NCBI RefSeq assembly: GCF_000144915.1
Contig: NC_014374.1
Coordinates: forward strand, 372,001-436,000
Source of the DNA: Acidilobus saccharovorans 345-15
GTDB taxonomy: Archaea; Thermoproteota; Thermoprotei_A; Sulfolobales; Acidilobaceae
Length of the DNA stretch: 64,000 nt
Direction: 5' to 3'
Under the pieces are notes generated by a model. That model did no database searches. It was given only the letters and a program-made list of their open reading frames with translations, and was not told where the DNA came from. This document shows, piece after piece, positions 1 through 64,000 of this stretch (within the stretch, counting starts at the first letter, position 1; every line of letters starts with the position of its first letter). A program made the translations under genes and the position numbers.

Positions 1-900
1 CGAGCAAAGATTCGGATTCTAGAGAAAGTGGTTGAGAAATATGAATTGAGCTATGTTGTACAAAAGTCAAGATAAGAGTGAGTAGGAGTGCTCCATACGG
101 ATACTTTACAGAGAAAGTGAAGAAGACCTGGATCGGATAATTCAGCTAATTGCGAAAATGCTCGGTTTAGATGAACTAAGCGATGCACCCTGCGAGTTAA
201 AACAGCAGATGGGGCCCCAAGACTATGCTAAGCGTTATCATTAACGCTATGAAGTACACGGCTTTCGTAATTTCCTCTTAACGTCACTTTGCCAGTGCAT
301 GGGGATTCCCTAAGGACTGCCATTGGCACATGCATAGTATAAGTGAAGAAGACGTAAAGAAATTTCGAAACGCTGCTCAGCAACATCGAAGAGCCTACCT
401 CTTGCTACACCCCTTATCTAATTTGGGTTTCTCTCAGTTCGTTACCATCTTCCCCGAAATAGGCGATTCATACCAAAACTTGGGTAATTTAGCCTGACCC
501 CCTATCGATGTCTGAAGTTCTCTAACTTCTTAGAGTCTCTTAATTGCAAAAGAACCCGTACCCTAACCCATAGCCTCTTTCTTGCAGCGTCGATACTCTG
601 CGTTGCTGACGCCAGATCCATTGCTTCCCATTCGACTACTACGTCTCCTAGACCAAAGTACTCGTAGAGAAGGCCTTAGGGAATGATACCAGGTATCTAT
701 AAATCGCTGCGGGCTGAGCTAAAGTACCCTTTTTCTAACTCTAAATAGCTGGATGAATTCTCCTTATCTTTGATCCCAAGGGAGACCTCTTGTTTATCTG
801 GCACGGCTATATAAGAGGGATTAATTTACCTAGGTGGCAAAATATGGAGGAGATAAAAATTTTGGAGATATCGCCTAAAAGGAGAGGATGAGATTCTTGG
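1..900. other. Degraded AT-rich stretch without an intact gene
   Basis: The plus strand opens inside a reading frame that ends with TAA at 73-75 (last residues ELSYVVQKSR), so the tail of a gene from outside the window is present. The rest holds only short broken frames. One is a plus-strand run ending QDYAKRYH at about 243. Another is a minus-strand run of 58 open codons between stops at 502 and 678, containing EWEAMDLASATQSIDAARKR. None has a clear start and none could be assigned to a family. The composition is more AT-rich than the genome to the right. The simplest reading is decayed genes of an integrated element. Confidence 0.4.
807..815 (+). promoter_or_regulatory. TATA box upstream of the 901 gene
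   Basis: CTATATAAG is a good archaeal TATA element. It lies about 90 bases before the GTG at 901. A purine-rich AGGAGAGG stretch (about 880-887) in between could serve as a ribosome binding site, so this gene probably has a leader, unlike many genes further right. Confidence 0.4.
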
Positions 901-2472
901 GTGAAAGACATGGACTTTTCAACGTTACTGACAATAATCAGATTAACCATGATTAAAGAGAGTAAGCGAAACGCGCTATTATCTCTTATAGTTCAGCTGG
1001 CGGTTGCATATTTTATTGCTTACGGCATCAGCCTCTTTTCTCCACAATTTCTACATAACCTCTGGGCTCTAGATATATTAATTGTTACTTCTCTTTTGTT
1101 AATAGTCATTTCGGCAGACATCGTTATGAGGGAGTGTATAGATTCATTCATTAATGTATTTCTGAAGAGTATGAACAAGGAGATGAATAAAGAAGAATTC
1201 AGGGAAGGGTTCTTTAATGCCCTTAATGTCCTTAAGGATCCTAATAATATAGGCAAACTCGACGATTTATTAAATGAATACTTTGTCAGGGGGGACTTTT
1301 TCAAGGAATATAAGGAAGAAGTAAAAAGAAGAAAATCATGCTCCATCCTTGCAAGGATTGACGCTAATTTAGCATATACTTTGCTCCTGCCGGCCGTCTT
1401 TGGCAATTTAGCATACGCTTTGCTCCTACCGATCGTCTTTATCTTAATTAATAACCTACATCAGGGCATTTTTTCCAATGTGGACATACGTGTACTAATT
1501 ATACTAGTAGGTATCACTGCTTACTCGCTATTTGTAAGGAATAAGATAATTGCCAGTAGAGAAAAAGAATACCAGAGCAGATACGAAGAAATTATAGTAT
1601 CGTATATTTCATCATTATTACTTGAACAGATAATAAATTCTAGATATATAAAAATCAAAAATAGATATAACAGGGTATTGCATTTGTTACTTACTTACGT
1701 CGGTGTTCCCTTAAACATGTACACAGTATTTAATTCCCTTTCTGATAGTGGCGATAATACTACTAATTCACAAGAAACAACCACCGCATCTTTGATATAC
1801 ATAATAGATGAGAAAGTACTGAATAAAAGCTACCTTGGTAGGCCTCAAAGTAAAAATGAAAAAGAAGATGTTGATGAAAAGCGCTTAAAAATCGAAGAAG
1901 ATATCATGTCATTTTTATCTTTAGCAAAGGAAGCCCTAGGCGCTAAATCATTAATGATGATGGACAAAAGAGAATTTACTGAGTTTGTTTGCCGCCTAGC
2001 AGAAGAGGCTGGAATGAGAAAGGAATCCCCATTTAATGACTTGTGCAACGATTCTGGAAATAAAGATAACAATTACAATGAAACTAAAAACAACGAAAAC
2101 AAGGATTTAATACCATATGATATAGGTGAAATAGAGATGTCAGCTCCTCCATACATTCCACTGCCATCTCCATACATTCCATACATTAATAGTATATATA
2201 AATTACAAAAATTGTTGAGAATATCCGAAACGAATGATGCTCTCAAACCGCCGCATTCTATTATATTTTTAATTAGGGAAGGGAAATCAGTGTCCGTTAA
2301 TTTACTTATAATGCTAAGGGCCACACTTAGTATTAAAGATAAAATAATAGATCCTAAGGATTTAGCTTTGTCAGATACCAAGGATCAGTCAAGTAAAAAA
2401 TGCAGAGCTAAGTGTAAGATAAAACCTGTTGATTATAGCTATGACTTAAATTTCGCTATATTTTTATCCTAA
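901..2472 (+). CDS. Unrecognised membrane protein, AT-rich, probably on a mobile island
   Basis: The 523-residue protein starts at GTG, with a second possible start at ATG 910. The N-terminal half has about four hydrophobic segments (near residues 25-47, 58-75, 155-185 and 195-210). The C-terminal half is hydrophilic, rich in Asn, Lys and Asp, with a low-complexity Asn/Lys run near 385-405 and a Pro/Tyr stretch (YIPLPSPYIPYI) near 420. I recognise no family. Base composition is clearly more AT-rich than the neighbouring operons and codons ending in A or T dominate, which suggests transfer. A 13-residue tandem duplication lies in the third hydrophobic segment. The flanks are decayed sequence and a tRNA fragment, so it is probably cargo of an integrated element; function unknown. 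Confidence 0.7.
   Translation: MKDMDFSTLLTIIRLTMIKESKRNALLSLIVQLAVAYFIAYGISLFSPQFLHNLWALDILIVTSLLLIVISADIVMRECIDSFINVFLKSMNKEMNKEEFREGFFNALNVLKDPNNIGKLDDLLNEYFVRGDFFKEYKEEVKRRKSCSILARIDANLAYTLLLPAVFGNLAYALLLPIVFILINNLHQGIFSNVDIRVLIILVGITAYSLFVRNKIIASREKEYQSRYEEIIVSYISSLLLEQIINSRYIKIKNRYNRVLHLLLTYVGVPLNMYTVFNSLSDSGDNTTNSQETTTASLIYIIDEKVLNKSYLGRPQSKNEKEDVDEKRLKIEEDIMSFLSLAKEALGAKSLMMMDKREFTEFVCRLAEEAGMRKESPFNDLCNDSGNKDNNYNETKNNENKDLIPYDIGEIEMSAPPYIPLPSPYIPYINSIYKLQKLLRISETNDALKPPHSIIFLIREGKSVSVNLLIMLRATLSIKDKIIDPKDLALSDTKDQSSKKCRAKCKIKPVDYSYDLNFAIFLS
1366..1440 (+). repeat. Near-exact tandem duplication inside the 901 gene
   Basis: Two 36-base copies (1366-1401 and 1405-1440) are offset by 39 bases and differ at only a few positions. 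They encode LAYTLLLPAVFGN followed by LAYALLLPIVF. The in-frame 13-codon duplication lengthens one hydrophobic segment, and its high nucleotide identity suggests it is recent. Confidence 0.8.
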
Positions 2473-2520
2473 ATGTCGCTTTTTTAATCAATGTTGTGGT
2501 GGATGTCTTTTAATCTCTCT

Positions 2521-2545
2521 AGAGTAAACTGGCTAGTTTAACTCT
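2521..2545 (+). terminator. Hairpin after the 901 gene
   Basis: AGAGTAAACT and AGTTTAACTCT form an imperfect hairpin (one bulged base, loop GGCT) about 50 bases after the stop of the 901 gene. It may be a terminator or a palindromic element end. No long T run follows. Confidence 0.3.
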
Positions 2546-2670
2546 CTGAAGCATTTTATACATTCCACTACTGTTGTTCTGTTCTACTTATCTTTTCTAC
2601 TTAAACGCGCAACGCTAAATGCTCTCTATCAAAGTTCCACTAAAACATTATCTAGTATTATTTCGAGCCG

Positions 2671-2701
2671 CGACCTAGGTTCAAATCCCGGTCACTGCAC
2701 C
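2671..2701 (+). pseudogene. Orphan 3' fragment of a tRNA gene (possible attachment site)
   Basis: The sequence reads as a T-arm (stem CTAGG/CCCGG with one A-C mismatch, loop TTCAAAT at 2680-2686), a 3' acceptor strand TCACTGC, an A and CC. No matching D-arm, anticodon arm or 5' acceptor strand (expected GCAGTGA) precedes it, because the upstream sequence is AT-rich. Archaeal viruses and plasmids integrate into the 3' part of tRNA genes and leave such copies, so this is a plausible att remnant bounding the AT-rich island. A split-tRNA 3' half is an alternative, but the mismatched T-stem argues for decay. Confidence 0.5.
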
Positions 2702-2714
2702 TGGAGCCCTAAGT

Positions 2715-2741
2715 CCTCTAGGCAGATGTAAAGCCTAGAGG
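2715..2741 (+). repeat. Perfect 9-bp hairpin next to the tRNA fragment
   Basis: CCTCTAGGC (2715-2723) and GCCTAGAGG (2733-2741) are exact reverse complements around a 9-base loop, with GCCC/GGGC possible outside them. No gene directly ends here. It could be a terminator of transcription from the left or part of the element boundary. Confidence 0.4.
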
Positions 2742-2924
2742 CCCGTGGGGCTTGATTTAGGATTAGAGGAATTTTGTGCCAAAGTCTGTTAGAACCCTAT
2801 GGTCAACGCTACTGTGATCTGGTTTGTGTTAAAGCTCTTAACTTGTTTAGCGATGCAAACTTTGCTTTAAGGCGCCCTAAAGGGGCAAACGCACTTAACC
2901 CCACCAAGCACAAGGTCTACTGGA

Positions 2925-3013
2925 GCCGGGGTGGCCGAGCGGTCCAAGGCGGCGGGCTGCAGTGGCTGCGGAGACCCGTTAACTCCCGGGTTCGAATCCC
3001 GGCCCCGGCTCCA
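2925..3013 (+). tRNA. tRNA-Cys (GCA) with an 11-base intron
   Basis: Acceptor GCCGGGG pairs with CCCCGGC at the end. Position 73 is T, as expected for tRNA-Cys, and CCA is encoded (3011-3013). The D-stem is GCC/GGC, the anticodon stem GCGGG/CCCGT and the T-stem CCGGG/CCCGG with loop TTCGAAT. The anticodon loop is interrupted. With an intron at 2963-2973, directly after position 37, the loop becomes CTGCAGA with anticodon GCA at 2959-2961. That is the canonical archaeal intron site. The intron is near the lower size limit for archaeal tRNA introns. Confidence 0.88.
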
Positions 3014-3021
3014 CTCAGAGG

Positions 3022-4053
3022 CTAAAGGTCCACTACCGCCAGGCCCTCACGTCTTATGCATATCTTAGCTTCCCCTAGCCTGACGTGGTCTCCAGCGAGC
3101 CCTACCACCCTGAGGCCGCCCACCCTGGCCACGGCCCTGCGGACGCCGTCAAGCCCAACATACAGCTGCTCAACAATGCCATCTAAGGTGATGCCGTCGC
3201 ACTCTGGATCTCCAATAAGCACGAAGTTGTACCTGGCAGCCATCGCTTTGCCGTCATCGCACGGCCGTGGATCAACGGCGTTGCACGGTATTATGTTATC
3301 ATAGCCCAGGTAAACTGCCGCCTCGGCCTTAACTGGGTTCCTAACAGCGGTCTCCACGTCGCCCAGGTCGACAAGCTTCCCGCCGCTCATGAAGAGAAGC
3401 CTTGATGCCACCCTAAGGAGCTTGCTTATGGAGTGGCTTACAATAATGGTGGTTATCCCGAACTCCTTCGTCACGTAACGTATTGTGTCTATGAGCTCCT
3501 CAACCGATGTCGGGTCCAGGTTGGAGGCGGGCTCGTCGAGGAGCAGGAGCGTCGGCCTGGCTATGACAGCCCTTGCTATGGCGACCCTCTGCATCTGCCC
3601 TCCTGAGAGCTCTGTGACCCTCCTGTCGAGGAGCTCACTTATGCGGAGCCTCTCGGCCATCTCCTTGACCAGCCTCTCCCTCTCCCTCCCTGGCACTCCC
3701 CTTACCTTAAGGCCGAACTCCACGTTGTCCCTGACGCTCATGTTGTCGAAGAGGGCGAGGCTCTGGGGCACGTAGCCTATGTTTCTCCTGTTTATGGGCA
3801 TGTAAGTGGAATCGGCGCCGTTTATTATGACTTTACCCTTGACAGGCCTGTAGAAGCCGAGAACTGTCTTCAGCAGCGTCGTCTTGCCGGCGCCGTTGGG
3901 GCCGAAGATTAGGGCGACTTCGCCCCTCTCGAGCTCCAAGTTAATAGGGCCGAGCGTGAAGTTGCCCACCCTAGCTACTAGGCCCTCAAGCCTGAGCGCC
4001 GAGGCCAGCCCTGGACCCCCTCCTTGCCTCAAGGAGTATCCTTGCGAGCACAA
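3022..4053 (-). CDS. wtpC: ABC transporter ATP-binding protein, tungstate/molybdate type
   Basis: This is the cytoplasmic ATPase that would power oxyanion import with the permease and binding protein encoded upstream. It has Walker A GPNGAGKTT, Q-loop region YVPQSL, signature LSGGQMQRVAIARA, Walker B LLLLDEPASNLD and the switch histidine in IIVSHS. About 110 residues beyond the ATPase core form a C-terminal domain, as in Wtp/Mod ATPases, which can carry regulation. The TTG at 4053 overlaps the permease by 68 bases. The fold clearly begins near LRLEGLVARVG, so the true start may be downstream at a weak codon. Molybdate and tungstate types cannot be separated from the ATPase alone. Confidence 0.8.
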   Translation of the reverse strand: MCSQGYSLRQGGGPGLASALRLEGLVARVGNFTLGPINLELERGEVALIFGPNGAGKTTLLKTVLGFYRPVKGKVIINGADSTYMPINRRNIGYVPQSLALFDNMSVRDNVEFGLKVRGVPGRERERLVKEMAERLRISELLDRRVTELSGGQMQRVAIARAVIARPTLLLLDEPASNLDPTSVEELIDTIRYVTKEFGITTIIVSHSISKLLRVASRLLFMSGGKLVDLGDVETAVRNPVKAEAAVYLGYDNIIPCNAVDPRPCDDGKAMAARYNFVLIGDPECDGITLDGIVEQLYVGLDGVRRAVARVGGLRVVGLAGDHVRLGEAKICIRREGLAVVDL

Positions 4054-4816
4054 ATATGCCCAAAACCACCACTAGCATGGCTGCGGAGAACTTAGCTGCC
4101 TCTATTATTCCAATGCCCACGTAGGCCTCATAAATGGCCACAGGGGCCGGGTAAACAAGGGACTTACCAAGGTAAACCTCGTATGCTACTATGAAAAGCG
4201 CGCCTGCCTCGGAGGCGGCCCTGGCCCATGAAGTTAGGGCGCCTCCTGCTATGGACCTCTTGATCTTGGGCAGCACTACGCTGATGAAAGTCCTTGCCCT
4301 GGAGGCCCCCAGGCTCATCGCGGTGAGCTCAAGCTCCGGGTCAAGCATACTTATGGCTGACTCCACCACCCGCACAGAGTACGTCGCCGAGACGTACGTG
4401 ACGGCCATGGCCGCGCCCAGTATAGTGTCGACGACGTTGATGTGAAGCCTGTGAAATATGGGGCCAAGCCCCACGTACCAGGAGAATGCAAGGACTATCA
4501 TGACGCCAACTATTATGTGGGGTATTGCTATGGGTAGGTCTATGAGTGACTCGACAAGGCTCTTGCCCCTGAAGTTATAGCGACTCATGATGTATGCCAG
4601 GGGAACCCCAAAGATGACGGAGGCAACAGCAGCTATAGTTGACGTTATTATGGTGACCAGCAGGGCGAGCTCAAAGCTCCTCACCCTAAGCGCTTCCTCA
4701 AGCCCGCTGCTGCCGACTAACAGCAGCACGGCTATTGGGTATGAGAAGAAGAGCAGGAGGAGGCCCCCTATGATAACAAAAAGTACTATGAAGAGGTTCA
4801 GCCTGAGCCTGGCCAA
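3986..4816 (-). CDS. wtpB: ABC transporter permease, tungstate/molybdate type
   Basis: The 276-residue integral membrane protein has about six hydrophobic segments and the binding-protein-dependent permease (BPD) signature near residues 175-200, around the coupling loop EAxxxGA (MSLGASRARTFISVVLPK). It forms the membrane channel of the importer. The gene lies between the substrate-binding and ATPase genes, with 6 bases to the first and an overlap with the second. The TTG start is preceded by a GTGAGG-like sequence that can pair with 16S rRNA. Confidence 0.83.
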   Translation of the reverse strand: MARLRLNLFIVLFVIIGGLLLLFFSYPIAVLLLVGSSGLEEALRVRSFELALLVTIITSTIAAVASVIFGVPLAYIMSRYNFRGKSLVESLIDLPIAIPHIIVGVMIVLAFSWYVGLGPIFHRLHINVVDTILGAAMAVTYVSATYSVRVVESAISMLDPELELTAMSLGASRARTFISVVLPKIKRSIAGGALTSWARAASEAGALFIVAYEVYLGKSLVYPAPVAIYEAYVGIGIIEAAKFSAAMLVVVLGIFVLARILLEARRGSRAGLGAQA

Positions 4817-4822
4817 GGCCCC

Positions 4823-6034
4823 TCACGATGAGCTGGAGGACGGGAATATACTGCTAAGGTATGACGCGTTGGACAGAGGTACTGTGAATGGCTTCAGCGG
4901 CGCAGGCACGGCCGAGTAGTTGCCGTAGACCACGCCGGGCACTATTGGGTTGATGCCGTAGCTCTCGAGCACCTTCTGGCCAGCTGGGCTGAATATTAGC
5001 AGCAGGAAGTCAACGGCGGCCTGCGGGTTCGGGGCTGAGTAAGGTATGGTAGCTGTGTAGACCACCGGGTTGCAGGCGAAGGTCTTAGTCACGCCGAGCT
5101 CGGTCCAGGTGATGTTCACCTGGTGATAGAAGTTAACGTAGCTCAGGTTGCCGAGGTTTATGAAAGGCGGGAGAGTTATGTACGTCATGTTGAAGCCCTT
5201 CTGCTGGTAAGCCTCGGTCTGCGGTATGGCGTTTGATGTGTATGCTGACAGCACAAACTGAACCGAGTTGTTAGCGTACATCAGCGTGAGGAGGTCTATC
5301 TCAGTGTTCCTCATCTGGTACTTAGACGGGTTGTTATAGACCGCGCCCCAGTAGTAGGAGGCGTTGTGCATGAAGGCGAGGCCGGCCAGCTTGAGCACGC
5401 ACTGGGCCTGGTAGCCGCTTGGGTCAGTGAACGGGTTCGAGACGCCAACTACCGTGCTCGAGTTTACCGCTATTATGTCAAATATCTTCTCCCAGGTCTG
5501 GTTCCACTGCGCACTGAAGGGCTGCTCCGTCTGGGCCTGCTTCCAGAGGGCGTAGACCTCCTTGCCCGCGGGCGTCTCCAGGTCGACAATTATTACCATC
5601 TGCGTCACGCCGAAGGCTATCTCGTAGTTGGCGTACTTGGGGAAGAGCACGCTTGGTATAGTGGTGGTGTCGGCGCTGGCCACTAAGCTGAACACTTGGG
5701 TCGTGGCCTCCTTCTGCGCAACCTCGCCGCTACCCGCAAAGAGCGGCTGGCCTTCAGTTATTGACGGGTTGTACTGATTCAGCATCGATAGGAGCTGGCC
5801 AAAGCTAAACTTCAGGGTGCCTGCTGCGCCGACGGTGAAGGGAGAAGTAGAGACGGGGGCTGTGGTGGTATAGGTAGTTGTAGTGGTTGTAGTATATGTA
5901 GAGGTTGTCGCAGGCGCTGTAACCGTCACAGTCCTATGGGGCGCGGCCACGTACCCGGCTCCAGCGCCAACGACGAGCCCTATTACGAGGCCAACAACGA
6001 GGTATATCCATAACGATGCTCCTTTAGAGCTCAC
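4823..6034 (-). CDS. wtpA: Substrate-binding protein of a tungstate/molybdate-type ABC transporter
   Basis: The 403-residue protein is membrane-anchored and extracellular. Residues about 10-30 form one hydrophobic anchor and residues 34-64 a Thr/Ser-rich stalk typical of crenarchaeal binding proteins. The binding domain starts at TVGAAGTLKFSFGQLL. The segment VVGVSNPFTDPSGYQAQCVLKLA matches the oxyanion-binding region of WtpA/ModA proteins, where the family motif is close to S(D/N)PxxDPxGY. A C-terminal Ser run ends the protein. It is the first gene of the transporter operon with a GTG start, and a TATA box lies about 40 bases upstream. Tungstate is favoured because hyperthermophiles commonly use tungstoenzymes, but that is inference. 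Confidence 0.78.
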   Translation of the reverse strand: MSSKGASLWIYLVVGLVIGLVVGAGAGYVAAPHRTVTVTAPATTSTYTTTTTTTYTTTAPVSTSPFTVGAAGTLKFSFGQLLSMLNQYNPSITEGQPLFAGSGEVAQKEATTQVFSLVASADTTTIPSVLFPKYANYEIAFGVTQMVIIVDLETPAGKEVYALWKQAQTEQPFSAQWNQTWEKIFDIIAVNSSTVVGVSNPFTDPSGYQAQCVLKLAGLAFMHNASYYWGAVYNNPSKYQMRNTEIDLLTLMYANNSVQFVLSAYTSNAIPQTEAYQQKGFNMTYITLPPFINLGNLSYVNFYHQVNITWTELGVTKTFACNPVVYTATIPYSAPNPQAAVDFLLLIFSPAGQKVLESYGINPIVPGVVYGNYSAVPAPLKPFTVPLSNASYLSSIFPSSSSS

Positions 6035-6070
6035 GCTGCTGCACCAAAGGGGTAAAGGGGAAATAGGCGA

Positions 6071-6078
6071 TATAAAAC
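6071..6078 (-). promoter_or_regulatory. TATA box of the wtpA operon
   Basis: On the minus strand the sequence AGTTTTATA lies about 40 bases before the GTG of wtpA. That predicts transcription from about 6048 and a short leader. The element sits between the end of the ribbon-helix-helix gene and wtpA, so the transporter can be transcribed on its own or with the regulator. Confidence 0.5.
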
Positions 6079-6101
6079 TCTTCTTAGCTGATATAACTGT
6101 A

Positions 6102-6272
6102 TTAATATACTGATGGCCTGCTTGAAACCTTTGAGGACAGGTAGGCCTCTATGGCCTCCCTAATTATTTCACTTCTGTATCTCTTTTCAGCCACCGCCAG
6201 CTTGTCAAGCTTCATTAGCGTGTCAACGTCGAGCTTAAACGTTATTATTCTTAGAGACCTGTCCGCAGGCAT
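6102..6272 (-). CDS. Ribbon-helix-helix (CopG-type) DNA-binding protein, 56 residues
   Basis: This is a short minus-strand gene, ATG at 6272 to TAA at 6102-6104. The product has a basic beta strand (RSLRIITFKL), then two helices (DTLMKLDKLAVAEK and YRSEIIREAIEAYLSSK) joined by a turn. That is the standard pattern of MetJ/Arc/CopG transcription regulators, which bind DNA as dimers. It lies 67 bases upstream of wtpA on the same strand. A local regulator of the oxyanion transporter is therefore plausible, but the target is not shown. Codon use (AGG, AAG, GCC) matches the genome. Confidence 0.75.
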   Translation of the reverse strand: MPADRSLRIITFKLDVDTLMKLDKLAVAEKRYRSEIIREAIEAYLSSKVSSRPSVY

Positions 6273-6388
6273 TTAAGGCCCCTGAAGCCTGTTCCGCGCT
6301 TCTCCATTAAAATCCAGGTCGCTAAGTCCACTATTCACGCCCTGCGGCGGAAACGTATGTCTTTTTACGAAACTGCCAGGGTACTAAG

Positions 6389-6398
6389 CTTTAAAAAG
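6389..6398 (+). promoter_or_regulatory. TATA box of tRNA-Met
   Basis: CTTTAAAAAG is centred about 30 bases before the mature tRNA-Met 5' end, the expected distance for an archaeal promoter with almost no leader. Confidence 0.55.
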
Positions 6399-6423
6399 AG
6401 CCTCATCAAATAGCGATACAGGT

Positions 6424-6531
6424 GCCGCCGTAGCTCAGCAGGTTGGAGCGCCGGACTCATACGGCCCTCGCGCCGAGGTCGGGGCTGGGGAAATCCGGAG
6501 GTCCCGGGTTCAAACCCCGGCGGCGGCACCA
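6424..6531 (+). tRNA. tRNA-Met (CAT) with a 31-base intron
   Basis: Acceptor GCCGCCG/CGGCGGC is followed by A73 and encoded CCA. D-stem GCTC/GAGC, anticodon stem CCGGA/TCCGG, five-base variable loop AGGTC and T-stem CCGGG/CCCGG are all intact. The anticodon CAT is at 6458-6460, and an intron (6462-6492) follows position 37. The G1-C72 acceptor end suits an elongator tRNA-Met. A tRNA-Ile whose CAT is modified to agmatidine has the same anticodon and cannot be excluded without comparison. Confidence 0.9.
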
Positions 6532-6604
6532 TCTTTCCTTATTAAAAACCAGGAGAGTAAAATCCTGCGCGTTGCTAAAAGCGTGGGTCCAAAACAAAGC
6601 GGCT

Positions 6605-8044
6605 TCAAATGTATATTGAAATTATACCCCTAAAGGTCAGCGGAGCCACGAGGCCTAGCAGAACTATCAGCAGGGAGGCTATCAGCAGCGCAACGGCGTA
6701 CCTGGCCCTTGGCTTTGGCGTAGCCTCATAATCCTTGCGGAGCATCTCCCTCGAGGCTATTATATAGTAGACGGAGCTCACGCCGCTGTTTATCAGCGCC
6801 GCCAGGGCCAGCCAGACGCTGAACCCCACGGCTGCAAGGAACATGTAGAGCTTGCCCCAGAAGCCCAGCAGCGGTGGAACCCCAAGAAGGCTGTAGAGTA
6901 GCACTGAGGCCGTGACCGCGCTCAGCGGGCTTGACTTCATGAGGCCCCTCAGGGAGTCAAGGCTTCCTCCCACCTCGCCGGCAAAGGCGAACAGCGGAGC
7001 CTTAGCCACGGCATAAGCTATTGACTGGAGGGCCACCGCGAACAGAGAGAGCCGCAGCATGTACTCGTTGCCTACGCCAGCGAAGTAGGAGGCTGCTGCT
7101 ATTGCGGCGAAGATGTAGCCTACCTGTGCCATAGAGCTGTATGCAAGTATCACCTGTAGGTCCCTGGTGGTTAGGGCGGCGAAATTACCGTACGTCATGG
7201 TTGCGACCGCCAGCGCGGCGAGGGTTATTGCAATGATGGTGTGCAGCTGCCCGCCCGAAGCTATTATAACCAGGACCCTGGTCAGGATTGCAAGGAAGCT
7301 CAGCTTCACGACGGCAGCCACGAACGAGACGGTCCTTCCGTCGCCCCTGCCGTAGACGCTCGGCAGCCACCAGTGGAATGGGAAGAGGCCAACCTTGAAT
7401 CCAAGGGCCGCCAGAAGCAGGAGCACCGCGAGGGCCATGAGCCCCCTGGCGTCCGTGGAGAGGCCGCTGACTGGAGTTATCGAGAACGTGTAAGCGCCGC
7501 TTGACACGGAGATGAATGCCAAGGAGCCGACTAAAGCAAGGGTCGCTACCATGCCTACGAAGATGTACCTTACGCCAGCCGCCTTGGCGTTCTTAGAGTC
7601 CGGGGCTGCTATTATTATGTAGCTGATCACCGAGACCAGCAGCCACGAGGCCAGTATTACCAGGGCGTTAGTCGCCCCAGCTAGGAAGAATGCGCCGAAG
7701 AGAGTCATGGGCACTAGGCTGTATAGCGATGGGCTGCTGCTCCACCCTAGCCCATCTGTGCCCACGGCCAGCAGGAATATCGCTGAGGCCAGCGAGGCGC
7801 CTAGAAGCATCAGGGACGTGAAGGAGTCCTGCACAACCAGCCCATGATAGAAGCTAAGCGGCCTGCCCAGAGAGGCCGCGTAGAACGATATTCCCATGGC
7901 CACCGCAAATGAGCCCACGCCTATGGCTGCCATTACCAGCGGGGCAACGTTGTCCCTGCGGCCCGACGGCGACGTTAAGGGTGCCAGCAGGGAGGCGGCC
8001 AGAGTGACGTAGAGCAGGAACTTAATAGTGCCTATCTCCCACAT
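6605..8044 (-). CDS. nuoN: Complex I subunit N (antiporter-like proton pump)
   Basis: This 479-residue, almost wholly hydrophobic protein belongs to the Mrp/NuoL-M-N antiporter family and forms one of the proton channels of the membrane arm. The middle carries the family core (LGFKVGLFPFHWWLPSVY, then AYSSMAQVGYIFA), where the conserved Lys and the Pro-broken helix lie. It is the last gene of the complex I operon, 6 bases after nuoL. Confidence 0.88.
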   Translation of the reverse strand: MWEIGTIKFLLYVTLAASLLAPLTSPSGRRDNVAPLVMAAIGVGSFAVAMGISFYAASLGRPLSFYHGLVVQDSFTSLMLLGASLASAIFLLAVGTDGLGWSSSPSLYSLVPMTLFGAFFLAGATNALVILASWLLVSVISYIIIAAPDSKNAKAAGVRYIFVGMVATLALVGSLAFISVSSGAYTFSITPVSGLSTDARGLMALAVLLLLAALGFKVGLFPFHWWLPSVYGRGDGRTVSFVAAVVKLSFLAILTRVLVIIASGGQLHTIIAITLAALAVATMTYGNFAALTTRDLQVILAYSSMAQVGYIFAAIAAASYFAGVGNEYMLRLSLFAVALQSIAYAVAKAPLFAFAGEVGGSLDSLRGLMKSSPLSAVTASVLLYSLLGVPPLLGFWGKLYMFLAAVGFSVWLALAALINSGVSSVYYIIASREMLRKDYEATPKPRARYAVALLIASLLIVLLGLVAPLTFRGIISIYI

Positions 8045-8050
8045 ACTTTC

Positions 8051-10111
8051 TCACCTCCATGCCATGAACATCAGTATGCCTATAATCACCATCATGAAGA
8101 GGTAAAGCGTCAATATGTAATCAGTTCTGCCCCTCAGGAGGCCCCTGAGACCCCTTGAGGCCAGCTCGCCGGCCTTAGGGAGCACATAATGGTAGAAGAG
8201 GTCTATGCCCCTGTTGACTACGTTGAGCAGCCACGAGAGGCCCGCGAAGGAGTCAAGGAACAGGTAGTATATCGCCGAGTTCACGTACCACCTGTTGAAG
8301 AGGAAGGAGTGTATAGCCTTGAGCGCGTCGCTCTTCTGCAACAGATACACCAGGCTGTGACGCCTCATGTAGAGCAGCGCGACGCCCAAGATATCTATTA
8401 TCACTACGGCAGTTATGACTATTGTCGTAAGGTCTATGGACGGCATGAACGGCGGGGTCACCCTTATGTCAAGGGTCTCCCCGACGCCGCTGGCAACCCA
8501 GTAACCCACGTAGAACCACGCGGCGCCCAGTACTATTGAGGCAAGGCCCAGTATTGCGTAGGGTATCAGCATTAGTGCAGGTGCCTCGTGGTAGTGCTTG
8601 CCTTCAGCCTCCTTATTAAGCGGCGGCAGGTGGAACACCCTGACTATAAGCCTTGTTATGTAGGCCGCTGTGAAGACCACCGCTATTACAGCTAAGGCAT
8701 AGAGGGAGTAGACGGCGGTCCTCTCGACGGCGCCTAGGACAAGTTCCTTTGCGAAGAAGCCCAGGAACGGGGGCACCGCGGCCAGGCTGAGCCCTGCGAG
8801 CCACGTCGAGATGCCTGTGGCCTTCATGTATCTCCAGAAGTTGCCCATGTCATCTATGAACCTGCTCTCCGAGGCGTGGAGCGCGTAGCCGGCCACCAGG
8901 AAGAGCGCGGCCTTAAACACGGCGTGCGCTATCAGCATTGCAAGCCCTGCCATCTCGGCGTAGGCCATGGCCGCATAGTTGCCTGTCACCACTGCAAGGC
9001 CGCCCGCGGCCACCGCGAGTATCATGTAGCCCAGGTACTCCGCGGTTGAGAAGGCCAGTATGAGCTTAAACTCGTGGTTAACTATGGCCATAGTGGCCAT
9101 CATGAACAGCGTCACCGCCGCCAAGGATGCCACCAGCAGGAAGTACTCATGTACTTGGGCAACGGCGGCGGGAGCCCCAAGGGACGCCGCCACCAGGGCT
9201 CCAACGAAGAATATGGGAGCGAACCTGAGCATGTAGTAAACTCCGACCTTAACCATGGTGGCTGCGTGTATCAGCGCTGAAACGGGGGTTGGACCGGTCA
9301 TAGCTGTCACAAGCCATTCGAAGAAGGGGAACTGGGCGCTCTTGGAGAGGGCGCCCAGCGTGAACACGAAGAGGAATATGGCCAGGAGCCCCCTTGACGC
9401 TAGGAACGCCATCCAGCTGCCGGCGGAGCTGGCAATAGCTGGTATGCTCATCGACCCCACCAGCGCGAAGAGGCCAGTCATACCTATGATGAAGCCTACG
9501 TCGCCTACCCTGGTGAACAGTATTGCCCTGACGCCACTCGTGCTTGGCTCGAAGTACATGGGCTTTCCTAGGGCGGTGCTCCTGGGGACACCAACCCAAT
9601 ACTCTTCCTCGTCGGTGTACCAGTGGCCTATGAGCGCGTAGCTCGCAAGTCCTGTGCCCTCCCACCCAACGAACATAAGTATCAAGTTGCTTGCGGTCAC
9701 TACAAGCATCATGCTGCCCACGAAGAATGATATGAAGAAGAAGTAGCGCTGAACTCCCCAGTCACCCTTCATGTACTCGACGCTGTAGAGGTCTATTAGG
9801 AAGCTGAGCCACGAAACTACAGTGGCCATTATAGCGCTGAGCCCGTCCAAGTAGACGCCAACGTGGACCCTCAGCAAAGAATCCCAGTACCAGGCGCTAG
9901 TGGCGTATATGACCTCGTGGTCTGCTAGCACGTAGTAGAGCGCAGCTGTTGAAACCAAGGCGCTGGCAAGCACGCTGAGCACGCTTATTATGCTATAGAC
10001 CTGCTCCCTCCTCACCCCTGCCAGCCAGAGCAGGGCAAGTAGGCCGGCCCCAGTGAACGGGGCAAGCCAGGTCCATGACCAGGTTAGCCAGTACGCGTGA
10101 ACCACCGTCAT
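8051..10111 (-). CDS. nuoL: Complex I subunit L (antiporter-like proton pump)
   Basis: At 686 residues this is the longest membrane subunit. Its core shows FVGWEGTGLASYALIGHW and SAQFPFFEWLVTAMTGPTPVSALIHAATMVKVGVY, both diagnostic of NuoL. The C-terminal part has further hydrophobic segments and a long amphipathic stretch, consistent with the lateral helix of complex I. The start ATG overlaps the nuoM stop by one base (TAATG), so translation is probably coupled. Confidence 0.92.
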   Translation of the reverse strand: MTVVHAYWLTWSWTWLAPFTGAGLLALLWLAGVRREQVYSIISVLSVLASALVSTAALYYVLADHEVIYATSAWYWDSLLRVHVGVYLDGLSAIMATVVSWLSFLIDLYSVEYMKGDWGVQRYFFFISFFVGSMMLVVTASNLILMFVGWEGTGLASYALIGHWYTDEEEYWVGVPRSTALGKPMYFEPSTSGVRAILFTRVGDVGFIIGMTGLFALVGSMSIPAIASSAGSWMAFLASRGLLAIFLFVFTLGALSKSAQFPFFEWLVTAMTGPTPVSALIHAATMVKVGVYYMLRFAPIFFVGALVAASLGAPAAVAQVHEYFLLVASLAAVTLFMMATMAIVNHEFKLILAFSTAEYLGYMILAVAAGGLAVVTGNYAAMAYAEMAGLAMLIAHAVFKAALFLVAGYALHASESRFIDDMGNFWRYMKATGISTWLAGLSLAAVPPFLGFFAKELVLGAVERTAVYSLYALAVIAVVFTAAYITRLIVRVFHLPPLNKEAEGKHYHEAPALMLIPYAILGLASIVLGAAWFYVGYWVASGVGETLDIRVTPPFMPSIDLTTIVITAVVIIDILGVALLYMRRHSLVYLLQKSDALKAIHSFLFNRWYVNSAIYYLFLDSFAGLSWLLNVVNRGIDLFYHYVLPKAGELASRGLRGLLRGRTDYILTLYLFMMVIIGILMFMAWR

Positions 10112-11679
10112 TATGGACCACCTCCAAATCCCGAGAGGAGAACCACGTGGGATATTGCGGCGCTAAGGCCTGTCGTGAGCGGGTTTATAGCTAAGAAGAA
10201 AACAACTCCAAATACCGCCACGGCCAGCATGGCTAGCTTGAAGCCGTCAACGCGCTCCCTGGCCTCAACCTTTGACCTTGGCTGGCCATAGAAAACTCTC
10301 CTCATGGTTATAAAGGAGTACGCGGCCGTTATCGTCAGTGCAACTATGAGTAAAAGGCTCAGCCCGAACATAGTGGCCAGGTTTATGAACAGTAATGACT
10401 TGACGACCCCGAGCACTACAAATATCTCGCTCCACATGCCAATGCTAGGCGGCAGCCCAGCTAAGTTCATGAAGCCAAAAAGGGCCAGGGCTGCCACTAG
10501 TGGGTACCTCCTCGCGAGGCCGCCCATCTTAGTTATGTCCCTGAGCCCGTGGGCCTCGGTTATGAAGACTCCGGCTGACATGAAGAGCAGGGCCTTGCCT
10601 ATGGCATGCGATAGGTAGATCAGCATGGCGCCCATAATGCCATACTCGTTAAGGGTTGCAAGCCCCAGGAGCATGTAGCCCATCTGGCTTATGCTCGAGT
10701 ATGCCAGGAACCTCTTGAAGTCGGTCTGCCTGAGCGACACAAGGCCCGCGTATATTATTGTTGTGAACGCAAGGCCCAGCAGGAAGTCGCGCCAGCTCTC
10801 CATCTGGGTCGGGAAGAGAGGTATGACGAACCTCGCTATCGCGTAGCCTGCAAGGCCTATGAGGTTAGGCGACAGAAGGGCGGAGATGGGCGTTGGCGCC
10901 TCAGCGTGCGCGTAGGGGAGCCACATGTGAACCCCGAAGACGGCCATCTTAACGAAGAGGCCGAAGAGCAGCAGCGCGGCTATCAGCGTCGCCGCCGAGC
11001 CTATGTACTCAACCGAGCCCACGGAAACCAGCTGCCCGTTCAATAAGGTCAAGTAGTCGAAGCTGTGAGTGAGGTAACCCAGGTAGAGGACTCCAGTCAG
11101 GAAGACCACGGCACCTATGTGGGTCCAGACGAAGTATAGCAGTGAGATCCTCCTCCTGTCACCGTAGCCATAGAAGGCTATGAGCAGGAACGATGATATC
11201 AGGCTGCCCTCAAGGAACACGTAGAACTCCACCAGGTTGGTTGAGTACGCAAGGCCCAGCATGGTGGCCGCGAAGATGTTGTAGAGCAGCAGGTAGGTGC
11301 CAAGGCTTGGGGGCCTCTCGCCCGACTCCTCCATCTCGCTTATCCTGGTCTCCATGTACTTTATGCTGTAGATCGCCACGAAGGAGGTCACTATGGAGAG
11401 CCCTATGATCACGGGCGCTGATAACCCGTCTATACCAAGGGCTATAGTGCCTACTGAGTACCTGGTTAAGTTGAAGTAAAGTGGGTCCACCAGACTCCCC
11501 GTCTCCAGAGCCCCTGAGGCGTAGCCGTAGACGATAATGAGGAGGGGGATGATGAGGGAGGCGGCCGACAGGTAGAACAGCGCATGAAGCCCTGATCTGC
11601 TCCTGAGAGGCCAGGCTATGATGCCAAGCAGCACGGGCAGGATAACGGTTATCCAGAGCAACGGGTACGGAAGTATCAT
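10111..11679 (-). CDS. nuoM: Complex I subunit M (antiporter-like proton pump)
   Basis: The 522-residue antiporter-family subunit has FYVFLEGSLISSFLLIAFYG (carrying the conserved Glu) and KMAVFGVHMWLPYAHAEAPTPISALLSP, both typical of NuoM. The next conserved helix is AYSSISQMGYMLLGL. It lies between nuoK and nuoL, as in other archaeal 11-gene clusters. Confidence 0.92.
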   Translation of the reverse strand: MILPYPLLWITVILPVLLGIIAWPLRSRSGLHALFYLSAASLIIPLLIIVYGYASGALETGSLVDPLYFNLTRYSVGTIALGIDGLSAPVIIGLSIVTSFVAIYSIKYMETRISEMEESGERPPSLGTYLLLYNIFAATMLGLAYSTNLVEFYVFLEGSLISSFLLIAFYGYGDRRRISLLYFVWTHIGAVVFLTGVLYLGYLTHSFDYLTLLNGQLVSVGSVEYIGSAATLIAALLLFGLFVKMAVFGVHMWLPYAHAEAPTPISALLSPNLIGLAGYAIARFVIPLFPTQMESWRDFLLGLAFTTIIYAGLVSLRQTDFKRFLAYSSISQMGYMLLGLATLNEYGIMGAMLIYLSHAIGKALLFMSAGVFITEAHGLRDITKMGGLARRYPLVAALALFGFMNLAGLPPSIGMWSEIFVVLGVVKSLLFINLATMFGLSLLLIVALTITAAYSFITMRRVFYGQPRSKVEARERVDGFKLAMLAVAVFGVVFFLAINPLTTGLSAAISHVVLLSGFGGGP

Positions 11680-11686
11680 ATGGCGC

Positions 11687-12001
11687 TCACACCTCCGACT
11701 CCTCTAGGTCGCTGGATGAAAGCGACCTGTACTGCCTCAGAAAAGCTATGAGTATGGAGACCACTACCACCACCTCCACAGAGACCACAGAAATAACTAT
11801 TATGCCAAAGTAAGCTGCAAGGGCCGCGAAGCCCGAGAGCAAGGGTATGACAAGGAGCAGCAGCCCATTGAATATGACCTCAACTGACAGCAGCTGCCTC
11901 AGCAGATTATTTGACGCGGTCAGGCCGTAGGCCCCAATCGCCATTATAATGGCTGAGGTCACGAAGAGCGTAGCTCCTACAAACGAGTCTACAAGGATCA
12001 C
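11687..12001 (-). CDS. nuoK: Complex I subunit K
   Basis: The 104-residue protein has three hydrophobic helices. LRQLLSVEVIFNGLLLLVIPL contains the Glu of the second helix that is part of the proton path. The start GTG overlaps the nuoJ stop by four bases (GTGA). The length is normal for NuoK, and the C-terminus is acidic (SSSDLEESEV). Confidence 0.88.
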   Translation of the reverse strand: MILVDSFVGATLFVTSAIIMAIGAYGLTASNNLLRQLLSVEVIFNGLLLLVIPLLSGFAALAAYFGIIVISVVSVEVVVVVSILIAFLRQYRSLSSSDLEESEV

Positions 12002-12495
12002 TTCCTACCACCCCTCTTAGCTATAGAAATCGCCTCAACAACCGTGGCCGCCTGCCCTATGAATATGAGGGCCAGGACGGGCAAGTACTCCCTAAGGGCC
12101 CCGGCGGCCGCCGCTGACGCTGACAGTGAGGGAGGGACCGTAAACAGCCTGTAAAGCTCAGATATAACAACCACTGTTATTATAAATGTTGCCAGCGCGG
12201 CGGCCACCGTAAGCCCCCTGAAGGAGTCAAAGGACTCCTGCCCCTGGGGTCCTATCATGCTTATAGATATGACTATAAACATGACAGCGGCCCCCACATA
12301 CACAAGGACCAGGTAAGCGCTGACCAGGCCAAACCCGGCAACTGCAAGCAGGGCGGCCGTAAAGGAGCCCAGTATGGCAAGCGTTATGCTGGCATAGACC
12401 AGGTCCTTAAGCCTTACCACAAGCATGGCTGACGCTATGGCCATTATCGAGAGCACTATGGCGTATAACGGCAGGTCTATGGACTCTCCGCTCAC
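11998..12495 (-). CDS. nuoJ: Complex I subunit J
   Basis: The 165-residue protein has about five hydrophobic helices. The helix AYLVLVYVGAAVMFIVISISM matches the NuoJ third helix, with the conserved Tyr-Val-Gly-Ala pattern whose pi-bulge couples quinone reduction to pumping. It overlaps nuoI and nuoK by four bases each. Confidence 0.86.
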   Translation of the reverse strand: MSGESIDLPLYAIVLSIMAIASAMLVVRLKDLVYASITLAILGSFTAALLAVAGFGLVSAYLVLVYVGAAVMFIVISISMIGPQGQESFDSFRGLTVAAALATFIITVVVISELYRLFTVPPSLSASAAAAGALREYLPVLALIFIGQAATVVEAISIAKRGGRK

Positions 12496-13082
12496 GAGCT
12501 TCCACCTCCCCCTGCTGGCTGGCTTGAACTTCCCTGATTTGAACTTTCTTCAACGCTTACTTTGACGAGCCCCCTCTTCTCGTCAAACACGTAGGTGACG
12601 GGGACTCCCTCCTTAGCTGTTACGAACTCTGGCTCCTTCTGGAACTCCTCCACGTTGAGTATCATGTCCTGCATGTTAAGGTAGACAAGATCATGGTATG
12701 GCACGTGGTATAGTGCCTCAGTCGGGCACACGTCAACGCAGTAGCCGCAGAATATGCAGCGGTTGTAGTTAATTACAGGATACTTCTTCTTCATCGCTCT
12801 GTTTAGCTTTTTGTCCTTGACCTCCATGGTCACCATTTTCATGGCCCTTGCCGGGCATATCCTGGCGCAGGAGGCGCAGCTTATGCACTTGTCAAATATG
12901 AGGACTATGTAGCCCCTGTAGCCTTGCCTCAGTTTAATGTACTCGTGGGGGTAGAGCAAAGTTATCCTGTTGGGGTCTATGAAGTACTTAACTCCTACTA
13001 TCAGTGCCCCCAGGTTTCCAGCTATGGCTCTGCCCAGGAACGTGGCCCTCGGAACCCTCTTAAGCGACGGTCTTGCGGGCAT
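12492..13082 (-). CDS. nuoI: Complex I subunit I (two 4Fe-4S ferredoxin-like subunit)
   Basis: The 196-residue peripheral-arm subunit passes electrons through clusters N6a and N6b. Two motifs are visible: CISCASCARICP near residues 64-75 and CIFCGYCVDVCP near 108-119. The C-terminal 50 residues are an acidic/Ser-Gly tail. The start is ATG. It is placed between nuoH and nuoJ as usual. Confidence 0.92.
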   Translation of the reverse strand: MPARPSLKRVPRATFLGRAIAGNLGALIVGVKYFIDPNRITLLYPHEYIKLRQGYRGYIVLIFDKCISCASCARICPARAMKMVTMEVKDKKLNRAMKKKYPVINYNRCIFCGYCVDVCPTEALYHVPYHDLVYLNMQDMILNVEEFQKEPEFVTAKEGVPVTYVFDEKRGLVKVSVEESSNQGSSSQPAGGGGSS

Positions 13083-13093
13083 GACTTATCACC

Positions 13094-14152
13094 TCATGGG
13101 TGCACCCCAATAAACGCCTCAAACACGCTCAGGCCAAAGGCCGCTATTGCTATGGGTATGAGCACCTCCCAGGCCAGGCTCAGCGCCTGGTCAAGCCTGT
13201 ACCTTCCGTAGACCGCGCGCAGGAAGCTCATTATGGCCATAATTATAACGGCCTTAACAACCACTATGAGGCTTGGCACAAGGTAGCCGAGTACTATGCC
13301 TGGCTCTGGCCTGTAAGGCGCCCAGCCGCCTAGGAACACCAGGGCTATCAGGACTGAGAAGGCCCAGCGCCTTATGTAGGCCCCTCCCATGTTAAGGCCG
13401 TAGAGGAGGCCTGAGTACTCCGTGTACGGCCCAGCTACAAGTTCGCTCTCGGAGTCGGGTATCTCGAAGGGGAAGCCGCTGGTGGACATGAGCACCGCTA
13501 TGAAGGCGTCAAGCAGGGCTAAGGGGTTCAGAAGCCCAAGCCAGCGTCCGCTGAACTGATAGTCGACGATGGTCACTAAGTCAAAGGTGTGGAGCAGAGG
13601 TACCACTGAAAGAAGTGATATAACAGCTATGAGCTCATAAGCTACTACAATGAACGACTCCCTTAGGCCGCCCAGCACAGAGAACTTGCTGTTGCTGGCC
13701 CACGACATCATGACCACGAAGATAGGGGACAAGGTGGACAGGGCGACGGCTATGAGTAAGCTGTAGCTCATTGGGATGGGCCAGTAGCTGGGTATTGAGG
13801 TCATAGGCACGGCTACCATAGGCAGAAGCGAAAGTATCATAGACATGTTAGGCGCCAGTATGTATGACATGAAGTCAACGGCACTTGGCACTATGATCTC
13901 CTGCATCATGTACCTTACTAGGTCAGCTATCAGCTGCGGGGCCCCTCCTGTCCTTGGGCTTATCTCCAGCGGTCCGTACCTCATCTGAACCCTGGCCGCA
14001 GCCTTACGCTCAAACCATATGATGAATATAACCACCACAAGCGCGGCCACGAGCCCAGGTATTATGACAAACTGGTAGACGGGGGGATAGAAAATTATGT
14101 AGTGCAGGATCCCCCAACCTATATCATAGAGCACTCTAGTGGCCGTTATCAT
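13094..14152 (-). CDS. nuoH: Complex I subunit H (quinone-site membrane subunit)
   Basis: The 352-residue protein has about eight hydrophobic helices. Characteristic segments are FERKAAARVQMRYGPLEISPRTG, near the quinone entrance, and the acidic loop PFEIPDSESELVAGPYTEYSG. It joins the peripheral arm to the pumping arm. The start is ATG, and it is spaced 6 bases from nuoD. Confidence 0.93.
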   Translation of the reverse strand: MITATRVLYDIGWGILHYIIFYPPVYQFVIIPGLVAALVVVIFIIWFERKAAARVQMRYGPLEISPRTGGAPQLIADLVRYMMQEIIVPSAVDFMSYILAPNMSMILSLLPMVAVPMTSIPSYWPIPMSYSLLIAVALSTLSPIFVVMMSWASNSKFSVLGGLRESFIVVAYELIAVISLLSVVPLLHTFDLVTIVDYQFSGRWLGLLNPLALLDAFIAVLMSTSGFPFEIPDSESELVAGPYTEYSGLLYGLNMGGAYIRRWAFSVLIALVFLGGWAPYRPEPGIVLGYLVPSLIVVVKAVIIMAIMSFLRAVYGRYRLDQALSLAWEVLIPIAIAAFGLSVFEAFIGVHP

Positions 14153-14158
14153 GTTCCA

Positions 14159-15409
14159 TCACCTGTCCCACTCAGGTGGGAAGTAATCAAAACTACCATA
14201 TATTGTAGGCAAGTCCATGAGCCTGTGCCCAGGCATAACATACTTGAACGCTATCACATTTCTGAACGAAGGTGACACCACCCTTACTCTGTACGGAACG
14301 TCCTTCCCGTCGCTCTCAACGTAGTAGAACATCTCGCCCCTTCCGGCCTCAACCCTGGCCGCAGCCTTACCGGCAGGGACCTTGAGCGTTGCAAACAGAG
14401 GCATCAACTTGACCCTGTACTTGCCGGCGTACGGTATGTTGCCCTCGTATACGTCCTTATAGAGCTTAGGCGCAGCCTTCCAGAACTTGTCGTGCATGAA
14501 GCCCTCCCTTGGGTGCTTCTCCAGCCAGTCCACGGCCTGCTCTATTATGTTGAGGCTCTGCCTTATTTCCTCGACTCTCATCCAGGCCCTGGCGAGCGAG
14601 TCCCCCTCCTCAAACACGGGTATCTCAAAGTCAAGCTCTGGGTAGGCCTCGTAGGGCTCGACAAGCCTTACGTCATACTTGATGCCGCTGGCCCTAGCAT
14701 TGGGCCCTGCTATGCCAAGCTCCGCCGCCCTGGTCTTGGAGATCACTCCAACGCCCTCTAGTCTCTTCCTTATGTTTGGGTTGTTCAGGAATATCTTGGC
14801 GTACTCGTTTAGTCTGTTCCTCATATACCTGACGGCTTTCCTTGCGTTCTCAGGGAAGTCATCTGGCATGTCCCTCCTTACACCGCCGAAGACTGGGTAG
14901 CTGTGAGTTAGCCTTGCGCCCGTGAGGTCCTCGGCGAGCTGTACAAAGACCTCCCTGTCGCCGAAGGCCCACATGTAGAGCGTCGAGTGCCCAAGGAAGA
15001 CGCCAAAAATTCCCATGCCGTAGAGGTGGCTTGCTATCCTGTTTATTTCACAGAGGAGAGTCCTGAGGTACTTAGCCCTCTCGGGCGGTTCTATGTCGAG
15101 GAGCTTCTCAACGGCCTCAACGTAGGGCAGGGTTATATTACATGCGTCCAGTATTGCCATCCTCTCGAAGAGCGGTATGTTCTTTATCCAGTCCCTGCCC
15201 TCGGCCAGCTTCTCCATGGTTCTGTGAACGAAGCCTATGTCTGGGTCAACCCTTACCATCACGTCGCCGTCGAGCTCCACTATTATCCTCATGTGGCCTG
15301 AGCCTGGGTGGGCCGGTCCTATCTGAACCTCGTAGACGTTCCTCTCGACCGGCCTTACCTCCATGCCAGGCAGGTGCGGTACGCCGCTGCTTGAATCCTG
15401 CGCGGACAT
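14159..15409 (-). CDS. nuoD: Complex I subunit D (49-kDa, quinone-site subunit)
   Basis: The 416-residue protein has family segments QIGPAHPGSGHMRI, where the loop histidine contacts quinone, and LTGARLTHSYPVFGGVRRDMP. It lacks the paired CxxC motifs that hold the NiFe site in related hydrogenases, so this is a respiratory complex and not a hydrogenase. The C-terminus ends SFDYFPPEWDR instead of the common DPVxGEVDR form, a lineage-level difference. Confidence 0.93.
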   Translation of the reverse strand: MSAQDSSSGVPHLPGMEVRPVERNVYEVQIGPAHPGSGHMRIIVELDGDVMVRVDPDIGFVHRTMEKLAEGRDWIKNIPLFERMAILDACNITLPYVEAVEKLLDIEPPERAKYLRTLLCEINRIASHLYGMGIFGVFLGHSTLYMWAFGDREVFVQLAEDLTGARLTHSYPVFGGVRRDMPDDFPENARKAVRYMRNRLNEYAKIFLNNPNIRKRLEGVGVISKTRAAELGIAGPNARASGIKYDVRLVEPYEAYPELDFEIPVFEEGDSLARAWMRVEEIRQSLNIIEQAVDWLEKHPREGFMHDKFWKAAPKLYKDVYEGNIPYAGKYRVKLMPLFATLKVPAGKAAARVEAGRGEMFYYVESDGKDVPYRVRVVSPSFRNVIAFKYVMPGHRLMDLPTIYGSFDYFPPEWDR

Positions 15410-15412
15410 GGC

Positions 15413-15949
15413 TTACCACCACTTAGTTGCCTTAAAACCTTCATAGTCAGCTTCTATGTTGTCACTTTCCTCCTTCACTATGAAGTCCTTACGCAAGGGC
15501 TTAAGCGCCGCCACCACGGGCGTCAGAAGGAGCAGCCTAAGGTCTGGGTGGCCGTCAAAGGTTATCCCAAACATCTCATACTCCTCCCTCTCATGGAATT
15601 CAGCGCTCAGCCACACTGGCGTGAGGCTTGGACAGTGAGGGTTATCCCTGCTCACGTAGGTTGAAAGAGACACCATGAACCTGGAGAGGTCCTCGTTAAG
15701 GTAACTGGTCAGGTGGTACATGATCTTAAGCTGTTTCTTGGTTAGATAGTCAACAGCACCAACCGATATCACGTGGTCAAAACCCATGTCCTTCAGCTTC
15801 CTGGCGGCGTCAACCAGGTGCTCAACGGGGACAACTACATCTATATAGCCTTTGGACGGCTCGACCTGCGGCTTATAATCCTTCAGAGCCTCAAGGATGC
15901 TCTTTTGAAGCTCCTCAGCTGTAACCACCGCCCTCACCCCTCCACCCAC
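15413..15949 (-). CDS. nuoC: Complex I subunit C (30-kDa)
   Basis: The 178-residue peripheral-arm subunit has the diagnostic segment PVWLSAEFHEREEYEMFGITFDGHPDLRLLL, matching the NuoC signature ERExYDxFGIxFxGHPxLRRIL. The first GTG (15949) overlaps nuoB by 35 bases. Two later GTG codons, at 15937 and 15928, precede VTAEELQKS and are possible starts. Confidence 0.9.
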   Translation of the reverse strand: MGGGVRAVVTAEELQKSILEALKDYKPQVEPSKGYIDVVVPVEHLVDAARKLKDMGFDHVISVGAVDYLTKKQLKIMYHLTSYLNEDLSRFMVSLSTYVSRDNPHCPSLTPVWLSAEFHEREEYEMFGITFDGHPDLRLLLLTPVVAALKPLRKDFIVKEESDNIEADYEGFKATKWW

Positions 15950-16547
15950 AGAGGTCCTCCTTAGGCAGGATGTACTTCAGGTCCTTCCTAACCCCCTCAA
16001 CGACCCACTTTGAGGCGACGCCGCGGCTTCTTATGATCTTCTGAAGCTCTACTATGGATCTGGCAACGGCCTCGGGCCTTGGCGGGCACCCTGGTATATA
16101 GATGTCCACAGGGACCACCTGCCATGGCCTAACTATATTATAGCTGTTGTAGAAGATGCCGCCATCAAGTGAGCAGGCGCCCATGGCTATGACAAACTTG
16201 GGGAAAGGCATCTGCTCCCACGTTATCCTGACGGTACACGCCATCTTCTTTGTCACAGTGCCCTCAATTATTATCAGGTTAGTCTGCCTTGGGCTAACCC
16301 ATGGAAGCGAGCCGTACCTCTCGTTGTCAAACCTGGGGCCCCAGGCAGCTCCTATTTCACAGCCGCAGCAGCTGGTCATCAGGTGAACAGGCCACAGGCT
16401 GAAAGCCGTGGCCCAGTCGACGACCTTAGCTATGGTCCCCTTGATGAGGCTCTCCTTAGCCAGCTGAGCTGCTACCTCAAGGTTACCTATATAAGCCTTA
16501 CCCTCCTTCGCCCTCTCCTGCACCTGAGCCATCTCTAATCCCTCCAC
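15915..16547 (-). CDS. nuoB: Complex I subunit B (N2 4Fe-4S cluster subunit)
   Basis: The 210-residue protein carries the terminal N2 cluster. The cluster-binding cysteines are visible as the adjacent pair in TSCCGCEIGAAWGPRFD, one in MGACSLDGGIF and one in IPGCPPRPEA. GTG 16547 would overlap nuoA by 13 bases. The ATG six codons in (16532, MAQVQERAKEG) would not overlap and may be the true start. Confidence 0.93.
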   Translation of the reverse strand: MEGLEMAQVQERAKEGKAYIGNLEVAAQLAKESLIKGTIAKVVDWATAFSLWPVHLMTSCCGCEIGAAWGPRFDNERYGSLPWVSPRQTNLIIIEGTVTKKMACTVRITWEQMPFPKFVIAMGACSLDGGIFYNSYNIVRPWQVVPVDIYIPGCPPRPEAVARSIVELQKIIRSRGVASKWVVEGVRKDLKYILPKEDLCGWRGEGGGYS

Positions 16548-16936
16548 TCCTCTATCCTCCTAGACACATATGCGCCATATGCCAACAGAGGGGCAAAAAC
16601 GGCCACCATTACAAGGTAGAGCAGGAGAAGGTCCCGACTATACTCTGAGGGGGCAGACGCTAGGAACGTTAACAGCACGACCGCTGGCTCTACGGCGAGG
16701 AACATTATAAGGTAACCGAAGTACTGGTAGGAAAGCCTGGACTTGCCAACCCCCCTCGGCGGGTTGGAGGACTCGAAAAGCCTGTACTTGTAGGGCTCCT
16801 TGGACTCTATGTAGCCGGCGGGCCTAAGCAGCATGCGGAGGAGAAGTATCGTGCCAACCAGCACGGCTAGAATTATTGTTGGCACTATTATGAATGAATT
16901 GGCGGCGAGCACTAAGGGACTGTAGGCTATAGACAA
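16535..16936 (-). CDS. nuoA: Complex I subunit A
   Basis: The 133-residue membrane protein has three helices. The loop segment PYKYRLFESSNPPRGVGKSRLSYQYFGYL corresponds to the NuoA signature PYECGxxPxGxxxxRFxxxFY. The usual Cys of that loop is replaced by Arg/Leu. It is the first gene of the 11-gene operon, with a TTG start and a TATA box about 35-40 bases upstream. Confidence 0.85.
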   Translation of the reverse strand: MSIAYSPLVLAANSFIIVPTIILAVLVGTILLLRMLLRPAGYIESKEPYKYRLFESSNPPRGVGKSRLSYQYFGYLIMFLAVEPAVVLLTFLASAPSEYSRDLLLLYLVMVAVFAPLLAYGAYVSRRIEEWRD

Positions 16937-16970
16937 TTCCCTAACTCACCAAATCTGTTAATTAATGACC

Positions 16971-16980
16971 AAATATAAAT
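16971..16980 (-). promoter_or_regulatory. TATA box of the complex I operon
   Basis: ATTTATATTT on the minus strand predicts a start of transcription near 16949, about 13 bases before the nuoA TTG. No other good promoter was seen before nuoN, so the 11 genes probably form one transcript. Confidence 0.5.
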
Positions 16981-17035
16981 CCCTTGCTTGCCTTAACGGC
17001 TTTGACAGCTAAAGTCATGAAGCTCACGAGTAGAG

Positions 17036-17043
17036 CATAATAA
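17036..17043 (+). promoter_or_regulatory. TATA box of the prefoldin operon
   Basis: CATAATAA is centred about 27 bases before the GTG of the prefoldin beta gene, giving a leaderless or nearly leaderless transcript. The region is shared with the divergent complex I promoter. Confidence 0.4.
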
Positions 17044-17066
17044 CCTTAGTGAGGAGTTTTTGCTAG

Positions 17067-17462
17067 GTGCGCGAAGTGGTAGAGAGAGTGCCTCCAGAGG
17101 CCGAGGTCAAATATAACAAGTACCTTCAGCTTAGGGACACCTACAACGCGATAGTTCAGCAGAGGCTCGCCGCCGAGTCGTCCCTAAGCGAGATAGAGAA
17201 GGTAATAGAGACCCTCAACGGGCTCTCGGACAGCGCGGAGGTCTATAAGATGGCAGGCTTCGTCCTTGTTAAGTCGACAAAGGGCGACCTGCTCAAGGAG
17301 CTGCAGGACCGCAAGGAGAACCTGGAGCTTAAGATTAAGGCGCTTAAGAACCAGGAGAACCTAGTGAAAGACGAACTTGACAAGGTGGCCGGAGAGCTAC
17401 AGCGTCTGCTGCAGGGGGCTGTAGGAGGCGGCGGAGCCGCAGGCCCCGCAGGGGGCTCTTAG
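17067..17462 (+). CDS. pfdB: Prefoldin beta subunit
   Basis: The 131-residue cytosolic chaperone subunit assembles with prefoldin alpha as alpha2-beta4 and passes unfolded proteins to the thermosome. Two long heptad helices (about 12-50 and 75-115) flank the short hairpin KMAGFVLVKSTKGDLLKEL, the typical prefoldin beta layout. A Gly/Ala-rich tail is appended. Start GTG. The next gene follows after 3 bases. Confidence 0.9.
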   Translation: MREVVERVPPEAEVKYNKYLQLRDTYNAIVQQRLAAESSLSEIEKVIETLNGLSDSAEVYKMAGFVLVKSTKGDLLKELQDRKENLELKIKALKNQENLVKDELDKVAGELQRLLQGAVGGGGAAGPAGGS

Positions 17463-17465
17463 TCC

Positions 17466-18482
17466 TTGCGCGCAGGGCCTGGCAGCCCAGGTTCACAGGA
17501 GCTTTATGAGGAGCTCACTAAGTTAGTTAAGGGCTCCGGCGTCAAGGTACTAATGCACGGCAACGCTGACCTTGACGCCGTCGCCTCCGCTCTTCTGGTG
17601 TGCAGGCTCCTGGAGGGGGTCTCCAGTAGCTGCTGCCTCTACTCGCCTCAGGGTCTGAGCAAGCAGTCCAGGGAGCTGCTAACTTCACTTTCGCTTGACA
17701 TACCCCTGTGCGACAGCCTAGACAACCAGCAGGCGGGAGTGCTTATAACAGTGGACGCCAGCAATATATCACAGCTCGGAGTTAACGGTGATGCCCTGAG
17801 AGGGGCAAAGTTAGTCGTAATAGACCACCACAGCCCGGGGAGCCTGCACACGATGGCCACCCTTCTAATAAGTGACGAGAGCGCTCCGTCGTGCGTAGAG
17901 GTGGTCCTTTCGCTTGCCGCTCCTGGGATCCTTAAGCTAAAGCCAACCGAGGCCACCCTCTTACTTACGGCAATACTTGAGGAGACCTCGTTCCTGGAGA
18001 GGGCGTCAATAAGCACTTTCAGGTACATAGTTAAGTTAATGGAGATGGGCGCGGACTACGCCTTTGCTGTTAGCTTCTTGAGGCAGAGCAATGACGAGCC
18101 TATAGACAAAAGGGCCGCAAGGCTTAAGGGCCTTTCGAGGGCGGCGGTTAGCGTTGTCTGCGGCCAGTTGGCTGTGGCGGTGACCCACGTAGGCTCCTTC
18201 GAGGCCGAGGTAGCTAGGTCTATGATATCCCTGGGCGCCGACGTTGCGGCTGTAATTAATGATGAGAGAGTGTCGCTGCGGGTCTCGAGGCGCGCCCTTA
18301 AGCTCAACATTAGGGCGTCTGAACTGGCGGCCTTCATAGCTGAGAGGTTAGGCGGCGAGGGAGGAGGCCATGATGGGGCCGCGGCTCTCAGGTTAAAGTC
18401 CCCAAACCAGACTACTATTGATAAGGTGCTAGGCCTCGCGGTTAACTTTGTGAGGCAGCGCTGCGGTGATGCCAGTGGTTGA
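17466..18482 (+). CDS. DHH-family phosphoesterase
   Basis: The 338-residue protein shows DHH-superfamily metal motifs: HGNADLDAVAS (motif I) near residues 31-41, TVDASN (motif II) near 97-102 and VIDHHSPG (motif III) near 117-124. A C-terminal DHHA1-like part contains the Gly-rich GGEGGGHDGAAALRL. Relatives include RecJ-like nucleases and oligonucleotide or cyclic dinucleotide phosphodiesterases. The downstream XPF nuclease gene overlaps it by 17 bases, which favours a DNA repair or replication role. The substrate cannot be told from sequence. Confidence 0.82.
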   Translation: MRAGPGSPGSQELYEELTKLVKGSGVKVLMHGNADLDAVASALLVCRLLEGVSSSCCLYSPQGLSKQSRELLTSLSLDIPLCDSLDNQQAGVLITVDASNISQLGVNGDALRGAKLVVIDHHSPGSLHTMATLLISDESAPSCVEVVLSLAAPGILKLKPTEATLLLTAILEETSFLERASISTFRYIVKLMEMGADYAFAVSFLRQSNDEPIDKRAARLKGLSRAAVSVVCGQLAVAVTHVGSFEAEVARSMISLGADVAAVINDERVSLRVSRRALKLNIRASELAAFIAERLGGEGGGHDGAAALRLKSPNQTTIDKVLGLAVNFVRQRCGDASG

Positions 18483-19227
18483 AGGAAGCGCCACCAAAAG
18501 GACTAGGGTTTATGCTGACGTGAGGGAGGAGGCCTCAGGGGTTCCGTCGCTGCTGGAATCCCTGGGAGTCCTTGTAATAAGGAAGCAGCTTCCTGAAGGG
18601 GATTACATAATACCGCCCGACATAGTCGTTGAGAGGAAGAACGCCAAGGACTTCGTCTCGTCGCTGTTTGACGGGAGGCTCTTCGACCAGGCCTCAAGGA
18701 TGAGGAACGATTATGAGGAGGTTTTCTATATAATAGAGGGTGACTTCTCCAGGGAGCTGCGGTACTGGAGCGACAAGGAGAGGCAACTAATAGGGGCCCT
18801 CGCAACGCTTGTGGCAAGCTATAACGTTAAGCTCCTCTGGAGCGGCTCTGCTAGGCAGACGGCCGAGTACCTGGCGTCGCTGGCCTCCAAGTACCTCACT
18901 AAGGGCAGAGGTTCAAGGCCAGTCATTATAAATAAGAAACCATCAGCGCAGTCGCTGAGGGAGTGGCAGCTCTATATAGTTGAGTCATTTCCAGGCATAG
19001 GGGCTAAGACTGCCGAGAGGATACTTGAGAAGTTCGGATCGCTGGAGTCGTTTTTTAACGCCAGCCTGGCGGAGCTGGCATCTGTTGAGGGCGTCGGCGA
19101 GTCCAAGGCTGCCAGGATAAAGGAGCTCCTTAAGGCGCCCTTTAAGGGCGAGAGAAGGGTCACCACCCTGGACAAATTCTACGGAAACCCCGCAGGCGCT
19201 AATAGCTCTTCCGACAATGACAAGTAA
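18466..19227 (+). CDS. xpf: XPF/Mus81-family structure-specific nuclease, short crenarchaeal form
   Basis: The 253-residue protein cuts 3' flaps and branched DNA as a dimer, normally clamped to PCNA. The nuclease motif is VVERKNAKDFVSSLFDGRLFDQ near residues 47-68. A tandem helix-hairpin-helix domain follows (FPGIGAKTAERILEKFGSLE and SVEGVGESKAARIKELL). The C-terminal TTLDKFYG is a PCNA-interaction box. No helicase domain is present, as in other crenarchaeal XPFs. It starts GTG-ATG. Confidence 0.93.
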   Translation: MMPVVEGSATKRTRVYADVREEASGVPSLLESLGVLVIRKQLPEGDYIIPPDIVVERKNAKDFVSSLFDGRLFDQASRMRNDYEEVFYIIEGDFSRELRYWSDKERQLIGALATLVASYNVKLLWSGSARQTAEYLASLASKYLTKGRGSRPVIINKKPSAQSLREWQLYIVESFPGIGAKTAERILEKFGSLESFFNASLAELASVEGVGESKAARIKELLKAPFKGERRVTTLDKFYGNPAGANSSSDNDK

Positions 19228-19235
19228 GCTAGAAA

Positions 19236-20168
19236 TTACGGCTGCTGGTCAAACTTACTTAGCGAGAGGTTGGCCGATTCTAGCATCTTAGATGCCATAA
19301 ACCATGGCAGCTCGGCTATCATCTTAGTTGCTGGCCCTGGCGGCAGGAAGCTCAAGGAGCTGATTGACCTCTTAAGAATGTCGTTGAGGTACTCAACTCC
19401 CTTCTCTATAACCTCATCCTCTCCGCGGGCCTTCAGTTCAGTCTCAGCCCACCTTAGGAAGAGCCTCTCGCTGGGGTCTAGCTTATCCTTGGCCCCTCTC
19501 GCATAGTTAGCGAAGTCCGTTATGTCATCAGCTAGCTGATAGGCGGTGCCAACAATGTTGCCGTAATTCCAGGCCCTCTCGGCGTACTCTTCATGGTTGG
19601 CTGCTATAACACCTAAGGTTGAGGCTAGCGAGAAGAGGCTGCCGGTCTTAAGCGATGCAAGCTGCAGATACTCTACAGGCTCTAAGTTGAGGGAGGAGTA
19701 AGCGTCCATGATTTCACCTCTGACCATGGATTCCCATGCGGTGATGCTATAACTCAACGCCAAGGGACCGTACTGCTCGACTAATTTTAGCGCGGTGGGC
19801 ACTAGTAAAAGGGAAGCCATGGCGCTCTTGCCAATCCCGTAAAGTACCCAAGCGGAGGGGCCTCCCCTTCTTTCGGCGTCCTTATCTATAATATCATCAA
19901 GCGCAAGGCTGGCCCCTTGAACTAGCTCTACTGCAATCGCGGCATCCTTCGCTCTGTCAAGATTACCTCCAGCGGCCTCTGCAAACAGCATTGTCATGAA
20001 GCCTCTAAACATCTTGCCTCCCTTAACTATATATGAAGCAAGGCCCTCGAGCCCGGCCATCTCAAGCCTTGACACAATAGAGTTTAGCTCAGGCTCTATC
20101 ATAGTTCTTGTGCTCTCCCACTTGCTTAGGATAGCCCTGAACTCCTCTTCAGAATACTCTTGCTTCAC
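19236..20168 (-). CDS. Polyprenyl diphosphate synthase (GGPP/FGPP synthase type)
   Basis: The 310-residue enzyme condenses isopentenyl diphosphate with allylic diphosphates to make the C20-C25 chains of archaeal lipids. The two Asp-rich motifs are LALDDIIDKDAERRGG near 90-105 and QLADDITDF near 213-221. The second is DDxxD as required. Product length cannot be fixed here. Start GTG. It is transcribed divergently from the JAMM-motif gene. Confidence 0.85.
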   Translation of the reverse strand: MKQEYSEEEFRAILSKWESTRTMIEPELNSIVSRLEMAGLEGLASYIVKGGKMFRGFMTMLFAEAAGGNLDRAKDAAIAVELVQGASLALDDIIDKDAERRGGPSAWVLYGIGKSAMASLLLVPTALKLVEQYGPLALSYSITAWESMVRGEIMDAYSSLNLEPVEYLQLASLKTGSLFSLASTLGVIAANHEEYAERAWNYGNIVGTAYQLADDITDFANYARGAKDKLDPSERLFLRWAETELKARGEDEVIEKGVEYLNDILKRSISSLSFLPPGPATKMIAELPWFMASKMLESANLSLSKFDQQP

Positions 20169-20230
20169 TGCTAGGCCTCCGCGAGTCAGGTTTACTACGT
20201 AACTTTATAACTTATACTTCTATATATCGC

Positions 20231-20950
20231 TTGGCATGGTCAATGAAGGAGCAGTGGGAAACCGTAACTGACGGCTCACTGCTGCTTGGAGTGGCCGCTC
20301 TCGTCCTCGACTTAGTGGAAGGCTATTACACCGCAGAGGGGAGCCTTCTTGACGCTAAGGTGTCATCAAAAATACTTGATGTAACGTCAATAAGGGAGGG
20401 CCTCAGCAGGGGCAGCCTCGAGCTCTACATAAATGCTGACTGGGTGGAGCCTCAAGAACTTGACTTCAGAGGTGCAAAAATTTCAATCAAGGCCACAGAT
20501 GCTAGCCAAGGCGGCCTTTTACCGCTGCGGCAGCTCTATGAAGAGTTGCCACGGGAACTCGTTAGGTTGGACTACTTCCCGCTCTATTCGCCTCTGGCTT
20601 CAAGGACGGACAGGGACGGCACTGAATACATCATTGTCTATACAGCAGATGGCAGGGCCTTCGTCTTTGAGGGCGAGAGGTTCAGGGTCTCTCTGCCTGG
20701 GCTCAGGCAGTCACCGGCGGTGGTGCACACGCATCCCGCAGGTCACTGCGGCCTGTCAAGGAAGGACCTCGAGAGCGGCCTTGACCTGATGATGGACAGG
20801 GGCCTCATAATGGGCGCTGTGACCAGCGACAGGTGCGCCGCGATAATGTATAGGCTTGGACTTCTGGAGGAGGACGACGTTATAGGCGTTAAGGAGGGCA
20901 GAATTGAAAACCTCAGGTCGTTAAGGTTCACGCGGATAAGTATAATATAA
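20231..20950 (+). CDS. Protein with JAMM/MPN metal-binding motif
   Basis: The 239-residue protein is of no family I can name as a whole. In its C-terminal third, HTHPAGHCGLSRKD has the exact spacing H-x-H-x7-S-x2-D (His166, His168, Ser176, Asp179) of the zinc site of JAMM deubiquitinase-like metalloproteases. A preceding strand with Glu132 (GTEYIIVYT) could supply the catalytic Glu. In archaea such enzymes remove ubiquitin-like SAMP/Urm1 modifiers. The first 120 residues are unassigned. The start is either TTG 20231 or ATG 20243. Confidence 0.65.
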   Translation: MAWSMKEQWETVTDGSLLLGVAALVLDLVEGYYTAEGSLLDAKVSSKILDVTSIREGLSRGSLELYINADWVEPQELDFRGAKISIKATDASQGGLLPLRQLYEELPRELVRLDYFPLYSPLASRTDRDGTEYIIVYTADGRAFVFEGERFRVSLPGLRQSPAVVHTHPAGHCGLSRKDLESGLDLMMDRGLIMGAVTSDRCAAIMYRLGLLEEDDVIGVKEGRIENLRSLRFTRISII

Positions 20951-21014
20951 CATTGCCTCCCAAGCTTACAGGCAGTAAAACGGGAATAGTGCAAAACGTA
21001 AGGTGAGGAGGAGG

Positions 21015-23228
21015 TTAAGGCCCTAGCAGGTCTGAGAGGCTTGGTAGCTTTTGTGGGAGTCCCTTCCTCTCCCTTATCTTCCTTATTAGGTCGTCAAGCA
21101 TGCTGTCAGGCACAGGGGCCCATCTGCTGAACTCCGTGCCCCACAGGGCCTTTCCTGCAGTGGACCCTCTCAGCTCTGCTGCCAGGTCAAAGCTCTCAGC
21201 TATTGGTATCTCAGCGAGCACCCTGGTGCCGCTCGGCGTGTTCTCCACGTCGATTATCTTTCCACGCTTCTTGACTATTATCGTGGTTACTGCGCTGAGG
21301 TACTCCATCGGTATTCTTATGTCAAGCTTCTGTATAGGCTCCAGCAGCGTTGGCCTCGAGGTAAGTATGCCAGCCCATATGGCGTTCCTCACGGCTGGGT
21401 ATATCTGGCCAGGCCCCCTGTGCACCGGGTCCTCGTGTACTTCAGCATCGTGAAGTACTACCTTGATACCTCTGACGGGCTCAGCCGCCAGTGGACCCTC
21501 CTTTACTGCTATTCTGAAGCCGCCAATTATGGTATCCTTGACATCCTTGAGGTACTGCACTCCTGACGTCATGTCTACGAAGACATTGATGTTTTCATCT
21601 ATGGCCCAGATTCTCCTGGCCTCGTCGTAGTCCCAGCCGGCCTGTTCCTTGAGTATCTTGGCCCTGTCCCTCGAATCCTGATCCTCCCTCACGGCACCCC
21701 TGTGTATGAGGTCTATGGTCTCGTCGTTTAGCGGCTCAACGCTCAGGTAGAACCTGTTGTGTTTGTTGGGGCTCTTGCCCTCGAAGACCTGGCTCTTCTC
21801 CCTCACGGACTCCCTGTAAACTATTATTGGCTGGCTGGCCTTGACCTCTAGGCCGTAAATCTCCTTCAGCATCCAGAGCGCTATCTCTAGGTGGAGCTGC
21901 CCCATTCCTGAGAGGAGGTACTCGCCAGTCTCCTCATTGATCTTAGCTACCAGGTTCGGGTCCTCTATGGTAAGCTTTCTCAGAGAGTCCACAAGCTTAG
22001 GCAGGTCCTGTACCTTGGCCGGCTCTATTGCTATGGTCACTACAGGCTCGGCTATGTAGTGTAGCTGCTCGAACGGGGCGCCCTGCGACTTGTACTGGCT
22101 CTCAACAAGCGTCTCTCCAGCTCTAAGGTTATCTATGCCCATTATGGCAGCTATGTTGCCAGCCGTGACCCTCTGCGTCAGCTCCCTGAAGGGGCCCATG
22201 TAAAGGCTTACCTGCAGCACCCTGCCTGTGACGTCCTGGGACACCACGTAGAGCTCCTTGCCTGGCTCAAGGGTGCCTGAGAACACCCTGCCCGTGGCCA
22301 CTAGGCCTGCCTTCTCAACATGAATGGCATTTACATAGAACACGACGGGCCCGTTGGGGTCAGCCTCTAGCATGGCCTTTCCAAGGTCGCTGTTGAGATC
22401 TCCCTTCCATATCTTTGGAATCCTATACTTCTGCGCCTCCTTCGGGTTGGGGACGAACTTGACGACCATGTCCAGCAGGGCCTCGTGCAGCGGAGCCTTC
22501 TTAGTAAGCGCTGCTATCTTGTCCTTATCATCGCTTGAGTAAGCGTCTATGATCTGCTGGAAGTTTATACCCTTCTTGGAGGCTATCGGCACAGTTATGC
22601 CCCACTGGTCCTTAGCGCTTCCAAAGGCTACGTTCCCGGCCGCCGGGTTCAGCTTCCACTTGTCCTTGAACTCCGGCTCAGCGTACATGTCTATGAGGTT
22701 GTTGACGTCCTTTATTATCTCCACGAGCCTGTCCTGCAGCTGGGAGGAGGTCAGCCTCAGCTCCTTTATGAGCCTGTCTATCTTGTTTATGTAGAGTACG
22801 GGCCTAACCCTCTCCTCCAGGGCCTGCCTTAGAACGGTCTCTGTCTGGGTCATGACGCCCTCCGCAGCGTCAACAACTACAATAGCTCCATCAAGCACCC
22901 TCAGGCTCCTTGTGACCATTCCTGTGAAGTCTATGTGGCCTGGGGTGTCAATTAGGTTAATCACGTATCCCTTGCCGTTATACTCGTGGTATAGACTTGC
23001 GTTGGCGGCCTTTACTGTCATCTGCCTCTCCTTCTCCACGTTAAGGTAGTCCAGGGCCAGCGCCTCGCCGGCAACTCTCTCAGATATGATTCCGGCGCCT
23101 GCTAGCAGGGCGTCGCTAGTAGTGGTTTTACCATGGTCTACATGCGCTATGACGCCTATGTTTCTTACCTGCTCTATGTTGCTCATTATCTTCTCGATCT
23201 CTGAGACCATTTTAACTCGAGCGCCCAT
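21015..23228 (-). CDS. fusA: Translation elongation factor 2
   Basis: The 737-residue GTPase moves tRNA and mRNA on the ribosome. G motifs: [39 protein letters not shown] and GSAKDQWG. The domain IV loop [17 protein letters not shown] holds the histidine (in VHRG) that archaea convert to diphthamide. Genes for two diphthamide enzymes lie 20-25 kb to the right. The ATG at 23228 is followed by a second ATG at 23210 (MVSEIEKIM), a more usual EF-2 start. Confidence 0.96.
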
Positions 23229-23313
23229 GGATTATTCCACCTAGTAGCCAATCGCAAGTTACGGTCACATTTGAGGGTTAAAAACAATTCTTAGACTAAA
23301 AGATGGCCTTTGG

Positions 23314-23781
23314 TTAGATGTTATTTTTGTGGGAGTTACTCGTAATGAGGGGCAAATAAGTTATGTATACGTGCAGATCATCACCATGCGCAAGTCGTGA
23401 AATTAGCTCCCTATTAAGGTCTGCGGCTGCCTTGTTGCTCCTCACCATGATTGTCGAGCCTTCAACGTAATCACTCTTTCTTATTATAATCTTCATGTTG
23501 TTAGAGGCCGTTATCCTAGGATCCCCGTGACCTATGACGGCATCGCAGAGGCCACTGGAGCATAGGACGACAAGCACTGCATTGTTAGGGTTCCTCAGCT
23601 CATCCCTAAGCCAGTCGGGGAGGCTGGAAGCGCTGGCCTCTGACGACACGCCAATTATACAGTCACCCCTTGGGGTTAGGGTTTCCTCTTTAGTTATCTC
23701 TATTGTAGTTCTGTGCCTGGCGGTTACATTAACGTGGCCCTTGGCTCTGAAGTGAAACCATCTGCTCGCGAGCTCGCTCAC
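23314..23781 (-). CDS. DUF371-family conserved archaeal protein
   Basis: The 155-residue protein reads like the DUF371 family: an N-terminal HVNVTARHRTTIEITKEETLTPRGDCIIGV, then a second half with IIGHGDPRITA and IIIRKSDYV. The family is common in archaea and has no established function. No signal peptide or membrane segment is visible. The start is GTG. It lies upstream of EF-2 on the same strand with an 85-base gap. Confidence 0.7.
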   Translation of the reverse strand: MSELASRWFHFRAKGHVNVTARHRTTIEITKEETLTPRGDCIIGVSSEASASSLPDWLRDELRNPNNAVLVVLCSSGLCDAVIGHGDPRITASNNMKIIIRKSDYVEGSTIMVRSNKAAADLNRELISRLAHGDDLHVYITYLPLITSNSHKNNI

Positions 23782-23863
23782 TGAAGGCCCTACTCAAGCA
23801 AGGCTTCCTTGCGGAATAAAGGCAAATTAGGCCAGCAGCTAAAGTATTTATACAAGGTAGATC

Positions 23864-24535
23864 TTGGCCGGCTTAAAGCAGGACGCCTTTGAAGTGGCCA
23901 GAAGGAAGCTTGTAGATGATCTTAAGCTAAGGGGGTATCTGAAGAGCCAGGCAATCGAGAGGGCCATGCTGAGCGTTCCAAGGGAGCTCTTCGTGCCTGA
24001 GGGGGTCAGGGACCGGGCTTATGAAGACAGGCCGCTCCCCATAGGTTATGGGCAGACCATAAGTGCGCCGAGCATGGTAGCCTACATGACGGAGCTCTTA
24101 GAGGTCTCAGAAGGCATGAAGGTCCTCGAGGTTGGGACGGGGTCAGGCTACCAGGCGGCGATCCTGGCTATGATTGTAGGTGACAGGGGGCACGTGTGGA
24201 CTGTGGAGCGCATAGCAGAGCTTGCAAGTAGAGCCAAGGAGACCATAGAGTCCCTAGGCCTCGGAGGAAGGGTCACCGTAATCGTGGGCGACGGGAGCCT
24301 AGGATATCCACCGGCGGCGCCCTACGATAGGATAATAGTGACCGCCGCGTCCCCAAAGGTCCCAAGGCCGCTCGTGGAGCAGCTCGCAGAAGGAGGCCTC
24401 ATGGTTATACCTGTGGGAAGCAAGGAGGAGCAGGTGCTTACCATAGTCAGAAAGAGGGAGGGCCAGGTCTTTCAACAGAGCGACATAGAGGTTCTTTTTG
24501 TCCCCCTGGTCGGGGCTGAGGCGTGGGACCATTAG
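23864..24535 (+). CDS. pcm: Protein-L-isoaspartate O-methyltransferase
   Basis: The 223-residue enzyme repairs damaged Asp/Asn residues by methylating isoaspartate with S-adenosylmethionine. Visible motifs are PLPIGYGQTISAPSMVAYMTELL, the substrate segment, and VLEVGTGSGYQAAILA, the SAM-binding loop I, then VIVGDGSLGYPPAAPYDRIIVTAA. The TTG at 23864 is only about 16 bases from TATTTATA (23845-23852). A downstream GTG at 23894 (VARRKLVDDL) would fit a leaderless mRNA better, so the start is uncertain. Confidence 0.92.
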   Translation: MAGLKQDAFEVARRKLVDDLKLRGYLKSQAIERAMLSVPRELFVPEGVRDRAYEDRPLPIGYGQTISAPSMVAYMTELLEVSEGMKVLEVGTGSGYQAAILAMIVGDRGHVWTVERIAELASRAKETIESLGLGGRVTVIVGDGSLGYPPAAPYDRIIVTAASPKVPRPLVEQLAEGGLMVIPVGSKEEQVLTIVRKREGQVFQQSDIEVLFVPLVGAEAWDH

Positions 24536-24553
24536 CTCCATCTGGCCAACAAA

Positions 24554-24563
24554 CGTTTTAGAT
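24554..24563 (+). promoter_or_regulatory. TATA-like box of the candidate sRNA
   Basis: CGTTTTAGAT is centred 26-27 bases before 24585, the 5' end inferred for the C/D box RNA from its C box position. Confidence 0.35.
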
Positions 24564-24584
24564 CTACGTGCCTAGCTATAACTC

Positions 24585-24647
24585 GCGATGATGTGTGTGG
24601 TGGACTCCGAGCCTCTAAGGCTATGAAGACAAGGAGCCCGCTGAGCC
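24585..24647 (+). ncRNA. Candidate C/D box sRNA (2'-O-methylation guide)
   Basis: In the pcm-proS intergenic region all four boxes occur in order with archaeal spacing: C-like ATGATGT (24588-24594), D'-like CCGA (24607-24610), C'-like ATGAAGA (24623-24629) and D CTGA (24641-24644). Guide windows are 12 bases (24595-24606) and 11 bases (24630-24640). A TATA-like box precedes it. The boxes are one base off consensus in C, D' and C', and the terminal stem is weak. By the N+5 rule the modified target bases would pair with 24602 and 24636. Targets were not identified. Confidence 0.5.
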
Positions 24648-24691
24648 CTTAGGCCTGCAGCTGAAATTTCACGTATTTTCTCATGAGCAAA

Positions 24692-26140
24692 TCAGTACTG
24701 CCTCGAGAATCTCATGTAAGTCACAGCAGGCCTTCCGCACACGGGGCACGTGCCCTCTGCCCTCTCGTAAGGCCACGGCGTTCCTAAGGATTTGACTTGG
24801 AGCTCATTCATTACTTTAACTGCGCACTCTTCGCTGCCACACCAGGGCACCTCTATAACTCCACCCTTTTCGTTGATAGCCTTCCTGGCCTCGTCAAGGC
24901 TTGAGACCCTGCTCACGTGATCTGCCAGGAACTTCCTAGCCCTCTCGATAAGGTAGGCGCTTATTTCATCAAAGGTCTTCTTTATGCTCCCTACAGCCTC
25001 GCTGAGGGGCACGGTCCTCTTCTCAAGGGTGTCCCTCCTGACTATCGTTACGGTGTTCCCTGAGGCCTCCCTGGGACCTATCTCAACCCTGACGGGAACG
25101 CCCTTTGCGTCCCAGTAGTAGTACTTGTCGCCTGGGGTCGTGTCTTCACGGTCATCAAGCTTGGCCCTTATGCCAGAGCTTAGTAAGGTTGAAAGCACGC
25201 CGCGCGAGTACTCAAGGACCTTTCTGCTGTCCTCTTCCGATTGGGAAGGGATTGGGATTATGACGGCCTGTGTAGGGGCTATGTCAGGAGGAAGCACGAG
25301 CCCCATGTCATCTCCATGAATGGCTATCAGTGTGGCCACGACCCTGTCGCTGACGCCATAACTTGTCTGCCATGGGTAGTCGAACTTTTCGTCCCTTGTC
25401 TGGATTCTAAATGAGAACGCCTTAGTGAAGTTCTGGCCTAGGTTGTGAACCGTGCCTATCTGCAGGGTCCTGCCATCAGGCATTACGGTGTCGAAAGCTA
25501 TGGTGTAAAGGGCGCCGGCGAACTTATCCCAGTCAGGCCTCCTTGAGATTATGTAAGGTATTCCCAGGGAGTCGAAGAACTTCCTGTAAACGTCTATGGC
25601 CTCTTTGACCTGACTCTCGGCATCCTCGAAGCTCTCATGAACGGTGTGTGCCTCCTTAAACATGCTTATTTCTCTTACCCTTATCAGGGGGCGCGTGGCC
25701 TTGGTCTCATACCTGAAGACGCTGACTATCTGGTAGAACTTCCTTGGAAGCTGCTTGTAGCTCTGCACCCAGAGCGACTCATAGTAAGTTATTGGGGTCT
25801 CACTCGTGGGCCTTAGTGCGAGCTTCTGGTCCAGCTCCTCAAGGCCTCCGTGAGTGACCCAGTAGACCTCATCTTCAAAGCCCTTTACGTGCTCGCTTTC
25901 CTTGGCCAACATCCAGTCGGGTATAAGGAGTGGGAAGAGGACCTCTTCATGGCCGGTCTCATCAAGGAGCTTCCTCAAGAGGTCTGTCACCCTTCTCCTT
26001 ATCTGAAATCCATAGGGCATCCAGACGCCCATTCCCTTGACAGGATACCTGCCATAATCGTAGATCTCCGCTCTATCCAGTATCCAGTCAAACCACTCCG
26101 AGAAGTTGTTGTGCCATCTCTCCCTCTTGGTTTTTACCAT
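24692..26140 (-). CDS. proS: Prolyl-tRNA synthetase (archaeal/eukaryotic type)
   Basis: The 482-residue class II synthetase joins proline to tRNA-Pro. Family segments: ELRPTSE-like [12 protein letters not shown] (motif 2 region), [28 protein letters not shown] (motif 3 region) and the anticodon-binding domain around [30 protein letters not shown]. The C-terminus has a zinc-binding pattern with CGSEEC and CPVCGR and ends in Tyr, as in archaeal ProRS. ATG start. Confidence 0.95.
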
Positions 26141-26202
26141 GGCTAAATCGCCGCATCATAAAAGGTAGAGCTAACTTATAAAAAATCATAAAGGGGCCAG
26201 GC

Positions 26203-26613
26203 TTAGGCTGTAGGCAGCACGAACACCACTATTATAGCCACTAACAGCCCATAGATTGCAATTCCCTCGCCGAGCACGACGAAGAGGAAAGCCGTTCCGA
26301 ATATCTCCCTCTTCTCGGCGACAGCGCTTATAGCTGACGCTCCGGCGACGGCTACTGCATAGCCGCCTCCGATACCGGCGAGCCCCACAGCTAGCCCGGC
26401 TCCGATGGCCTTACCGACAACTGACATGTAGTAGGGCGACGCCTGGTCGGCAGTGGCGGCAGCCTGAGCGTGGGAGACGGCAAGCCCAGTTGCTATGGCT
26501 GCTGCCAGGGAGACTAGGGCCACTAGAATCAACACGGCCCTGTACTTAGGCCTTGACCAGGCCTCCCTGAGCACTAGGCTTAAGCCCTCTAGGTAGCTCT
26601 TCCTGGAAACCAT
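26203..26613 (-). CDS. atpK: A-type ATP synthase proteolipid (subunit K/c)
   Basis: The 136-residue ring-forming proteolipid carries the ion through the membrane. After a hydrophobic N-terminal segment (about 28-48, possibly a cleaved leader), the first helix GLAVGLAGIGGGYAVAVAG and the second helix FGTAFLFVVLGEGIAIYGLLVAIIV form the hairpin. The Glu in GEGIAIYG is the ion-binding carboxylate. The gene stands alone beside proS, far from the other ATPase genes at 47.7-54.1 kb. Confidence 0.92.
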   Translation of the reverse strand: MVSRKSYLEGLSLVLREAWSRPKYRAVLILVALVSLAAAIATGLAVSHAQAAATADQASPYYMSVVGKAIGAGLAVGLAGIGGGYAVAVAGASAISAVAEKREIFGTAFLFVVLGEGIAIYGLLVAIIVVFVLPTA

Positions 26614-26719
26614 TGGCCGACACCAACAAAGGCTTAACTTTAGCAGCCCTATTTAAGTGCTGAGCTGAGGGAGGTCTGAGTTTTCCATGGTATACCACTG
26701 TGAGTAGTAACATGGGCTG

Positions 26720-27271
26720 TCACGTTTTCGCCTGCATTTCCCCAAAGAACTGCGGGAGCCTGACCCCCTTCTGCCCCCTGTACCTCCCGCTGTAGGGCCT
26801 CGTCGAGGGGGTCTCCATCTTGACTAGCACAAGGTGCAGGAACCTGTCGCCCACGTAGAGCTTCACTGGGAACTCGCTCCCTATGACCTCTATGGTTAGC
26901 TGCCCCTCAAAGCCAGCGTCAACGACGGTGCTGGGTATGTATATGCCCGTCCTGGCCCACGTGCTCCTGAGGTTCACGAGGCCCGCCACGTAGGGCGGCA
27001 GCCTTATGTACTCCGCCGTGTGAAGCAGGTAGTGCCTGTGAGGCGCAATGATGAAGCTTCCTCCCTCCCCAGCATCCCTGCAGTCGTAGAACTCTCCTGG
27101 GTCCCCTGGCGACCTGGGATCCAGCACGGTTCCGGTGCTCCTGAACTCACAGTAGGTGCTCCCCAGCCTGAGGTCAAGGCCGTTCTCCCTTATGACCTCG
27201 TCGTCCAGCGGCTCTATGCCCAGCTCCCCTGCCCTTATGAGTGTCTCGATGTCCCTGTCGCTGAGTATCAT
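26720..27271 (-). CDS. dcd: dCTP deaminase
   Basis: The 183-residue trimeric enzyme converts dCTP to dUTP on the way to dTTP. The trimer-fold motifs are GLDLRLGSTYCEF, LVNLRSTWARTGIYIPSTVVDAGFEGQLTIEVIG (with the Arg-Ser and the catalytic Glu of GFEGQLTIE) and the C-terminal YRGQKGVRLPQFF. Starts at ATG 27271. It is divergent from the DUF1614-like gene. Confidence 0.9.
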   Translation of the reverse strand: MILSDRDIETLIRAGELGIEPLDDEVIRENGLDLRLGSTYCEFRSTGTVLDPRSPGDPGEFYDCRDAGEGGSFIIAPHRHYLLHTAEYIRLPPYVAGLVNLRSTWARTGIYIPSTVVDAGFEGQLTIEVIGSEFPVKLYVGDRFLHLVLVKMETPSTRPYSGRYRGQKGVRLPQFFGEMQAKT

Positions 27272-27422
27272 AGATGATTCCCCTTGCTCATATTTATTCT
27301 AGGACGGCAAGGTAGTTACATCTTTAGGGTCGATATTACCTTACCCTGCCTAAGGAAATTGTAGACAACCTATTCAACTGCAAGTAACTCGGATCTTAAA
27401 TTTTAAATCTTTGAATATCTAG

Positions 27423-28202
27423 TTGGCCTGGGAGCGCGACTTAATGGATAGGGATGAAATACAGAACAGGAAAGTGCTGATAACTTACCCAACGCATCCA
27501 ATGTTCCTATGGGCTTACCTTGCAGTGGCCTTGATTTTAGCAGTCCTCTTCTCGAGGTTTCCGCTCTACGTTGCAGAGGTCTCTTATAGCAGTGACTCCT
27601 TAGAGCTGGCGTCGATAGCTATAGCACTTATAGTGTTAAGTCCTATACTGAGCTTCATAAACCTTGTAATTAAGAAGCTTAACACTGGAGTCATTGCCAG
27701 TGAAATCGAGCTTAACTATGTAGAGTTTTTTGGAATACCAATACCGATACCGAGGCTTAGGATGCGCGAGGTGAAGACGCTTTTAGCCATGAATGTGGGC
27801 GGCGCCCTTGTGCCGATAACCACATCCGCTATATTCTCATATTTGCTGGTCAACTCTCCCTATAAGGGCATGTTCGTGGCCTCCGCTGCCATAGATGTAA
27901 TAGTAGTCGCAGCTGTTACATACGCACTTTCAAGGCCTATGCCAGGCGTGGGCATTGTGGTGCCCGCCTTTATCCCGCCCTTAATAGCGGCCTTTGTTGC
28001 CATAGCTACAAGCGGCTTTGGAGTCCCGGCGGCGGCCGCCGCCTACATAGGCGGTTCCTTGGGCAGCCTCCTTGGAGCTGACGTCATTAGGCTATCGCGG
28101 AGCTACAGGAATCTAACGGCCACGGTACTAAGTATAGGCGGCGCTGGGGTATTTGATGGGGTGTTCATGAGCGGAGTCCTTGCGTTTCTCCTGGCCATCT
28201 AG
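27423..28202 (+). CDS. DUF1614-like membrane protein
   Basis: The 259-residue protein has about seven hydrophobic segments. The segment around VGGALVPITTSAIFSYLLV and the C-terminal SIGGAGVFDGVFMSGVLAFLLA resemble the DUF1614 family of archaeal and bacterial membrane proteins, whose role is unknown. The TTG start with a TATA-like CTTAAATTTTAAAT at 27395-27408 suggests a leaderless transcript. It converges on the Trm5-like gene with a four-base overlap. Confidence 0.65.
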   Translation: MAWERDLMDRDEIQNRKVLITYPTHPMFLWAYLAVALILAVLFSRFPLYVAEVSYSSDSLELASIAIALIVLSPILSFINLVIKKLNTGVIASEIELNYVEFFGIPIPIPRLRMREVKTLLAMNVGGALVPITTSAIFSYLLVNSPYKGMFVASAAIDVIVVAAVTYALSRPMPGVGIVVPAFIPPLIAAFVAIATSGFGVPAAAAAYIGGSLGSLLGADVIRLSRSYRNLTATVLSIGGAGVFDGVFMSGVLAFLLAI

Positions 28203-29254
28203 AGGCTGAGCGAGTTAGGGCGTCTCGCATAACCCTTTACTTCAAGGTCAACCACGTATATGGACTTGGAGGGACTGTACTCTATGGCTTTGCGCGAAGA
28301 TACAACTGTGAACTCCTTGCAGGTTCTCGAAGCCTCCTCAGCTATTGCCCTGATTGCTAGGTCTTCACTTTCAGCTAGATAGTAAACATGAAGTATGGAT
28401 CCACTTGCGAGGGAAAGCTGGCAGGCAGCCTCTATGAACTTAGGCGAAGAAGTAGGGTTGTTCATTATTATCCTGTCAAAGCCTCCCTTAAGCAGTGATG
28501 GCAGGGCGCTGGCGTCGGACCTCGTAATAGTTACGTTGCCCTTAAGCAGCTTCCTGTTAAGCCTGGCATTAGCGCCTGCCAGGGCAGCTGCGTAGGGGTT
28601 AAGGTCATTAGCTATCACTGAGGCCCTCCTCCTGGATGCTATTAACAGTGAAAAAGGCGCTACGCCGCAGAACATGTCAAGCACCCTCTCGCCGCTTTCT
28701 ACTAGCGATGATATCCTAAGCCTTTCCCCGGAAAGCCTGGGGTTAAAGTACGTCCTGGCGACGTCCACGTAGAGCCTGAGGCCTGACTCCTTGGTTATAG
28801 TAATAGTGTTGCCATCACCGTATATGAGCACCAGCTGGGGGAGCCTCAGCTCGCCAGTAGTTCCAAGTTTTAGAAACACTGAGGTCACCCTAGGATACAT
28901 CCTCGAAATCGCCTCGGCGGCCCTTACGTAAGCTGGAATCCCGACGCTGGAATTGTAGTTCAATAAAACAATGCTGCCTATAATTAGGAAGCCGGATAGC
29001 CCTGGCACTTCGTCGGAGAGCTTGCTGGGTCTCCCCTTGACATCGAATGTTTCTTTGCAGGGCCTGGCGCTTATACCCTCGGTTAAAAGCGCAGAGATAG
29101 CCCTCTCGACATTGTTAACTGGCACTGCAAGCTCATCACTTCCAAGCCTTCTGGGTTTTAAGTTGGTCAGGAGCCCTGCTAGCCTGAGCATCTTCAGCGT
29201 CCTGTCGGCGTCCGTTAGCTTAATTGCTATGCAGTCATGATATTCACTGGCCAA
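28199..29254 (-). CDS. Trm5/TYW2-like class I tRNA methyltransferase
   Basis: The 351-residue protein has an N-terminal small domain, a middle beta-rich domain and a SAM fold. The SAM-binding loop is VLDMFCGVAPFSLLIA, motif II is VIANDLNPYAAALAGANARLN, and the catalytic-site motif is MNNPTSSPKF. This architecture belongs to Trm5, which methylates G37 next to the anticodon, and to its wyosine-pathway relatives. The usual NPP/NLP catalytic motif reads NNPT, so the exact target may differ. Start TTG, 10 bases after the RNase P RNA on the same strand. Confidence 0.78.
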   Translation of the reverse strand: MASEYHDCIAIKLTDADRTLKMLRLAGLLTNLKPRRLGSDELAVPVNNVERAISALLTEGISARPCKETFDVKGRPSKLSDEVPGLSGFLIIGSIVLLNYNSSVGIPAYVRAAEAISRMYPRVTSVFLKLGTTGELRLPQLVLIYGDGNTITITKESGLRLYVDVARTYFNPRLSGERLRISSLVESGERVLDMFCGVAPFSLLIASRRRASVIANDLNPYAAALAGANARLNRKLLKGNVTITRSDASALPSLLKGGFDRIIMNNPTSSPKFIEAACQLSLASGSILHVYYLAESEDLAIRAIAEEASRTCKEFTVVSSRKAIEYSPSKSIYVVDLEVKGYARRPNSLSL

Positions 29255-29263
29255 GTTAGCAGC

Positions 29264-29595
29264 ACCTGGGAGGCCGAGGCTATAACCCGCCTTCTGTACT
29301 TCGGCGGCATTTGACTCAGCGGTCTCCAGGGCCTCCCGCGGCCCCTCACAGGCCCTGGCCTTGCTCCGCCGGGGACGGCCGTTTCACCGCATCCCCCGCG
29401 GTCCTCGACCGGTTACTGCGGGCCTGTCGCCAGGCCCGCCTCGCGGAGTCATCGCCATGCCGTGGGGGCCGTGTCGTCTCTGTGCCGTTGCCCAGGGGCC
29501 TGCCCTGGCCCCTTGCGGGGTCCGGCTGCCGCTGGGAGGGCGGTGTTTCCTCAGGCCCTCTCGGGCCCGTGGCCGCCAGCCTCGGCCTCCCAGGG
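29264..29595 (-). ncRNA. rnpB: RNase P RNA
   Basis: On the minus strand the order of conserved blocks matches RNase P RNA: GAGGAAACACCGCC near the 5' end, then GGCAACGGCACAGAGACGAC, GCAGTAACCGG, GATGCGGTGAAACGG and GGCGGAGCAAGGCC. The ends are closed by a perfect 16-bp P1 helix between 29579-29594 and 29265-29280, which fixes both termini within a few bases. The length is about 332 bases, usual for archaeal type A. It cuts 5' leaders from pre-tRNAs. The gene is immediately upstream of a Trm5-like gene and divergent from nadK. Confidence 0.93.
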
Positions 29596-29620
29596 TTTCA
29601 TTAAATGTCGGGGACGCAAG

Positions 29621-29630
29621 TAATAAGGGT
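29621..29630 (-). promoter_or_regulatory. TATA box of rnpB
   Basis: ACCCTTATTA on the minus strand lies 26-35 bases upstream of the mapped P1 end at 29594-29595, as expected for an archaeal stable RNA promoter. Confidence 0.5.
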
Positions 29631-29670
29631 TGGCTGTAAGTGAGATATCTGCGGCAGTAAGTGAGGCGGC

Positions 29671-30537
29671 TTGACAGAAAGGGAGGCGGTTGGAATAGTT
29701 GCTAGGCCATCAAGTGGCATTGCTGAGGGCCTTGCACTAAAGGCAGCGGAGGTCCTTAGGCAGCTCGGGGTGGAGCCCCTTGTTGAGGCGGAGACCGCCG
29801 CTGCATACAGTAACACCTTGGGGAAGCTGGGAACCTTTAACATAGAACGCGATCCGCCGCATAAGGTGATAGTGATAGGCGGCGACGGGACCCTGCTCAG
29901 GGCAGCGATAAGGTCTGGGAGCAACGAAGTTGTTTTCCTTGCAGTGCGCGCAGGCAAGCGCGGTTTCCTCTTAGACGTCGATGAGTCAGTGCTGAGCGAG
30001 AGAATTAGGGACTTCGTTAACGACAAGTATGAACTGGTGCTCCACCAGCGCATCAAAGCTTACGTGAACGGTAATCAACTCCCCTGCGCCGTAAATGATG
30101 TCGTCATATTTACTTCGGAGGGCTCCATGGTCAGGCTTGACGTCTATCATGATGAGGAGAAGCTTAGGGAAAGGGTTATGGGAGTTGACGGCGATGGGCT
30201 CATAATATCCACTACAACGGGCTCCACAGCATATAGCCTTAATGCTGGGGGGCCCATAGTGGACCCTCGGCTTGACGTAATTATCATAACGCCCCTCAAT
30301 CCTGTGCAGCTATTCTTAAGACCTGTGGTTATGTCTAGGAGCAACAGGCTCAGCATAATAATGAGGGACGAAAGCGGGCCCGCTTACCTGGTCCTTGATG
30401 GCCAAGTCAAGGTTAACCTAAGGCCAGGTGACAGGGTTAACATTTATCCCTGCGAGGTCCCCCTGAAGGTGGCCAGGTTTGAGTGGTGGTCAAACTACTA
30501 CGAGAGGCTCTTCGCCCGTCTGCTCAGCTATTGGTAA
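29671..30537 (+). CDS. nadK: NAD kinase
   Basis: The 288-residue enzyme phosphorylates NAD to NADP. Motifs are VIGGDGTLLRAAI (GGDG) near 69-81, NDV at about 138, and the conserved loop GDGLIISTTTGSTAYSLNAGGPIV near 170-195. The start is TTG. The region between this gene and rnpB is about 75 bases and holds both divergent promoters. Confidence 0.92.
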   Translation: MTEREAVGIVARPSSGIAEGLALKAAEVLRQLGVEPLVEAETAAAYSNTLGKLGTFNIERDPPHKVIVIGGDGTLLRAAIRSGSNEVVFLAVRAGKRGFLLDVDESVLSERIRDFVNDKYELVLHQRIKAYVNGNQLPCAVNDVVIFTSEGSMVRLDVYHDEEKLRERVMGVDGDGLIISTTTGSTAYSLNAGGPIVDPRLDVIIITPLNPVQLFLRPVVMSRSNRLSIIMRDESGPAYLVLDGQVKVNLRPGDRVNIYPCEVPLKVARFEWWSNYYERLFARLLSYW

Positions 30538-30955
30538 AGGCGTCAGCGCAGCTGTGCTAGACACAGCTGCGCTGCTGGCATCAGTCCAGCTGCACCTGCC
30601 CTTGACGTGCGTCACCACTGAGGAGGTCTACGAGGAAGTCAGAGATGAGGAGTCGAGGGCGGCTTTAGATCTCTCCGCTGGGGCTGGGAAACTCCTTGTC
30701 ATCACGCCCTCAGCGGAATCGAGAAGTAAGGCCTTAGAGTACGCCAGAGCTGCCGGAGTGCTCGGAAAGCTGAGCGCCGCCGACCTAAGCGTGCTCTCCC
30801 TAGCCATAGAGCTAAGGGATTGCGGCAACAGGGTTTCTGTAGTGACGGACGATTATGCCCTTCAGTTGGCCTCTGTCCATGCAGGACTTGACGTGGTGAG
30901 GGTGAGGTACAGAGGCATTAAAGAGCTCAGGAAGGGCAAGGCTAACTTACGATAA
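30479..30955 (+). CDS. PIN-domain protein (Nob1-like nuclease fold)
   Basis: The PIN fold is visible from VLDTAALLA (first acidic residue), through TTEEVYEEVRDEES and LSAADLSVLSLAIEL (second and third acidic sites), to VSVVTDDYALQLAS (fourth). This arrangement resembles the PIN domain of Nob1, the 16S rRNA 3'-end nuclease. No C-terminal zinc ribbon is present, so it may be a Nob1 relative lacking it or another PIN RNase. The open frame overlaps nadK by 59 bases. A start at GTG 30554, right before the fold, is more likely. No antitoxin gene is adjacent. Confidence 0.68.
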   Translation: MSGGQTTTRGSSPVCSAIGKGVSAAVLDTAALLASVQLHLPLTCVTTEEVYEEVRDEESRAALDLSAGAGKLLVITPSAESRSKALEYARAAGVLGKLSAADLSVLSLAIELRDCGNRVSVVTDDYALQLASVHAGLDVVRVRYRGIKELRKGKANLR

Positions 30956-32255
30956 CTCCCCTCAGGTCAAAGTATGTGGCGCCCGTGATCTTAACGTCTA
31001 CGAACTCTCCGTAACTTCTTAACGTGCTCGCTGGCACCGCCACAGGGAAGTAGTTGTCAAGTCTTACTGTGCTGAAGCCCTCCCTGAAACCTCTCGACGC
31101 CAACAGCCCCCTGAACCTGCCACCCACGTAACTGCCGTAAATTTCAACGCCTATCTTCTTAATTACTTCCTGTATTCTCAGGCTCCGCTCCTTCTTGACA
31201 GGCTCGGGCACCTGAGGCATGGAGGCCGAGGCTGTCCTGGGCCTTATGCTATACTGGGCGAGGTAGACCCTCTCAAACTTGAGTTCCTCCACCAGCCTGA
31301 CGCTGTTCATAAAAGCCCCTTCATCCTCGCCTGGATGGCCTACTATGATGTCTGTGGCAAAGAGCGAGGATGGGTACTTAGCTTTAACCTTGCTATGAAG
31401 TTCCTTGAACTCAGCCACGGTGTACCTGCGGTTCATTATTTTAAGCACGCGGTCGTCGCCGCTCTGGACAGGTATGTGAAAGAACTTGAAGACGCGTCCA
31501 TCGCGGTAAACGTCCAGCAGGTCATCAATTATCTCCATGGCCTGATTCGGCGTCATCATGCCAATTCTGAGCCTGTACTCGCCTGGCACCTTATCAAGTA
31601 TATCCGCTATGAGGTCGGGAAGCCTTGGCTTGCCGGGCAGGTCTACGCCATAAGCTGCCGCGTCCTGCCCGGTGAGCCTAATTTCCCTTGCCCCGCCCTG
31701 CACCAGGTCCCTAACTATACTGACTATGGCCCTAGGAGGGTATGACTTCAGGTACCTCCTTGCCAGCTTGGTCTCGCAGAAGCTGCAGTTCTCAAGGCAG
31801 CCCTCGGATATCATTACCGTGGCTACGCTGTCCCTCGTTGGAGGCTTTGGCAAGAAGTTTACATCTCTCTCACCATCTAGCATGTAGATGGGCCTATCAA
31901 GAGTGACCGCGTCGAGTATTCTAGTCACGTTCTGAGGAGATACCAGGCTGGCTGCAGGGGCTGTCCTCAGGATCAGGGAGGGCCTAGCCTTGGAGAGGCA
32001 GCCGCTCACTACGAGCTTCTTGCCCTGAAGCGACAGGCCATTTAACTCCTTAAGCCTTTTCACTATTTTGGCTTCCGTGTCGAGCCTCACTGCGCAGGTG
32101 TTAACTATTATTACATCTGCTTCCCTCGGGTCCTTGCACTCCTCATAGCCGGCACCTCTAAGGATGCTCCTCATTATCTCGCTGTCGAACTCCGACAGGG
32201 CGCAGCCATAGGTCTCAATGTAGTACTTGGTCGTGGAGCCCACCGAAACCTTCAA
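30942..32255 (-). CDS. MtaB/CDKAL1-like tRNA methylthiotransferase
   Basis: The 437-residue radical SAM enzyme probably adds the 2-methylthio group to t6A37 of tRNA. The N-terminal domain has cluster cysteines in YIETYGCALSEFDSE, NTCAVRLDTE and VVSGCLSKARP. The radical SAM motif is SEGCLENCSFC (CxxxCxxC). A C-terminal TRAM domain follows near VGGRFRGLLAS. Starts at TTG 32255. It converges on the PIN gene with a 14-base overlap. Confidence 0.85.
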   Translation of the reverse strand: MKVSVGSTTKYYIETYGCALSEFDSEIMRSILRGAGYEECKDPREADVIIVNTCAVRLDTEAKIVKRLKELNGLSLQGKKLVVSGCLSKARPSLILRTAPAASLVSPQNVTRILDAVTLDRPIYMLDGERDVNFLPKPPTRDSVATVMISEGCLENCSFCETKLARRYLKSYPPRAIVSIVRDLVQGGAREIRLTGQDAAAYGVDLPGKPRLPDLIADILDKVPGEYRLRIGMMTPNQAMEIIDDLLDVYRDGRVFKFFHIPVQSGDDRVLKIMNRRYTVAEFKELHSKVKAKYPSSLFATDIIVGHPGEDEGAFMNSVRLVEELKFERVYLAQYSIRPRTASASMPQVPEPVKKERSLRIQEVIKKIGVEIYGSYVGGRFRGLLASRGFREGFSTVRLDNYFPVAVPASTLRSYGEFVDVKITGATYFDLRGVIVS

Positions 32256-32289
32256 AGTGGCCTGAACTTTTCTGCTTTAGTTATAACTG

Positions 32290-32766
32290 TTAGCGCCTTA
32301 GAAGGTCCTCAGCCTTAACAACCTCGAACGAGACCCTGCAGCTCTCCACAGCGTCTTTGACTGCCTTCTCCCTGTCGGTCAGCTTCGAATCGCCGCTCTT
32401 AAGCTCAACAAACCTTACATAAACTCTCTTACCATCTTCAAGCCCGTCAAATACTACGAAGTCTACTGGGCTTCCGAGGAACCTCACGTCCTTTGGGTTG
32501 AACTTAAATCCAGGCAAAATAGGGGCGAGCTGCTCATATATCTTGCCTGCAGTGACGGCCGAACTTCTCTTGGCGGCGTCCTCCCTGGCCCTATCTACTA
32601 TGGCCGCGGCCATCTCTCGGGCTCTGGCATCAGCGAGCTTATCTATGTTCATTTCCAGGGTCTTCAAGGACCTCTGGGCCAGGGCTAGCCTAACCGTCTG
32701 GACCACTATAATTATTAGTTCTGCCAGTATTATTGAAGCTATGAGATAATACAGGATCTGCATCAT
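32290..32766 (-). CDS. Membrane-anchored nuclease-like protein (Holliday junction resolvase-related)
   Basis: The 158-residue protein has one N-terminal hydrophobic segment (about 4-26), a helical linker (30-70) and a C-terminal domain with a PD-(D/E)xK-like pattern: GSPVDFVVFDG followed by VRFVELKSGDSKL. This matches the archaeal group described as secreted or membrane-bound endonucleases distantly related to Holliday junction resolvase. Its substrate is unknown, and the membrane anchor makes classical recombination unlikely. It starts ATG-ATG, divergent from pyrG. Confidence 0.68.
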   Translation of the reverse strand: MMQILYYLIASIILAELIIIVVQTVRLALAQRSLKTLEMNIDKLADARAREMAAAIVDRAREDAAKRSSAVTAGKIYEQLAPILPGFKFNPKDVRFLGSPVDFVVFDGLEDGKRVYVRFVELKSGDSKLTDREKAVKDAVESCRVSFEVVKAEDLLRR

Positions 32767-32838
32767 CCCACCTTGCTCTAACCGCGGCTGGAGCGCTTAC
32801 CGTTAAAAGAGCTACTAGTCCAGAGACCAGGAGGCACA

Positions 32839-34449
32839 GTGCCAGAGACGAAATACGTGTTCATAACTGGCGGCGTGATGTCAGGCATAGGCAAAGGCAT
32901 AGTGTCGGCCTCCACGGGCCTTCTGCTTAAGTCCCGTGGATACAGGGTTGGCATAGTTAAGGTTGACCCCTACCTTAATGTTGACGCAGGAACTATGAAT
33001 CCGTACGCCCACGGCGAGGTCTACGTCACTGAAGATGGCGGTGAGACCGACCTAGACCTAGGCCATTATGAGAGGTTCCTTGGGGAGAACCTAAGCAAGA
33101 AACACAACATAACTACTGGCCAGGTCTACTACAACGTCATAATGAAGGAGAGGAAGGGCGAATACCTAGGCAAGACTGTGCAGATAATACCTCATATAAC
33201 TGACGAGATAAAGCAGCGCTTATCTTCAGTTGCCCGCGAGACTGGAGTTGACGTATTAGTTGTAGAGATCGGCGGCACTGTAGGCGACATAGAGGGGCTC
33301 CCGTTCCTAGAGGCGGCCAGGCAGATGTATGTTGAGCTAGGCTCAAACAACGTGGCATTCGTTCACGTTGCCTGGGCCCCAGTGCTGAGCACCACGGGAG
33401 AGCAGAAGACAAAGCCTGTGCAGCACAGCGTTTACGAGCTTCGCAGGATAGGGATCCAGCCCAACATGGTCGTGGTTAGAAGTCCAAGGCCCCTTGAGGC
33501 TGAGTCCCGCCAGAAGATAGCGCTTTTCTCTAACCTATCTCCCTCGGACGTGATAAGTGATCACGATGTAGACTATGTCTATGAGGTCCCACTGCTCCTT
33601 GAGTCCCAGGGTTATGCGGCCAGGCTACTGTCGAGGCTGGGCCTTCAGGACAGGGAGCCGGATCTTGAGGCCTGGAAATCCTTTGTCGACAGGCTCAAGA
33701 GCATCGAGAAGACCGTCAACATAGCCATGGTGGGCAAGTATACCAAGCTGAGGGACAGCTACCTCAGCATAGTTGAGGCGCTGAGGCACGCCGGGGTTGC
33801 AGTTGGCGTTAAGCCGAACTTAGTCTGGGTCGAGGCTACAGAGGTTGAGGAGGGCAAGATAAAGGTTGAGGATGTTCTGTCGACCGTCGACGGCGCTGTT
33901 GTGCTGCCCGGCTTTGGGAAGCGCGGCGCAGAGGGCAAGATAAGGGCCATTAAGTACCTGAGGGAGAATAACATACCAACGCTAGGGATTTGCTTTGGGC
34001 TCCAGCTATCGGTGGTGGAGTTTGCCCGTGATGTGGTAGGTCTCGAGAATGCAAATAGCACGGAGATAGACCCAAGCACCCCTTACCCTGTGGTTGACCT
34101 GCTTCCATGGGAGCGCGACGTTAAGGAGCTTGGAGGCACGCTAAGGCTTGGAGCCTCACAGATAAACCTAGTCAAAGGCACCCAGCTCTATGACCTGTAC
34201 GGTAGGGACGTGATATATGAGAGGCATAGGCACAGGTATGAGGTTAACCCTAAGTATGTTGAGAAGCTCGTCGAGGCGGGCCTTATAGTAAGTGCCTGGA
34301 GCCCGCAGGGCCTAGTTGAGGCGGCAGAGCTGCCGCGCAAGGAGCACAAGTTCTTCATAGGCACGCAGCCCCACCCAGAGTTCAAGAGCAGGCCCCTGTC
34401 ACCCAGCCCACCCTATGTGGGCCTACTCAGGGCTGCCCAGACGAAGTGA
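32839..34449 (+). CDS. pyrG: CTP synthase
   Basis: The 536-residue enzyme makes CTP from UTP with glutamine. The N-terminal synthase domain opens with [19 protein letters not shown] and contains [22 protein letters not shown]. The C-terminal class I glutaminase domain has [12 protein letters not shown], with the catalytic Cys, and the His/Glu pair in [12 protein letters not shown]. Start GTG. The neighbour pyrH, which makes UDP from UMP, lies 20 kb away. Confidence 0.96.
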
Positions 34450-34569
34450 TAGCAAGCCAGCACTGGGGCCTGCGCCTAACCTTAGTTAAGGGCCCTCGGT
34501 TACAGCATTAATTTTAAAGTAAACGTTTAAGCTTTCCTGCTCACATGTAGCTCTTTGGTGTAACAGAAT

Positions 34570-35160
34570 ATGCAGATACCCTTAGACAAGATCTGCGTCA
34601 AGAGCGGGGTGCTCTGTGACAAGTGCAAGGCTAAGATAGACTCTGGAAAGTACCAAGGCTGGGAAGTCGATGTGATGAGGGCCCTTCTGAACCTCGAGTC
34701 AAACTTTAGGGAACTGAAGAACGCCTCCTACAGAAAGTCCGTGATAGTGGGGGATACGCTTTACATAGTGCTAGACAATGTTACTGTGGTTAGCAGGCAG
34801 TTAGCTAGGGCCCTGGAGAAGGAGCTTTCAAGCCTTAACATTAGGAGGATATTTGTCGTGCCGGGCTCAAATGACCCAAGGAAACTCATAGAGAGCCTGC
34901 TGCCCTCCCAGGTGCTCTCCGTGAACACCTACTACGCGCCTGACGGCTCGACCTACTATATAGCTAAGCTGCCCTCGAATGAGAGGTGGAGGATATCGGA
35001 GTTAGAGCAGAGCACCAAGGCCGTCTTCAAGTCGCTGAGCGGCAGCGACCTCTACATAGAGTACGAGAACGTAACTGTGCCAGGCCGTCCTCGGGACCTT
35101 GAGGAGAGCAAGATAGATAAGACAAAGCTCTCGGACGTCCTGCGTCGCATAGGTAGCTAA
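34570..35160 (+). CDS. NusA-like protein with N-terminal cysteine motif (tentative)
   Basis: The 196-residue protein is preserved in crenarchaea by my recollection and is often labelled a NusA-like transcription factor. It begins IPLDKICVKSGVLCDKCKAKID, whose three cysteines could hold a zinc. The rest alternates strands and helices compatible with KH-type RNA binding (residues about 55-110 and 125-175), but no GxxG loop is clear. Function is therefore uncertain: an RNA-binding or elongation role is plausible. Starts at ATG, with AT-rich promoter sequence upstream (34510-34530). Confidence 0.5.
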   Translation: MQIPLDKICVKSGVLCDKCKAKIDSGKYQGWEVDVMRALLNLESNFRELKNASYRKSVIVGDTLYIVLDNVTVVSRQLARALEKELSSLNIRRIFVVPGSNDPRKLIESLLPSQVLSVNTYYAPDGSTYYIAKLPSNERWRISELEQSTKAVFKSLSGSDLYIEYENVTVPGRPRDLEESKIDKTKLSDVLRRIGS

Positions 35161-35188
35161 GCGGCAGGCCGCGGACTCTTATGAGAAG

Positions 35189-35208
35189 CCCTGCCCTCAG
35201 GGGCAGGG
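35189..35208 (+). repeat. 8-bp GC hairpin resembling an IS200/IS605 transposon end
   Basis: CCCTGCCC and GGGCAGGG pair perfectly around the loop TCAG, preceded by GAAG and followed by AG. The pattern GAAGCCC-hairpin-GGGGAG is typical of the end of TnpB-carrying IS200/IS605 elements in archaea, but no tnpA or tnpB is present here. It may be a solo element end, a small non-autonomous palindrome element, or simply the terminator of the gene ending at 35160. Confidence 0.4.
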
Positions 35209-35210
35209 AG

Positions 35211-35219
35211 CTTATAAAG
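35211..35219 (+). promoter_or_regulatory. TATA box without an annotated gene behind it
   Basis: CTTATAAAG is a strong archaeal TATA box. It predicts a transcript starting near 35241, on the plus strand. No plausible protein gene follows, because the opposite strand is the end of fen. Confidence 0.5.
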
Positions 35220-35240
35220 TCTTGACGGGCTCTATGCTGG

Positions 35241-35300
35241 GGTTAGCACGCGGCCCTGAGCGAGGCGATGATTCTAGGCAGCGAGGACCGCTCTAACCAT
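35241..35300 (+). ncRNA. Candidate structured small RNA
   Basis: The predicted transcript start coincides with a stem: GGTTAG (35241-35246) pairs with CTAACC (35293-35298), and GCGG (35250-35253) pairs with CCGC (35288-35291). The apical part contains CTGA (35256-35259) and GATGATT (35267-35273), sequence elements that occur in kink-turns bound by L7Ae. A complete C/D or H/ACA layout could not be built. RNA class unknown; the 3' end could extend toward 35345. Confidence 0.35.
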
Positions 35301-35348
35301 GATGGACTCTCTAGGCGTCAAAGAACTCGCCCTAGTGTTGGGAGGAGT

Positions 35349-36401
35349 TCAGCCAAACCACATGTCCAGCCTGGACTGCTTCCCCCTCAGGTTCTCCTTG
35401 AATGCCTTAGCAAGCCTCTCAGCAGCCTTGACAACTCTGTCCTCGCTGAAGTCATGCTCTCTGACCAACAGCTCCTTAATCTTTTCAACGTCGGGCTCCT
35501 TGAAAAGTATCCTGTAGTCGGAGCTCACTGGAGGCTTAGCAAAGTAATCAAATATCTTAAAGGGGTCGACGTCTCCAGGAAGCTGCGACTTTATGGACTC
35601 CAGAGCCTTGGTGACGTCCTTCACGCCCTTGACGAAGTTAAGGGCAGTCTTAGGTCCATAGCCTTTGATGCCGTCTGGGTCAAAGTCCGTCCCTACCAGT
35701 ATGCCCAGGAGTATTAGCTGCTCCCTAGTTATGCCCAGCGCCTTAAGCATGGCGTTGAGGTCTATGATCTCAGGCTTAACCTCGACGTACTCGTCCTTGT
35801 TAGGCAGCTTTCTTTTACCAGTTATTGCCAGGTTCCTGACCAGCCTGGGGGCGCCGAAGAGCAGGCTGTCATAGTCCTGGCTCCCCGCGGCCCAGGCGTC
35901 GCCCTTTTGAGCCAGGTGAGCCGCCTGCGCCTCCCCATCAGCTGGCGCCTGAACCCATGGTATGCCCATATAGTCTAGCAGCCTCTTGGCCTCGCTTACC
36001 ATGTCGCTGGAGAGCTCAGAGGTCGCCTGGGCGTACTTCCTGGCCTCCTCAATGGAGCCGGACTCCTTGGCCTTGGCATACTTCTCCGCGGCCTCCTTCT
36101 TCCTCGCGACCCTCTCCTCTATCTCTTTCCTCTTCATCTCCGGCGGCTTGCCGTCAAAGACGTAGACCGGCTTCAGGCCCTCCTCCACGAGGTTTATAGT
36201 CCTGTAGAAGAGCCCGCTCAGGTGGCTTGTGACCCTTCCCTGCGAGTCCTTGAGTGGGGTGCCGTCGGGCTGCCTTATTGCTGAGAGGAACTGGTAAAGC
36301 ATGTTGTAGCCGTCTAGGGCAATCACATAGCCCTTAAGCGCCTTCAGGTCGACTTCGCGCCTCGCTTGGTCAGGTATTATGTCCCTAATGTTAACGCCCA
36401 C
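35349..36401 (-). CDS. fen: Flap endonuclease 1
   Basis: The 350-residue nuclease removes 5' flaps in Okazaki fragment maturation and repair. The N-region has ALDGYNMLYQFL and VFDGKPPEMKRKE. The I-region has APADGEAQAAHLAQKG, AAGSQDYDSLLFGA and GTDFDPDGIKGYGPKTA (helix-2-turn-helix), covering the acidic metal sites. The C-terminal QSRLDMWFG is a PCNA-interaction box. Starts at GTG. A winged-helix gene lies 37 bases upstream in the same direction. Confidence 0.95.
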   Translation of the reverse strand: MGVNIRDIIPDQARREVDLKALKGYVIALDGYNMLYQFLSAIRQPDGTPLKDSQGRVTSHLSGLFYRTINLVEEGLKPVYVFDGKPPEMKRKEIEERVARKKEAAEKYAKAKESGSIEEARKYAQATSELSSDMVSEAKRLLDYMGIPWVQAPADGEAQAAHLAQKGDAWAAGSQDYDSLLFGAPRLVRNLAITGKRKLPNKDEYVEVKPEIIDLNAMLKALGITREQLILLGILVGTDFDPDGIKGYGPKTALNFVKGVKDVTKALESIKSQLPGDVDPFKIFDYFAKPPVSSDYRILFKEPDVEKIKELLVREHDFSEDRVVKAAERLAKAFKENLRGKQSRLDMWFG

Positions 36402-36438
36402 GGAGGCCCCCTTGTATGTTAGGAGCCTGCGAAGCTAT

Positions 36439-36723
36439 CTATGTTTGCTGCTCTTCTACGCTTTTGGCCTCCTCAGCGTTTCCATGACGTCCTACAAACT
36501 CTATCTGTCTGTCCTCCTTTGTGCTGGAGCTTACCCTGACAAGTCCCATAATTTCAAGTTTGAGGAGAATCTTTGTCAGGTCAGCCAAGGAAATGGAGTA
36601 CCCATTCTTGATAAGGTAGGATAACACCTCCTCGTCAGTCACTGGAACTTTGCCATCGCTAGTCATCTCCCTCAGGGTTTCATACACTATGTTTATTAGA
36701 GGTTGATTGTACCATACGGACAA
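36439..36723 (-). CDS. Small winged-helix-like protein
   Basis: The 94-residue protein has predicted helices around INIVYETLREM and DEEVLSYLIKNG, a recognition-like helix LADLTKILLKLEIMGLVRV and a beta wing, the pattern of winged-helix DNA-binding domains. An acidic tail (EEAKSVEEQQT) follows. It probably forms an operon with fen. A palindrome (36809-36824) upstream could be its binding site. TTG start. Confidence 0.62.
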   Translation of the reverse strand: MSVWYNQPLINIVYETLREMTSDGKVPVTDEEVLSYLIKNGYSISLADLTKILLKLEIMGLVRVSSSTKEDRQIEFVGRHGNAEEAKSVEEQQT

Positions 36724-36808
36724 CCCTGTTCACCGTCTGCGGAGTAGCTTAACGCTGTCCTCCAAACAGATTAACTTACCTGAGAGTAGTTTAAAATTTT
36801 ACTTTTAA

Positions 36809-36824
36809 TTATAACGTGTTATAA
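36809..36824. promoter_or_regulatory. Palindrome TTATAAC-GT-GTTATAA
   Basis: Two exact 7-bp arms around a two-base centre lie 86 bases upstream of the winged-helix/fen operon and inside AT-rich promoter sequence. TTATAA on either strand could act as a TATA box, and the symmetry suits a dimeric regulator. Confidence 0.45.
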
Positions 36825-36852
36825 TGAAAGGGAGCAGCGGCAGCTTAAGGTT

Positions 36853-36876
36853 AAGGCCGTAAAGGTCGTCGGCCTT
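36853..36876 (-). terminator. Hairpin downstream of cdc48
   Basis: AAGGCCG (36853-36859) and CGGCCTT (36870-36876) form a 7-bp hairpin beginning 17 bases after the cdc48 stop. It is a plausible 3'-end signal, though archaeal termination mainly uses T-rich tracts. Confidence 0.35.
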
Positions 36877-36893
36877 TCTCTAGATTTGAATAA

Positions 36894-39116
36894 TTACAGC
36901 GAGAGAGAAGGCTGCGATGGCCTCTGTGATGACACGCTTATCTGCCTTGCAGTTTCGAGCCACCTAAGGTAGAAGTCTATCATATACTTAGTCACGCTGG
37001 GTCTGACCTTGTTAAGGGCCTGCTCGAAATGCTTGAACTTCACTATCGGGGAGTTTATATCCTCCCTCAGCGCGGTGAGCGCCGCCTCCCTCACAAGCGC
37101 GGCTAGGTCTGCGCCGGTGTAGCCGTTGGTCATCTTTGCCAGCTCGGCTAAGTCGACGTCCTCAGCTAAGGGCACGTTGCGCGTGTGTATCTTCAGGATC
37201 TCCAGTCTGCCCTTCTCGTCTGGCGGAGGCACGTATATGAGCTTCTCAAACCTGCCAGGCCTGAGCAGGGCTGGGTCCACGAGGTCAGGCCTGTTGGTGG
37301 CCGCTATTACTACCACGTTCTCAAGGTTGGTTATCCCATCTATCTCTGTGAGCAACTGGCTCACTATTCTCTCGCCAACGTTGCTGTCCTCCTCGGTTCC
37401 CCTAAGGCTCGCTATCGACTCTATCTCGTCGAAGAACACGACAGCCGGCGCGTACTGTCTGGCTTTCTTGAATATCTCCCTTATGGCCTTCTCGCTCTCG
37501 CCGACCCACTTGCTCAGCACCTCGGGCCCCCTTATGGCTATGAAGTTGGCCCCGCTCTCGGTGGCCACCGCCTTGGCAAGCATTGTCTTCCCGGTGCCCG
37601 GCGGGCCGAAGAGCAGCACGCCCTTTGGAGGCTCAATGCCAAGCCTGCTGAATGAGTTGGGATACTTCAGCGGCCACTCAACTATTTCCCTGAGCTCCTG
37701 TTTAACGTCCTCGAGGCCGCCTATGTCGCTCCAGTGAACCTCAGGCACCTCAACTTCTATCTCCCTCAGGCCGCTGGGGGTTACCTCCTTGAACGCCGCA
37801 AGGAAATCCTGCATTGTGACTACCATTCTCTCTAACAGCTCCGTAGGTATCTTCTCCTGGTCTATGTCTATTTCAGGCAGGTATCTCCTTAGGGCGTGCA
37901 TGGCTGCCTCCTTGGCCAGCGCCGCTAGGTCAGCGCCTGTGTAGCCCTTGGTCATCTCAGCCAGCTTTTCAAGGTCTACGTCGTCTGCCAGCGGCATGTG
38001 TCTGGTGTGTATCTGAAGTATCTCAAGCCTTCCCTGTTTATCTGGTACCGGTACCTCTATCTCCCTGTCAAACCTCCCGGGCCTCCTGAGGGCAGGGTCT
38101 ATGGCGTTGGGTCTGTTAGTGGCCCCTATTACTATGACCTGCCCCCTCCCCTCAAGGCCGTCCATTAGGGCCAGGAGCTGCGCGACAACCCTTCTCTCGA
38201 CCTCACCTATGACCTCGTCCCTCTTCGGCGCTATGGCGTCAATCTCGTCAATAAAGATGATGGCTGGCGCGTTCTTCTTAGCCTCCTCAAATATTTCCCT
38301 CAGCCTCTGCTCGCTCTCGCCGTAGAACTTGCTCATGATCTCAGGGCCATTTATCGCAACAAAGTACGCGTCGCTCTCGGTGGCGACGGCCTTGGCCAAG
38401 AGCGTTTTCCCAGTACCTGGAGGCCCGTAGAGCAGGACCCCCTTGGGAGGCTCAATGCCAAGCCTGCTGAAGAGCTCTGGGTGCCTCAGGGGCAGCTCCA
38501 CGAGCTCCCTAATTCTGGCTATGACTTCATGCAGGCCTCCTATGTCCTCATATGTAACCTTTGGGAACGAGGTGGTTATAGGCTTCTCCAACACATCAAC
38601 AGCGGTCTTCTCAGTTACCACCACGACGCCCCTTGGCTTGGTATCTATTACCACCAGCTGCACGGCCTGCCCTATTACAGGTATCTGAACTATGTCGTTC
38701 TCAACGAGCGGAAGGCCTATGAGCTTCTTCTTCACGTACTTCTTGAAGCTGTCGTCTATCGATATTGAGTGTATGGTGGGCGCTAACTTAACCCTTATGG
38801 CCTGTTTAGGCTCAGCCTTCCTAACTATGACCTTGTCACCTATGTTGACGTCCGCGTTCCTCCTGAGGCTGCCGTCCATCCTTATTATGTCAAGCCCTGC
38901 GTCCTCGGGCAGCGCTGGCCACACTATGGCGGCTGTCTTCTTCTTGCCCTCTATCTCTACTATGTCACCAGCCTCAACGCCCAGCTCCTTCATTATATCG
39001 ATGTCTATTCTTACCCTCTTTCTGCCTGAGTCCCTTGGCTTGGTCTCAGAGACCCTTAGGACGACTTCTTTAGATGGAGGCCTCTGTTGGTTTTGGTTGC
39101 TGTTGTTTTCGGCCAA
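36894..39116 (-). CDS. cdc48: Cdc48/p97-family AAA ATPase
   Basis: The 740-residue hexameric unfoldase is thought to feed the archaeal proteasome. An N-terminal double-psi barrel domain (about 15-190) precedes two AAA modules. The first module has [13 protein letters not shown] and [15 protein letters not shown], and the second has [13 protein letters not shown] and [15 protein letters not shown]. Both second regions (TNRP...RPGRF) are intact, so both rings should hydrolyse ATP. The TTG start is the first of several in-frame possibilities. An AT-rich divergent promoter region precedes it. Confidence 0.95.
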
Positions 39117-39272
39117 CTAAGCGCACCTCCAATATTCCTCCTGTGTCGGGCCTAATAAAATGGAGCTCTTTAGATTAAAAATAAAAACAAAGATAAAAAT
39201 AAATTAGATTAATACTAATATTAGAGGACCTTTTTATAGGTGCCCTTCAGTTATGGAAGGCGGAGATAGCAT

Positions 39273-39524
39273 TTGCAGGTGCAACAGAAGAAGTTTACAC
39301 TTGATATTAATAGTTATCATATAATTAGATGGGACCCAAAGGTCCAGGGAGAGGACGATCTCAGGAAAATGCTGGCCGACAGCCTGAAGAAGGGAGCCAA
39401 AAGGGTAGCTATCATAGTTAAATCAGATGACGTCGACTATATGGTAAAGGCCAGAGAAGTCATAGCTGGCTTCATAGCTCAAACCATAGTAATCTTTAAG
39501 GAGAAGGAGGTGGAGATAGCTTGA
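39273..39524 (+). CDS. Small protein of the radical SAM operon, unknown
   Basis: The 83-residue acidic/basic protein reads as alternating strands and helices (FTLDINSYHIIRWD; DDLRKMLADSLKKG; KRVAIIVKSDDVDYMVKAREVIAGF; QTIVIFKEKEVEIA). I do not recognise it. Its stop overlaps the start of the radical SAM gene by four bases (TTGA), so the two are translationally coupled and it may be a partner of that enzyme. TTG start, with a TATA-like TTTTTATAG at 39231-39239. Confidence 0.65.
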   Translation: MQVQQKKFTLDINSYHIIRWDPKVQGEDDLRKMLADSLKKGAKRVAIIVKSDDVDYMVKAREVIAGFIAQTIVIFKEKEVEIA

Positions 39525-41032
39525 CATTCGATGTTGTGATAACTACGGATAGAAGCATGATGACCGATCATCATCATCACGAGTTCCTGGGGTTCATGAC
39601 GACGGGGCCCGCCTTTGGGGTCCCTGAGTGGGTATGGAGGTGGATAGCGGCACCAAAGCCCAAGGTAGACAGCCTGGGAAGGCCTAAGGTGGCGCCCTAC
39701 GGACTCAGGAAGATAGAGGCCGCCCTGGTCGACGCTGGTTTTAACGCTGCAGTCGTGGACCCTGACCATATAAGCAAACACCTGGACACAATGAAGGTCC
39801 TCATGATAGGCCACCACGACTTCTTCGCCTATGGGCCGCCCAGCAGCGAGTGGTGGACTATAACGGGCAGGGAGCCCTTCAACAGGGTCAGCTTCAGGAG
39901 GTTCATGGAGAGCCCGGCCGTCAGGGAGGCCAAGAGGAGGGGTGTCAAGATAATAGTTGGAGGCCCCGCGGCCTGGCAGTGGCTCTGGAGCACTGACGAG
40001 TGGAAGAAGTGGGGCGTTGACACGGTAATTGACGGCGAGGCTGACAGGGTGGTTTCAGAGGTAGTGGACAGGGCCATCAAGGGCCAGGAGCTTCCAGACT
40101 ACATATATGTAGGGCCTTATGACACGCCCGCAACTGCGGATGAAATACCTAAGATAAAGCACGCCAGCGTCAATGGACTAGTGGAGATCATGAGAGGATG
40201 CCCAAGGGGGTGCAAGTTCTGCAGCGTGACCCTAAGGCCGTGGAGGTTCATACCGGTCGACGACGTAATAAGTGAAATAAAGGTTAACATGAGCGAGGGC
40301 GAGAAGGGCATTATACTCCACAGCGAGGACGTTCTCCTCTACTACGCTGATGGCATAAAACCAAGACCTGAGGGCCTGCTAAAGCTTCACACTGCGGTGA
40401 GGCAGCTTACCGATGAACCCATAGGCTGGAGTCACGCGAGCCTGGCGGCCATAAAGTACGCTGAGGACAACTACAAGCTCATATCTAAGCTGACCGAGAT
40501 AATGTTCTCAAGCGAGAAGCAGAGGTACCTGGGCGTCGAGGTTGGCCTGGAGACGGGCAGCGTCAAGCTCGCCAGGAAGGTCATGCCAGCCAAGTCAGCC
40601 CCCTACCCAACTGAGAAGTACCCAGAAGTCGTGGAGGACGCGTTCGCGATAATGCATGAACACAACGTGATCCCCGCCGCCACATTAATAATTGGCCAGC
40701 CGGGCGAGGAGCCTGATGACGTAGTAGCCACTACCGAGCTCGTGGAGAAGTTGAGGCCTTACAGGAGCCTTATAGTGCCCATGTTCTTCGTGCCCATGGG
40801 GGCTTTCAAGAACATGGAGTGGTTCAGGAGGAACATGGTGAGGCCTGAGCACGTGGAGCTCCTCAGGGCCACGCTCAGGCACAGCGCCTACTGGGCCAGG
40901 GATATAGTGGATAGGTTCTACCTTAAGGGAACCAGGTACTTCCTAGTGAGGGCAGCGGTCAAGTGGATCATAGGGTATATAGAGAGGAAGGCCGAGGAGG
41001 CTGCTAGGGCTGTGGAGCAGCGTGGAGCCTAA
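39521..41032 (+). CDS. B12-binding-type radical SAM enzyme
   Basis: The 503-residue protein has an N-terminal cobalamin-binding-like domain (about 1-195: LRKIEAALVDAGF, KVLMIGHHDFFAYGPPS, IIVGGPAAWQW). The radical SAM domain follows, with the cluster motif MRGCPRGCKFCSV (CxxxCxxC) near residue 228. The distinctive N-terminus TTDRSMMTDHHHHEFLGFMTTGP resembles a crenarchaeal group. I recall the GDGT ring synthases GrsA/GrsB being of this B12-radical SAM type, so membrane-lipid modification is a candidate role but not established. The neighbouring membrane-protein gene overlaps it by 11 bases. Confidence 0.75.
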   Translation: MTFDVVITTDRSMMTDHHHHEFLGFMTTGPAFGVPEWVWRWIAAPKPKVDSLGRPKVAPYGLRKIEAALVDAGFNAAVVDPDHISKHLDTMKVLMIGHHDFFAYGPPSSEWWTITGREPFNRVSFRRFMESPAVREAKRRGVKIIVGGPAAWQWLWSTDEWKKWGVDTVIDGEADRVVSEVVDRAIKGQELPDYIYVGPYDTPATADEIPKIKHASVNGLVEIMRGCPRGCKFCSVTLRPWRFIPVDDVISEIKVNMSEGEKGIILHSEDVLLYYADGIKPRPEGLLKLHTAVRQLTDEPIGWSHASLAAIKYAEDNYKLISKLTEIMFSSEKQRYLGVEVGLETGSVKLARKVMPAKSAPYPTEKYPEVVEDAFAIMHEHNVIPAATLIIGQPGEEPDDVVATTELVEKLRPYRSLIVPMFFVPMGAFKNMEWFRRNMVRPEHVELLRATLRHSAYWARDIVDRFYLKGTRYFLVRAAVKWIIGYIERKAEEAARAVEQRGA

Positions 41033-42011
41033 AGTTAACGGCTCGGGAAGCGCTAAGAGGTACCTGGTCTTTATAGTTATACTCTTTGCGCTTCTAGTGC
41101 TCGCAATCTTTAATATAGTAGGAGGCGGTCTCGAGCACGTAGTATACTACTTGTCGCGCAGCTATGACGCTGTTCTCATAGCTGCCGCCATCATATTTCT
41201 CGAGGAGTCCCTGAAAAGCGTCAGGTTTGTCATAGCTGCCAGGTCGAGAGGGCTGAGGCTTTCCCCCTTAAGAGCCTGGGAGGCCCACTTCTCAAGCCTC
41301 TTCATAGGAATGCTGACGCCCGCGTTCTCAGGGGCCATACCTACGGCCACCGCAATAATAGGCAGCGCCACGGGGGCGCCTCCTCCAGAAGCGCTGTCGG
41401 TAGCGCTCTCAGCCACGTTCATAGACTCCGTAGTGCCAGCCGCCGTATCCTTGTACTTTGCCTGGTCACTCATGCCTAGGTCTGTGGTGGTGTTGCTGAT
41501 CTCGATAACTATCATAGTTATCTGGGCCATGGTGATATCGAGAAGGCTCACGACCTGGTTTCTATCAGAGGTCTCAAGGAGGTTGAACTCTAACGCTGCG
41601 AGATTAATAGAGGGGGAAATCGAGAACATGCGGGATTCCCTAAGCCATATTATAGCGTCAAGGAGATCAATGATACCGATGCTGTTGGTGTCAGCGGCTT
41701 CCTACATTATAGAGGCGTTCTCTATCTATGTGCTTACTCTGGGAGGCCTTCACGGCTTCCTTATAGACCTCGAGGCCCTAATGATGTCATATGTAGGAGG
41801 CAACGTGCCCACGCCTGGCGGCGAGGGAGGGGTTGAGTACTCCTTAGCGTTGGTGCTCAAAGGAGTAGACGCGGTGCTGTGGAGGACTGCTTACATAATA
41901 GTTGCTATGGTCCCCATAGTGCTGCTCGGAAAGATCGTGTCTGGGTATGTAGACTACGGAAGCCTCGTTTACTCTCACTACAGGGCAATGCTCAGGGGCC
42001 GCGGGGGATAA
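41022..42011 (+). CDS. Flippase-like membrane protein (LPG synthase transmembrane/UPF0104 family)
   Basis: The 329-residue protein has about eight hydrophobic helices. The segment FIGMLTPAFSGAIPTATAIIGSATGAP and the C-terminal VGGNVPTPGGEGGVEYSLALVLKGV are typical of the lysylphosphatidylglycerol synthase transmembrane family, whose archaeal members include polyprenyl-sugar and lipid-handling proteins. GTG start inside the end of the radical SAM gene. The shared operon suggests a common lipid or glycolipid task. Confidence 0.75.
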   Translation: MEPKVNGSGSAKRYLVFIVILFALLVLAIFNIVGGGLEHVVYYLSRSYDAVLIAAAIIFLEESLKSVRFVIAARSRGLRLSPLRAWEAHFSSLFIGMLTPAFSGAIPTATAIIGSATGAPPPEALSVALSATFIDSVVPAAVSLYFAWSLMPRSVVVLLISITIIVIWAMVISRRLTTWFLSEVSRRLNSNAARLIEGEIENMRDSLSHIIASRRSMIPMLLVSAASYIIEAFSIYVLTLGGLHGFLIDLEALMMSYVGGNVPTPGGEGGVEYSLALVLKGVDAVLWRTAYIIVAMVPIVLLGKIVSGYVDYGSLVYSHYRAMLRGRGG

Positions 42012-42054
42012 TGCCAAATATATAAGACCTACGCGGCATCCTCTGCAGGGGCAC

Positions 42055-43353
42055 ATGATGTCTGTGAGCTTTATGAGCAGCAGGGAAGTGGTTGCAAGCA
42101 GCGAAGGCAGCAGGGTTAAGTTAAGGGGGTGGGTGTATCGCAAGAGGGACCTTTCCTCGAAGATATTCATTGTGGTCAGGGACTCAGAGGGCATAGTTCA
42201 GTGCGTGGTTGACAGGAGCAACGAGGAGCTCTCAAAGGCGGCGGAGAAGGTGACCATAGAGTCCTCCGTGGAGGTGGAGGGAGTTGTTAGGAGCGACCAA
42301 AGGGCCCCTGGAGGCAAGGAGGTGAACGTGGAGAGGCTGAACATAGTGGGCCTAGCTGACGACTTCCCCATAAAGGGAGGGGAGAGCGTAGACTACCTCC
42401 TTGACATAAGGCACCTGTGGCTCAGGTCAAGGAGGCTAACCCAGATTATGAGGATACGCGCGACGGTCCTTGAAGCCCTGAGGAACTACTTCATTTCAAA
42501 CGGCTGGTGGGAGGTCAGTCCCCCCATATTGACCCAGAGCGCGGTGGAGGGCGGAGCCACGCTTTTCCCAGTGGACTTCTTCGGCAGGAAGGCCTACTTG
42601 AGCCAGAGCGCGCAGTTCTACCTAGAAGTCATGATATTCAGCCTTGAGAGGGTGTGGTCGCTCACGCCAAGCTTTAGGGCCGAGAGGAGCAGGACCAGGA
42701 GGCACCTCTACGAGTACTGGCACCTGGAGGGCGAGGCTGCATGGATGGACATGCACGACATGATGAAGTTCGTCGAGGGCCTAGTAAAGAGCGCCGTTAA
42801 AGCTGTCCTGGATAAGAGGCAGGAGGAGCTGCAGTTCCTCAGGAGGAACCAGGAGCCGCTCGAGGAGACTCTGAAGTCGTCATTCGAGGAGGTAACCTAC
42901 GACGAGGCCATAGAGAGGCTGCAGAAGAGGGGCTTCAAAATAAAGTGGGGCGATGACATAGGCGCCGACGAGGAGAAGGCGCTGACGCAGGACCTTAGCG
43001 TGCCCTTCTTCCTCACCATGTTTCCAAAGCACCTCAAGAGCTTCTACATGAAGACCTGCGACAGGAGGCCAGAGGTTGTGTTAGGCTTCGACCTCGAGGC
43101 CCCTGAAGGCTATGGGGAGGTAGTTGGTGGAAGCCAGAGGGAGGACAGATACGACGTCCTGCTGCAGAGGATAAAGGAGAGTAACCTAAACCCTGACGAC
43201 TATCAATGGTACCTCGACCTGAGGAGGTACGGTTCGGTGCCACACAGCGGCTTTGGCCTAGGCGTGGACAGGCTGGTGATGTGGATAGCGGGCCTCGATC
43301 ACATAAGGGACTCCATACCGTTCCCGAGGCTTCGCGAGAGGATATACCCATGA
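42055..43353 (+). CDS. asnS: Asparaginyl-tRNA synthetase (archaeal type)
   Basis: The 432-residue class IIb synthetase has an N-terminal OB-fold anticodon domain (VKLRGWVYRKRDLSSKIFIVVRDSEG). Motif 2 reads FRAERSRTRRHLYEYWHLEGEAAW; Arg-Thr-Arg-Arg-His-Leu plus Glu-x-x-His-Leu-Glu fits AsnRS, whereas AspRS has HNTTRHLNE. Motif 3 is GFGLGVDRLVMWI. The product charges tRNA-Asn directly. Its stop overlaps the start of the Dph6-like gene (ATGA). A TATA-like AAATATATAA lies at 42015-42024. Confidence 0.88.
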   Translation: MMSVSFMSSREVVASSEGSRVKLRGWVYRKRDLSSKIFIVVRDSEGIVQCVVDRSNEELSKAAEKVTIESSVEVEGVVRSDQRAPGGKEVNVERLNIVGLADDFPIKGGESVDYLLDIRHLWLRSRRLTQIMRIRATVLEALRNYFISNGWWEVSPPILTQSAVEGGATLFPVDFFGRKAYLSQSAQFYLEVMIFSLERVWSLTPSFRAERSRTRRHLYEYWHLEGEAAWMDMHDMMKFVEGLVKSAVKAVLDKRQEELQFLRRNQEPLEETLKSSFEEVTYDEAIERLQKRGFKIKWGDDIGADEEKALTQDLSVPFFLTMFPKHLKSFYMKTCDRRPEVVLGFDLEAPEGYGEVVGGSQREDRYDVLLQRIKESNLNPDDYQWYLDLRRYGSVPHSGFGLGVDRLVMWIAGLDHIRDSIPFPRLRERIYP

Positions 43354-44129
43354 AGGTCTGTGGCCTCCTCTCTGGGGGCAAGGACAGCAACTATGCATTT
43401 TACATGGCTTTAAGGGAGGGCGCCGAGGTAAGCTGCATAGTTTCCGCAGCTCCAGCCAGGGAGGACAGCTGGATGTTTCACAGGCCCCTGGTTGAATTTG
43501 TAAAGCTTCAGGCTGAGGCGATGGGGTTCGGCGACAGGTATCATACCATAGGCGTGAGCGGCGTTAAGGAGAGCGAGGTCTCAGAGCTCAGGGAGGGGCT
43601 CAGGAAACTTAAGGCAATGTATGGCTTTGACACCATAACAGTTGGGGGCATAGCGAGCAGGTACCAGTATGAGAGGTTTAGAGCAATAGCGGAGGACCTA
43701 GGAGTGAAGGTTTACGACCCCCAGTGGGGCATGGATCCAGAGGAGTACATGAAGGAGCTCGTGAGAAAGGGCGTGGTCTTTGTTATAAGTCAGATAACCA
43801 CCGAAGGCCTTGATATGAGAATGCTCGGCGTGCCGGTCCAGGAGCTCTCTCAGGTGGAGGAGATATTAAGGCTCTCAAGGAGGTATGGCTTCCATCCAGC
43901 CTTCGAAGGGGGCGAGGCCGAGACGTTTGTAGTTATGGCGCCTCACTTTAAGAAGGGCATATGTCTAAGGGCTTCCAGGGAGAAAATAGCGGAGTACCAG
44001 TACGTTCTAAGCGTTTCTTCCGCTCAGCTATGTGATGACGTGGCCATATCTGTGGATTCAGAGGTATATCACGTATTCAGGAGGCGTGACGAGTTAGCCT
44101 CAACAGCCTTTAGAAGCTCCTCAAGCTGA
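43350..44129 (+). CDS. dph6: Diphthine-ammonia ligase (Dph6-like)
   Basis: The 259-residue ATP-dependent amidase of the PP-loop superfamily would perform the last step of diphthamide formation on EF-2. It opens VCGLLSGGKDSNYAFYMAL with an intact SGGKDS loop, and the family signature TVGGIASRYQYERFRAIAEDLGV and the C-terminal GGEAETFV are present. The start at ATG 43350 overlaps the asnS stop. The 3' end overlaps the TatD gene on the other strand by 61 bases. Confidence 0.85.
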   Translation: MKVCGLLSGGKDSNYAFYMALREGAEVSCIVSAAPAREDSWMFHRPLVEFVKLQAEAMGFGDRYHTIGVSGVKESEVSELREGLRKLKAMYGFDTITVGGIASRYQYERFRAIAEDLGVKVYDPQWGMDPEEYMKELVRKGVVFVISQITTEGLDMRMLGVPVQELSQVEEILRLSRRYGFHPAFEGGEAETFVVMAPHFKKGICLRASREKIAEYQYVLSVSSAQLCDDVAISVDSEVYHVFRRRDELASTAFRSSSS

Positions 44130-44809
44130 ACAGACTTTAGGTTGGCCACCTCTTTGGCCAGGTCAGGGATCATAAGCGGCGTGAGCCTAAGTCCATGGTA
44201 ATTATACGGGCCGTCGCTCTCGAATACCATGAAATCTATGGGGGTGGCCTTAGCCACATCCTTAAGCTTAGGCTGAACCTTCAGGGCAACGTTTATCGAA
44301 ACGAAGTAGCCTCTGCCGGTTATTTCAGGTATCAGGTTGAGCGGGCCGCTGTACCAGTGGAACATAACCTTAGGTACGCCGACCTCGACAGCTATTGAGA
44401 GCGCGTCGCGCCAGGCGTCGGGCGAATGCACGTTGAGCATCGCACCAAGCTCCTTGGCCGCCTCGGCATAAGCTCTGAAGACCTTTACCTGGGACTGCAT
44501 GGTGTCTATAGGCATAAAGTGCCTGTCAAGGCCTACCTCTCCAAGGCACCTTATTCCGTGCCTGGTAGCAAGTCTTAACAGGTCCCAGGCCTCGGATATG
44601 TCGTGGTCCTTAAGTGACCACGGGTGAAAGCCTGCGCAGGGCACCACGTTGGGGAACCTCTCGGAGAGCTCAAGTACCCTGTTGAACGACTTTAGGTCCT
44701 CGGACACGGCTACTACCTTTAAGTCTTTAATCGTCTCGAACAGATCCTCTACTTCCTTATCAGTGAACTCACTAAGGTGACAGTGCATGTCATAATACAA
44801 GGGCGTCAC
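44069..44809 (-). CDS. TatD-family metal-dependent hydrolase
   Basis: The 246-residue TIM-barrel hydrolase has metal ligands visible as DMHCHLSEF, GEVGLDRHF (Glu), LNVHSPDAW, FHWYSG and FESDGPYNY (Asp), in the order of TatD/amidohydrolase proteins. Members act as DNA exonucleases or deacylases; the target here is not determined. Starts at ATG 44809. A large inverted repeat lies immediately upstream. Confidence 0.83.
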   Translation of the reverse strand: MTPLYYDMHCHLSEFTDKEVEDLFETIKDLKVVAVSEDLKSFNRVLELSERFPNVVPCAGFHPWSLKDHDISEAWDLLRLATRHGIRCLGEVGLDRHFMPIDTMQSQVKVFRAYAEAAKELGAMLNVHSPDAWRDALSIAVEVGVPKVMFHWYSGPLNLIPEITGRGYFVSINVALKVQPKLKDVAKATPIDFMVFESDGPYNYHGLRLTPLMIPDLAKEVANLKSVQLEELLKAVEANSSRLLNT

Positions 44810-44816
44810 CCGACCT

Positions 44817-44898
44817 CTCTGTGGGGCTATACTTAAAGGCCTTTAGTTTACTTTCAACGGCTCCGACAGCTAAAAGGCCTTTAAGGGAGGCCACAGAG
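44817..44898. repeat. Long interrupted inverted repeat in a divergent promoter region
   Basis: The left arm is CTCTGTGG (44817-44824) plus TTAAAGGCCTTTAG (44833-44846). The right arm is CTAAAAGGCCTTTAA (44870-44884) plus CCACAGAG (44891-44898). Each AAAGGCCTTT is itself a palindrome. The repeat lies between the TatD start and tRNA-Val and contains TATA-like TTTAA in both directions, so it may be a mirrored promoter pair or a regulator site. Confidence 0.6.
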
Positions 44899-44932
44899 GT
44901 TTCTACAGGGCCCGGCAAGGAGCCGAGGTCGT

Positions 44933-45010
44933 GGGCCCGTCGTCTAGACTGGATAGGACGCCGCCCTTACACGGCGGAGGTCGCCGGTTCAAGTCCGGCC
45001 GGGCCCACCA
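44933..45010 (+). tRNA. tRNA-Val (TAC), no intron
   Basis: Acceptor GGGCCCG/CGGGCCC is followed by A73 and encoded CCA. The anticodon stem CCGCC/GGCGG has loop CTTACAC, with anticodon TAC at 44968-44970. T-stem GCCGG/CCGGC has loop TTCAAGT. Confidence 0.95.
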
Positions 45011-45026
45011 ATTTAATGGGCCTGCG

Positions 45027-46094
45027 CTATGCAGGTATCGGAAGAGTTAGCGCCAACAGTATGCCATATATTATTATGGCAACAATGCCAGGCCATGAAA
45101 GCCTGGAGGTCTCTATTGCGGGCCCAGGGTGCCTGCCCCTGGTGAGAAGCAGCAGGAATAACGCTATTATCCCAAAGAGGCCCAAGGTGGGCAGGTAGAG
45201 GCCAGCGATTAACAGTGTTACTACAAACACAAGCGAGATCAACATGTGGCCTCTCTCGCCCAGCGCCGCCCTCAGCACATGGCCTCCGTCAAGCTGGCCA
45301 ACAGGGATTAAGTTAAGGAACGTCACAAAGAACACTATATAGGCGGCGAAGGACAGAGGGGACATCTCCACTACATAACCGGATGGCGTGTGTATGAACG
45401 CCAGAAGAAGGTCCATGATTACAGGTACCGCAGGCAGGGAAGAGCTTGGAGGTACCGCGGCGGCCGGCACCAGGGCAGACATGTGAAGGCCCAGCAGAGC
45501 TACCGGTATCGCCGCAAGGAAACCAGCCAAGGGGCCGGCCACCCCTATGAGGGCCAGCTCATCAGCGGTGGCGGGTATCCACTTCATGTTTATCACGGCT
45601 CCTAACGTACCAAGGAAGCCGAGCTGAAGCGGCGGCGCGGGTATTAGGTAGGGCGGACTTCTTGGCACGTCGAACCTTCTCATGAAGGCCCAGTGGCCCG
45701 CCTCGTGTATTAGGAGGGGGCCCAGCAGCCCTACCATGTAAAGCAGTGGGGTTAAGCCGCCTCCGCCTGGCAGTCCTGTCAGGGCCATCCCTGACACGTA
45801 GACAGTCACTATCGTGAAAGCCGCGAGGCCTATTAGTAATGCCAGGTTAGAGCCCCTGCTGTACTTGGTCACTATCAACGTAAGCGAGCCGTCGCTCTCC
45901 TTCCTAAGGGCCGGCGCCAGGCCTATCCTGACAAGCTCCTTGTAGAGTGACTTGAAGGAGTGAGTCAGATCCCCCTTAACTCCTATAACCTTATACTTAA
46001 CGGCCCCTCCTTCAAGCTCTGCGCGCTCTGTTAAGTCCATGTACTTTATCGCGACCTGGTACGCAGGGTCGTGTTGGTAGTCCATCCTTTCCAA
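45027..46094 (-). CDS. Site-2 protease-like membrane metallopeptidase (M50)
   Basis: The 355-residue protein cleaves substrates within the membrane. The zinc motif HEAGH is at residues 130-134 and the second metal motif NLIPVGQLDGGHVLRA is near 270-285. About six hydrophobic helices are visible. The soluble N-terminal 75 residues are unassigned. Starts are TTG 46094 or ATG 46085. No partner anti-sigma or signalling gene is adjacent. Confidence 0.85.
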   Translation of the reverse strand: MERMDYQHDPAYQVAIKYMDLTERAELEGGAVKYKVIGVKGDLTHSFKSLYKELVRIGLAPALRKESDGSLTLIVTKYSRGSNLALLIGLAAFTIVTVYVSGMALTGLPGGGGLTPLLYMVGLLGPLLIHEAGHWAFMRRFDVPRSPPYLIPAPPLQLGFLGTLGAVINMKWIPATADELALIGVAGPLAGFLAAIPVALLGLHMSALVPAAAVPPSSSLPAVPVIMDLLLAFIHTPSGYVVEMSPLSFAAYIVFFVTFLNLIPVGQLDGGHVLRAALGERGHMLISLVFVVTLLIAGLYLPTLGLFGIIALFLLLLTRGRHPGPAIETSRLSWPGIVAIIIYGILLALTLPIPA

Positions 46095-46151
46095 GTTCCC
46101 CAGGGTACAGGGAGTCTCCGGATTTAATTAAACCTACTTCATGACACCGCC

Positions 46152-47006
46152 TCAGGCGCTGCTAGAATACATGACCCTGAGCGCCTCGCTGTACGCACTA
46201 CACGCGTCAAAGCCCTGTAAAAGTTTATTGTGTGACATCATGATGTCCTCAGGAACCGAGTAGGCATACCGCAGGAACTCCCTCTCGCTCACATGTAGCC
46301 TAGACGGCACCACAAGGCTTCCAACATCAACGTCGGGGATGGAGTCCGCGTTGCCAAGAGTGAAGTGTTTTACTATAGTATTTTCGCCTACGGAGACCAA
46401 AAGTACCATCATGTTCATCAGCTCATCCAGCTTGGTTCCTATCAGCCTCCTAAGCGATTCCTTCAGCTCCTTAACGGCCCTGGAGGGGCTTAGGCTTAGG
46501 CCTTCAGGGGACACGTCAAGGAGTAGCAGGGTGTGAAGGTCATGACATAAGTTACCTAGCAGTCCCAGCGCTGCCTCCTCCGCGCCCACACCCCTCCAGG
46601 GACCCGGTACCGTTACAGTTCTGCCGAACTTGTAGAAATGAAGGCCAAGGAGGGACTCAACAGAGCAGGGACCAGAGATGCCGCTTACAACTTTGACCTC
46701 GACCCCTCTCTTCAGGCCTTCCACCACTAGCGAGCTATGGGTGGTCGCTATTAGGGGATCCCCAGGAACTACGAGAACGACCTTGAGCTTAAAGGCCAGC
46801 TCTACAATATTTGACGATAGTTCCTCTAGCTCAGACCTTGAAGCCTCTCTCACGTTACTGTTAAGTTTTCTGACTGCAGTGGGAAGCCATTTACTTGAAG
46901 GCATAGTGTAAGTCTCTACTATAACAATATCGGCGCCTTTGATGGCCTCCTCGGCCTCACGTGTCAGCTGGGACTCCCTTAGACCGCTGCCTACAAGGAT
47001 TAGCAT
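46152..47006 (-). CDS. dphB: Diphthine synthase
   Basis: The 284-residue SAM-dependent methyltransferase trimethylates the EF-2 diphthamide precursor. The tetrapyrrole-methylase fold is visible: LILVGSGLRESQLTREAEEAI at the N-terminus, VVPGDPLIATTHSSLV, VVSGISGPCSVESLLGLHFYKFG and the C-terminal LHVSEREFL. Starts at ATG. It lies between the site-2 protease and PadR genes, not beside dph6. Confidence 0.92.
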   Translation of the reverse strand: MLILVGSGLRESQLTREAEEAIKGADIVIVETYTMPSSKWLPTAVRKLNSNVREASRSELEELSSNIVELAFKLKVVLVVPGDPLIATTHSSLVVEGLKRGVEVKVVSGISGPCSVESLLGLHFYKFGRTVTVPGPWRGVGAEEAALGLLGNLCHDLHTLLLLDVSPEGLSLSPSRAVKELKESLRRLIGTKLDELMNMMVLLVSVGENTIVKHFTLGNADSIPDVDVGSLVVPSRLHVSEREFLRYAYSVPEDIMMSHNKLLQGFDACSAYSEALRVMYSSSA

Positions 47007-47071
47007 AGGGACTCCTAATATCTTGAGAATTGCGAATACTACTTAAAAGCTTCTCAAGGGTATGGAAAGCC

Positions 47072-47572
47072 TCACTGTGCTTTGTTGGGCTGATTGGCGG
47101 CTTTAAGATCGCCGCATTCGGACTGAGCGCTCTCAATGAGTTCCTTGGTCCAATTACTGACACGATTACACAGAAGGCTTGCGTCCTCGTTATATCCATG
47201 TTCCCTCAAGCGTCTTATCGAGTTCTTGACTATAAAGCTGAGGAAGTTCATGTAGAGGTCGCTCTTCTTTAGCAGCAGCTCTCTGAACTCTTCCCACCCC
47301 TTATCAGTCAGGGTATAGGTTATCTTCTTGCCACCTCTGACCTTGTTCTCCTCAATGTTAGCTATGTCAACAAGTCCGAGATCCTTCATGTAGCTCAGGA
47401 GCGGGTATATGGAGCCCGCAGCGGGTTTCCACTGATTCATGGTAAGCTCTCTAATTCTCTTTATTATCTCATAGCCATGCATGGGCTTCTCTGAAAGTAT
47501 GAACAACATGAACCATATTAGCGTGTCCCTATACCTCACTGCGCCTTTAGTTTCCTCTTCGGCTTCAGTCAT
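47072..47572 (-). CDS. PadR-family transcription regulator
   Basis: The 166-residue protein starts with the PadR winged helix: MLFILSEKPMHGYEIIKRIRELT, KPAAGSIYPLLSYMKDLGLV, GKKITYTLTDKGWEEF. A helical C-terminal dimerisation region follows. Upstream, 47615-47645 is AT-rich with ACATATATATC, where both the promoter and an autoregulatory site could lie. The target operon is unknown; dphB lies 65 bases downstream. Confidence 0.85.
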   Translation of the reverse strand: MTEAEEETKGAVRYRDTLIWFMLFILSEKPMHGYEIIKRIRELTMNQWKPAAGSIYPLLSYMKDLGLVDIANIEENKVRGGKKITYTLTDKGWEEFRELLLKKSDLYMNFLSFIVKNSIRRLREHGYNEDASLLCNRVSNWTKELIESAQSECGDLKAANQPNKAQ

Positions 47573-47734
47573 GCAGGATCCCGTCTTCTTGCAGCTGTCC
47601 CATCTAAATCTGTAAGTATAACTAACATATATATCTTTTACTATCTAAAGGTTGCCTTAACTTTCGGGCGCTCAGCCCTGGTGTCACTCCTCATATATTC
47701 TCGGTAATACCAGCTCTCCTCACAGCGCCTCGTT

Positions 47735-49798
47735 TTAGCTGGAGGTGGGAAGGATTACAAAGGTAACTCCAGGCACCCTTATTGGGTTGAACGGCACTCC
47801 AAGGCCTCTGTAGAACTTGTTGAACCACTCGTAGAAGTGAAGCCTCAGGTCATGAGCGAAAGCCACTATGCCCTCAAGTCCTGCTGTCAGCAGGTTGCCA
47901 ATTATGTATATCACCGCTGCGGCGGTTATTGTGTAAGGCGTTGGGTGCGCTGTGAGGACCACGTATGTAAGCACCGTGAAGCCTACCATGAGTCCCGCGT
48001 GGGCCAGGCTGAGGCCCATGATCCTCAGGAAGCTTATAGTGTTGCCAAGGGCCATTATCAGTCCCTCAAAGACCCCTAGGAAGCTCTCGTATGGGTCAAG
48101 CCTAAAGCCCTCGCCCACAGAAGCTTTATACAGGCCATCCCCCAGCACAAGCCATATTACGGAGGCTATGCCGCCGTAAAAGACAAAGGCCTCCATGGGG
48201 CCCCCGCGGCCCAGGTCGAACACGGCAAGCTCTATTACGTAGCCTGCCCTGTAGGCATTGAAGTACGCTAGGAACGGCAGGTCTGCTGCAAGGAAGAGCA
48301 GGAGCAGTGGGGCCCTCCTGGCGACCAGGTCCTCATAATCGTGGCTTATCAGGTCGTCAGCAACTCCGAGGGCGTTGCCAAACACTAGCATAAAGCCGCC
48401 TATCCAGAATGACAGGTCTAAGATCTCATCAAAGAGCAGCATAGTGTAGTTACTGCTCGGGTGTTCGTAGGCCTCAGCTACGGGCGACTCAAGCGGCGGC
48501 ACCTTGAATCCCAGCGATCTCCAGAGCGAGTCCAGCCCAACGAAGTGGGCCGGGATGGGGCCGAAGAATTCGCCGGCGAAGAAGCCAGCTACCATGCCGG
48601 CGGCCCCTAGCACGACAACCACCTTGCCGAGGTTCCTGTCCCTTGGGAGTATGTAAAGCGCCGCAAAGAGGAGCACCAGGAGGCCGTGACCTATGTCAGG
48701 GAACATGAGTCCAAATATTATGGGCATTGTAATCGCAAGGAAGAGGGTCGGCACAATTTCATTATTTGAGGGGGTCCCATACATGTCAACTATGCTCTGG
48801 AACCACCTGAAGTAGCCTGGAAGCTCAACCTTTGAGGGAACGTAGCTCTCGCCCCTCTTAAATCCAAGGCTTAGGACCATGTAAGAGCCGTTGCAGCACG
48901 CGTCGAGCGACTCCCTGAGCTTTTTAGAATCCTTGGTGTCCACAAAGCCGTGGATAAAGGTAATCGTCTCGGTTTTGGCAGAGTAGCTCAGTATCTTGAA
49001 GACTTCGGATAGCGCTGAAACTTCGGCGTAGTACTCCTCAAGCTCTGGCAGCCTCTTTTTTATATCGCTCTTTATGTCCTCCAGTTCAGAGCTCAGCTTG
49101 GAGAGCTCGTCGCTCACCTGGGAGGCCGCTTGGGAGGGCGATCCGGGAAGCTCAGGTGGCAGGACTAGCTGCCTCCAGCCAAGGGACCTCGTGAGCTCGG
49201 CCGTCGCGTCCCTGACCTGGCCGGGCTCGCCTGCCACGGCAAATATCGCTGTATCCTTGCCTATTAGCTCGATGGCATAAAGCAGCCCTCTCCTGCTAGC
49301 TATACTTATGGCGTTGTCCAGCTGCGCGGCGCTTACTATGCCGGCCGAGGCCTTTATGTTGCCCCCTTCCCAGGCAGACCTGACATCGGAGGACAGTCCC
49401 TTGAACGGCTCAAGGGCCAAGGCTATGTTCTGGAGCTCAGCTATGCGGGCGGTGAGCTCCGTGGCCCTTGCTGAGAGCTTCTCTAGGTCCTTCTCGAGGT
49501 TTACGTGGACCTTAACTACGCTATTGAAGGTCTCCTCCCAGCTGCTGACCTTTATAGTTACGTTTATGTTGCTTGACGGCGCAAGCCCAGCGGTCTTAAA
49601 GAACCCCTCAAGCCTTGACTTGAGCTCCGTGGACTCTGTCATCAGGCGCCTGTAGCTGCGGTTGACGTACCTTGAGAGGTCCCCTGAGGGCTCCTCTACG
49701 TGAAATATCCCTAAGGAGGCTAAGGCTGCCACTGCGCGGTCGTACTGCTCGTTAGGTATTGCTATGAGCACTTCTTCAAGCCTGTTCGCAATTATCAT
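47735..49798 (-). CDS. atpI: A-type ATP synthase subunit I (a)
   Basis: The 687-residue stator and ion-channel subunit has a soluble N-terminal arm with coiled-coil stretches (about 80-130 and 210-250). The membrane domain runs from about 340 with IIFGLMFPDIGHGLL, LGNTISFLRIMGLSLAHAGLMVG and GLEGIVAFAHDLRLHFYEWFNKFY. The Arg in ISFLRIMGLSLAH is the essential arginine of the ion path. The gene is divergent from the F-E-A-B operon across 140 bases. Confidence 0.94.
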   Translation of the reverse strand: MIIANRLEEVLIAIPNEQYDRAVAALASLGIFHVEEPSGDLSRYVNRSYRRLMTESTELKSRLEGFFKTAGLAPSSNINVTIKVSSWEETFNSVVKVHVNLEKDLEKLSARATELTARIAELQNIALALEPFKGLSSDVRSAWEGGNIKASAGIVSAAQLDNAISIASRRGLLYAIELIGKDTAIFAVAGEPGQVRDATAELTRSLGWRQLVLPPELPGSPSQAASQVSDELSKLSSELEDIKSDIKKRLPELEEYYAEVSALSEVFKILSYSAKTETITFIHGFVDTKDSKKLRESLDACCNGSYMVLSLGFKRGESYVPSKVELPGYFRWFQSIVDMYGTPSNNEIVPTLFLAITMPIIFGLMFPDIGHGLLVLLFAALYILPRDRNLGKVVVVLGAAGMVAGFFAGEFFGPIPAHFVGLDSLWRSLGFKVPPLESPVAEAYEHPSSNYTMLLFDEILDLSFWIGGFMLVFGNALGVADDLISHDYEDLVARRAPLLLLFLAADLPFLAYFNAYRAGYVIELAVFDLGRGGPMEAFVFYGGIASVIWLVLGDGLYKASVGEGFRLDPYESFLGVFEGLIMALGNTISFLRIMGLSLAHAGLMVGFTVLTYVVLTAHPTPYTITAAAVIYIIGNLLTAGLEGIVAFAHDLRLHFYEWFNKFYRGLGVPFNPIRVPGVTFVILPTSS

Positions 49799-49920
49799 AG
49801 CTTTCTCAGGAGCCCTCTGTGCTGAAGGGCATTTTAAACTTCACAGGGAGAGACTACTACGTACCCTCAAGGGCTGCAAATCGTGAATTAAAATAAAATA
49901 AAAAAATGAATACATCAAAA

Positions 49921-49930
49921 GCTTTAAAAC
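49921..49930 (+). promoter_or_regulatory. TATA box of the ATPase F-E-A-B operon
   Basis: GCTTTAAAAC predicts a start of transcription near 49951. This lies after the TTG/ATG codons at 49940/49943 and before the ATG at 49967, favouring the latter as the atpF start. The preceding 40 bases are A-rich. Confidence 0.4.
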
Positions 49931-49966
49931 TAGCTCGTCTTGATGAGAACCAAGGGCCCATTGTTG

Positions 49967-50275
49967 ATGTCGGCGGGCGAGGAGTCAAACGTTGTAGTAG
50001 TTGGCGATAAGGAGACATTACCTCTTTTCAGGATGATAGGTATGGATGTGGTTGAAGCTAACGACCAGCGAAGCGCCGAGGAGGCGGTCAGGCAGGCAGC
50101 CTCAAAGGGCACAAGACTTATCATAGTGCTTAAACACTTGGTATCTGACGAGGATTCTTTAAGGAAAGTGGCGCGGCAGTACGACGCAACTCTACTTGTG
50201 CTTCCAACTAAGTGGGCCAAGTCAGAGCCTATTAATATAGAAAAGCTGCTGGCTGAAGCCCTTGGTTTAGGGTGA
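49967..50275 (+). CDS. atpF: A-type ATP synthase subunit F
   Basis: The roughly 102-residue central-stalk subunit has a Rossmann-like fold: SNVVVVGDKETLPLFRMIGMDVVEAND, then RLIIVLKHLVSDE and TLLVLPTKW. I chose ATG 49967 from the TATA position and the usual family length; the frame is open from TTG 49940 or ATG 49943. It overlaps atpE by four bases. Confidence 0.82.
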   Translation: MSAGEESNVVVVGDKETLPLFRMIGMDVVEANDQRSAEEAVRQAASKGTRLIIVLKHLVSDEDSLRKVARQYDATLLVLPTKWAKSEPINIEKLLAEALGLG

Positions 50276-50880
50276 GCAAAGTGAGCATGAGCGGGAACCC
50301 AGACAAGGTGGCGACTGACATCGTCAAAAAGAAGTTAGCTAGCTTCAACTCAATGCTAAGCGAGGCGGAAGGCGCCGCGGAGAAGCTGCTCTTAAGCGCC
50401 TATAGCGATGCTGAGAGGAGGCTCAGGAACTCCATAGAGGCTAAGGCCACGGAGCTTAAAGAGAGGCTCAGGAGCGACATGGCTGCCGCAGACCTTCAAG
50501 TTAAGCTTAAGGAGGACGAGATAAAGGACAGGGCGATAAGCGAGGTAATAAATGAAGCCATATCAAGGCTGAGGTCAGACAGGGGCGAGTGGTACACCAG
50601 GTACATAAAGTCTGTAATAGAGGAGCTTGCCGAGGAGTCCAAGGAATATGGCGGCTTTATCATACAGGTTAACAATGATGACAGGAAGCTGGTCTCTGAC
50701 ATGATAAAGGCTTACCCTACCCTTGAGCTTTCTGAGAAAACAGCGGACATAACGGGCGGCCTTATAGCTATCTCCAAGGATGGCAGTTTAAGGGTGGACT
50801 ACTCTATTGATCAGTTTATAAAGGAGAACTTCTCGTCTTTGAGGGGGCTGGCCTCAAGGGCATTATTCGGAAGTGAGTGA
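50272..50880 (+). CDS. atpE: A-type ATP synthase subunit E
   Basis: The 202-residue peripheral-stalk subunit has a long charged helix (about 10-100, with [23 protein letters not shown]) followed by a compact C-terminal domain ([26 protein letters not shown]), whose GGLxxxxxDGxxxxxxT-like stretch is a family hallmark. GTG start overlaps atpF, and the stop overlaps atpA, four bases each. Confidence 0.86.
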
Positions 50881-52688
50881 CAATGGTGGTAAGGGGAAGG
50901 ATATACAGGATATCAGGGCCGCTAGTTATAGCTGAGGGCATGACAGGGGCTCAGATGTTTGAGGTGGTCAGGGTTGGCGAGGAGGGCCTCATAGGTGAGG
51001 TCACGAGGATTAGGGGCGACATGGCCTATATACAGGTCTATGAGTCAACTAGCGGCCTCAGGCCCGGCGAGCCCGTGGAGGGAACTGGGGCCCCGCTGAG
51101 CGTAGACCTGGGTCCTGGACTTATTGGCAGCATATTCGACGGCGTCCAGAGGCCGCTTCCGAGCATAGTAGCGACAATAGCTAGGACTAACCCCGCGAGG
51201 AGCATATTCGTCGAGAGGGGGGTCACCGTACCCCCAATACCAAGGGACAAGAAGTGGCACTTCACACCATCAGATAGAGTTAAGCCTGGCGACAAGGTTG
51301 GCCCAGGCGACATAATAGGCGTAGTGGAGGAGACGCAGATAATCCAGCACAAGATACTGGTACCTCCTAACGTTGAGGGGACGGTGAAGTGGATAGCTGG
51401 CGAGGGCGACTACACAATAGTAGACCCCATAGCTGAGATTGACGTTGGTGGTGGCGAGATAAAGCAGCTGTACCTATACCAGAGGTGGCCAGTGAGACAG
51501 CCAAGGCCCTACGTGCAGAAGCTCGAGCCGACGGAGCCCCTCATAACTGGGATGAGGATCATAGACCTCCTGTTCCCCATGGCTAAGGGAGGCACCGGCA
51601 TGATACCTGGCGGCTTCGGCACTGGGAAGACAGTGACTCTGCATAACCTAGCGCAGTGGTCATCAGCTAACGTCATAATATATATAGGGTGCGGCGAGAG
51701 GGGCAACGAGATGACCGAGGTCCTTGACAAGTTCCCAACATACAAGGACCCATGGACCGGCAGGCCGCTCATGGAGAGGAGCATCCTGGTGGCTAACACG
51801 AGCAACATGCCCGTGGCGGCCAGGGAGGCAAGCATTTACGTGGGTATAACAATGGGCGAGTACTACCGTGACATGGGATATGACGTGCTCCTCGTAGCCG
51901 ACTCCACCAGCAGGTGGGCCGAGGCCCTGAGGGAGATGGCCGGAAGGCTAGAGGAGATGCCGGCAGAGGAGGGCTACCCGAGCTACCTCGCCTCAAGGCT
52001 GGCAGAATTCTACGAGAGGGCAGGAAGGGTCAGAACCCTGGGAGAACCCAGCAGGTTTGGCAGCGTCACAGTCATAGGCGCTGTCAGCCCGCCGGGCGGC
52101 GACTTCACGGAGCCGGTTACAACGCACACCAGGAGGTTCACCAAGGTGTTCTGGGCCCTTGACACGGCCCTGGCCTACAGCAGGCACTACCCGGCGATCA
52201 ACTGGATAACGAGCTACAGCGCGTACTCTGACACAGTTGCCGAGTGGTGGCACAAGAACGTGGATCCGCGCTGGAGCGAGTACAGGCAGGAGGTGATGAA
52301 CATACTGATAAGGGAAAACGAGCTCAGGGAGATAGTTAGGCTCATCGGAACTGAGGGCCTCAGCGAGCAGGACAAGCTAATACTTGAAACCGCCAGGCTC
52401 ATAAAGGAGGGCCTGCTGAAGCAGAACGCCTTTGACCCCATAGACACGTTCACGACGGTGCAAAAACAGATGGCGCTGATGCGGATGTTCGTTGAGTTCT
52501 ACAGGGCTGCCAGCGACGCAGTGAGGAGGAACGTGCCCGTGAATAAGATAAAGGACTCGCTTGGCAGGATGTACAGCTACATGATGAGGGCCAGGTTCAC
52601 GATACCAAATGATAAGATAGATGAAATAGACAAGATGACGCGGGACATAGTTAACATTATAAATAACATTGGAGGTGGCCAGGCATGA
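50877..52688 (+). CDS. atpA: A-type ATP synthase catalytic subunit A
   Basis: The 603-residue catalytic subunit has the Walker [14 protein letters not shown] near residue 245, the Glu of the GERGNEM motif, the [12 protein letters not shown] segment and [12 protein letters not shown]. The A-specific insert ([23 protein letters not shown]) is present. No intein is seen. Possible starts are GTG 50877 and ATG 50883. Confidence 0.97.
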
Positions 52689-54088
52689 GCGTCCTGGGGG
52701 CCAGAGAGTATAGTAAGATCTCCGAGATCAGGGGTCCCCTGCTCATAGTGGAGGGCGTCAGCAGGGTAGCCTTTGATGAGATAGTTGAAGTTGAGCTCAG
52801 CAGCGGCGAGAGGCGCAGGGGCAGGGTGCTTGAAGTAGCTGGCAACACAGCTGTGGTTCAGGTCTTCGAGGGAACGACCGGCATCTCAACCACGGGGGCC
52901 AGGGTCAGGTTCCTGGGCAGAACCCTTGAGATGCCCGTGTCGGCCGACATGCTTGGCAGGACCTTCGACGCGCTTGGGAAGCCCATAGACGGAGGCCCAG
53001 ACATAATAGCTGAGGAGAAGTATGACATTAATGGTTCGCCTATAAACCCGGCGGTCAGGGCCTACCCCGAGGACTTCATCCAGACGGGCGTAAGCGCCAT
53101 AGACGGCATGAACACGCTTGTGAGGGGTCAGAAGCTTCCTATATTCAGCGGCACTGGCCTGCCCCACAACGAGCTTGCAGCGCAGATAGCCAGGCAGGCC
53201 ACGGTAAGGGGCGAGGAAGAGGAGTTCAGCGTGGTCTTCGCCGCCATAGGCATAAAGTACGACGACTACATGTTCTTCAGGAAGTTCTTCGAAGAGACTG
53301 GCGCTATGAAGAGGGTGGCAATGTTCGTCAACTTGGCTGACGAGCCAGCGATGCTGAGGCTAGTGACGCCGAGGGCCGCGCTGACGCTCGCTGAGTACTT
53401 AGCCTATGAAAACGACATGCACGTCCTGGTGATACTGACTGACATGACTAACTACGCGGAGGCCCTTAGGGAGATCAGCGCGGCAAGGGAGGAGGTGCCG
53501 GGCAGGCAGGGCTACCCCGGCTACATGTACAGCGACCTGGCCAGCATCTACGAGAGGGCAGGCAGGGTTCACGGCAGGAAGGGAAGTATAACTCAGATGC
53601 CCATACTTACCATGCCTAATGACGACATCACGCACCCCATACCTGACCTAACCGGCTACATAACTGAGGGTCAGATAGTTCTGAGCAGGGACCTCTACAA
53701 CAGAGGCATATACCCGCCGATCAACGTGCTCATGAGCCTCTCGAGGCTGATGAAGGAGGGCATAGGCGCCGGCAAGACGAGGGAGGACCACGCCCAGGTC
53801 AGCGATCAGCTCTACGCCGCCTACAGCAGGGGAGTGGAGCTCAGGAGCCTGGCGGCCGTGATAGGCGAGGAGAGCCTCAGCGAGACGGAGAGGAAGTTCC
53901 TGAGGTTCGCCGACCTCTTTGAGAAGAAGTTCCTGTCTCAGGGCCTTAGGGAGAACCGCTCAATAGAGCAGACTTTAGACATAGCGTGGGAGATACTGGC
54001 TGAGCTGCCAGAGGATGAGCTGACTAACATTAGGGAAGAGATGATAAAGAAGTACCACCCCAAGTACAGGTCGCAGGGGGCCTCTTAA
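52685..54088 (+). CDS. atpB: A-type ATP synthase subunit B
   Basis: The 467-residue non-catalytic partner of A has conserved segments [28 protein letters not shown] (no Walker A Lys-Thr pair, as expected), [28 protein letters not shown] and [25 protein letters not shown]. The start ATG overlaps atpA. It is the last gene of this operon. Subunit D, which usually follows, is absent here. Confidence 0.96.
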
Positions 54089-54159
54089 ACAGATAAAAAG
54101 TTCTACGTACCCTAGCATATAGCCCATTATTTTACTAGCTTTATTATTTGACACTAACT

Positions 54160-54849
54160 TCAGCCGACCAGCGTGCCCAGGTCCTCCTGGTTTAGTAGGA
54201 TCCTTTGTATAACCTCTGGGTCCCTCCCATCCACGAACCTCACCTTTATGTGACTTCTCCTGACAACGCTCACGGCTACAGAGTCAAAGAGCTCATAGGT
54301 GCCGGCCAGGCTCCTTTTGTCTCTTACGATGTTCTCAAGCTCATCGTATGTGGCAGCCCTCAGCAACCTTGCCCCAGGCTCCCCTGGGGCGCCGCCGGCG
54401 TAGACCCCTGCCACGCCGTTAAGCAGATTTAGCAGCAGGTCCGCGCCTATGGTTTCAGCTAGGACCGCCGCGACCGCGTTAGTGCTGTGGCCTGGCTGAA
54501 GGCCCCCGAGGACAGGTATGAGGCCCTCCTCGAACACAGTGAGAGCCTCCCTGACGTTCCTTGGTATCTCTATGGGCGAGTATGGGTAAAGCGCTGAGGC
54601 GACGGCCATTGCATTCAGGACGGCAGACTCTATGCCTACCTCGTCAAGTATGGACTCAGGAACGCCAAGTTCCCTAAGCGCTGTTATATAGGATCTGGCC
54701 GTGGCCCCTCCGCCCACCACTATGCCTAACCTCCACCCAGAGCTCCTGGCCCGCTCAACAGAATCCCTGAGGCGCCTTAGATATAGGGGCGAGGGAGGGC
54801 TTACTAAAGATCCGCTGAGCTTCACTACAGCTACCTTCCGCTCACTCAT
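54160..54849 (-). CDS. pyrH: UMP kinase (archaeal type)
   Basis: The 229-residue amino-acid-kinase-fold enzyme phosphorylates UMP. It has VVKLSGSLVSPP, IVVGGGATARSYI, VLGGLQPGHSTNAVAAVLAETIGADLLLNL and VKVRF-type C-terminal strands, as in archaeal PyrH (motif PGxxTxAVAxxxAE). ATG start. It converges on atpB. Confidence 0.88.
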   Translation of the reverse strand: MSERKVAVVKLSGSLVSPPSPLYLRRLRDSVERARSSGWRLGIVVGGGATARSYITALRELGVPESILDEVGIESAVLNAMAVASALYPYSPIEIPRNVREALTVFEEGLIPVLGGLQPGHSTNAVAAVLAETIGADLLLNLLNGVAGVYAGGAPGEPGARLLRAATYDELENIVRDKRSLAGTYELFDSVAVSVVRRSHIKVRFVDGRDPEVIQRILLNQEDLGTLVG

Positions 54850-54961
54850 GTTATCAGCCTCAGCCGCCTAGCCCCGTTCACCTCTCACCGCTTTTAACCT
54901 ACATCATCGGCAGAATTCTGCGGTTACATCAAGGCTAAAAGCTCACGCGTCCCCCGCTACC

Positions 54962-55378
54962 TTGGTGCCTAAGTTGGCGTCTGTGACCCTCGAGGTTGAC
55001 ATGGGCAAGTACAAGAGCGTGAAGGTGCCCTTAGACGTCGCTGAGAAGCTCATAGTGGACGTCAGCAAGAGGCTGAACATAGAGTCTAAGGACGTTATGG
55101 AGTCTCTCAGGATAGTGAGGAACTTCGACGAGTTTTACGAGTTTCAACAGAAGAAGTTCAAGGACTACGTGGTGCCAGATAAGGACATAAGCGACATGAT
55201 AAAGGGCGCTGTCGTTGTGGACAGCCTGAAGCTAATAAAGGAGGGGTCCTCTAAAGAAGTAGTCGTTACGTTTGACAGGAGGATCAATGAGAGCGTCATA
55301 ATTGACTCGCTGAGGTCGCTGGGCTTTGATGTAGAGGTCAAGAGGTTTGACCTAATGCAGTTCCTCAAGGCCAAGTAG
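54962..55378 (+). CDS. Conserved-looking protein of unknown function
   Basis: The 138-residue soluble, highly charged protein has an N-terminal strand-helix unit (YKSVKVPLDVAEKLIVDVSKRLNI), a central helix-rich part (NFDEFYEFQQKKFKDYVV) and a C-terminal strand-helix-strand (VVVTFDRRINESVIIDSLRSLGFDVEVKRF). The frame has genome-typical codon use, so it is real. I recognise no family. It starts at TTG 54962 or GTG 54965. It sits between pyrH (divergent) and rpo13 (convergent). Confidence 0.7.
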   Translation: MVPKLASVTLEVDMGKYKSVKVPLDVAEKLIVDVSKRLNIESKDVMESLRIVRNFDEFYEFQQKKFKDYVVPDKDISDMIKGAVVVDSLKLIKEGSSKEVVVTFDRRINESVIIDSLRSLGFDVEVKRFDLMQFLKAK

Positions 55379-55431
55379 TGCCGGTAGATACGAAAGAAAA
55401 AGGGGGTCCTTCCGCCCGAACTTTAAAGGCC

Positions 55432-55818
55432 TCAGGAGCTGGCTCCCGGCTCCTTTTGCGACTCACTCTCTCCCCTGCTCTTTGAACCCTTTCTCCTCTT
55501 CCGCGTTGAGGATTTCTTAGCGATCGACTTGGACCTTGAACCCCTCCTCCGCCTCTTCTTTACGCTCTCGCCGACCTTCTTGAGGGCGTCCTCGACCTTC
55601 TCAAGGTAAAGGGCCTTAGCTTCGTCTACGGTTATCTTGCCCTCCTCCGCCTCCTCCAGTATGTCAAATGCATCAAGCATTATTTGTAGAAGCTCTGGGC
55701 TGCTGACCTTGTACTCTAAGGTCTCTGCCTCCTCACTGGTCTTCTCACTCTCAGCCTCGCTGCTCTCCTCAGTGGTGACCTCTTCGGTTTCCTTAGACTC
55801 CTCCTGGTCCTCGCTCAC
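55432..55818 (-). CDS. rpo13: RNA polymerase subunit Rpo13
   Basis: The 128-residue protein has a strongly acidic N-terminus (about 1-38), a short helix-turn-helix core (LLQIMLDAFDILEEAEEGKITVDEAKALYLEKVEDALK) and a basic Arg/Lys/Ser tail. This three-part layout and the GKIxVDEAKxL core match Rpo13, the crenarchaea-specific RNA polymerase subunit near the downstream DNA channel. The tail could bind DNA. GTG start, divergent from rpoK. Confidence 0.82.
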   Translation of the reverse strand: MSEDQEESKETEEVTTEESSEAESEKTSEEAETLEYKVSSPELLQIMLDAFDILEEAEEGKITVDEAKALYLEKVEDALKKVGESVKKRRRRGSRSKSIAKKSSTRKRRKGSKSRGESESQKEPGASS

Positions 55819-55901
55819 GGGGCCCCTCCTCAGCGATTTGGTTAAGTGCTGAAGCGTGAGTTAAAAATTTAAAACAACATAACAAATGTTAGAAAGAGCA
55901 G

Positions 55902-56198
55902 GTGCCTCTGATGCCTGAGCAAGTCAAGCTGCACCCGACTAGTAAGGAGGAGATAGTCATTGGGCCTCCTTACCTTACAAAGTACGAGAGGGCTAAGATC
56001 ATAGGGCTAAGGGCCCTTCAACTTGACAGCGGCGCTCTACCCCTGGTGGATGTTGATAAGATTAACGTAAGGAGGGACTCAGTGGAAATAGCGGCCTACG
56101 AGCTGGACCATGGACTTCTTCCGATATCTATCGTGAGATACACGCCCTCGGGAGCTGTTCAGATAATACCTGTTAAGCTCCTACTGCAGGATCAATAG
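55902..56198 (+). CDS. rpoK: RNA polymerase subunit K (Rpo6)
   Basis: The 98-residue subunit, homologous to eukaryotic Rpb6 and bacterial omega, helps assemble the polymerase. The family core is PPYLTKYERAKIIGLRALQLDSGALPLVD, ending with the strand LPISIVRYTPSGAVQIIPV. Starts at GTG 55902 or ATG 55911. A TTAAAAATTTAAAA stretch (55861-55874) supplies the promoter between it and rpo13. Confidence 0.92.
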   Translation: MPLMPEQVKLHPTSKEEIVIGPPYLTKYERAKIIGLRALQLDSGALPLVDVDKINVRRDSVEIAAYELDHGLLPISIVRYTPSGAVQIIPVKLLLQDQ

Positions 56199-56214
56199 TC
56201 TCAGACCTAAAGCG

Positions 56215-56305
56215 AGCGGAAAGCTCCTTAAGCGCAGGCAGGTACATGGAACAGCTGCCTTCATTTATGCTGCGCCCTGAGGCCGTCAACTACAGGGTTT
56301 CCGCT
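56215..56305 (+). ncRNA. Candidate three-way-junction RNA downstream of rpoK
   Basis: AGCGGAAA (56215-56222) pairs exactly with TTTCCGCT (56298-56305). Enclosed are hairpin A, GCGCAG/CTGCGC (56232-56237 with 56270-56275) with an inner GCAG/CTGC (56238-56241 with 56255-56258), and hairpin B, CCTG/CAGG (56276-56279 with 56293-56296). Hairpin B follows A with no gap and the closing stem follows B after one base, giving a compact junction. It lies between the rpoK stop and the L21e promoter. I do not recognise a known RNA family. It could be an independent RNA or a 3' structure of rpoK mRNA. Confidence 0.45.
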
Positions 56306-56369
56306 AAGTCATAGAGTCAAGCTATCGAACTTGTCGACATAGAGCAAATACAGTAAACGGGCAGCAACG

Positions 56370-56379
56370 CTTTTAAATA
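56370..56379 (+). promoter_or_regulatory. TATA box of the L21e-rpoF operon
   Basis: CTTTTAAATA predicts transcription from about 56401, 15 bases before the L21e ATG. Confidence 0.55.
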
Positions 56380-56415
56380 GTTAAAGGCAGGTAAAAGAAG
56401 GTTTGGTGGCACAGC

Positions 56416-56715
56416 ATGGTCAAGGCGCCTAAGGGCTACAGGCACAGGACAAGGAAGCTCTTAACCAAGGACGTGCGTGAGAAGGGCGCAATACCAAGGG
56501 CCAGCGTTATGTTTTATCCATATAAAGTAGGCGACAAGGTAGCCATAAAGATAGATCCGTCGTTCCACAAAGGCATGCCCCATAGGCGCTACCACGGGCT
56601 TACAGGTACTATAGTCGGCGTCAGAGGTAGGGCCTACGTGGTCTCTGTTCCTGTGGGCGACAGCGTGAAGACTATAATAACATACGCTGCTCACCTCAGG
56701 CCCCTTAAGGCCTGA
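56416..56715 (+). CDS. rpl21e: 50S ribosomal protein L21e
   Basis: The 99-residue ribosomal protein has the family motifs KGYRHRTRKLLTKDVREKGA, GDKVAIKIDPSFHKGMPHRRYHGLTG and GVRGRAYVVSV. ATG start. It forms an operon with rpoF after 18 bases, an arrangement common in archaea. Confidence 0.96.
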   Translation: MVKAPKGYRHRTRKLLTKDVREKGAIPRASVMFYPYKVGDKVAIKIDPSFHKGMPHRRYHGLTGTIVGVRGRAYVVSVPVGDSVKTIITYAAHLRPLKA

Positions 56716-56733
56716 GGGAGGTGCCCCTTAACC

Positions 56734-57090
56734 ATGTTAAGGAGGATAGAGAGCAGGAGGTACCTGACTTACGCTGAAGCGCGCAAGATCCTTGAAGATA
56801 GGATCGCCGAAAGCGGCGGTGCTCTAAACCCGACACAGGATAGGACGTGGCAGTACCTCAAGCTGTTTGGAACTACAGACCCAGCAGCGGCCAGGGAGGC
56901 GGTAGACTCATTGGTCAAGGAGGGCCTAGATGAGTACCTCGCTGTGCAGCTTGTCAATATGTGCCCCAACGAGGACGGCTATATAAATGCAATACTTAGC
57001 TCTAAGGAAGGTCTTGAAATAAAAGAGGAGCTCTTAGCTAAGGTTAAGGAAACGCTCTCCAAGGTGTGCACTCAGTCGCCCTCAAAGTAA
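56734..57090 (+). CDS. rpoF: RNA polymerase subunit F (Rpo4)
   Basis: The 118-residue subunit, homologous to Rpb4, forms the polymerase stalk with Rpo7. The sequence RYLTYAEARKILEDRIAE, then TWQYLKLFGTTDPAAAREAV and AVQLVNMCPNEDGYINAIL (the HRDC-like part), matches archaeal RpoF. ATG start preceded by GGAGGTG (56713-56719). Confidence 0.9.
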   Translation: MLRRIESRRYLTYAEARKILEDRIAESGGALNPTQDRTWQYLKLFGTTDPAAAREAVDSLVKEGLDEYLAVQLVNMCPNEDGYINAILSSKEGLEIKEELLAKVKETLSKVCTQSPSK

Positions 57091-57106
57091 GTGTTGGCCT
57101 ATAGAT

Positions 57107-57134
57107 AAGTCATAGGTCTACCCAGCTATGACTT
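57107..57134 (+). terminator. Perfect 9-bp hairpin after rpoF
   Basis: AAGTCATAG (57107-57115) and CTATGACTT (57126-57134) pair without mismatch around a 10-base loop, 16 bases after the rpoF stop. An overlapping CCCA/TGGG pairing is also possible. It is probably an mRNA 3'-end or stability element. Confidence 0.45.
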
Positions 57135-57261
57135 GGGTCAAGTCCTAACGGCTCCATATAAGGATAAAGTGGAAGCCATTAACGGCCGCTCTTACCTTAG
57201 AGGGCTCCTTATCTCCTTTTCTTCCCATCTTGAGCCCTTAACTTAATGTAGGGTAGCGAGG

Positions 57262-59301
57262 TTGCGCTCTAGCAGGGACTGCAACATACCGCAGTACTAT
57301 GACGTTATAATAGCTGAGAAGCCTAAGGCAGCTGACAAAATTGCTCATGCGCTCGGGAGCCCGTTCAGATGCGCCATAGGCAGGGTTCCCATTTACATAC
57401 TTAATGTAAACGGCACTAACATAGTCGTAGTTTCAAGCGCAGGGCACATGTTTGGACCGTCAACTGGCGTTGAGGGCCTTCCAGTTACCATGATAAGGTG
57501 GGAGCCTCTCTGGCGCTTTGACAGGAGGTCGAAGTACCTGAGGCCCTATTATGAGGTCCTCTCCAGGCTTGTGCCCAAGGCTAGGTATTTCATAAATGCA
57601 TGCGACTATGACATAGAGGGAAGCACGATAGGCTACAAGATAATAGAGGCCTTCGGTGACAAGTCAAGGGCAAAGAGGATGAAGTTCTCTAGTCTGACCG
57701 CAGCGGAGCTCAGGCAGGCCTTCAGGAGGCTTCAGCCGCTTGACGTTAACAACGCCATGGCAGGCATAGCTAGGGCGGAGCTTGACTGGCTCTGGGGCAT
57801 AAACATCTCAAGGCTATTGATGAAATCTTATAGGGAAGTGACGGGGGAAAGGCTTTCCCTTAGCGCAGGTCGCGTGCAGACCCCAACTCTAGCGGAGGCT
57901 ATAAGGAGGTGGGTCAAAATAAACACGCACGTGCCTATTCCTCAGCCCTCGCTGACAGCAAGGCTGCTTCACAAGGGTGTAGAGTTCACGGCATACCCGC
58001 TGGGCTGGTCCGTTAGCACGGTGAAGGAGGCCAGGGAGGTCGCTAAGGAAGTAAAGGAGGGCATGTACATGGAGGTGATATCACTTAGCAGGGCCTCGGA
58101 GAGCGTCAGGCCGCCGCCTCCCTTTAACCTGACGGACCTGCAGAAGGAGGCCGCGAGGATCTATGGCCTCTCCCCATATAAGACGCAGGAGGTGGCAGAG
58201 GACCTTTACCTGGCTGCCCTGATAAGCTACCCGAGGACCAACAGCGAGAAGCTGCCCCCCACGCTTAACTACAGGGAAGTACTTGACAGCATAGGCAGGC
58301 AGCCCAAGTACAGGGGGCTCGTGGGGGACCTGCTTAGGGAGACAGGAGGGGTTCTGAGGCCGCGGGAGGGACCTGCTGACGACCCTGCGCACCCGGCCAT
58401 ATATCCCACCGGTGAGCAGCCTACGCGGCTTGACAGAGTTCATGAGACCGTGTATGACCTTATTGTTAGGAGGTTCATGGCTGCTTTTGCGCCGCCAGCC
58501 ACGCTCAGCACGGTGTCGGCGGTGCTCACTGATGTCAAGGCAAGGAGGTGGGAGGCTCGGGGACTGAACGTAGCTGAGAGGGGCTGGCTTAAGTATTATC
58601 CATTCCACAAATTCGATGAGTCGCAGCTTCCCACGCTTAACAGAGGGGACAGGCCTTTAGTTAGGTCGATAACCGTTAAGGTTTCATGGAGCGGTCCTGG
58701 GCTCAGGCTCAGCAGGCTCTCCTTGCTTGAATGGATGGAGGCCAACGACCTGGGCACTAAGGGCACCAGGGCTAGGATCATAGAGACCCTCTATAAGAGG
58801 GGCTTCATAACGTCTAGGGGTTCACACGCTGAGATAACGAACCTTGGCTACGCGGTTTACAAGGTGCTCAGCGAGGTGGCGCCCGAGTTGATGAGCGTCT
58901 CACTGACAAGGGACTTTGAGAGGATGCTTGATGAAATATCAATGGGGAAGGCAAGCAGAGAAGAGGTGGTGAGCAGAGCCAAGAAATACATATCAGAGCT
59001 GGTTGAGAGACAGCTAAACAGTAACAACATAAAGGTGATGGGCACCTACTTGGCTGAGTTCATAGGTAAAGTCAGGCCCAGGAGCAGGTGCGCCATATGT
59101 GGAAGGCCGACGGATGGTCAGAGCCTCTGTGAGCTGCATCTAGCGGCCAAGAGCAACCTGGAGAAGAGCATAGATGAGGTTGCCAGAAGGCTTGGAGTTA
59201 GCAAGGAGGAGGCCCTCAGGAGAATTTCCAACAACAGGTTGGCAGGCAAATGGGTTAGGGACGTGGCCGCACTAATGATATCAGGGAAGGAGAGGCCCTA
59301 G
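57262..59301 (+). CDS. topA: Type IA DNA topoisomerase (topoisomerase III)
   Basis: The 679-residue enzyme relaxes and decatenates DNA through a transient 5'-phosphotyrosine. The TOPRIM domain has VIIAEKPKAADKIAHAL and NACDYDIEGSTIGYK. The catalytic Tyr is in ALISYPRTNSEKLP near residue 323. A C-terminal zinc motif CAICGRPTDGQSLCELH (CxxC...CxxH) follows. It has no reverse-gyrase helicase domain. TTG start. It converges with the signal peptidase gene with a four-base overlap. Confidence 0.93.
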   Translation: MRSSRDCNIPQYYDVIIAEKPKAADKIAHALGSPFRCAIGRVPIYILNVNGTNIVVVSSAGHMFGPSTGVEGLPVTMIRWEPLWRFDRRSKYLRPYYEVLSRLVPKARYFINACDYDIEGSTIGYKIIEAFGDKSRAKRMKFSSLTAAELRQAFRRLQPLDVNNAMAGIARAELDWLWGINISRLLMKSYREVTGERLSLSAGRVQTPTLAEAIRRWVKINTHVPIPQPSLTARLLHKGVEFTAYPLGWSVSTVKEAREVAKEVKEGMYMEVISLSRASESVRPPPPFNLTDLQKEAARIYGLSPYKTQEVAEDLYLAALISYPRTNSEKLPPTLNYREVLDSIGRQPKYRGLVGDLLRETGGVLRPREGPADDPAHPAIYPTGEQPTRLDRVHETVYDLIVRRFMAAFAPPATLSTVSAVLTDVKARRWEARGLNVAERGWLKYYPFHKFDESQLPTLNRGDRPLVRSITVKVSWSGPGLRLSRLSLLEWMEANDLGTKGTRARIIETLYKRGFITSRGSHAEITNLGYAVYKVLSEVAPELMSVSLTRDFERMLDEISMGKASREEVVSRAKKYISELVERQLNSNNIKVMGTYLAEFIGKVRPRSRCAICGRPTDGQSLCELHLAAKSNLEKSIDEVARRLGVSKEEALRRISNNRLAGKWVRDVAALMISGKERP

Positions 59302-59834
59302 GGCTGTTGCGACGAGGGATGGAACATGAGCGAGAGCCCGCCTATGTAAGGTATCACCAGGGGGTGCTGGCCGCCTATAACCACTCCCTTAACATAAAAA
59401 TACGGAGTCCCGCCGACCTCATAGCCATTTATGTCAACAGTGCCGCATATCGACGGGTAACCCGGGTCAGGGAACGGGTTGTTGTCGCCCTTGGTGACAA
59501 AGCACAGTATTCCATTATGATAGTACTTGTAGATGACCCTGTGAATTATGAGCGCGTCGTTAAGATATATGCCGTAAAAGTTACCTGTAAACTTGTATAC
59601 CACTACGTCACCAACCCTTATGTCCACAGGATTAACTTTCTCTATGAACACTACGTCGCCGGTCTGAAGGGTTGGCAACATGCTCCTGCCGTCAACTACG
59701 ACGGCCTGAAGGCCATATGCCACATGCCAGTATGCTATAAGCGACGTTAACGCTACTATAACTACGATAAGGGCAACAAGCCCTAAGGGAGCGGCTTCCA
59801 GGCCTTCTCGTCTAGCCTTGGGGCTCTGGGACAT
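59298..59834 (-). CDS. Signal peptidase I (archaeal S26B type)
   Basis: The 178-residue membrane protease removes signal peptides outside the cell membrane. A hydrophobic segment (about 17-40) is followed by VVDGRSMLPTLQTGDVVFIEKV (Ser nucleophile), DALIIHRVIYKY (catalytic His in place of the bacterial Lys) and TKGDNNPFPDPG (Asp). ATG start. Between this gene and nrdJ are about 217 bases with no convincing gene; a short GCGTG/CACGC hairpin occurs there. Confidence 0.88.
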   Translation of the reverse strand: MSQSPKARREGLEAAPLGLVALIVVIVALTSLIAYWHVAYGLQAVVVDGRSMLPTLQTGDVVFIEKVNPVDIRVGDVVVYKFTGNFYGIYLNDALIIHRVIYKYYHNGILCFVTKGDNNPFPDPGYPSICGTVDINGYEVGGTPYFYVKGVVIGGQHPLVIPYIGGLSLMFHPSSQQP

Positions 59835-60051
59835 GACAGCTCATAGGGAGCTTACTTCAGAGCCCTTAAAATTGTTTGTTAGTGACGCAACTAGCACTTA
59901 GCTTTTCAGTAGTGTCGTGCGCGCAAGGTCCTCGCGAGCTTCTATGTAAGGTAAGGCGCAGCCAGCGTGCGCAGCCACGCTCATGGAGATACAAAAGGAC
60001 TAGAGATGGAAACTACGAACTGCGATCTGGGCTCAAGAATCGGCTGTCAGA

Positions 60052-62985
60052 TCAGAGGTTGCAGGTCTTACATGTGCTGTTTTCATCAGACTCAACTTCC
60101 ACAATGTTGCTGTCCTTCTTTATCTTGAAGAGGCCGCCCAACTTCTCGTCGGCTAAGGCCTCCTCAGCATTCATGGATCTCTTTATTAGCGCCATCCTCA
60201 TGCTTGGCTTCTTGAGCAGCTTCACTGGAACCCTGTTGAGCTCGCGCTGCTGTCCGCCGAAGTAGATGACCTGTACGCCCTTGCTTTCATCCCTGTAGAC
60301 TGTGACCCCCTTGAGGCCCGTGAGCCACGCGGTTAAGTAGGCCGTTGCCACGGCGTTCACGCTGGCATCCTTGGGCAGGTTCACGGTTTTGCTTATGGCC
60401 TGGTCCGTGTAGAGCTGGGCCGCCGCCTGGTGGGCTATGTGGTACCACACGTCGAAGTCCATGCTGGTGGCGAAGAGTTTGGCCAGCTCCTTAATCCTCG
60501 ATATTAGCTTCTCGGCATCCCAGTTGGCCTTAACTATCTTCCCGTCAACCTCCTGCAGCTGGGCGTCCCTTATGGCCTTCTCAACGTCCTCCAGCGCCCA
60601 CCTTAGGCTGCCCTTATGCCTTGATATCGCCTCAAGCAGCTTCTCTCCTAGCTCGGCAGGGGCCCCTGCCTCAGCTATAGCAGAGTATAGCCTGTCCCTG
60701 AACTCCCTCACAACCTCCCAGAGCTCTCCTATTGTAACTCTCCTGAGGTACACCAGGGCAAAGTATGGCTCTATGCCGCTCGTAGTGCCAGCTATTATAG
60801 AGATGGTGCCCGTCGGCGCGGTGGTGTTCACTGCGGTGTGCCTCGGCGCCCTGGCCCCCAGGGACCTGCCGTAATCCTTCAGGGCATTCCAGAGCCTGGC
60901 CGGATCATATATGGCCATGGCTAACATATGCCTTGGGCTCGCGGCCAGCTCCTGGGGCCTCATCCTCTCGGCCTCTGAGAGGGTCTCCTCTGTTACGCCG
61001 AACACGTCCCTCAGGACCCTCTCCAGGGCCTCAAGCTTCAGCAGCTTCACGGAGCCGTCGGCGGAGACCCTCCTCGCGCTTTCGCCCTCCAGCTGGCTCA
61101 TTATGTAATCGCTGAGCTTCACATCATGGTATTTAACGGTCAGGTAGCCATCCCTTATGCTCGCCACCTCAGCGGCCTTCAGCAGCGCTGGAGTCAGCAG
61201 GTTCACCATCTCCTCTGGGTCGGCCTTCTCCACGCACTTCAGCTCCTTCCAGTCGAACTTCCTGCATTCAAACGCTGGGGCGTGGCCTAGCCTAGAGCCG
61301 AGCTCCCAGCTCCTCTTCCAGGCCTCGGCCTCTATCATTGCCATAGCTATCATGGTGAACGCCACTGCCTCCTCGCTGTCATACGGAATGTTGAGCTTAG
61401 CCAGGGCGTTAGCAAGTCCCATTATTCCAAGGCCTACCTTCCTTGTGAACTTGTTGACTAAGTCCTGCCTCTGGTCCGGCTGCCTGTTGTAATCTATTAC
61501 TGCGTCAAGGCCATCAACGGCTAGGTCTACGTCCTTGGCGAAGGAGTCCAGGTCAAACTTGCCGTCCCTGATGTACTTGTCAAGGCTGAGGGACCCCAGG
61601 TTACAGCTCTCATAGGGGTACAGCGGCTCCTCGCCGCACGGGTTGGTGGCCGCCACGGCCCCAAGCCATGGAGTTGGGACCCACTTGTTGTGGTTGTCAA
61701 GGAATATCATGCCTGGGTCTCCGCCCTCCCAGGCACCCCTTACAATCTCCTCCCACAGCCTCCTGGCAGGGTAGTGCCAGCCGTGCGGGTTTCTCCTTGA
61801 AGTGTCCATGTCCTTAGGTATCCTTGACTTTGCCCTCTCAACGACTTCCTCAAACACGTTCATGTAGGGGGTCTCTATCCTGCTTTCCCTGAGCACCCTT
61901 AGGGCCCTTCCCTCGCCCGTGGCCCTAGAGACTGAGTAGTGCAGCCTGTAGATTCCATCACCCTCATCACTGTACCTTGGGTTTACCATCCACCACTCCT
62001 GGCCGTTTATGACAGCCTCCATGAACGCGTCGTGCGTTCCGACGCTTATGTTGAAGTTAGTCAGGAAGGCATCCTGCATGGGCGCCCTCTTGGCCTGTAT
62101 GAAGCCGGCCTCCTCAGGGCTCTGCCAGCCTGAGGTTAGCCTTGTCAGCGCCTCGAGGGCCGTTTTATCAACCTCATAGTAACCGTCCTTCTCAAGCTGC
62201 TCTAAGGTCTTTCTGTACTGTTCTAGTATCGCGCTCACCTGCGGGGGCAGCGTGGAGGCCAGGGCTTTCCAGGGGTCGTAGTCCGGGTTGTAGAGGTCGG
62301 GGTGCCAGTCGTGCAGGATGCCCATGTTAGCCCCCCTCCTCTTGCCTCCCTGCTTGACTACATCGGTTGAGACGTCGTAGAGCCTCATGAAGCTCAGGGG
62401 GCCGCTGGCCACGCCGCTGGTCCCCGCCACCACGTCACCCCTTGGCCTCAGCTCCGAGAAGCTGAAGCCCTCGCCGCCGCCGTACTTGAACGTCATGACC
62501 TGGACGGTGAGGCCGTCCATAATGCCCCTCATGTCGTCATACACGGGGGTCACGTAACAGGCGCTCAGTGCGCCCTTTGCGCCGTCAGCGTACATGTTGA
62601 AGAGCGTCGGCGAGTTAAACATGAACCTGCCCTCTATCATAGCCCTGTAGAGGGAGTCGGGGTCAACCCTTCCGCTGAAGCCCAGGGCCACCCTCCTCAT
62701 TACCATCGAGGGGGTCTCTATGTACCTCCCCCTCAGGTCCTTGGTCATGTACCTGCTCATGAGGACCCTGATGGCGTTGTAGGTAAACTTCATGTCGTCT
62801 TCACATATGCTATTTACGCACGCAGGAAGCTCGGAGACCTTGCCGCCGTTAGGGGCACGCCCGCTGTAGGCCTGCCTGACCTCTGAGTATATGTCTAACA
62901 GCAGCAGCTTCTTAGCCTCATCCTCAAGCTCAGGCCTTGTCAGCGAGGCCCTTATGAGCTCCAGCTGCTTTGCATCGCTGCTCAT
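60052..62985 (-). CDS. nrdJ: Ribonucleotide reductase, class II (adenosylcobalamin-dependent)
   Basis: The 977-residue enzyme reduces ribonucleotides for DNA synthesis. An N-terminal ATP-cone-like region is short or absent. The barrel shows GALSACYVTPV (first active-site Cys), KYGGGEGFSFSELRPRG, ATNPCGEEPLYPYESCNLGSL (finger loop with Cys and Glu) and NTTAPTGTISIIAGTTSGIEP. The C-terminus ends STCKTCNL, the redox cysteine pair. No small subunit gene is adjacent, consistent with class II. It implies cobalamin use. ATG start with GAGGTGA upstream. Confidence 0.95.
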   Translation of the reverse strand: MSSDAKQLELIRASLTRPELEDEAKKLLLLDIYSEVRQAYSGRAPNGGKVSELPACVNSICEDDMKFTYNAIRVLMSRYMTKDLRGRYIETPSMVMRRVALGFSGRVDPDSLYRAMIEGRFMFNSPTLFNMYADGAKGALSACYVTPVYDDMRGIMDGLTVQVMTFKYGGGEGFSFSELRPRGDVVAGTSGVASGPLSFMRLYDVSTDVVKQGGKRRGANMGILHDWHPDLYNPDYDPWKALASTLPPQVSAILEQYRKTLEQLEKDGYYEVDKTALEALTRLTSGWQSPEEAGFIQAKRAPMQDAFLTNFNISVGTHDAFMEAVINGQEWWMVNPRYSDEGDGIYRLHYSVSRATGEGRALRVLRESRIETPYMNVFEEVVERAKSRIPKDMDTSRRNPHGWHYPARRLWEEIVRGAWEGGDPGMIFLDNHNKWVPTPWLGAVAATNPCGEEPLYPYESCNLGSLSLDKYIRDGKFDLDSFAKDVDLAVDGLDAVIDYNRQPDQRQDLVNKFTRKVGLGIMGLANALAKLNIPYDSEEAVAFTMIAMAMIEAEAWKRSWELGSRLGHAPAFECRKFDWKELKCVEKADPEEMVNLLTPALLKAAEVASIRDGYLTVKYHDVKLSDYIMSQLEGESARRVSADGSVKLLKLEALERVLRDVFGVTEETLSEAERMRPQELAASPRHMLAMAIYDPARLWNALKDYGRSLGARAPRHTAVNTTAPTGTISIIAGTTSGIEPYFALVYLRRVTIGELWEVVREFRDRLYSAIAEAGAPAELGEKLLEAISRHKGSLRWALEDVEKAIRDAQLQEVDGKIVKANWDAEKLISRIKELAKLFATSMDFDVWYHIAHQAAAQLYTDQAISKTVNLPKDASVNAVATAYLTAWLTGLKGVTVYRDESKGVQVIYFGGQQRELNRVPVKLLKKPSMRMALIKRSMNAEEALADEKLGGLFKIKKDSNIVEVESDENSTCKTCNL

Positions 62986-63328
62986 TGTATCTTCACCTCA
63001 GCGTGCTAGCAACAGATGTGTGTGAGCGGAGGCTCTTCTGTAGCTGCCATTGCGTGGGAGGAACCTCGATTTCGGCAGGACTATATTTTGCAAGAAACTG
63101 CAAAGTTCTCGCTGCTTTAGGGCCAAGTCATAGTTGATGTTGTAATAGGGACTTCGGTATGACCTGTAGGCATCAGCGGTAGTACCATATACCGTGTTAC
63201 TAAGGCGTTTGGGCTGCATTGCTAGAGCCCCGGTCATATATTTAGGGCAACAATCTTTAGGCTGGGTATAACCTGACTATTCACACGGCCCGCCGAATAT
63301 CTATAACTTCCGCTGAAACTTAAAGCCT
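62986..63328. other. Intergenic region between nrdJ and the Ncs6-like gene
   Basis: The 343 bases hold the divergent promoters. On the minus strand a TATA-like AAAATATAG (63082-63090) could start nrdJ with a leader of about 75 bases; on the plus strand CTATAA (63301-63306) lies 26 bases before the GTG at 63329. A 79-codon open frame (62998-63237, minus) begins MTGALAMQPK, but its codon use differs from the genome (mixed CGC, CGA and AGA for Arg), so it is probably not a gene. No cobalamin riboswitch pattern was found. Confidence 0.4.
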
Positions 63329-64000
63329 GTGCGGCCAGCCTTGGAGCCCTCAGGAACCTGCAGCGTCTGCGGCGTCAGGCAGGCGAGGTACTACAGGGCT
63401 TCCAGTGGCGAAAAGTTATGCGACAGGTGCCTCTTCAGGCTCCTTGAGAGGTCGATGGCCAGAGCCCTCAGCAGGGCAGCCGCCAGGGAGGACAGCAGGT
63501 TTGCCGTGCCTATAACTTCGTTTTCGCCGTCAAGCTCCATGCTCGCAGCTAAGGTATTAGCGCACGTGGAGCGCAAGTTTAAGTCTAAGGTATACGTGCT
63601 TCTGCCCAGCTTTTACCGCGGGCTCGAGGGCCTCCTTGAGGGCCTGCCTCAGCCGGCTGAAGTGGTTGACGTTACCGTCGACCCGCCTCCTCCTGGGAGC
63701 TCAGGAATAATTTCATGCATTAGGTACGACAGGTCATGGTCGCTTAGGGCTTCGGAGCAGCTGGGCGTTGATATAATTGTCATGCCGCTGGCCAGGACCA
63801 CATCAACGCTGGTGCTCCTCGAGTCGCTCATGACGGATGGAGGGATAGGGCGCACGGAGTCCTTGGAGGTGCTCAGCGTAAACAAGGTTAAGGTTGTAAA
63901 CGCCTTTTACAGGCTTGAGGATGAGGCTGTGAGGGCTGCAGAGTTCCTGGAAGGGTTTAGCGAGGCGCGGCCAGCCTGCAGGGCAACGATTACGGTTAAA
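63329..64000 (+). CDS. Ncs6/TtuA-like protein with degenerate PP-loop, truncated by the window end
   Basis: The frame is open to the window end (224 codons). The N-terminus has a CxxC pair (CSVCG, residues 11-15) and a second pair LCDRCLF (31-34), like the zinc finger of Ncs6/TtuA tRNA 2-thiolation enzymes. Where these have an SGGxDS ATP loop, this protein reads SFSPSSSMLAAKVL (64-77), so ATP-dependent activation may be lost. Later strands (VYVLLPSFYRG; GVDIIVMPLARTTS) fit the Rossmann-like fold. Starts are GTG 63329 or TTG 63341; the TATA position suggests a leaderless mRNA. Confidence 0.6.
   Translation, partial: MRPALEPSGTCSVCGVRQARYYRASSGEKLCDRCLFRLLERSMARALSRAAAREDSRFAVPITSFSPSSSMLAAKVLAHVERKFKSKVYVLLPSFYRGLEGLLEGLPQPAEVVDVTVDPPPPGSSGIISCIRYDRSWSLRASEQLGVDIIVMPLARTTSTLVLLESLMTDGGIGRTESLEVLSVNKVKVVNAFYRLEDEAVRAAEFLEGFSEARPACRATITVK

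Follow-up and report, generated by a model that had tools for sequence, protein, structure and literature searches.

A small gene beside grsA in Acidilobus saccharovorans may encode a partner of archaeal lipid-tail-modifying enzymes

Introduction

In the archaeon Acidilobus saccharovorans, the gene of an apparent ortholog of the GDGT ring synthase GrsA is directly preceded by a small gene whose relatives, in other Thermoproteota, stand beside grsA or beside the gene of another lipid-tail enzyme, geranylgeranyl reductase (GGR). The association of this small family with the lipid-tail pathway is family-wide, and the 83-residue protein is probably a partner or a regulator of lipid-tail-modifying enzymes, acting by a mechanism that we infer below. 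The two genes belong to a three-gene operon in a window of 64,000 nucleotides (positions 372,001 to 436,000 of NC_014374.1; the source genome, G000, is a single contig of 1,496,453 bp). From the sequence comparisons presented here, we find it likely that this operon serves GDGT-tail modification, with GrsA and a soluble partner of tail-modifying enzymes as its core and a PF03706 membrane protein as a local addition.

Gene arrangement

An earlier note on this DNA had described three overlapping genes, and the corresponding open reading frames are indeed found at exactly the positions that it gave (Table 1), with overlaps of 4 bp between the first and the second and of 11 bp between the second and the third. 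Another Acidilobus genome retains all three with their reading frames intact (protein identities of 60, 90 and 57%, in gene order), and in the comparison with the sister Acidilobus the changes are mostly at third codon positions, with NG86 dN/dS values of 0.14, 0.05 and 0.17. This conservation of the frames, together with the third-position bias, shows that the three open reading frames are real genes.

Table 1. The operon and the region that precedes it (positions in the window)
Feature	Positions	Strand	Basis
Intergenic region before the operon; putative TATA-like archaeal stretch CTTTTTATAG at about 39230; RBS-like GGCGGAG just 5' of the TTG	39117..39272	+	Read off the sequence, putative
Small cysteine-free protein, 83 aa, probable relative of DUF5751/ST0493	39273..39524	+	ORF, TTG start; upstream homologs across the phylum, profile links, AF2 fold
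Predicted GrsA ortholog, radical SAM GDGT ring synthase, 503 aa	39521..41032	+	ORF, TTG start; identity to Saci_1585, tree, gene counting, AF2 model
Polytopic PF03706/TIGR00374 "flippase-like" protein, 329 aa; lineage-restricted neighbour	41022..42011	+	ORF, GTG start; family scores

The radical SAM enzyme

Judged by its sequence, the 503-residue enzyme is, by every test available, an ortholog of GrsA. Its top match in the Sulfolobus acidocaldarius genome of our set (G131, at 1353522-1355039) is 56% identical over 488 residues. That G131 is S. acidocaldarius is supported by its GGR, which matches PDB 3atq over the full length (1034 bits), and the N-terminus of its pyrE product, MDFVKAL, is that of the saci_1597 primer published in PMC9628888. 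The grsA ortholog of G131 lies 12 open reading frames before this pyrE (saci_1597) and 18 after a GGR-like gene consistent with saci_1567, the reference for this second count (PMC10821996); both counts converge on one number, so the locus is Saci_1585. In PMC8473941 and PMC7312580, Saci_1585 is GrsA and Saci_0240 is GrsB, which the second match in G131 (199277-200863) fits.

In a tree, the window protein groups with Saci_1585 and 30 orthologs in a single clade (support 100/99), split from the GrsB-like sequences; this tree was built without remote radical SAM outgroups, whose long branches had spoiled a first tree. GrsA orthologs occur throughout the order (49-90% identity), and Grs-type homologs (E<=1e-60) in 246 of 300 Thermoproteota genomes. 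GrsB itself, a homologous radical SAM ring synthase which is 33% identical to the window enzyme, belongs to a separate clade.

The protein passes the PF04055 cut-off (40.5 bits for 29.5) and carries the radical SAM motif CPRGCKFC, whose cysteines C227, C231 and C234 are invariant in 30 orthologs and are the only cysteines of the window enzyme, a CX3CX2C arrangement without auxiliary-cluster cysteines. Grs enzymes have a single cluster and GrsA has two elongated C-terminal helices (PMC11186832); the AF2 model of the window enzyme (pLDDT 88) has long C-terminal helices at 442-465 and 471-502, so that the single radical SAM cluster and the two helices add to the clade and the identity that it shares with Saci_1585.

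The earlier note had spoken of a cobalamin-type radical SAM enzyme and, as a plausible reading, of a system modifying membrane lipids or glycolipids. The radical SAM assignment stands, while the B12 part is weaker than was stated, PF02310 (B12-binding) being matched below its cut-off (E=0.093). Among the most similar structures are B12 enzymes, TsrM for example, and MiaB as well; of the solved structures, MgmA (9ccb) comes nearest. No curated family claims the protein, NCBIfam returning only sub-cutoff relatives (MJ_1487, MiaB, MCR glutamine methylase). The lipid-modifying function is retained, as that of a known enzyme, GrsA, rather than of a new modifier. The N-terminal HHHH is not distinctive as was thought: it is the local form of a conserved motif, [ND]HHG[KR]EF, which reads NHHGKEF in most orthologs, and since conservation of the histidines stops at the second one we do not retain HHHH as a metal-binding hallmark. 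Tetraether synthase Tes (MJ0619, PDB 7tol) is, like GrsA, a radical SAM enzyme working on archaeal lipid tails; the window enzyme is not Tes, since the GrsA profile finds no match to 7tol at E<=1 and the genome has a separate Tes.

By orthology with the S. acidocaldarius enzyme, whose C-7 ring activity is known, the Acidilobus GrsA would use one [4Fe-4S] cluster and SAM to form a radical on the tetraether lipid chain and would close cyclopentane rings at C-7. The related Acidilobus sulfurireducens makes GDGTs with cyclopentane rings, in numbers that depend on pH (PMC5487899, PMC7312580), which is consistent with this activity and goes no further.

Other radical SAM genes were seen elsewhere in the same genome. 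The Tes is at G000:C1:1143671-1144165 (L174; E=3e-130 to PDB 7tol). A second Grs-like protein of uncertain type (G000:C1:1265319-1266632, L081) sits on a long branch between GrsA and GrsB, and could differ in ring or tail specificity. Two adjoining radical SAM genes, one of them SPASM/PqqE-like, are found at G000:C1:520383-522117 (L167, L172).

The family and fold of the small protein

A single-sequence search reached two genera only, as if the 83-residue protein were an orphan; positional extraction and profile comparisons overturned this reading. On the evidence of profiles and of a predicted fold, the protein is a member of an unstudied, fast-evolving family related to DUF5751 (PF19025; PDB 2rbg). 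The Pfam model itself gives no match for the window protein, which does not reach the gathering score, and it matches 13 of 56 upstream homologs with weak or better similarity (E<=0.1); L228 passes. In hhalign, the profile of the window clade (A5) aligns with that of the Desulfurococcales clade (A7) at E=2.6e-9, and A7 aligns with the Sulfolobaceae DUF5751 profile (A6) at E=4e-7, the direct link between A5 and A6 being weak (50%).

The AF2 fold (pLDDT 86.7) is b-a-b-a-b, and 2rbg (ST0493) is among its best Foldseek matches (probability 0.99, TM 0.59), with a modest E of 0.08. This b-a-b-a-b unit, with an LRxxLxxNIxxTI-like segment, is the core of the family. The window protein has a fold similar to that of DUF5751 but is shorter (83 residues versus about 125), the C-terminal part being missing. 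It has neither a cysteine nor a conserved cofactor motif. A literature search, with few subscription papers within reach, found nothing naming DUF5751 or ST0493 and no published link to lipid tails.

Genomic context across the Thermoproteota

A homologous small gene is found directly upstream of grsA, often with a 4-bp overlap, in loci of Desulfurococcales, Caldisphaera, Thermofilales, Aigarchaeota-like archaea, Geocrenenecus and Nezhaarchaeota. The family profile (A4) has matches in 67 of 300 genomes at E<=1e-5, with one copy per genome: 49 copies directly precede a grsA-type gene, another 15, from Sulfolobaceae without exception, directly precede GGR, and the remaining 3, all from one Pyrobaculum-like genus, are beside neither. 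It is important to note that A4 was seeded mainly with grsA-adjacent genes, which is why an independent check with the Pfam DUF5751 model, built regardless of context, matters. That model has matches in 20 of the 300 genomes, 15 beside GGR, 4 upstream of grsA and 1 unclear, so that 19 of 20 adjoin one enzyme or the other; the Sulfolobaceae DUF5751 copies are upstream of GGR in all cases (15/15).

In Sulfolobaceae, grsA lacks the small gene, whereas grsA is preceded by it in Acidilobus and in many other Thermoproteota. The 79-82 residue gene which does precede grsA in Sulfolobaceae was rejected as a member of the family: it is unrelated and has no Pfam match. A second, Pyrodictiaceae-like lineage (G038, G048 and G058) also has the small gene upstream of GGR, and in two of these genomes (G038 and G048) grsA is without it. 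In two loci from metagenome-assembled genomes (L155/L157), the small gene is divergent from GGR and grsA is about 4 kb away. It was not found beside any of the 7 GrsB-like genes examined.

Among 60 relatives, the small gene is present in 24 of the 39 that have grsA and in 1 of the 21 that do not (Fisher p=2e-5, kinship ignored), this single exception being an 87% complete MAG. The absence of a detectable small gene from 15 of the 39 genomes with grsA means that not every genome with grsA needs it, unless the gene has diverged past detection. It stands alone in the Pyrobaculum-like G136, G171 and G311 and in G039/G059.

Three further observations concern the neighbourhood. A second, divergent GrsA-like enzyme with its own putative small partner gene directly before it is found at G302:C55:4426-6184 (L287). 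Stand-alone members of the small family that do bear cysteines lie beside a tRNA-guanine-transglycosylase-like gene in the Pyrobaculum-like genus (L283, L284 and L285, at about 4600-5480). A CysS gene lies downstream in 20 loci; we took it for a lineage-specific neighbour and disregarded it.

Proposed role of the small protein

GGR saturates and GrsA cyclizes the same isoprenoid chains, so that a gene found next to either suggests a shared function in the processing of tails. The phylum-wide conservation of this context lends good support to the earlier suggestion of a small protein acting as an undescribed partner of the enzyme. The soluble small protein would work with isoprenoid-tail enzymes, GrsA in most lineages and GGR in Sulfolobaceae and in the Pyrodictiaceae-like family. 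Most likely it would attach to the enzyme, either as a subunit or as an adaptor, and control its activity or its access to the membrane lipid tails; what we infer from this context is that it physically binds and that it acts in this way. It may be, tentatively, that one small soluble subunit is shared by two steps of tetraether-tail processing, the saturation that GGR carries out and the cyclization that GrsA does, giving these non-membrane enzymes access to the tails or control over them, and that lineages differ in which of the two enzymes the gene has stayed next to; the protein might even couple saturation to cyclization. Against a partner count the relatives with grsA in which no copy is detected and the genomes in which the small gene stands alone; grsA and grsB of S. 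acidocaldarius, moreover, were assigned by deletion and the small gene went unnoticed.

The main rival to a binding partner or adaptor, which we favour, is that the enzyme is GrsA and the small protein a regulator, either a ligand sensor or a post-transcriptional control of the operon. The small gene heads the operon, which is a fitting position, and an HTH gene is present in 30 loci, in 25 of which, many from Desulfurococcales, it is at position -2, just before the small gene; it is MarR-like (MarR_2, E=4e-6). Yet no HTH gene is seen upstream in the Acidilobus, Caldisphaera and Sulfolobaceae loci, where the small gene remains, and the 4-bp overlap with grsA suggests the translational coupling of partners. 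Regulation by the small protein seems rather unlikely to us. The MarR-like gene at -2 from grsA (L056, L057, L058, L060, L067 and others; about 25 loci) is a candidate regulator of grsA in its own right.

In Methanosarcina acetivorans, the gene of the lipid-tail enzyme GGR has a small neighbour, which codes for a ferredoxin that aids the activity of GGR (PMC9385802, PMC10821996). By analogy, the small protein could be an electron-transfer or reductant-docking partner of GGR and GrsA: both enzymes require reducing equivalents, the small gene adjoins GGR much as the Methanosarcina ferredoxin gene does, and there is no ferredoxin gene near the Sulfolobus GGR, whose in vivo reductant is unknown (PMC10821996). 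Contrary to the Methanosarcina partner, the Acidilobus protein is devoid of cysteines, which makes an iron-sulfur or thiol electron carrier unlikely, and with no conserved cofactor motif only the docking of another carrier could be envisaged; we regard an electron-transfer role as improbable.

The third gene

The earlier note had assigned the third protein to a polytopic lipid-handling family, and rightly so, as far as family scores can tell: the protein is a genuine PF03706 membrane protein, above the cut-offs of both PF03706 (LPG_synthase_TM; 44.0 versus 33.4 bits) and TIGR00374 (48.3 versus 43.2 bits). These scores and the overlap of the genes in Acidilobus would suit a dedicated cassette of three genes for lipid or glycolipid export or modification, a proposal that we hold to be very improbable since the third gene adjoins grsA solely in Acidilobus and Caldisphaera relatives, its product is only 57% identical where GrsA is 90% identical, and it is broken up in G001 and G002. 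In these two other Acidilobus genomes, frame-shifted pieces or remnants of the PF03706 gene (L048, 7542-8370; L049, about 7827-7946) are found with an intact grsA. The restricted range of this gene and its decay mean that it is no conserved part of the system, and we see it as a local passenger or accessory.

Significance

How GrsA, GrsB, Tes and GGR, which are not integral membrane proteins, reach tails that are buried in the membrane is an open question, as is the nature of the reductant of the Sulfolobus GGR (PMC9385802, PMC10821996). The position of the small gene beside grsA or GGR across the phylum makes its product a probable missing partner in the making of lipid tails; as the gene stands beside GGR or grsA and is also present in the tractable S. 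acidocaldarius, both questions can be addressed through one gene. The number of rings in GDGTs underlies the TEX86 climate proxy, and the factors that set it matter beyond microbiology. In Acidilobus, the enzyme appears to be of a known kind, a GrsA ortholog, and the small partner gene would be a new, testable element of the pathway.
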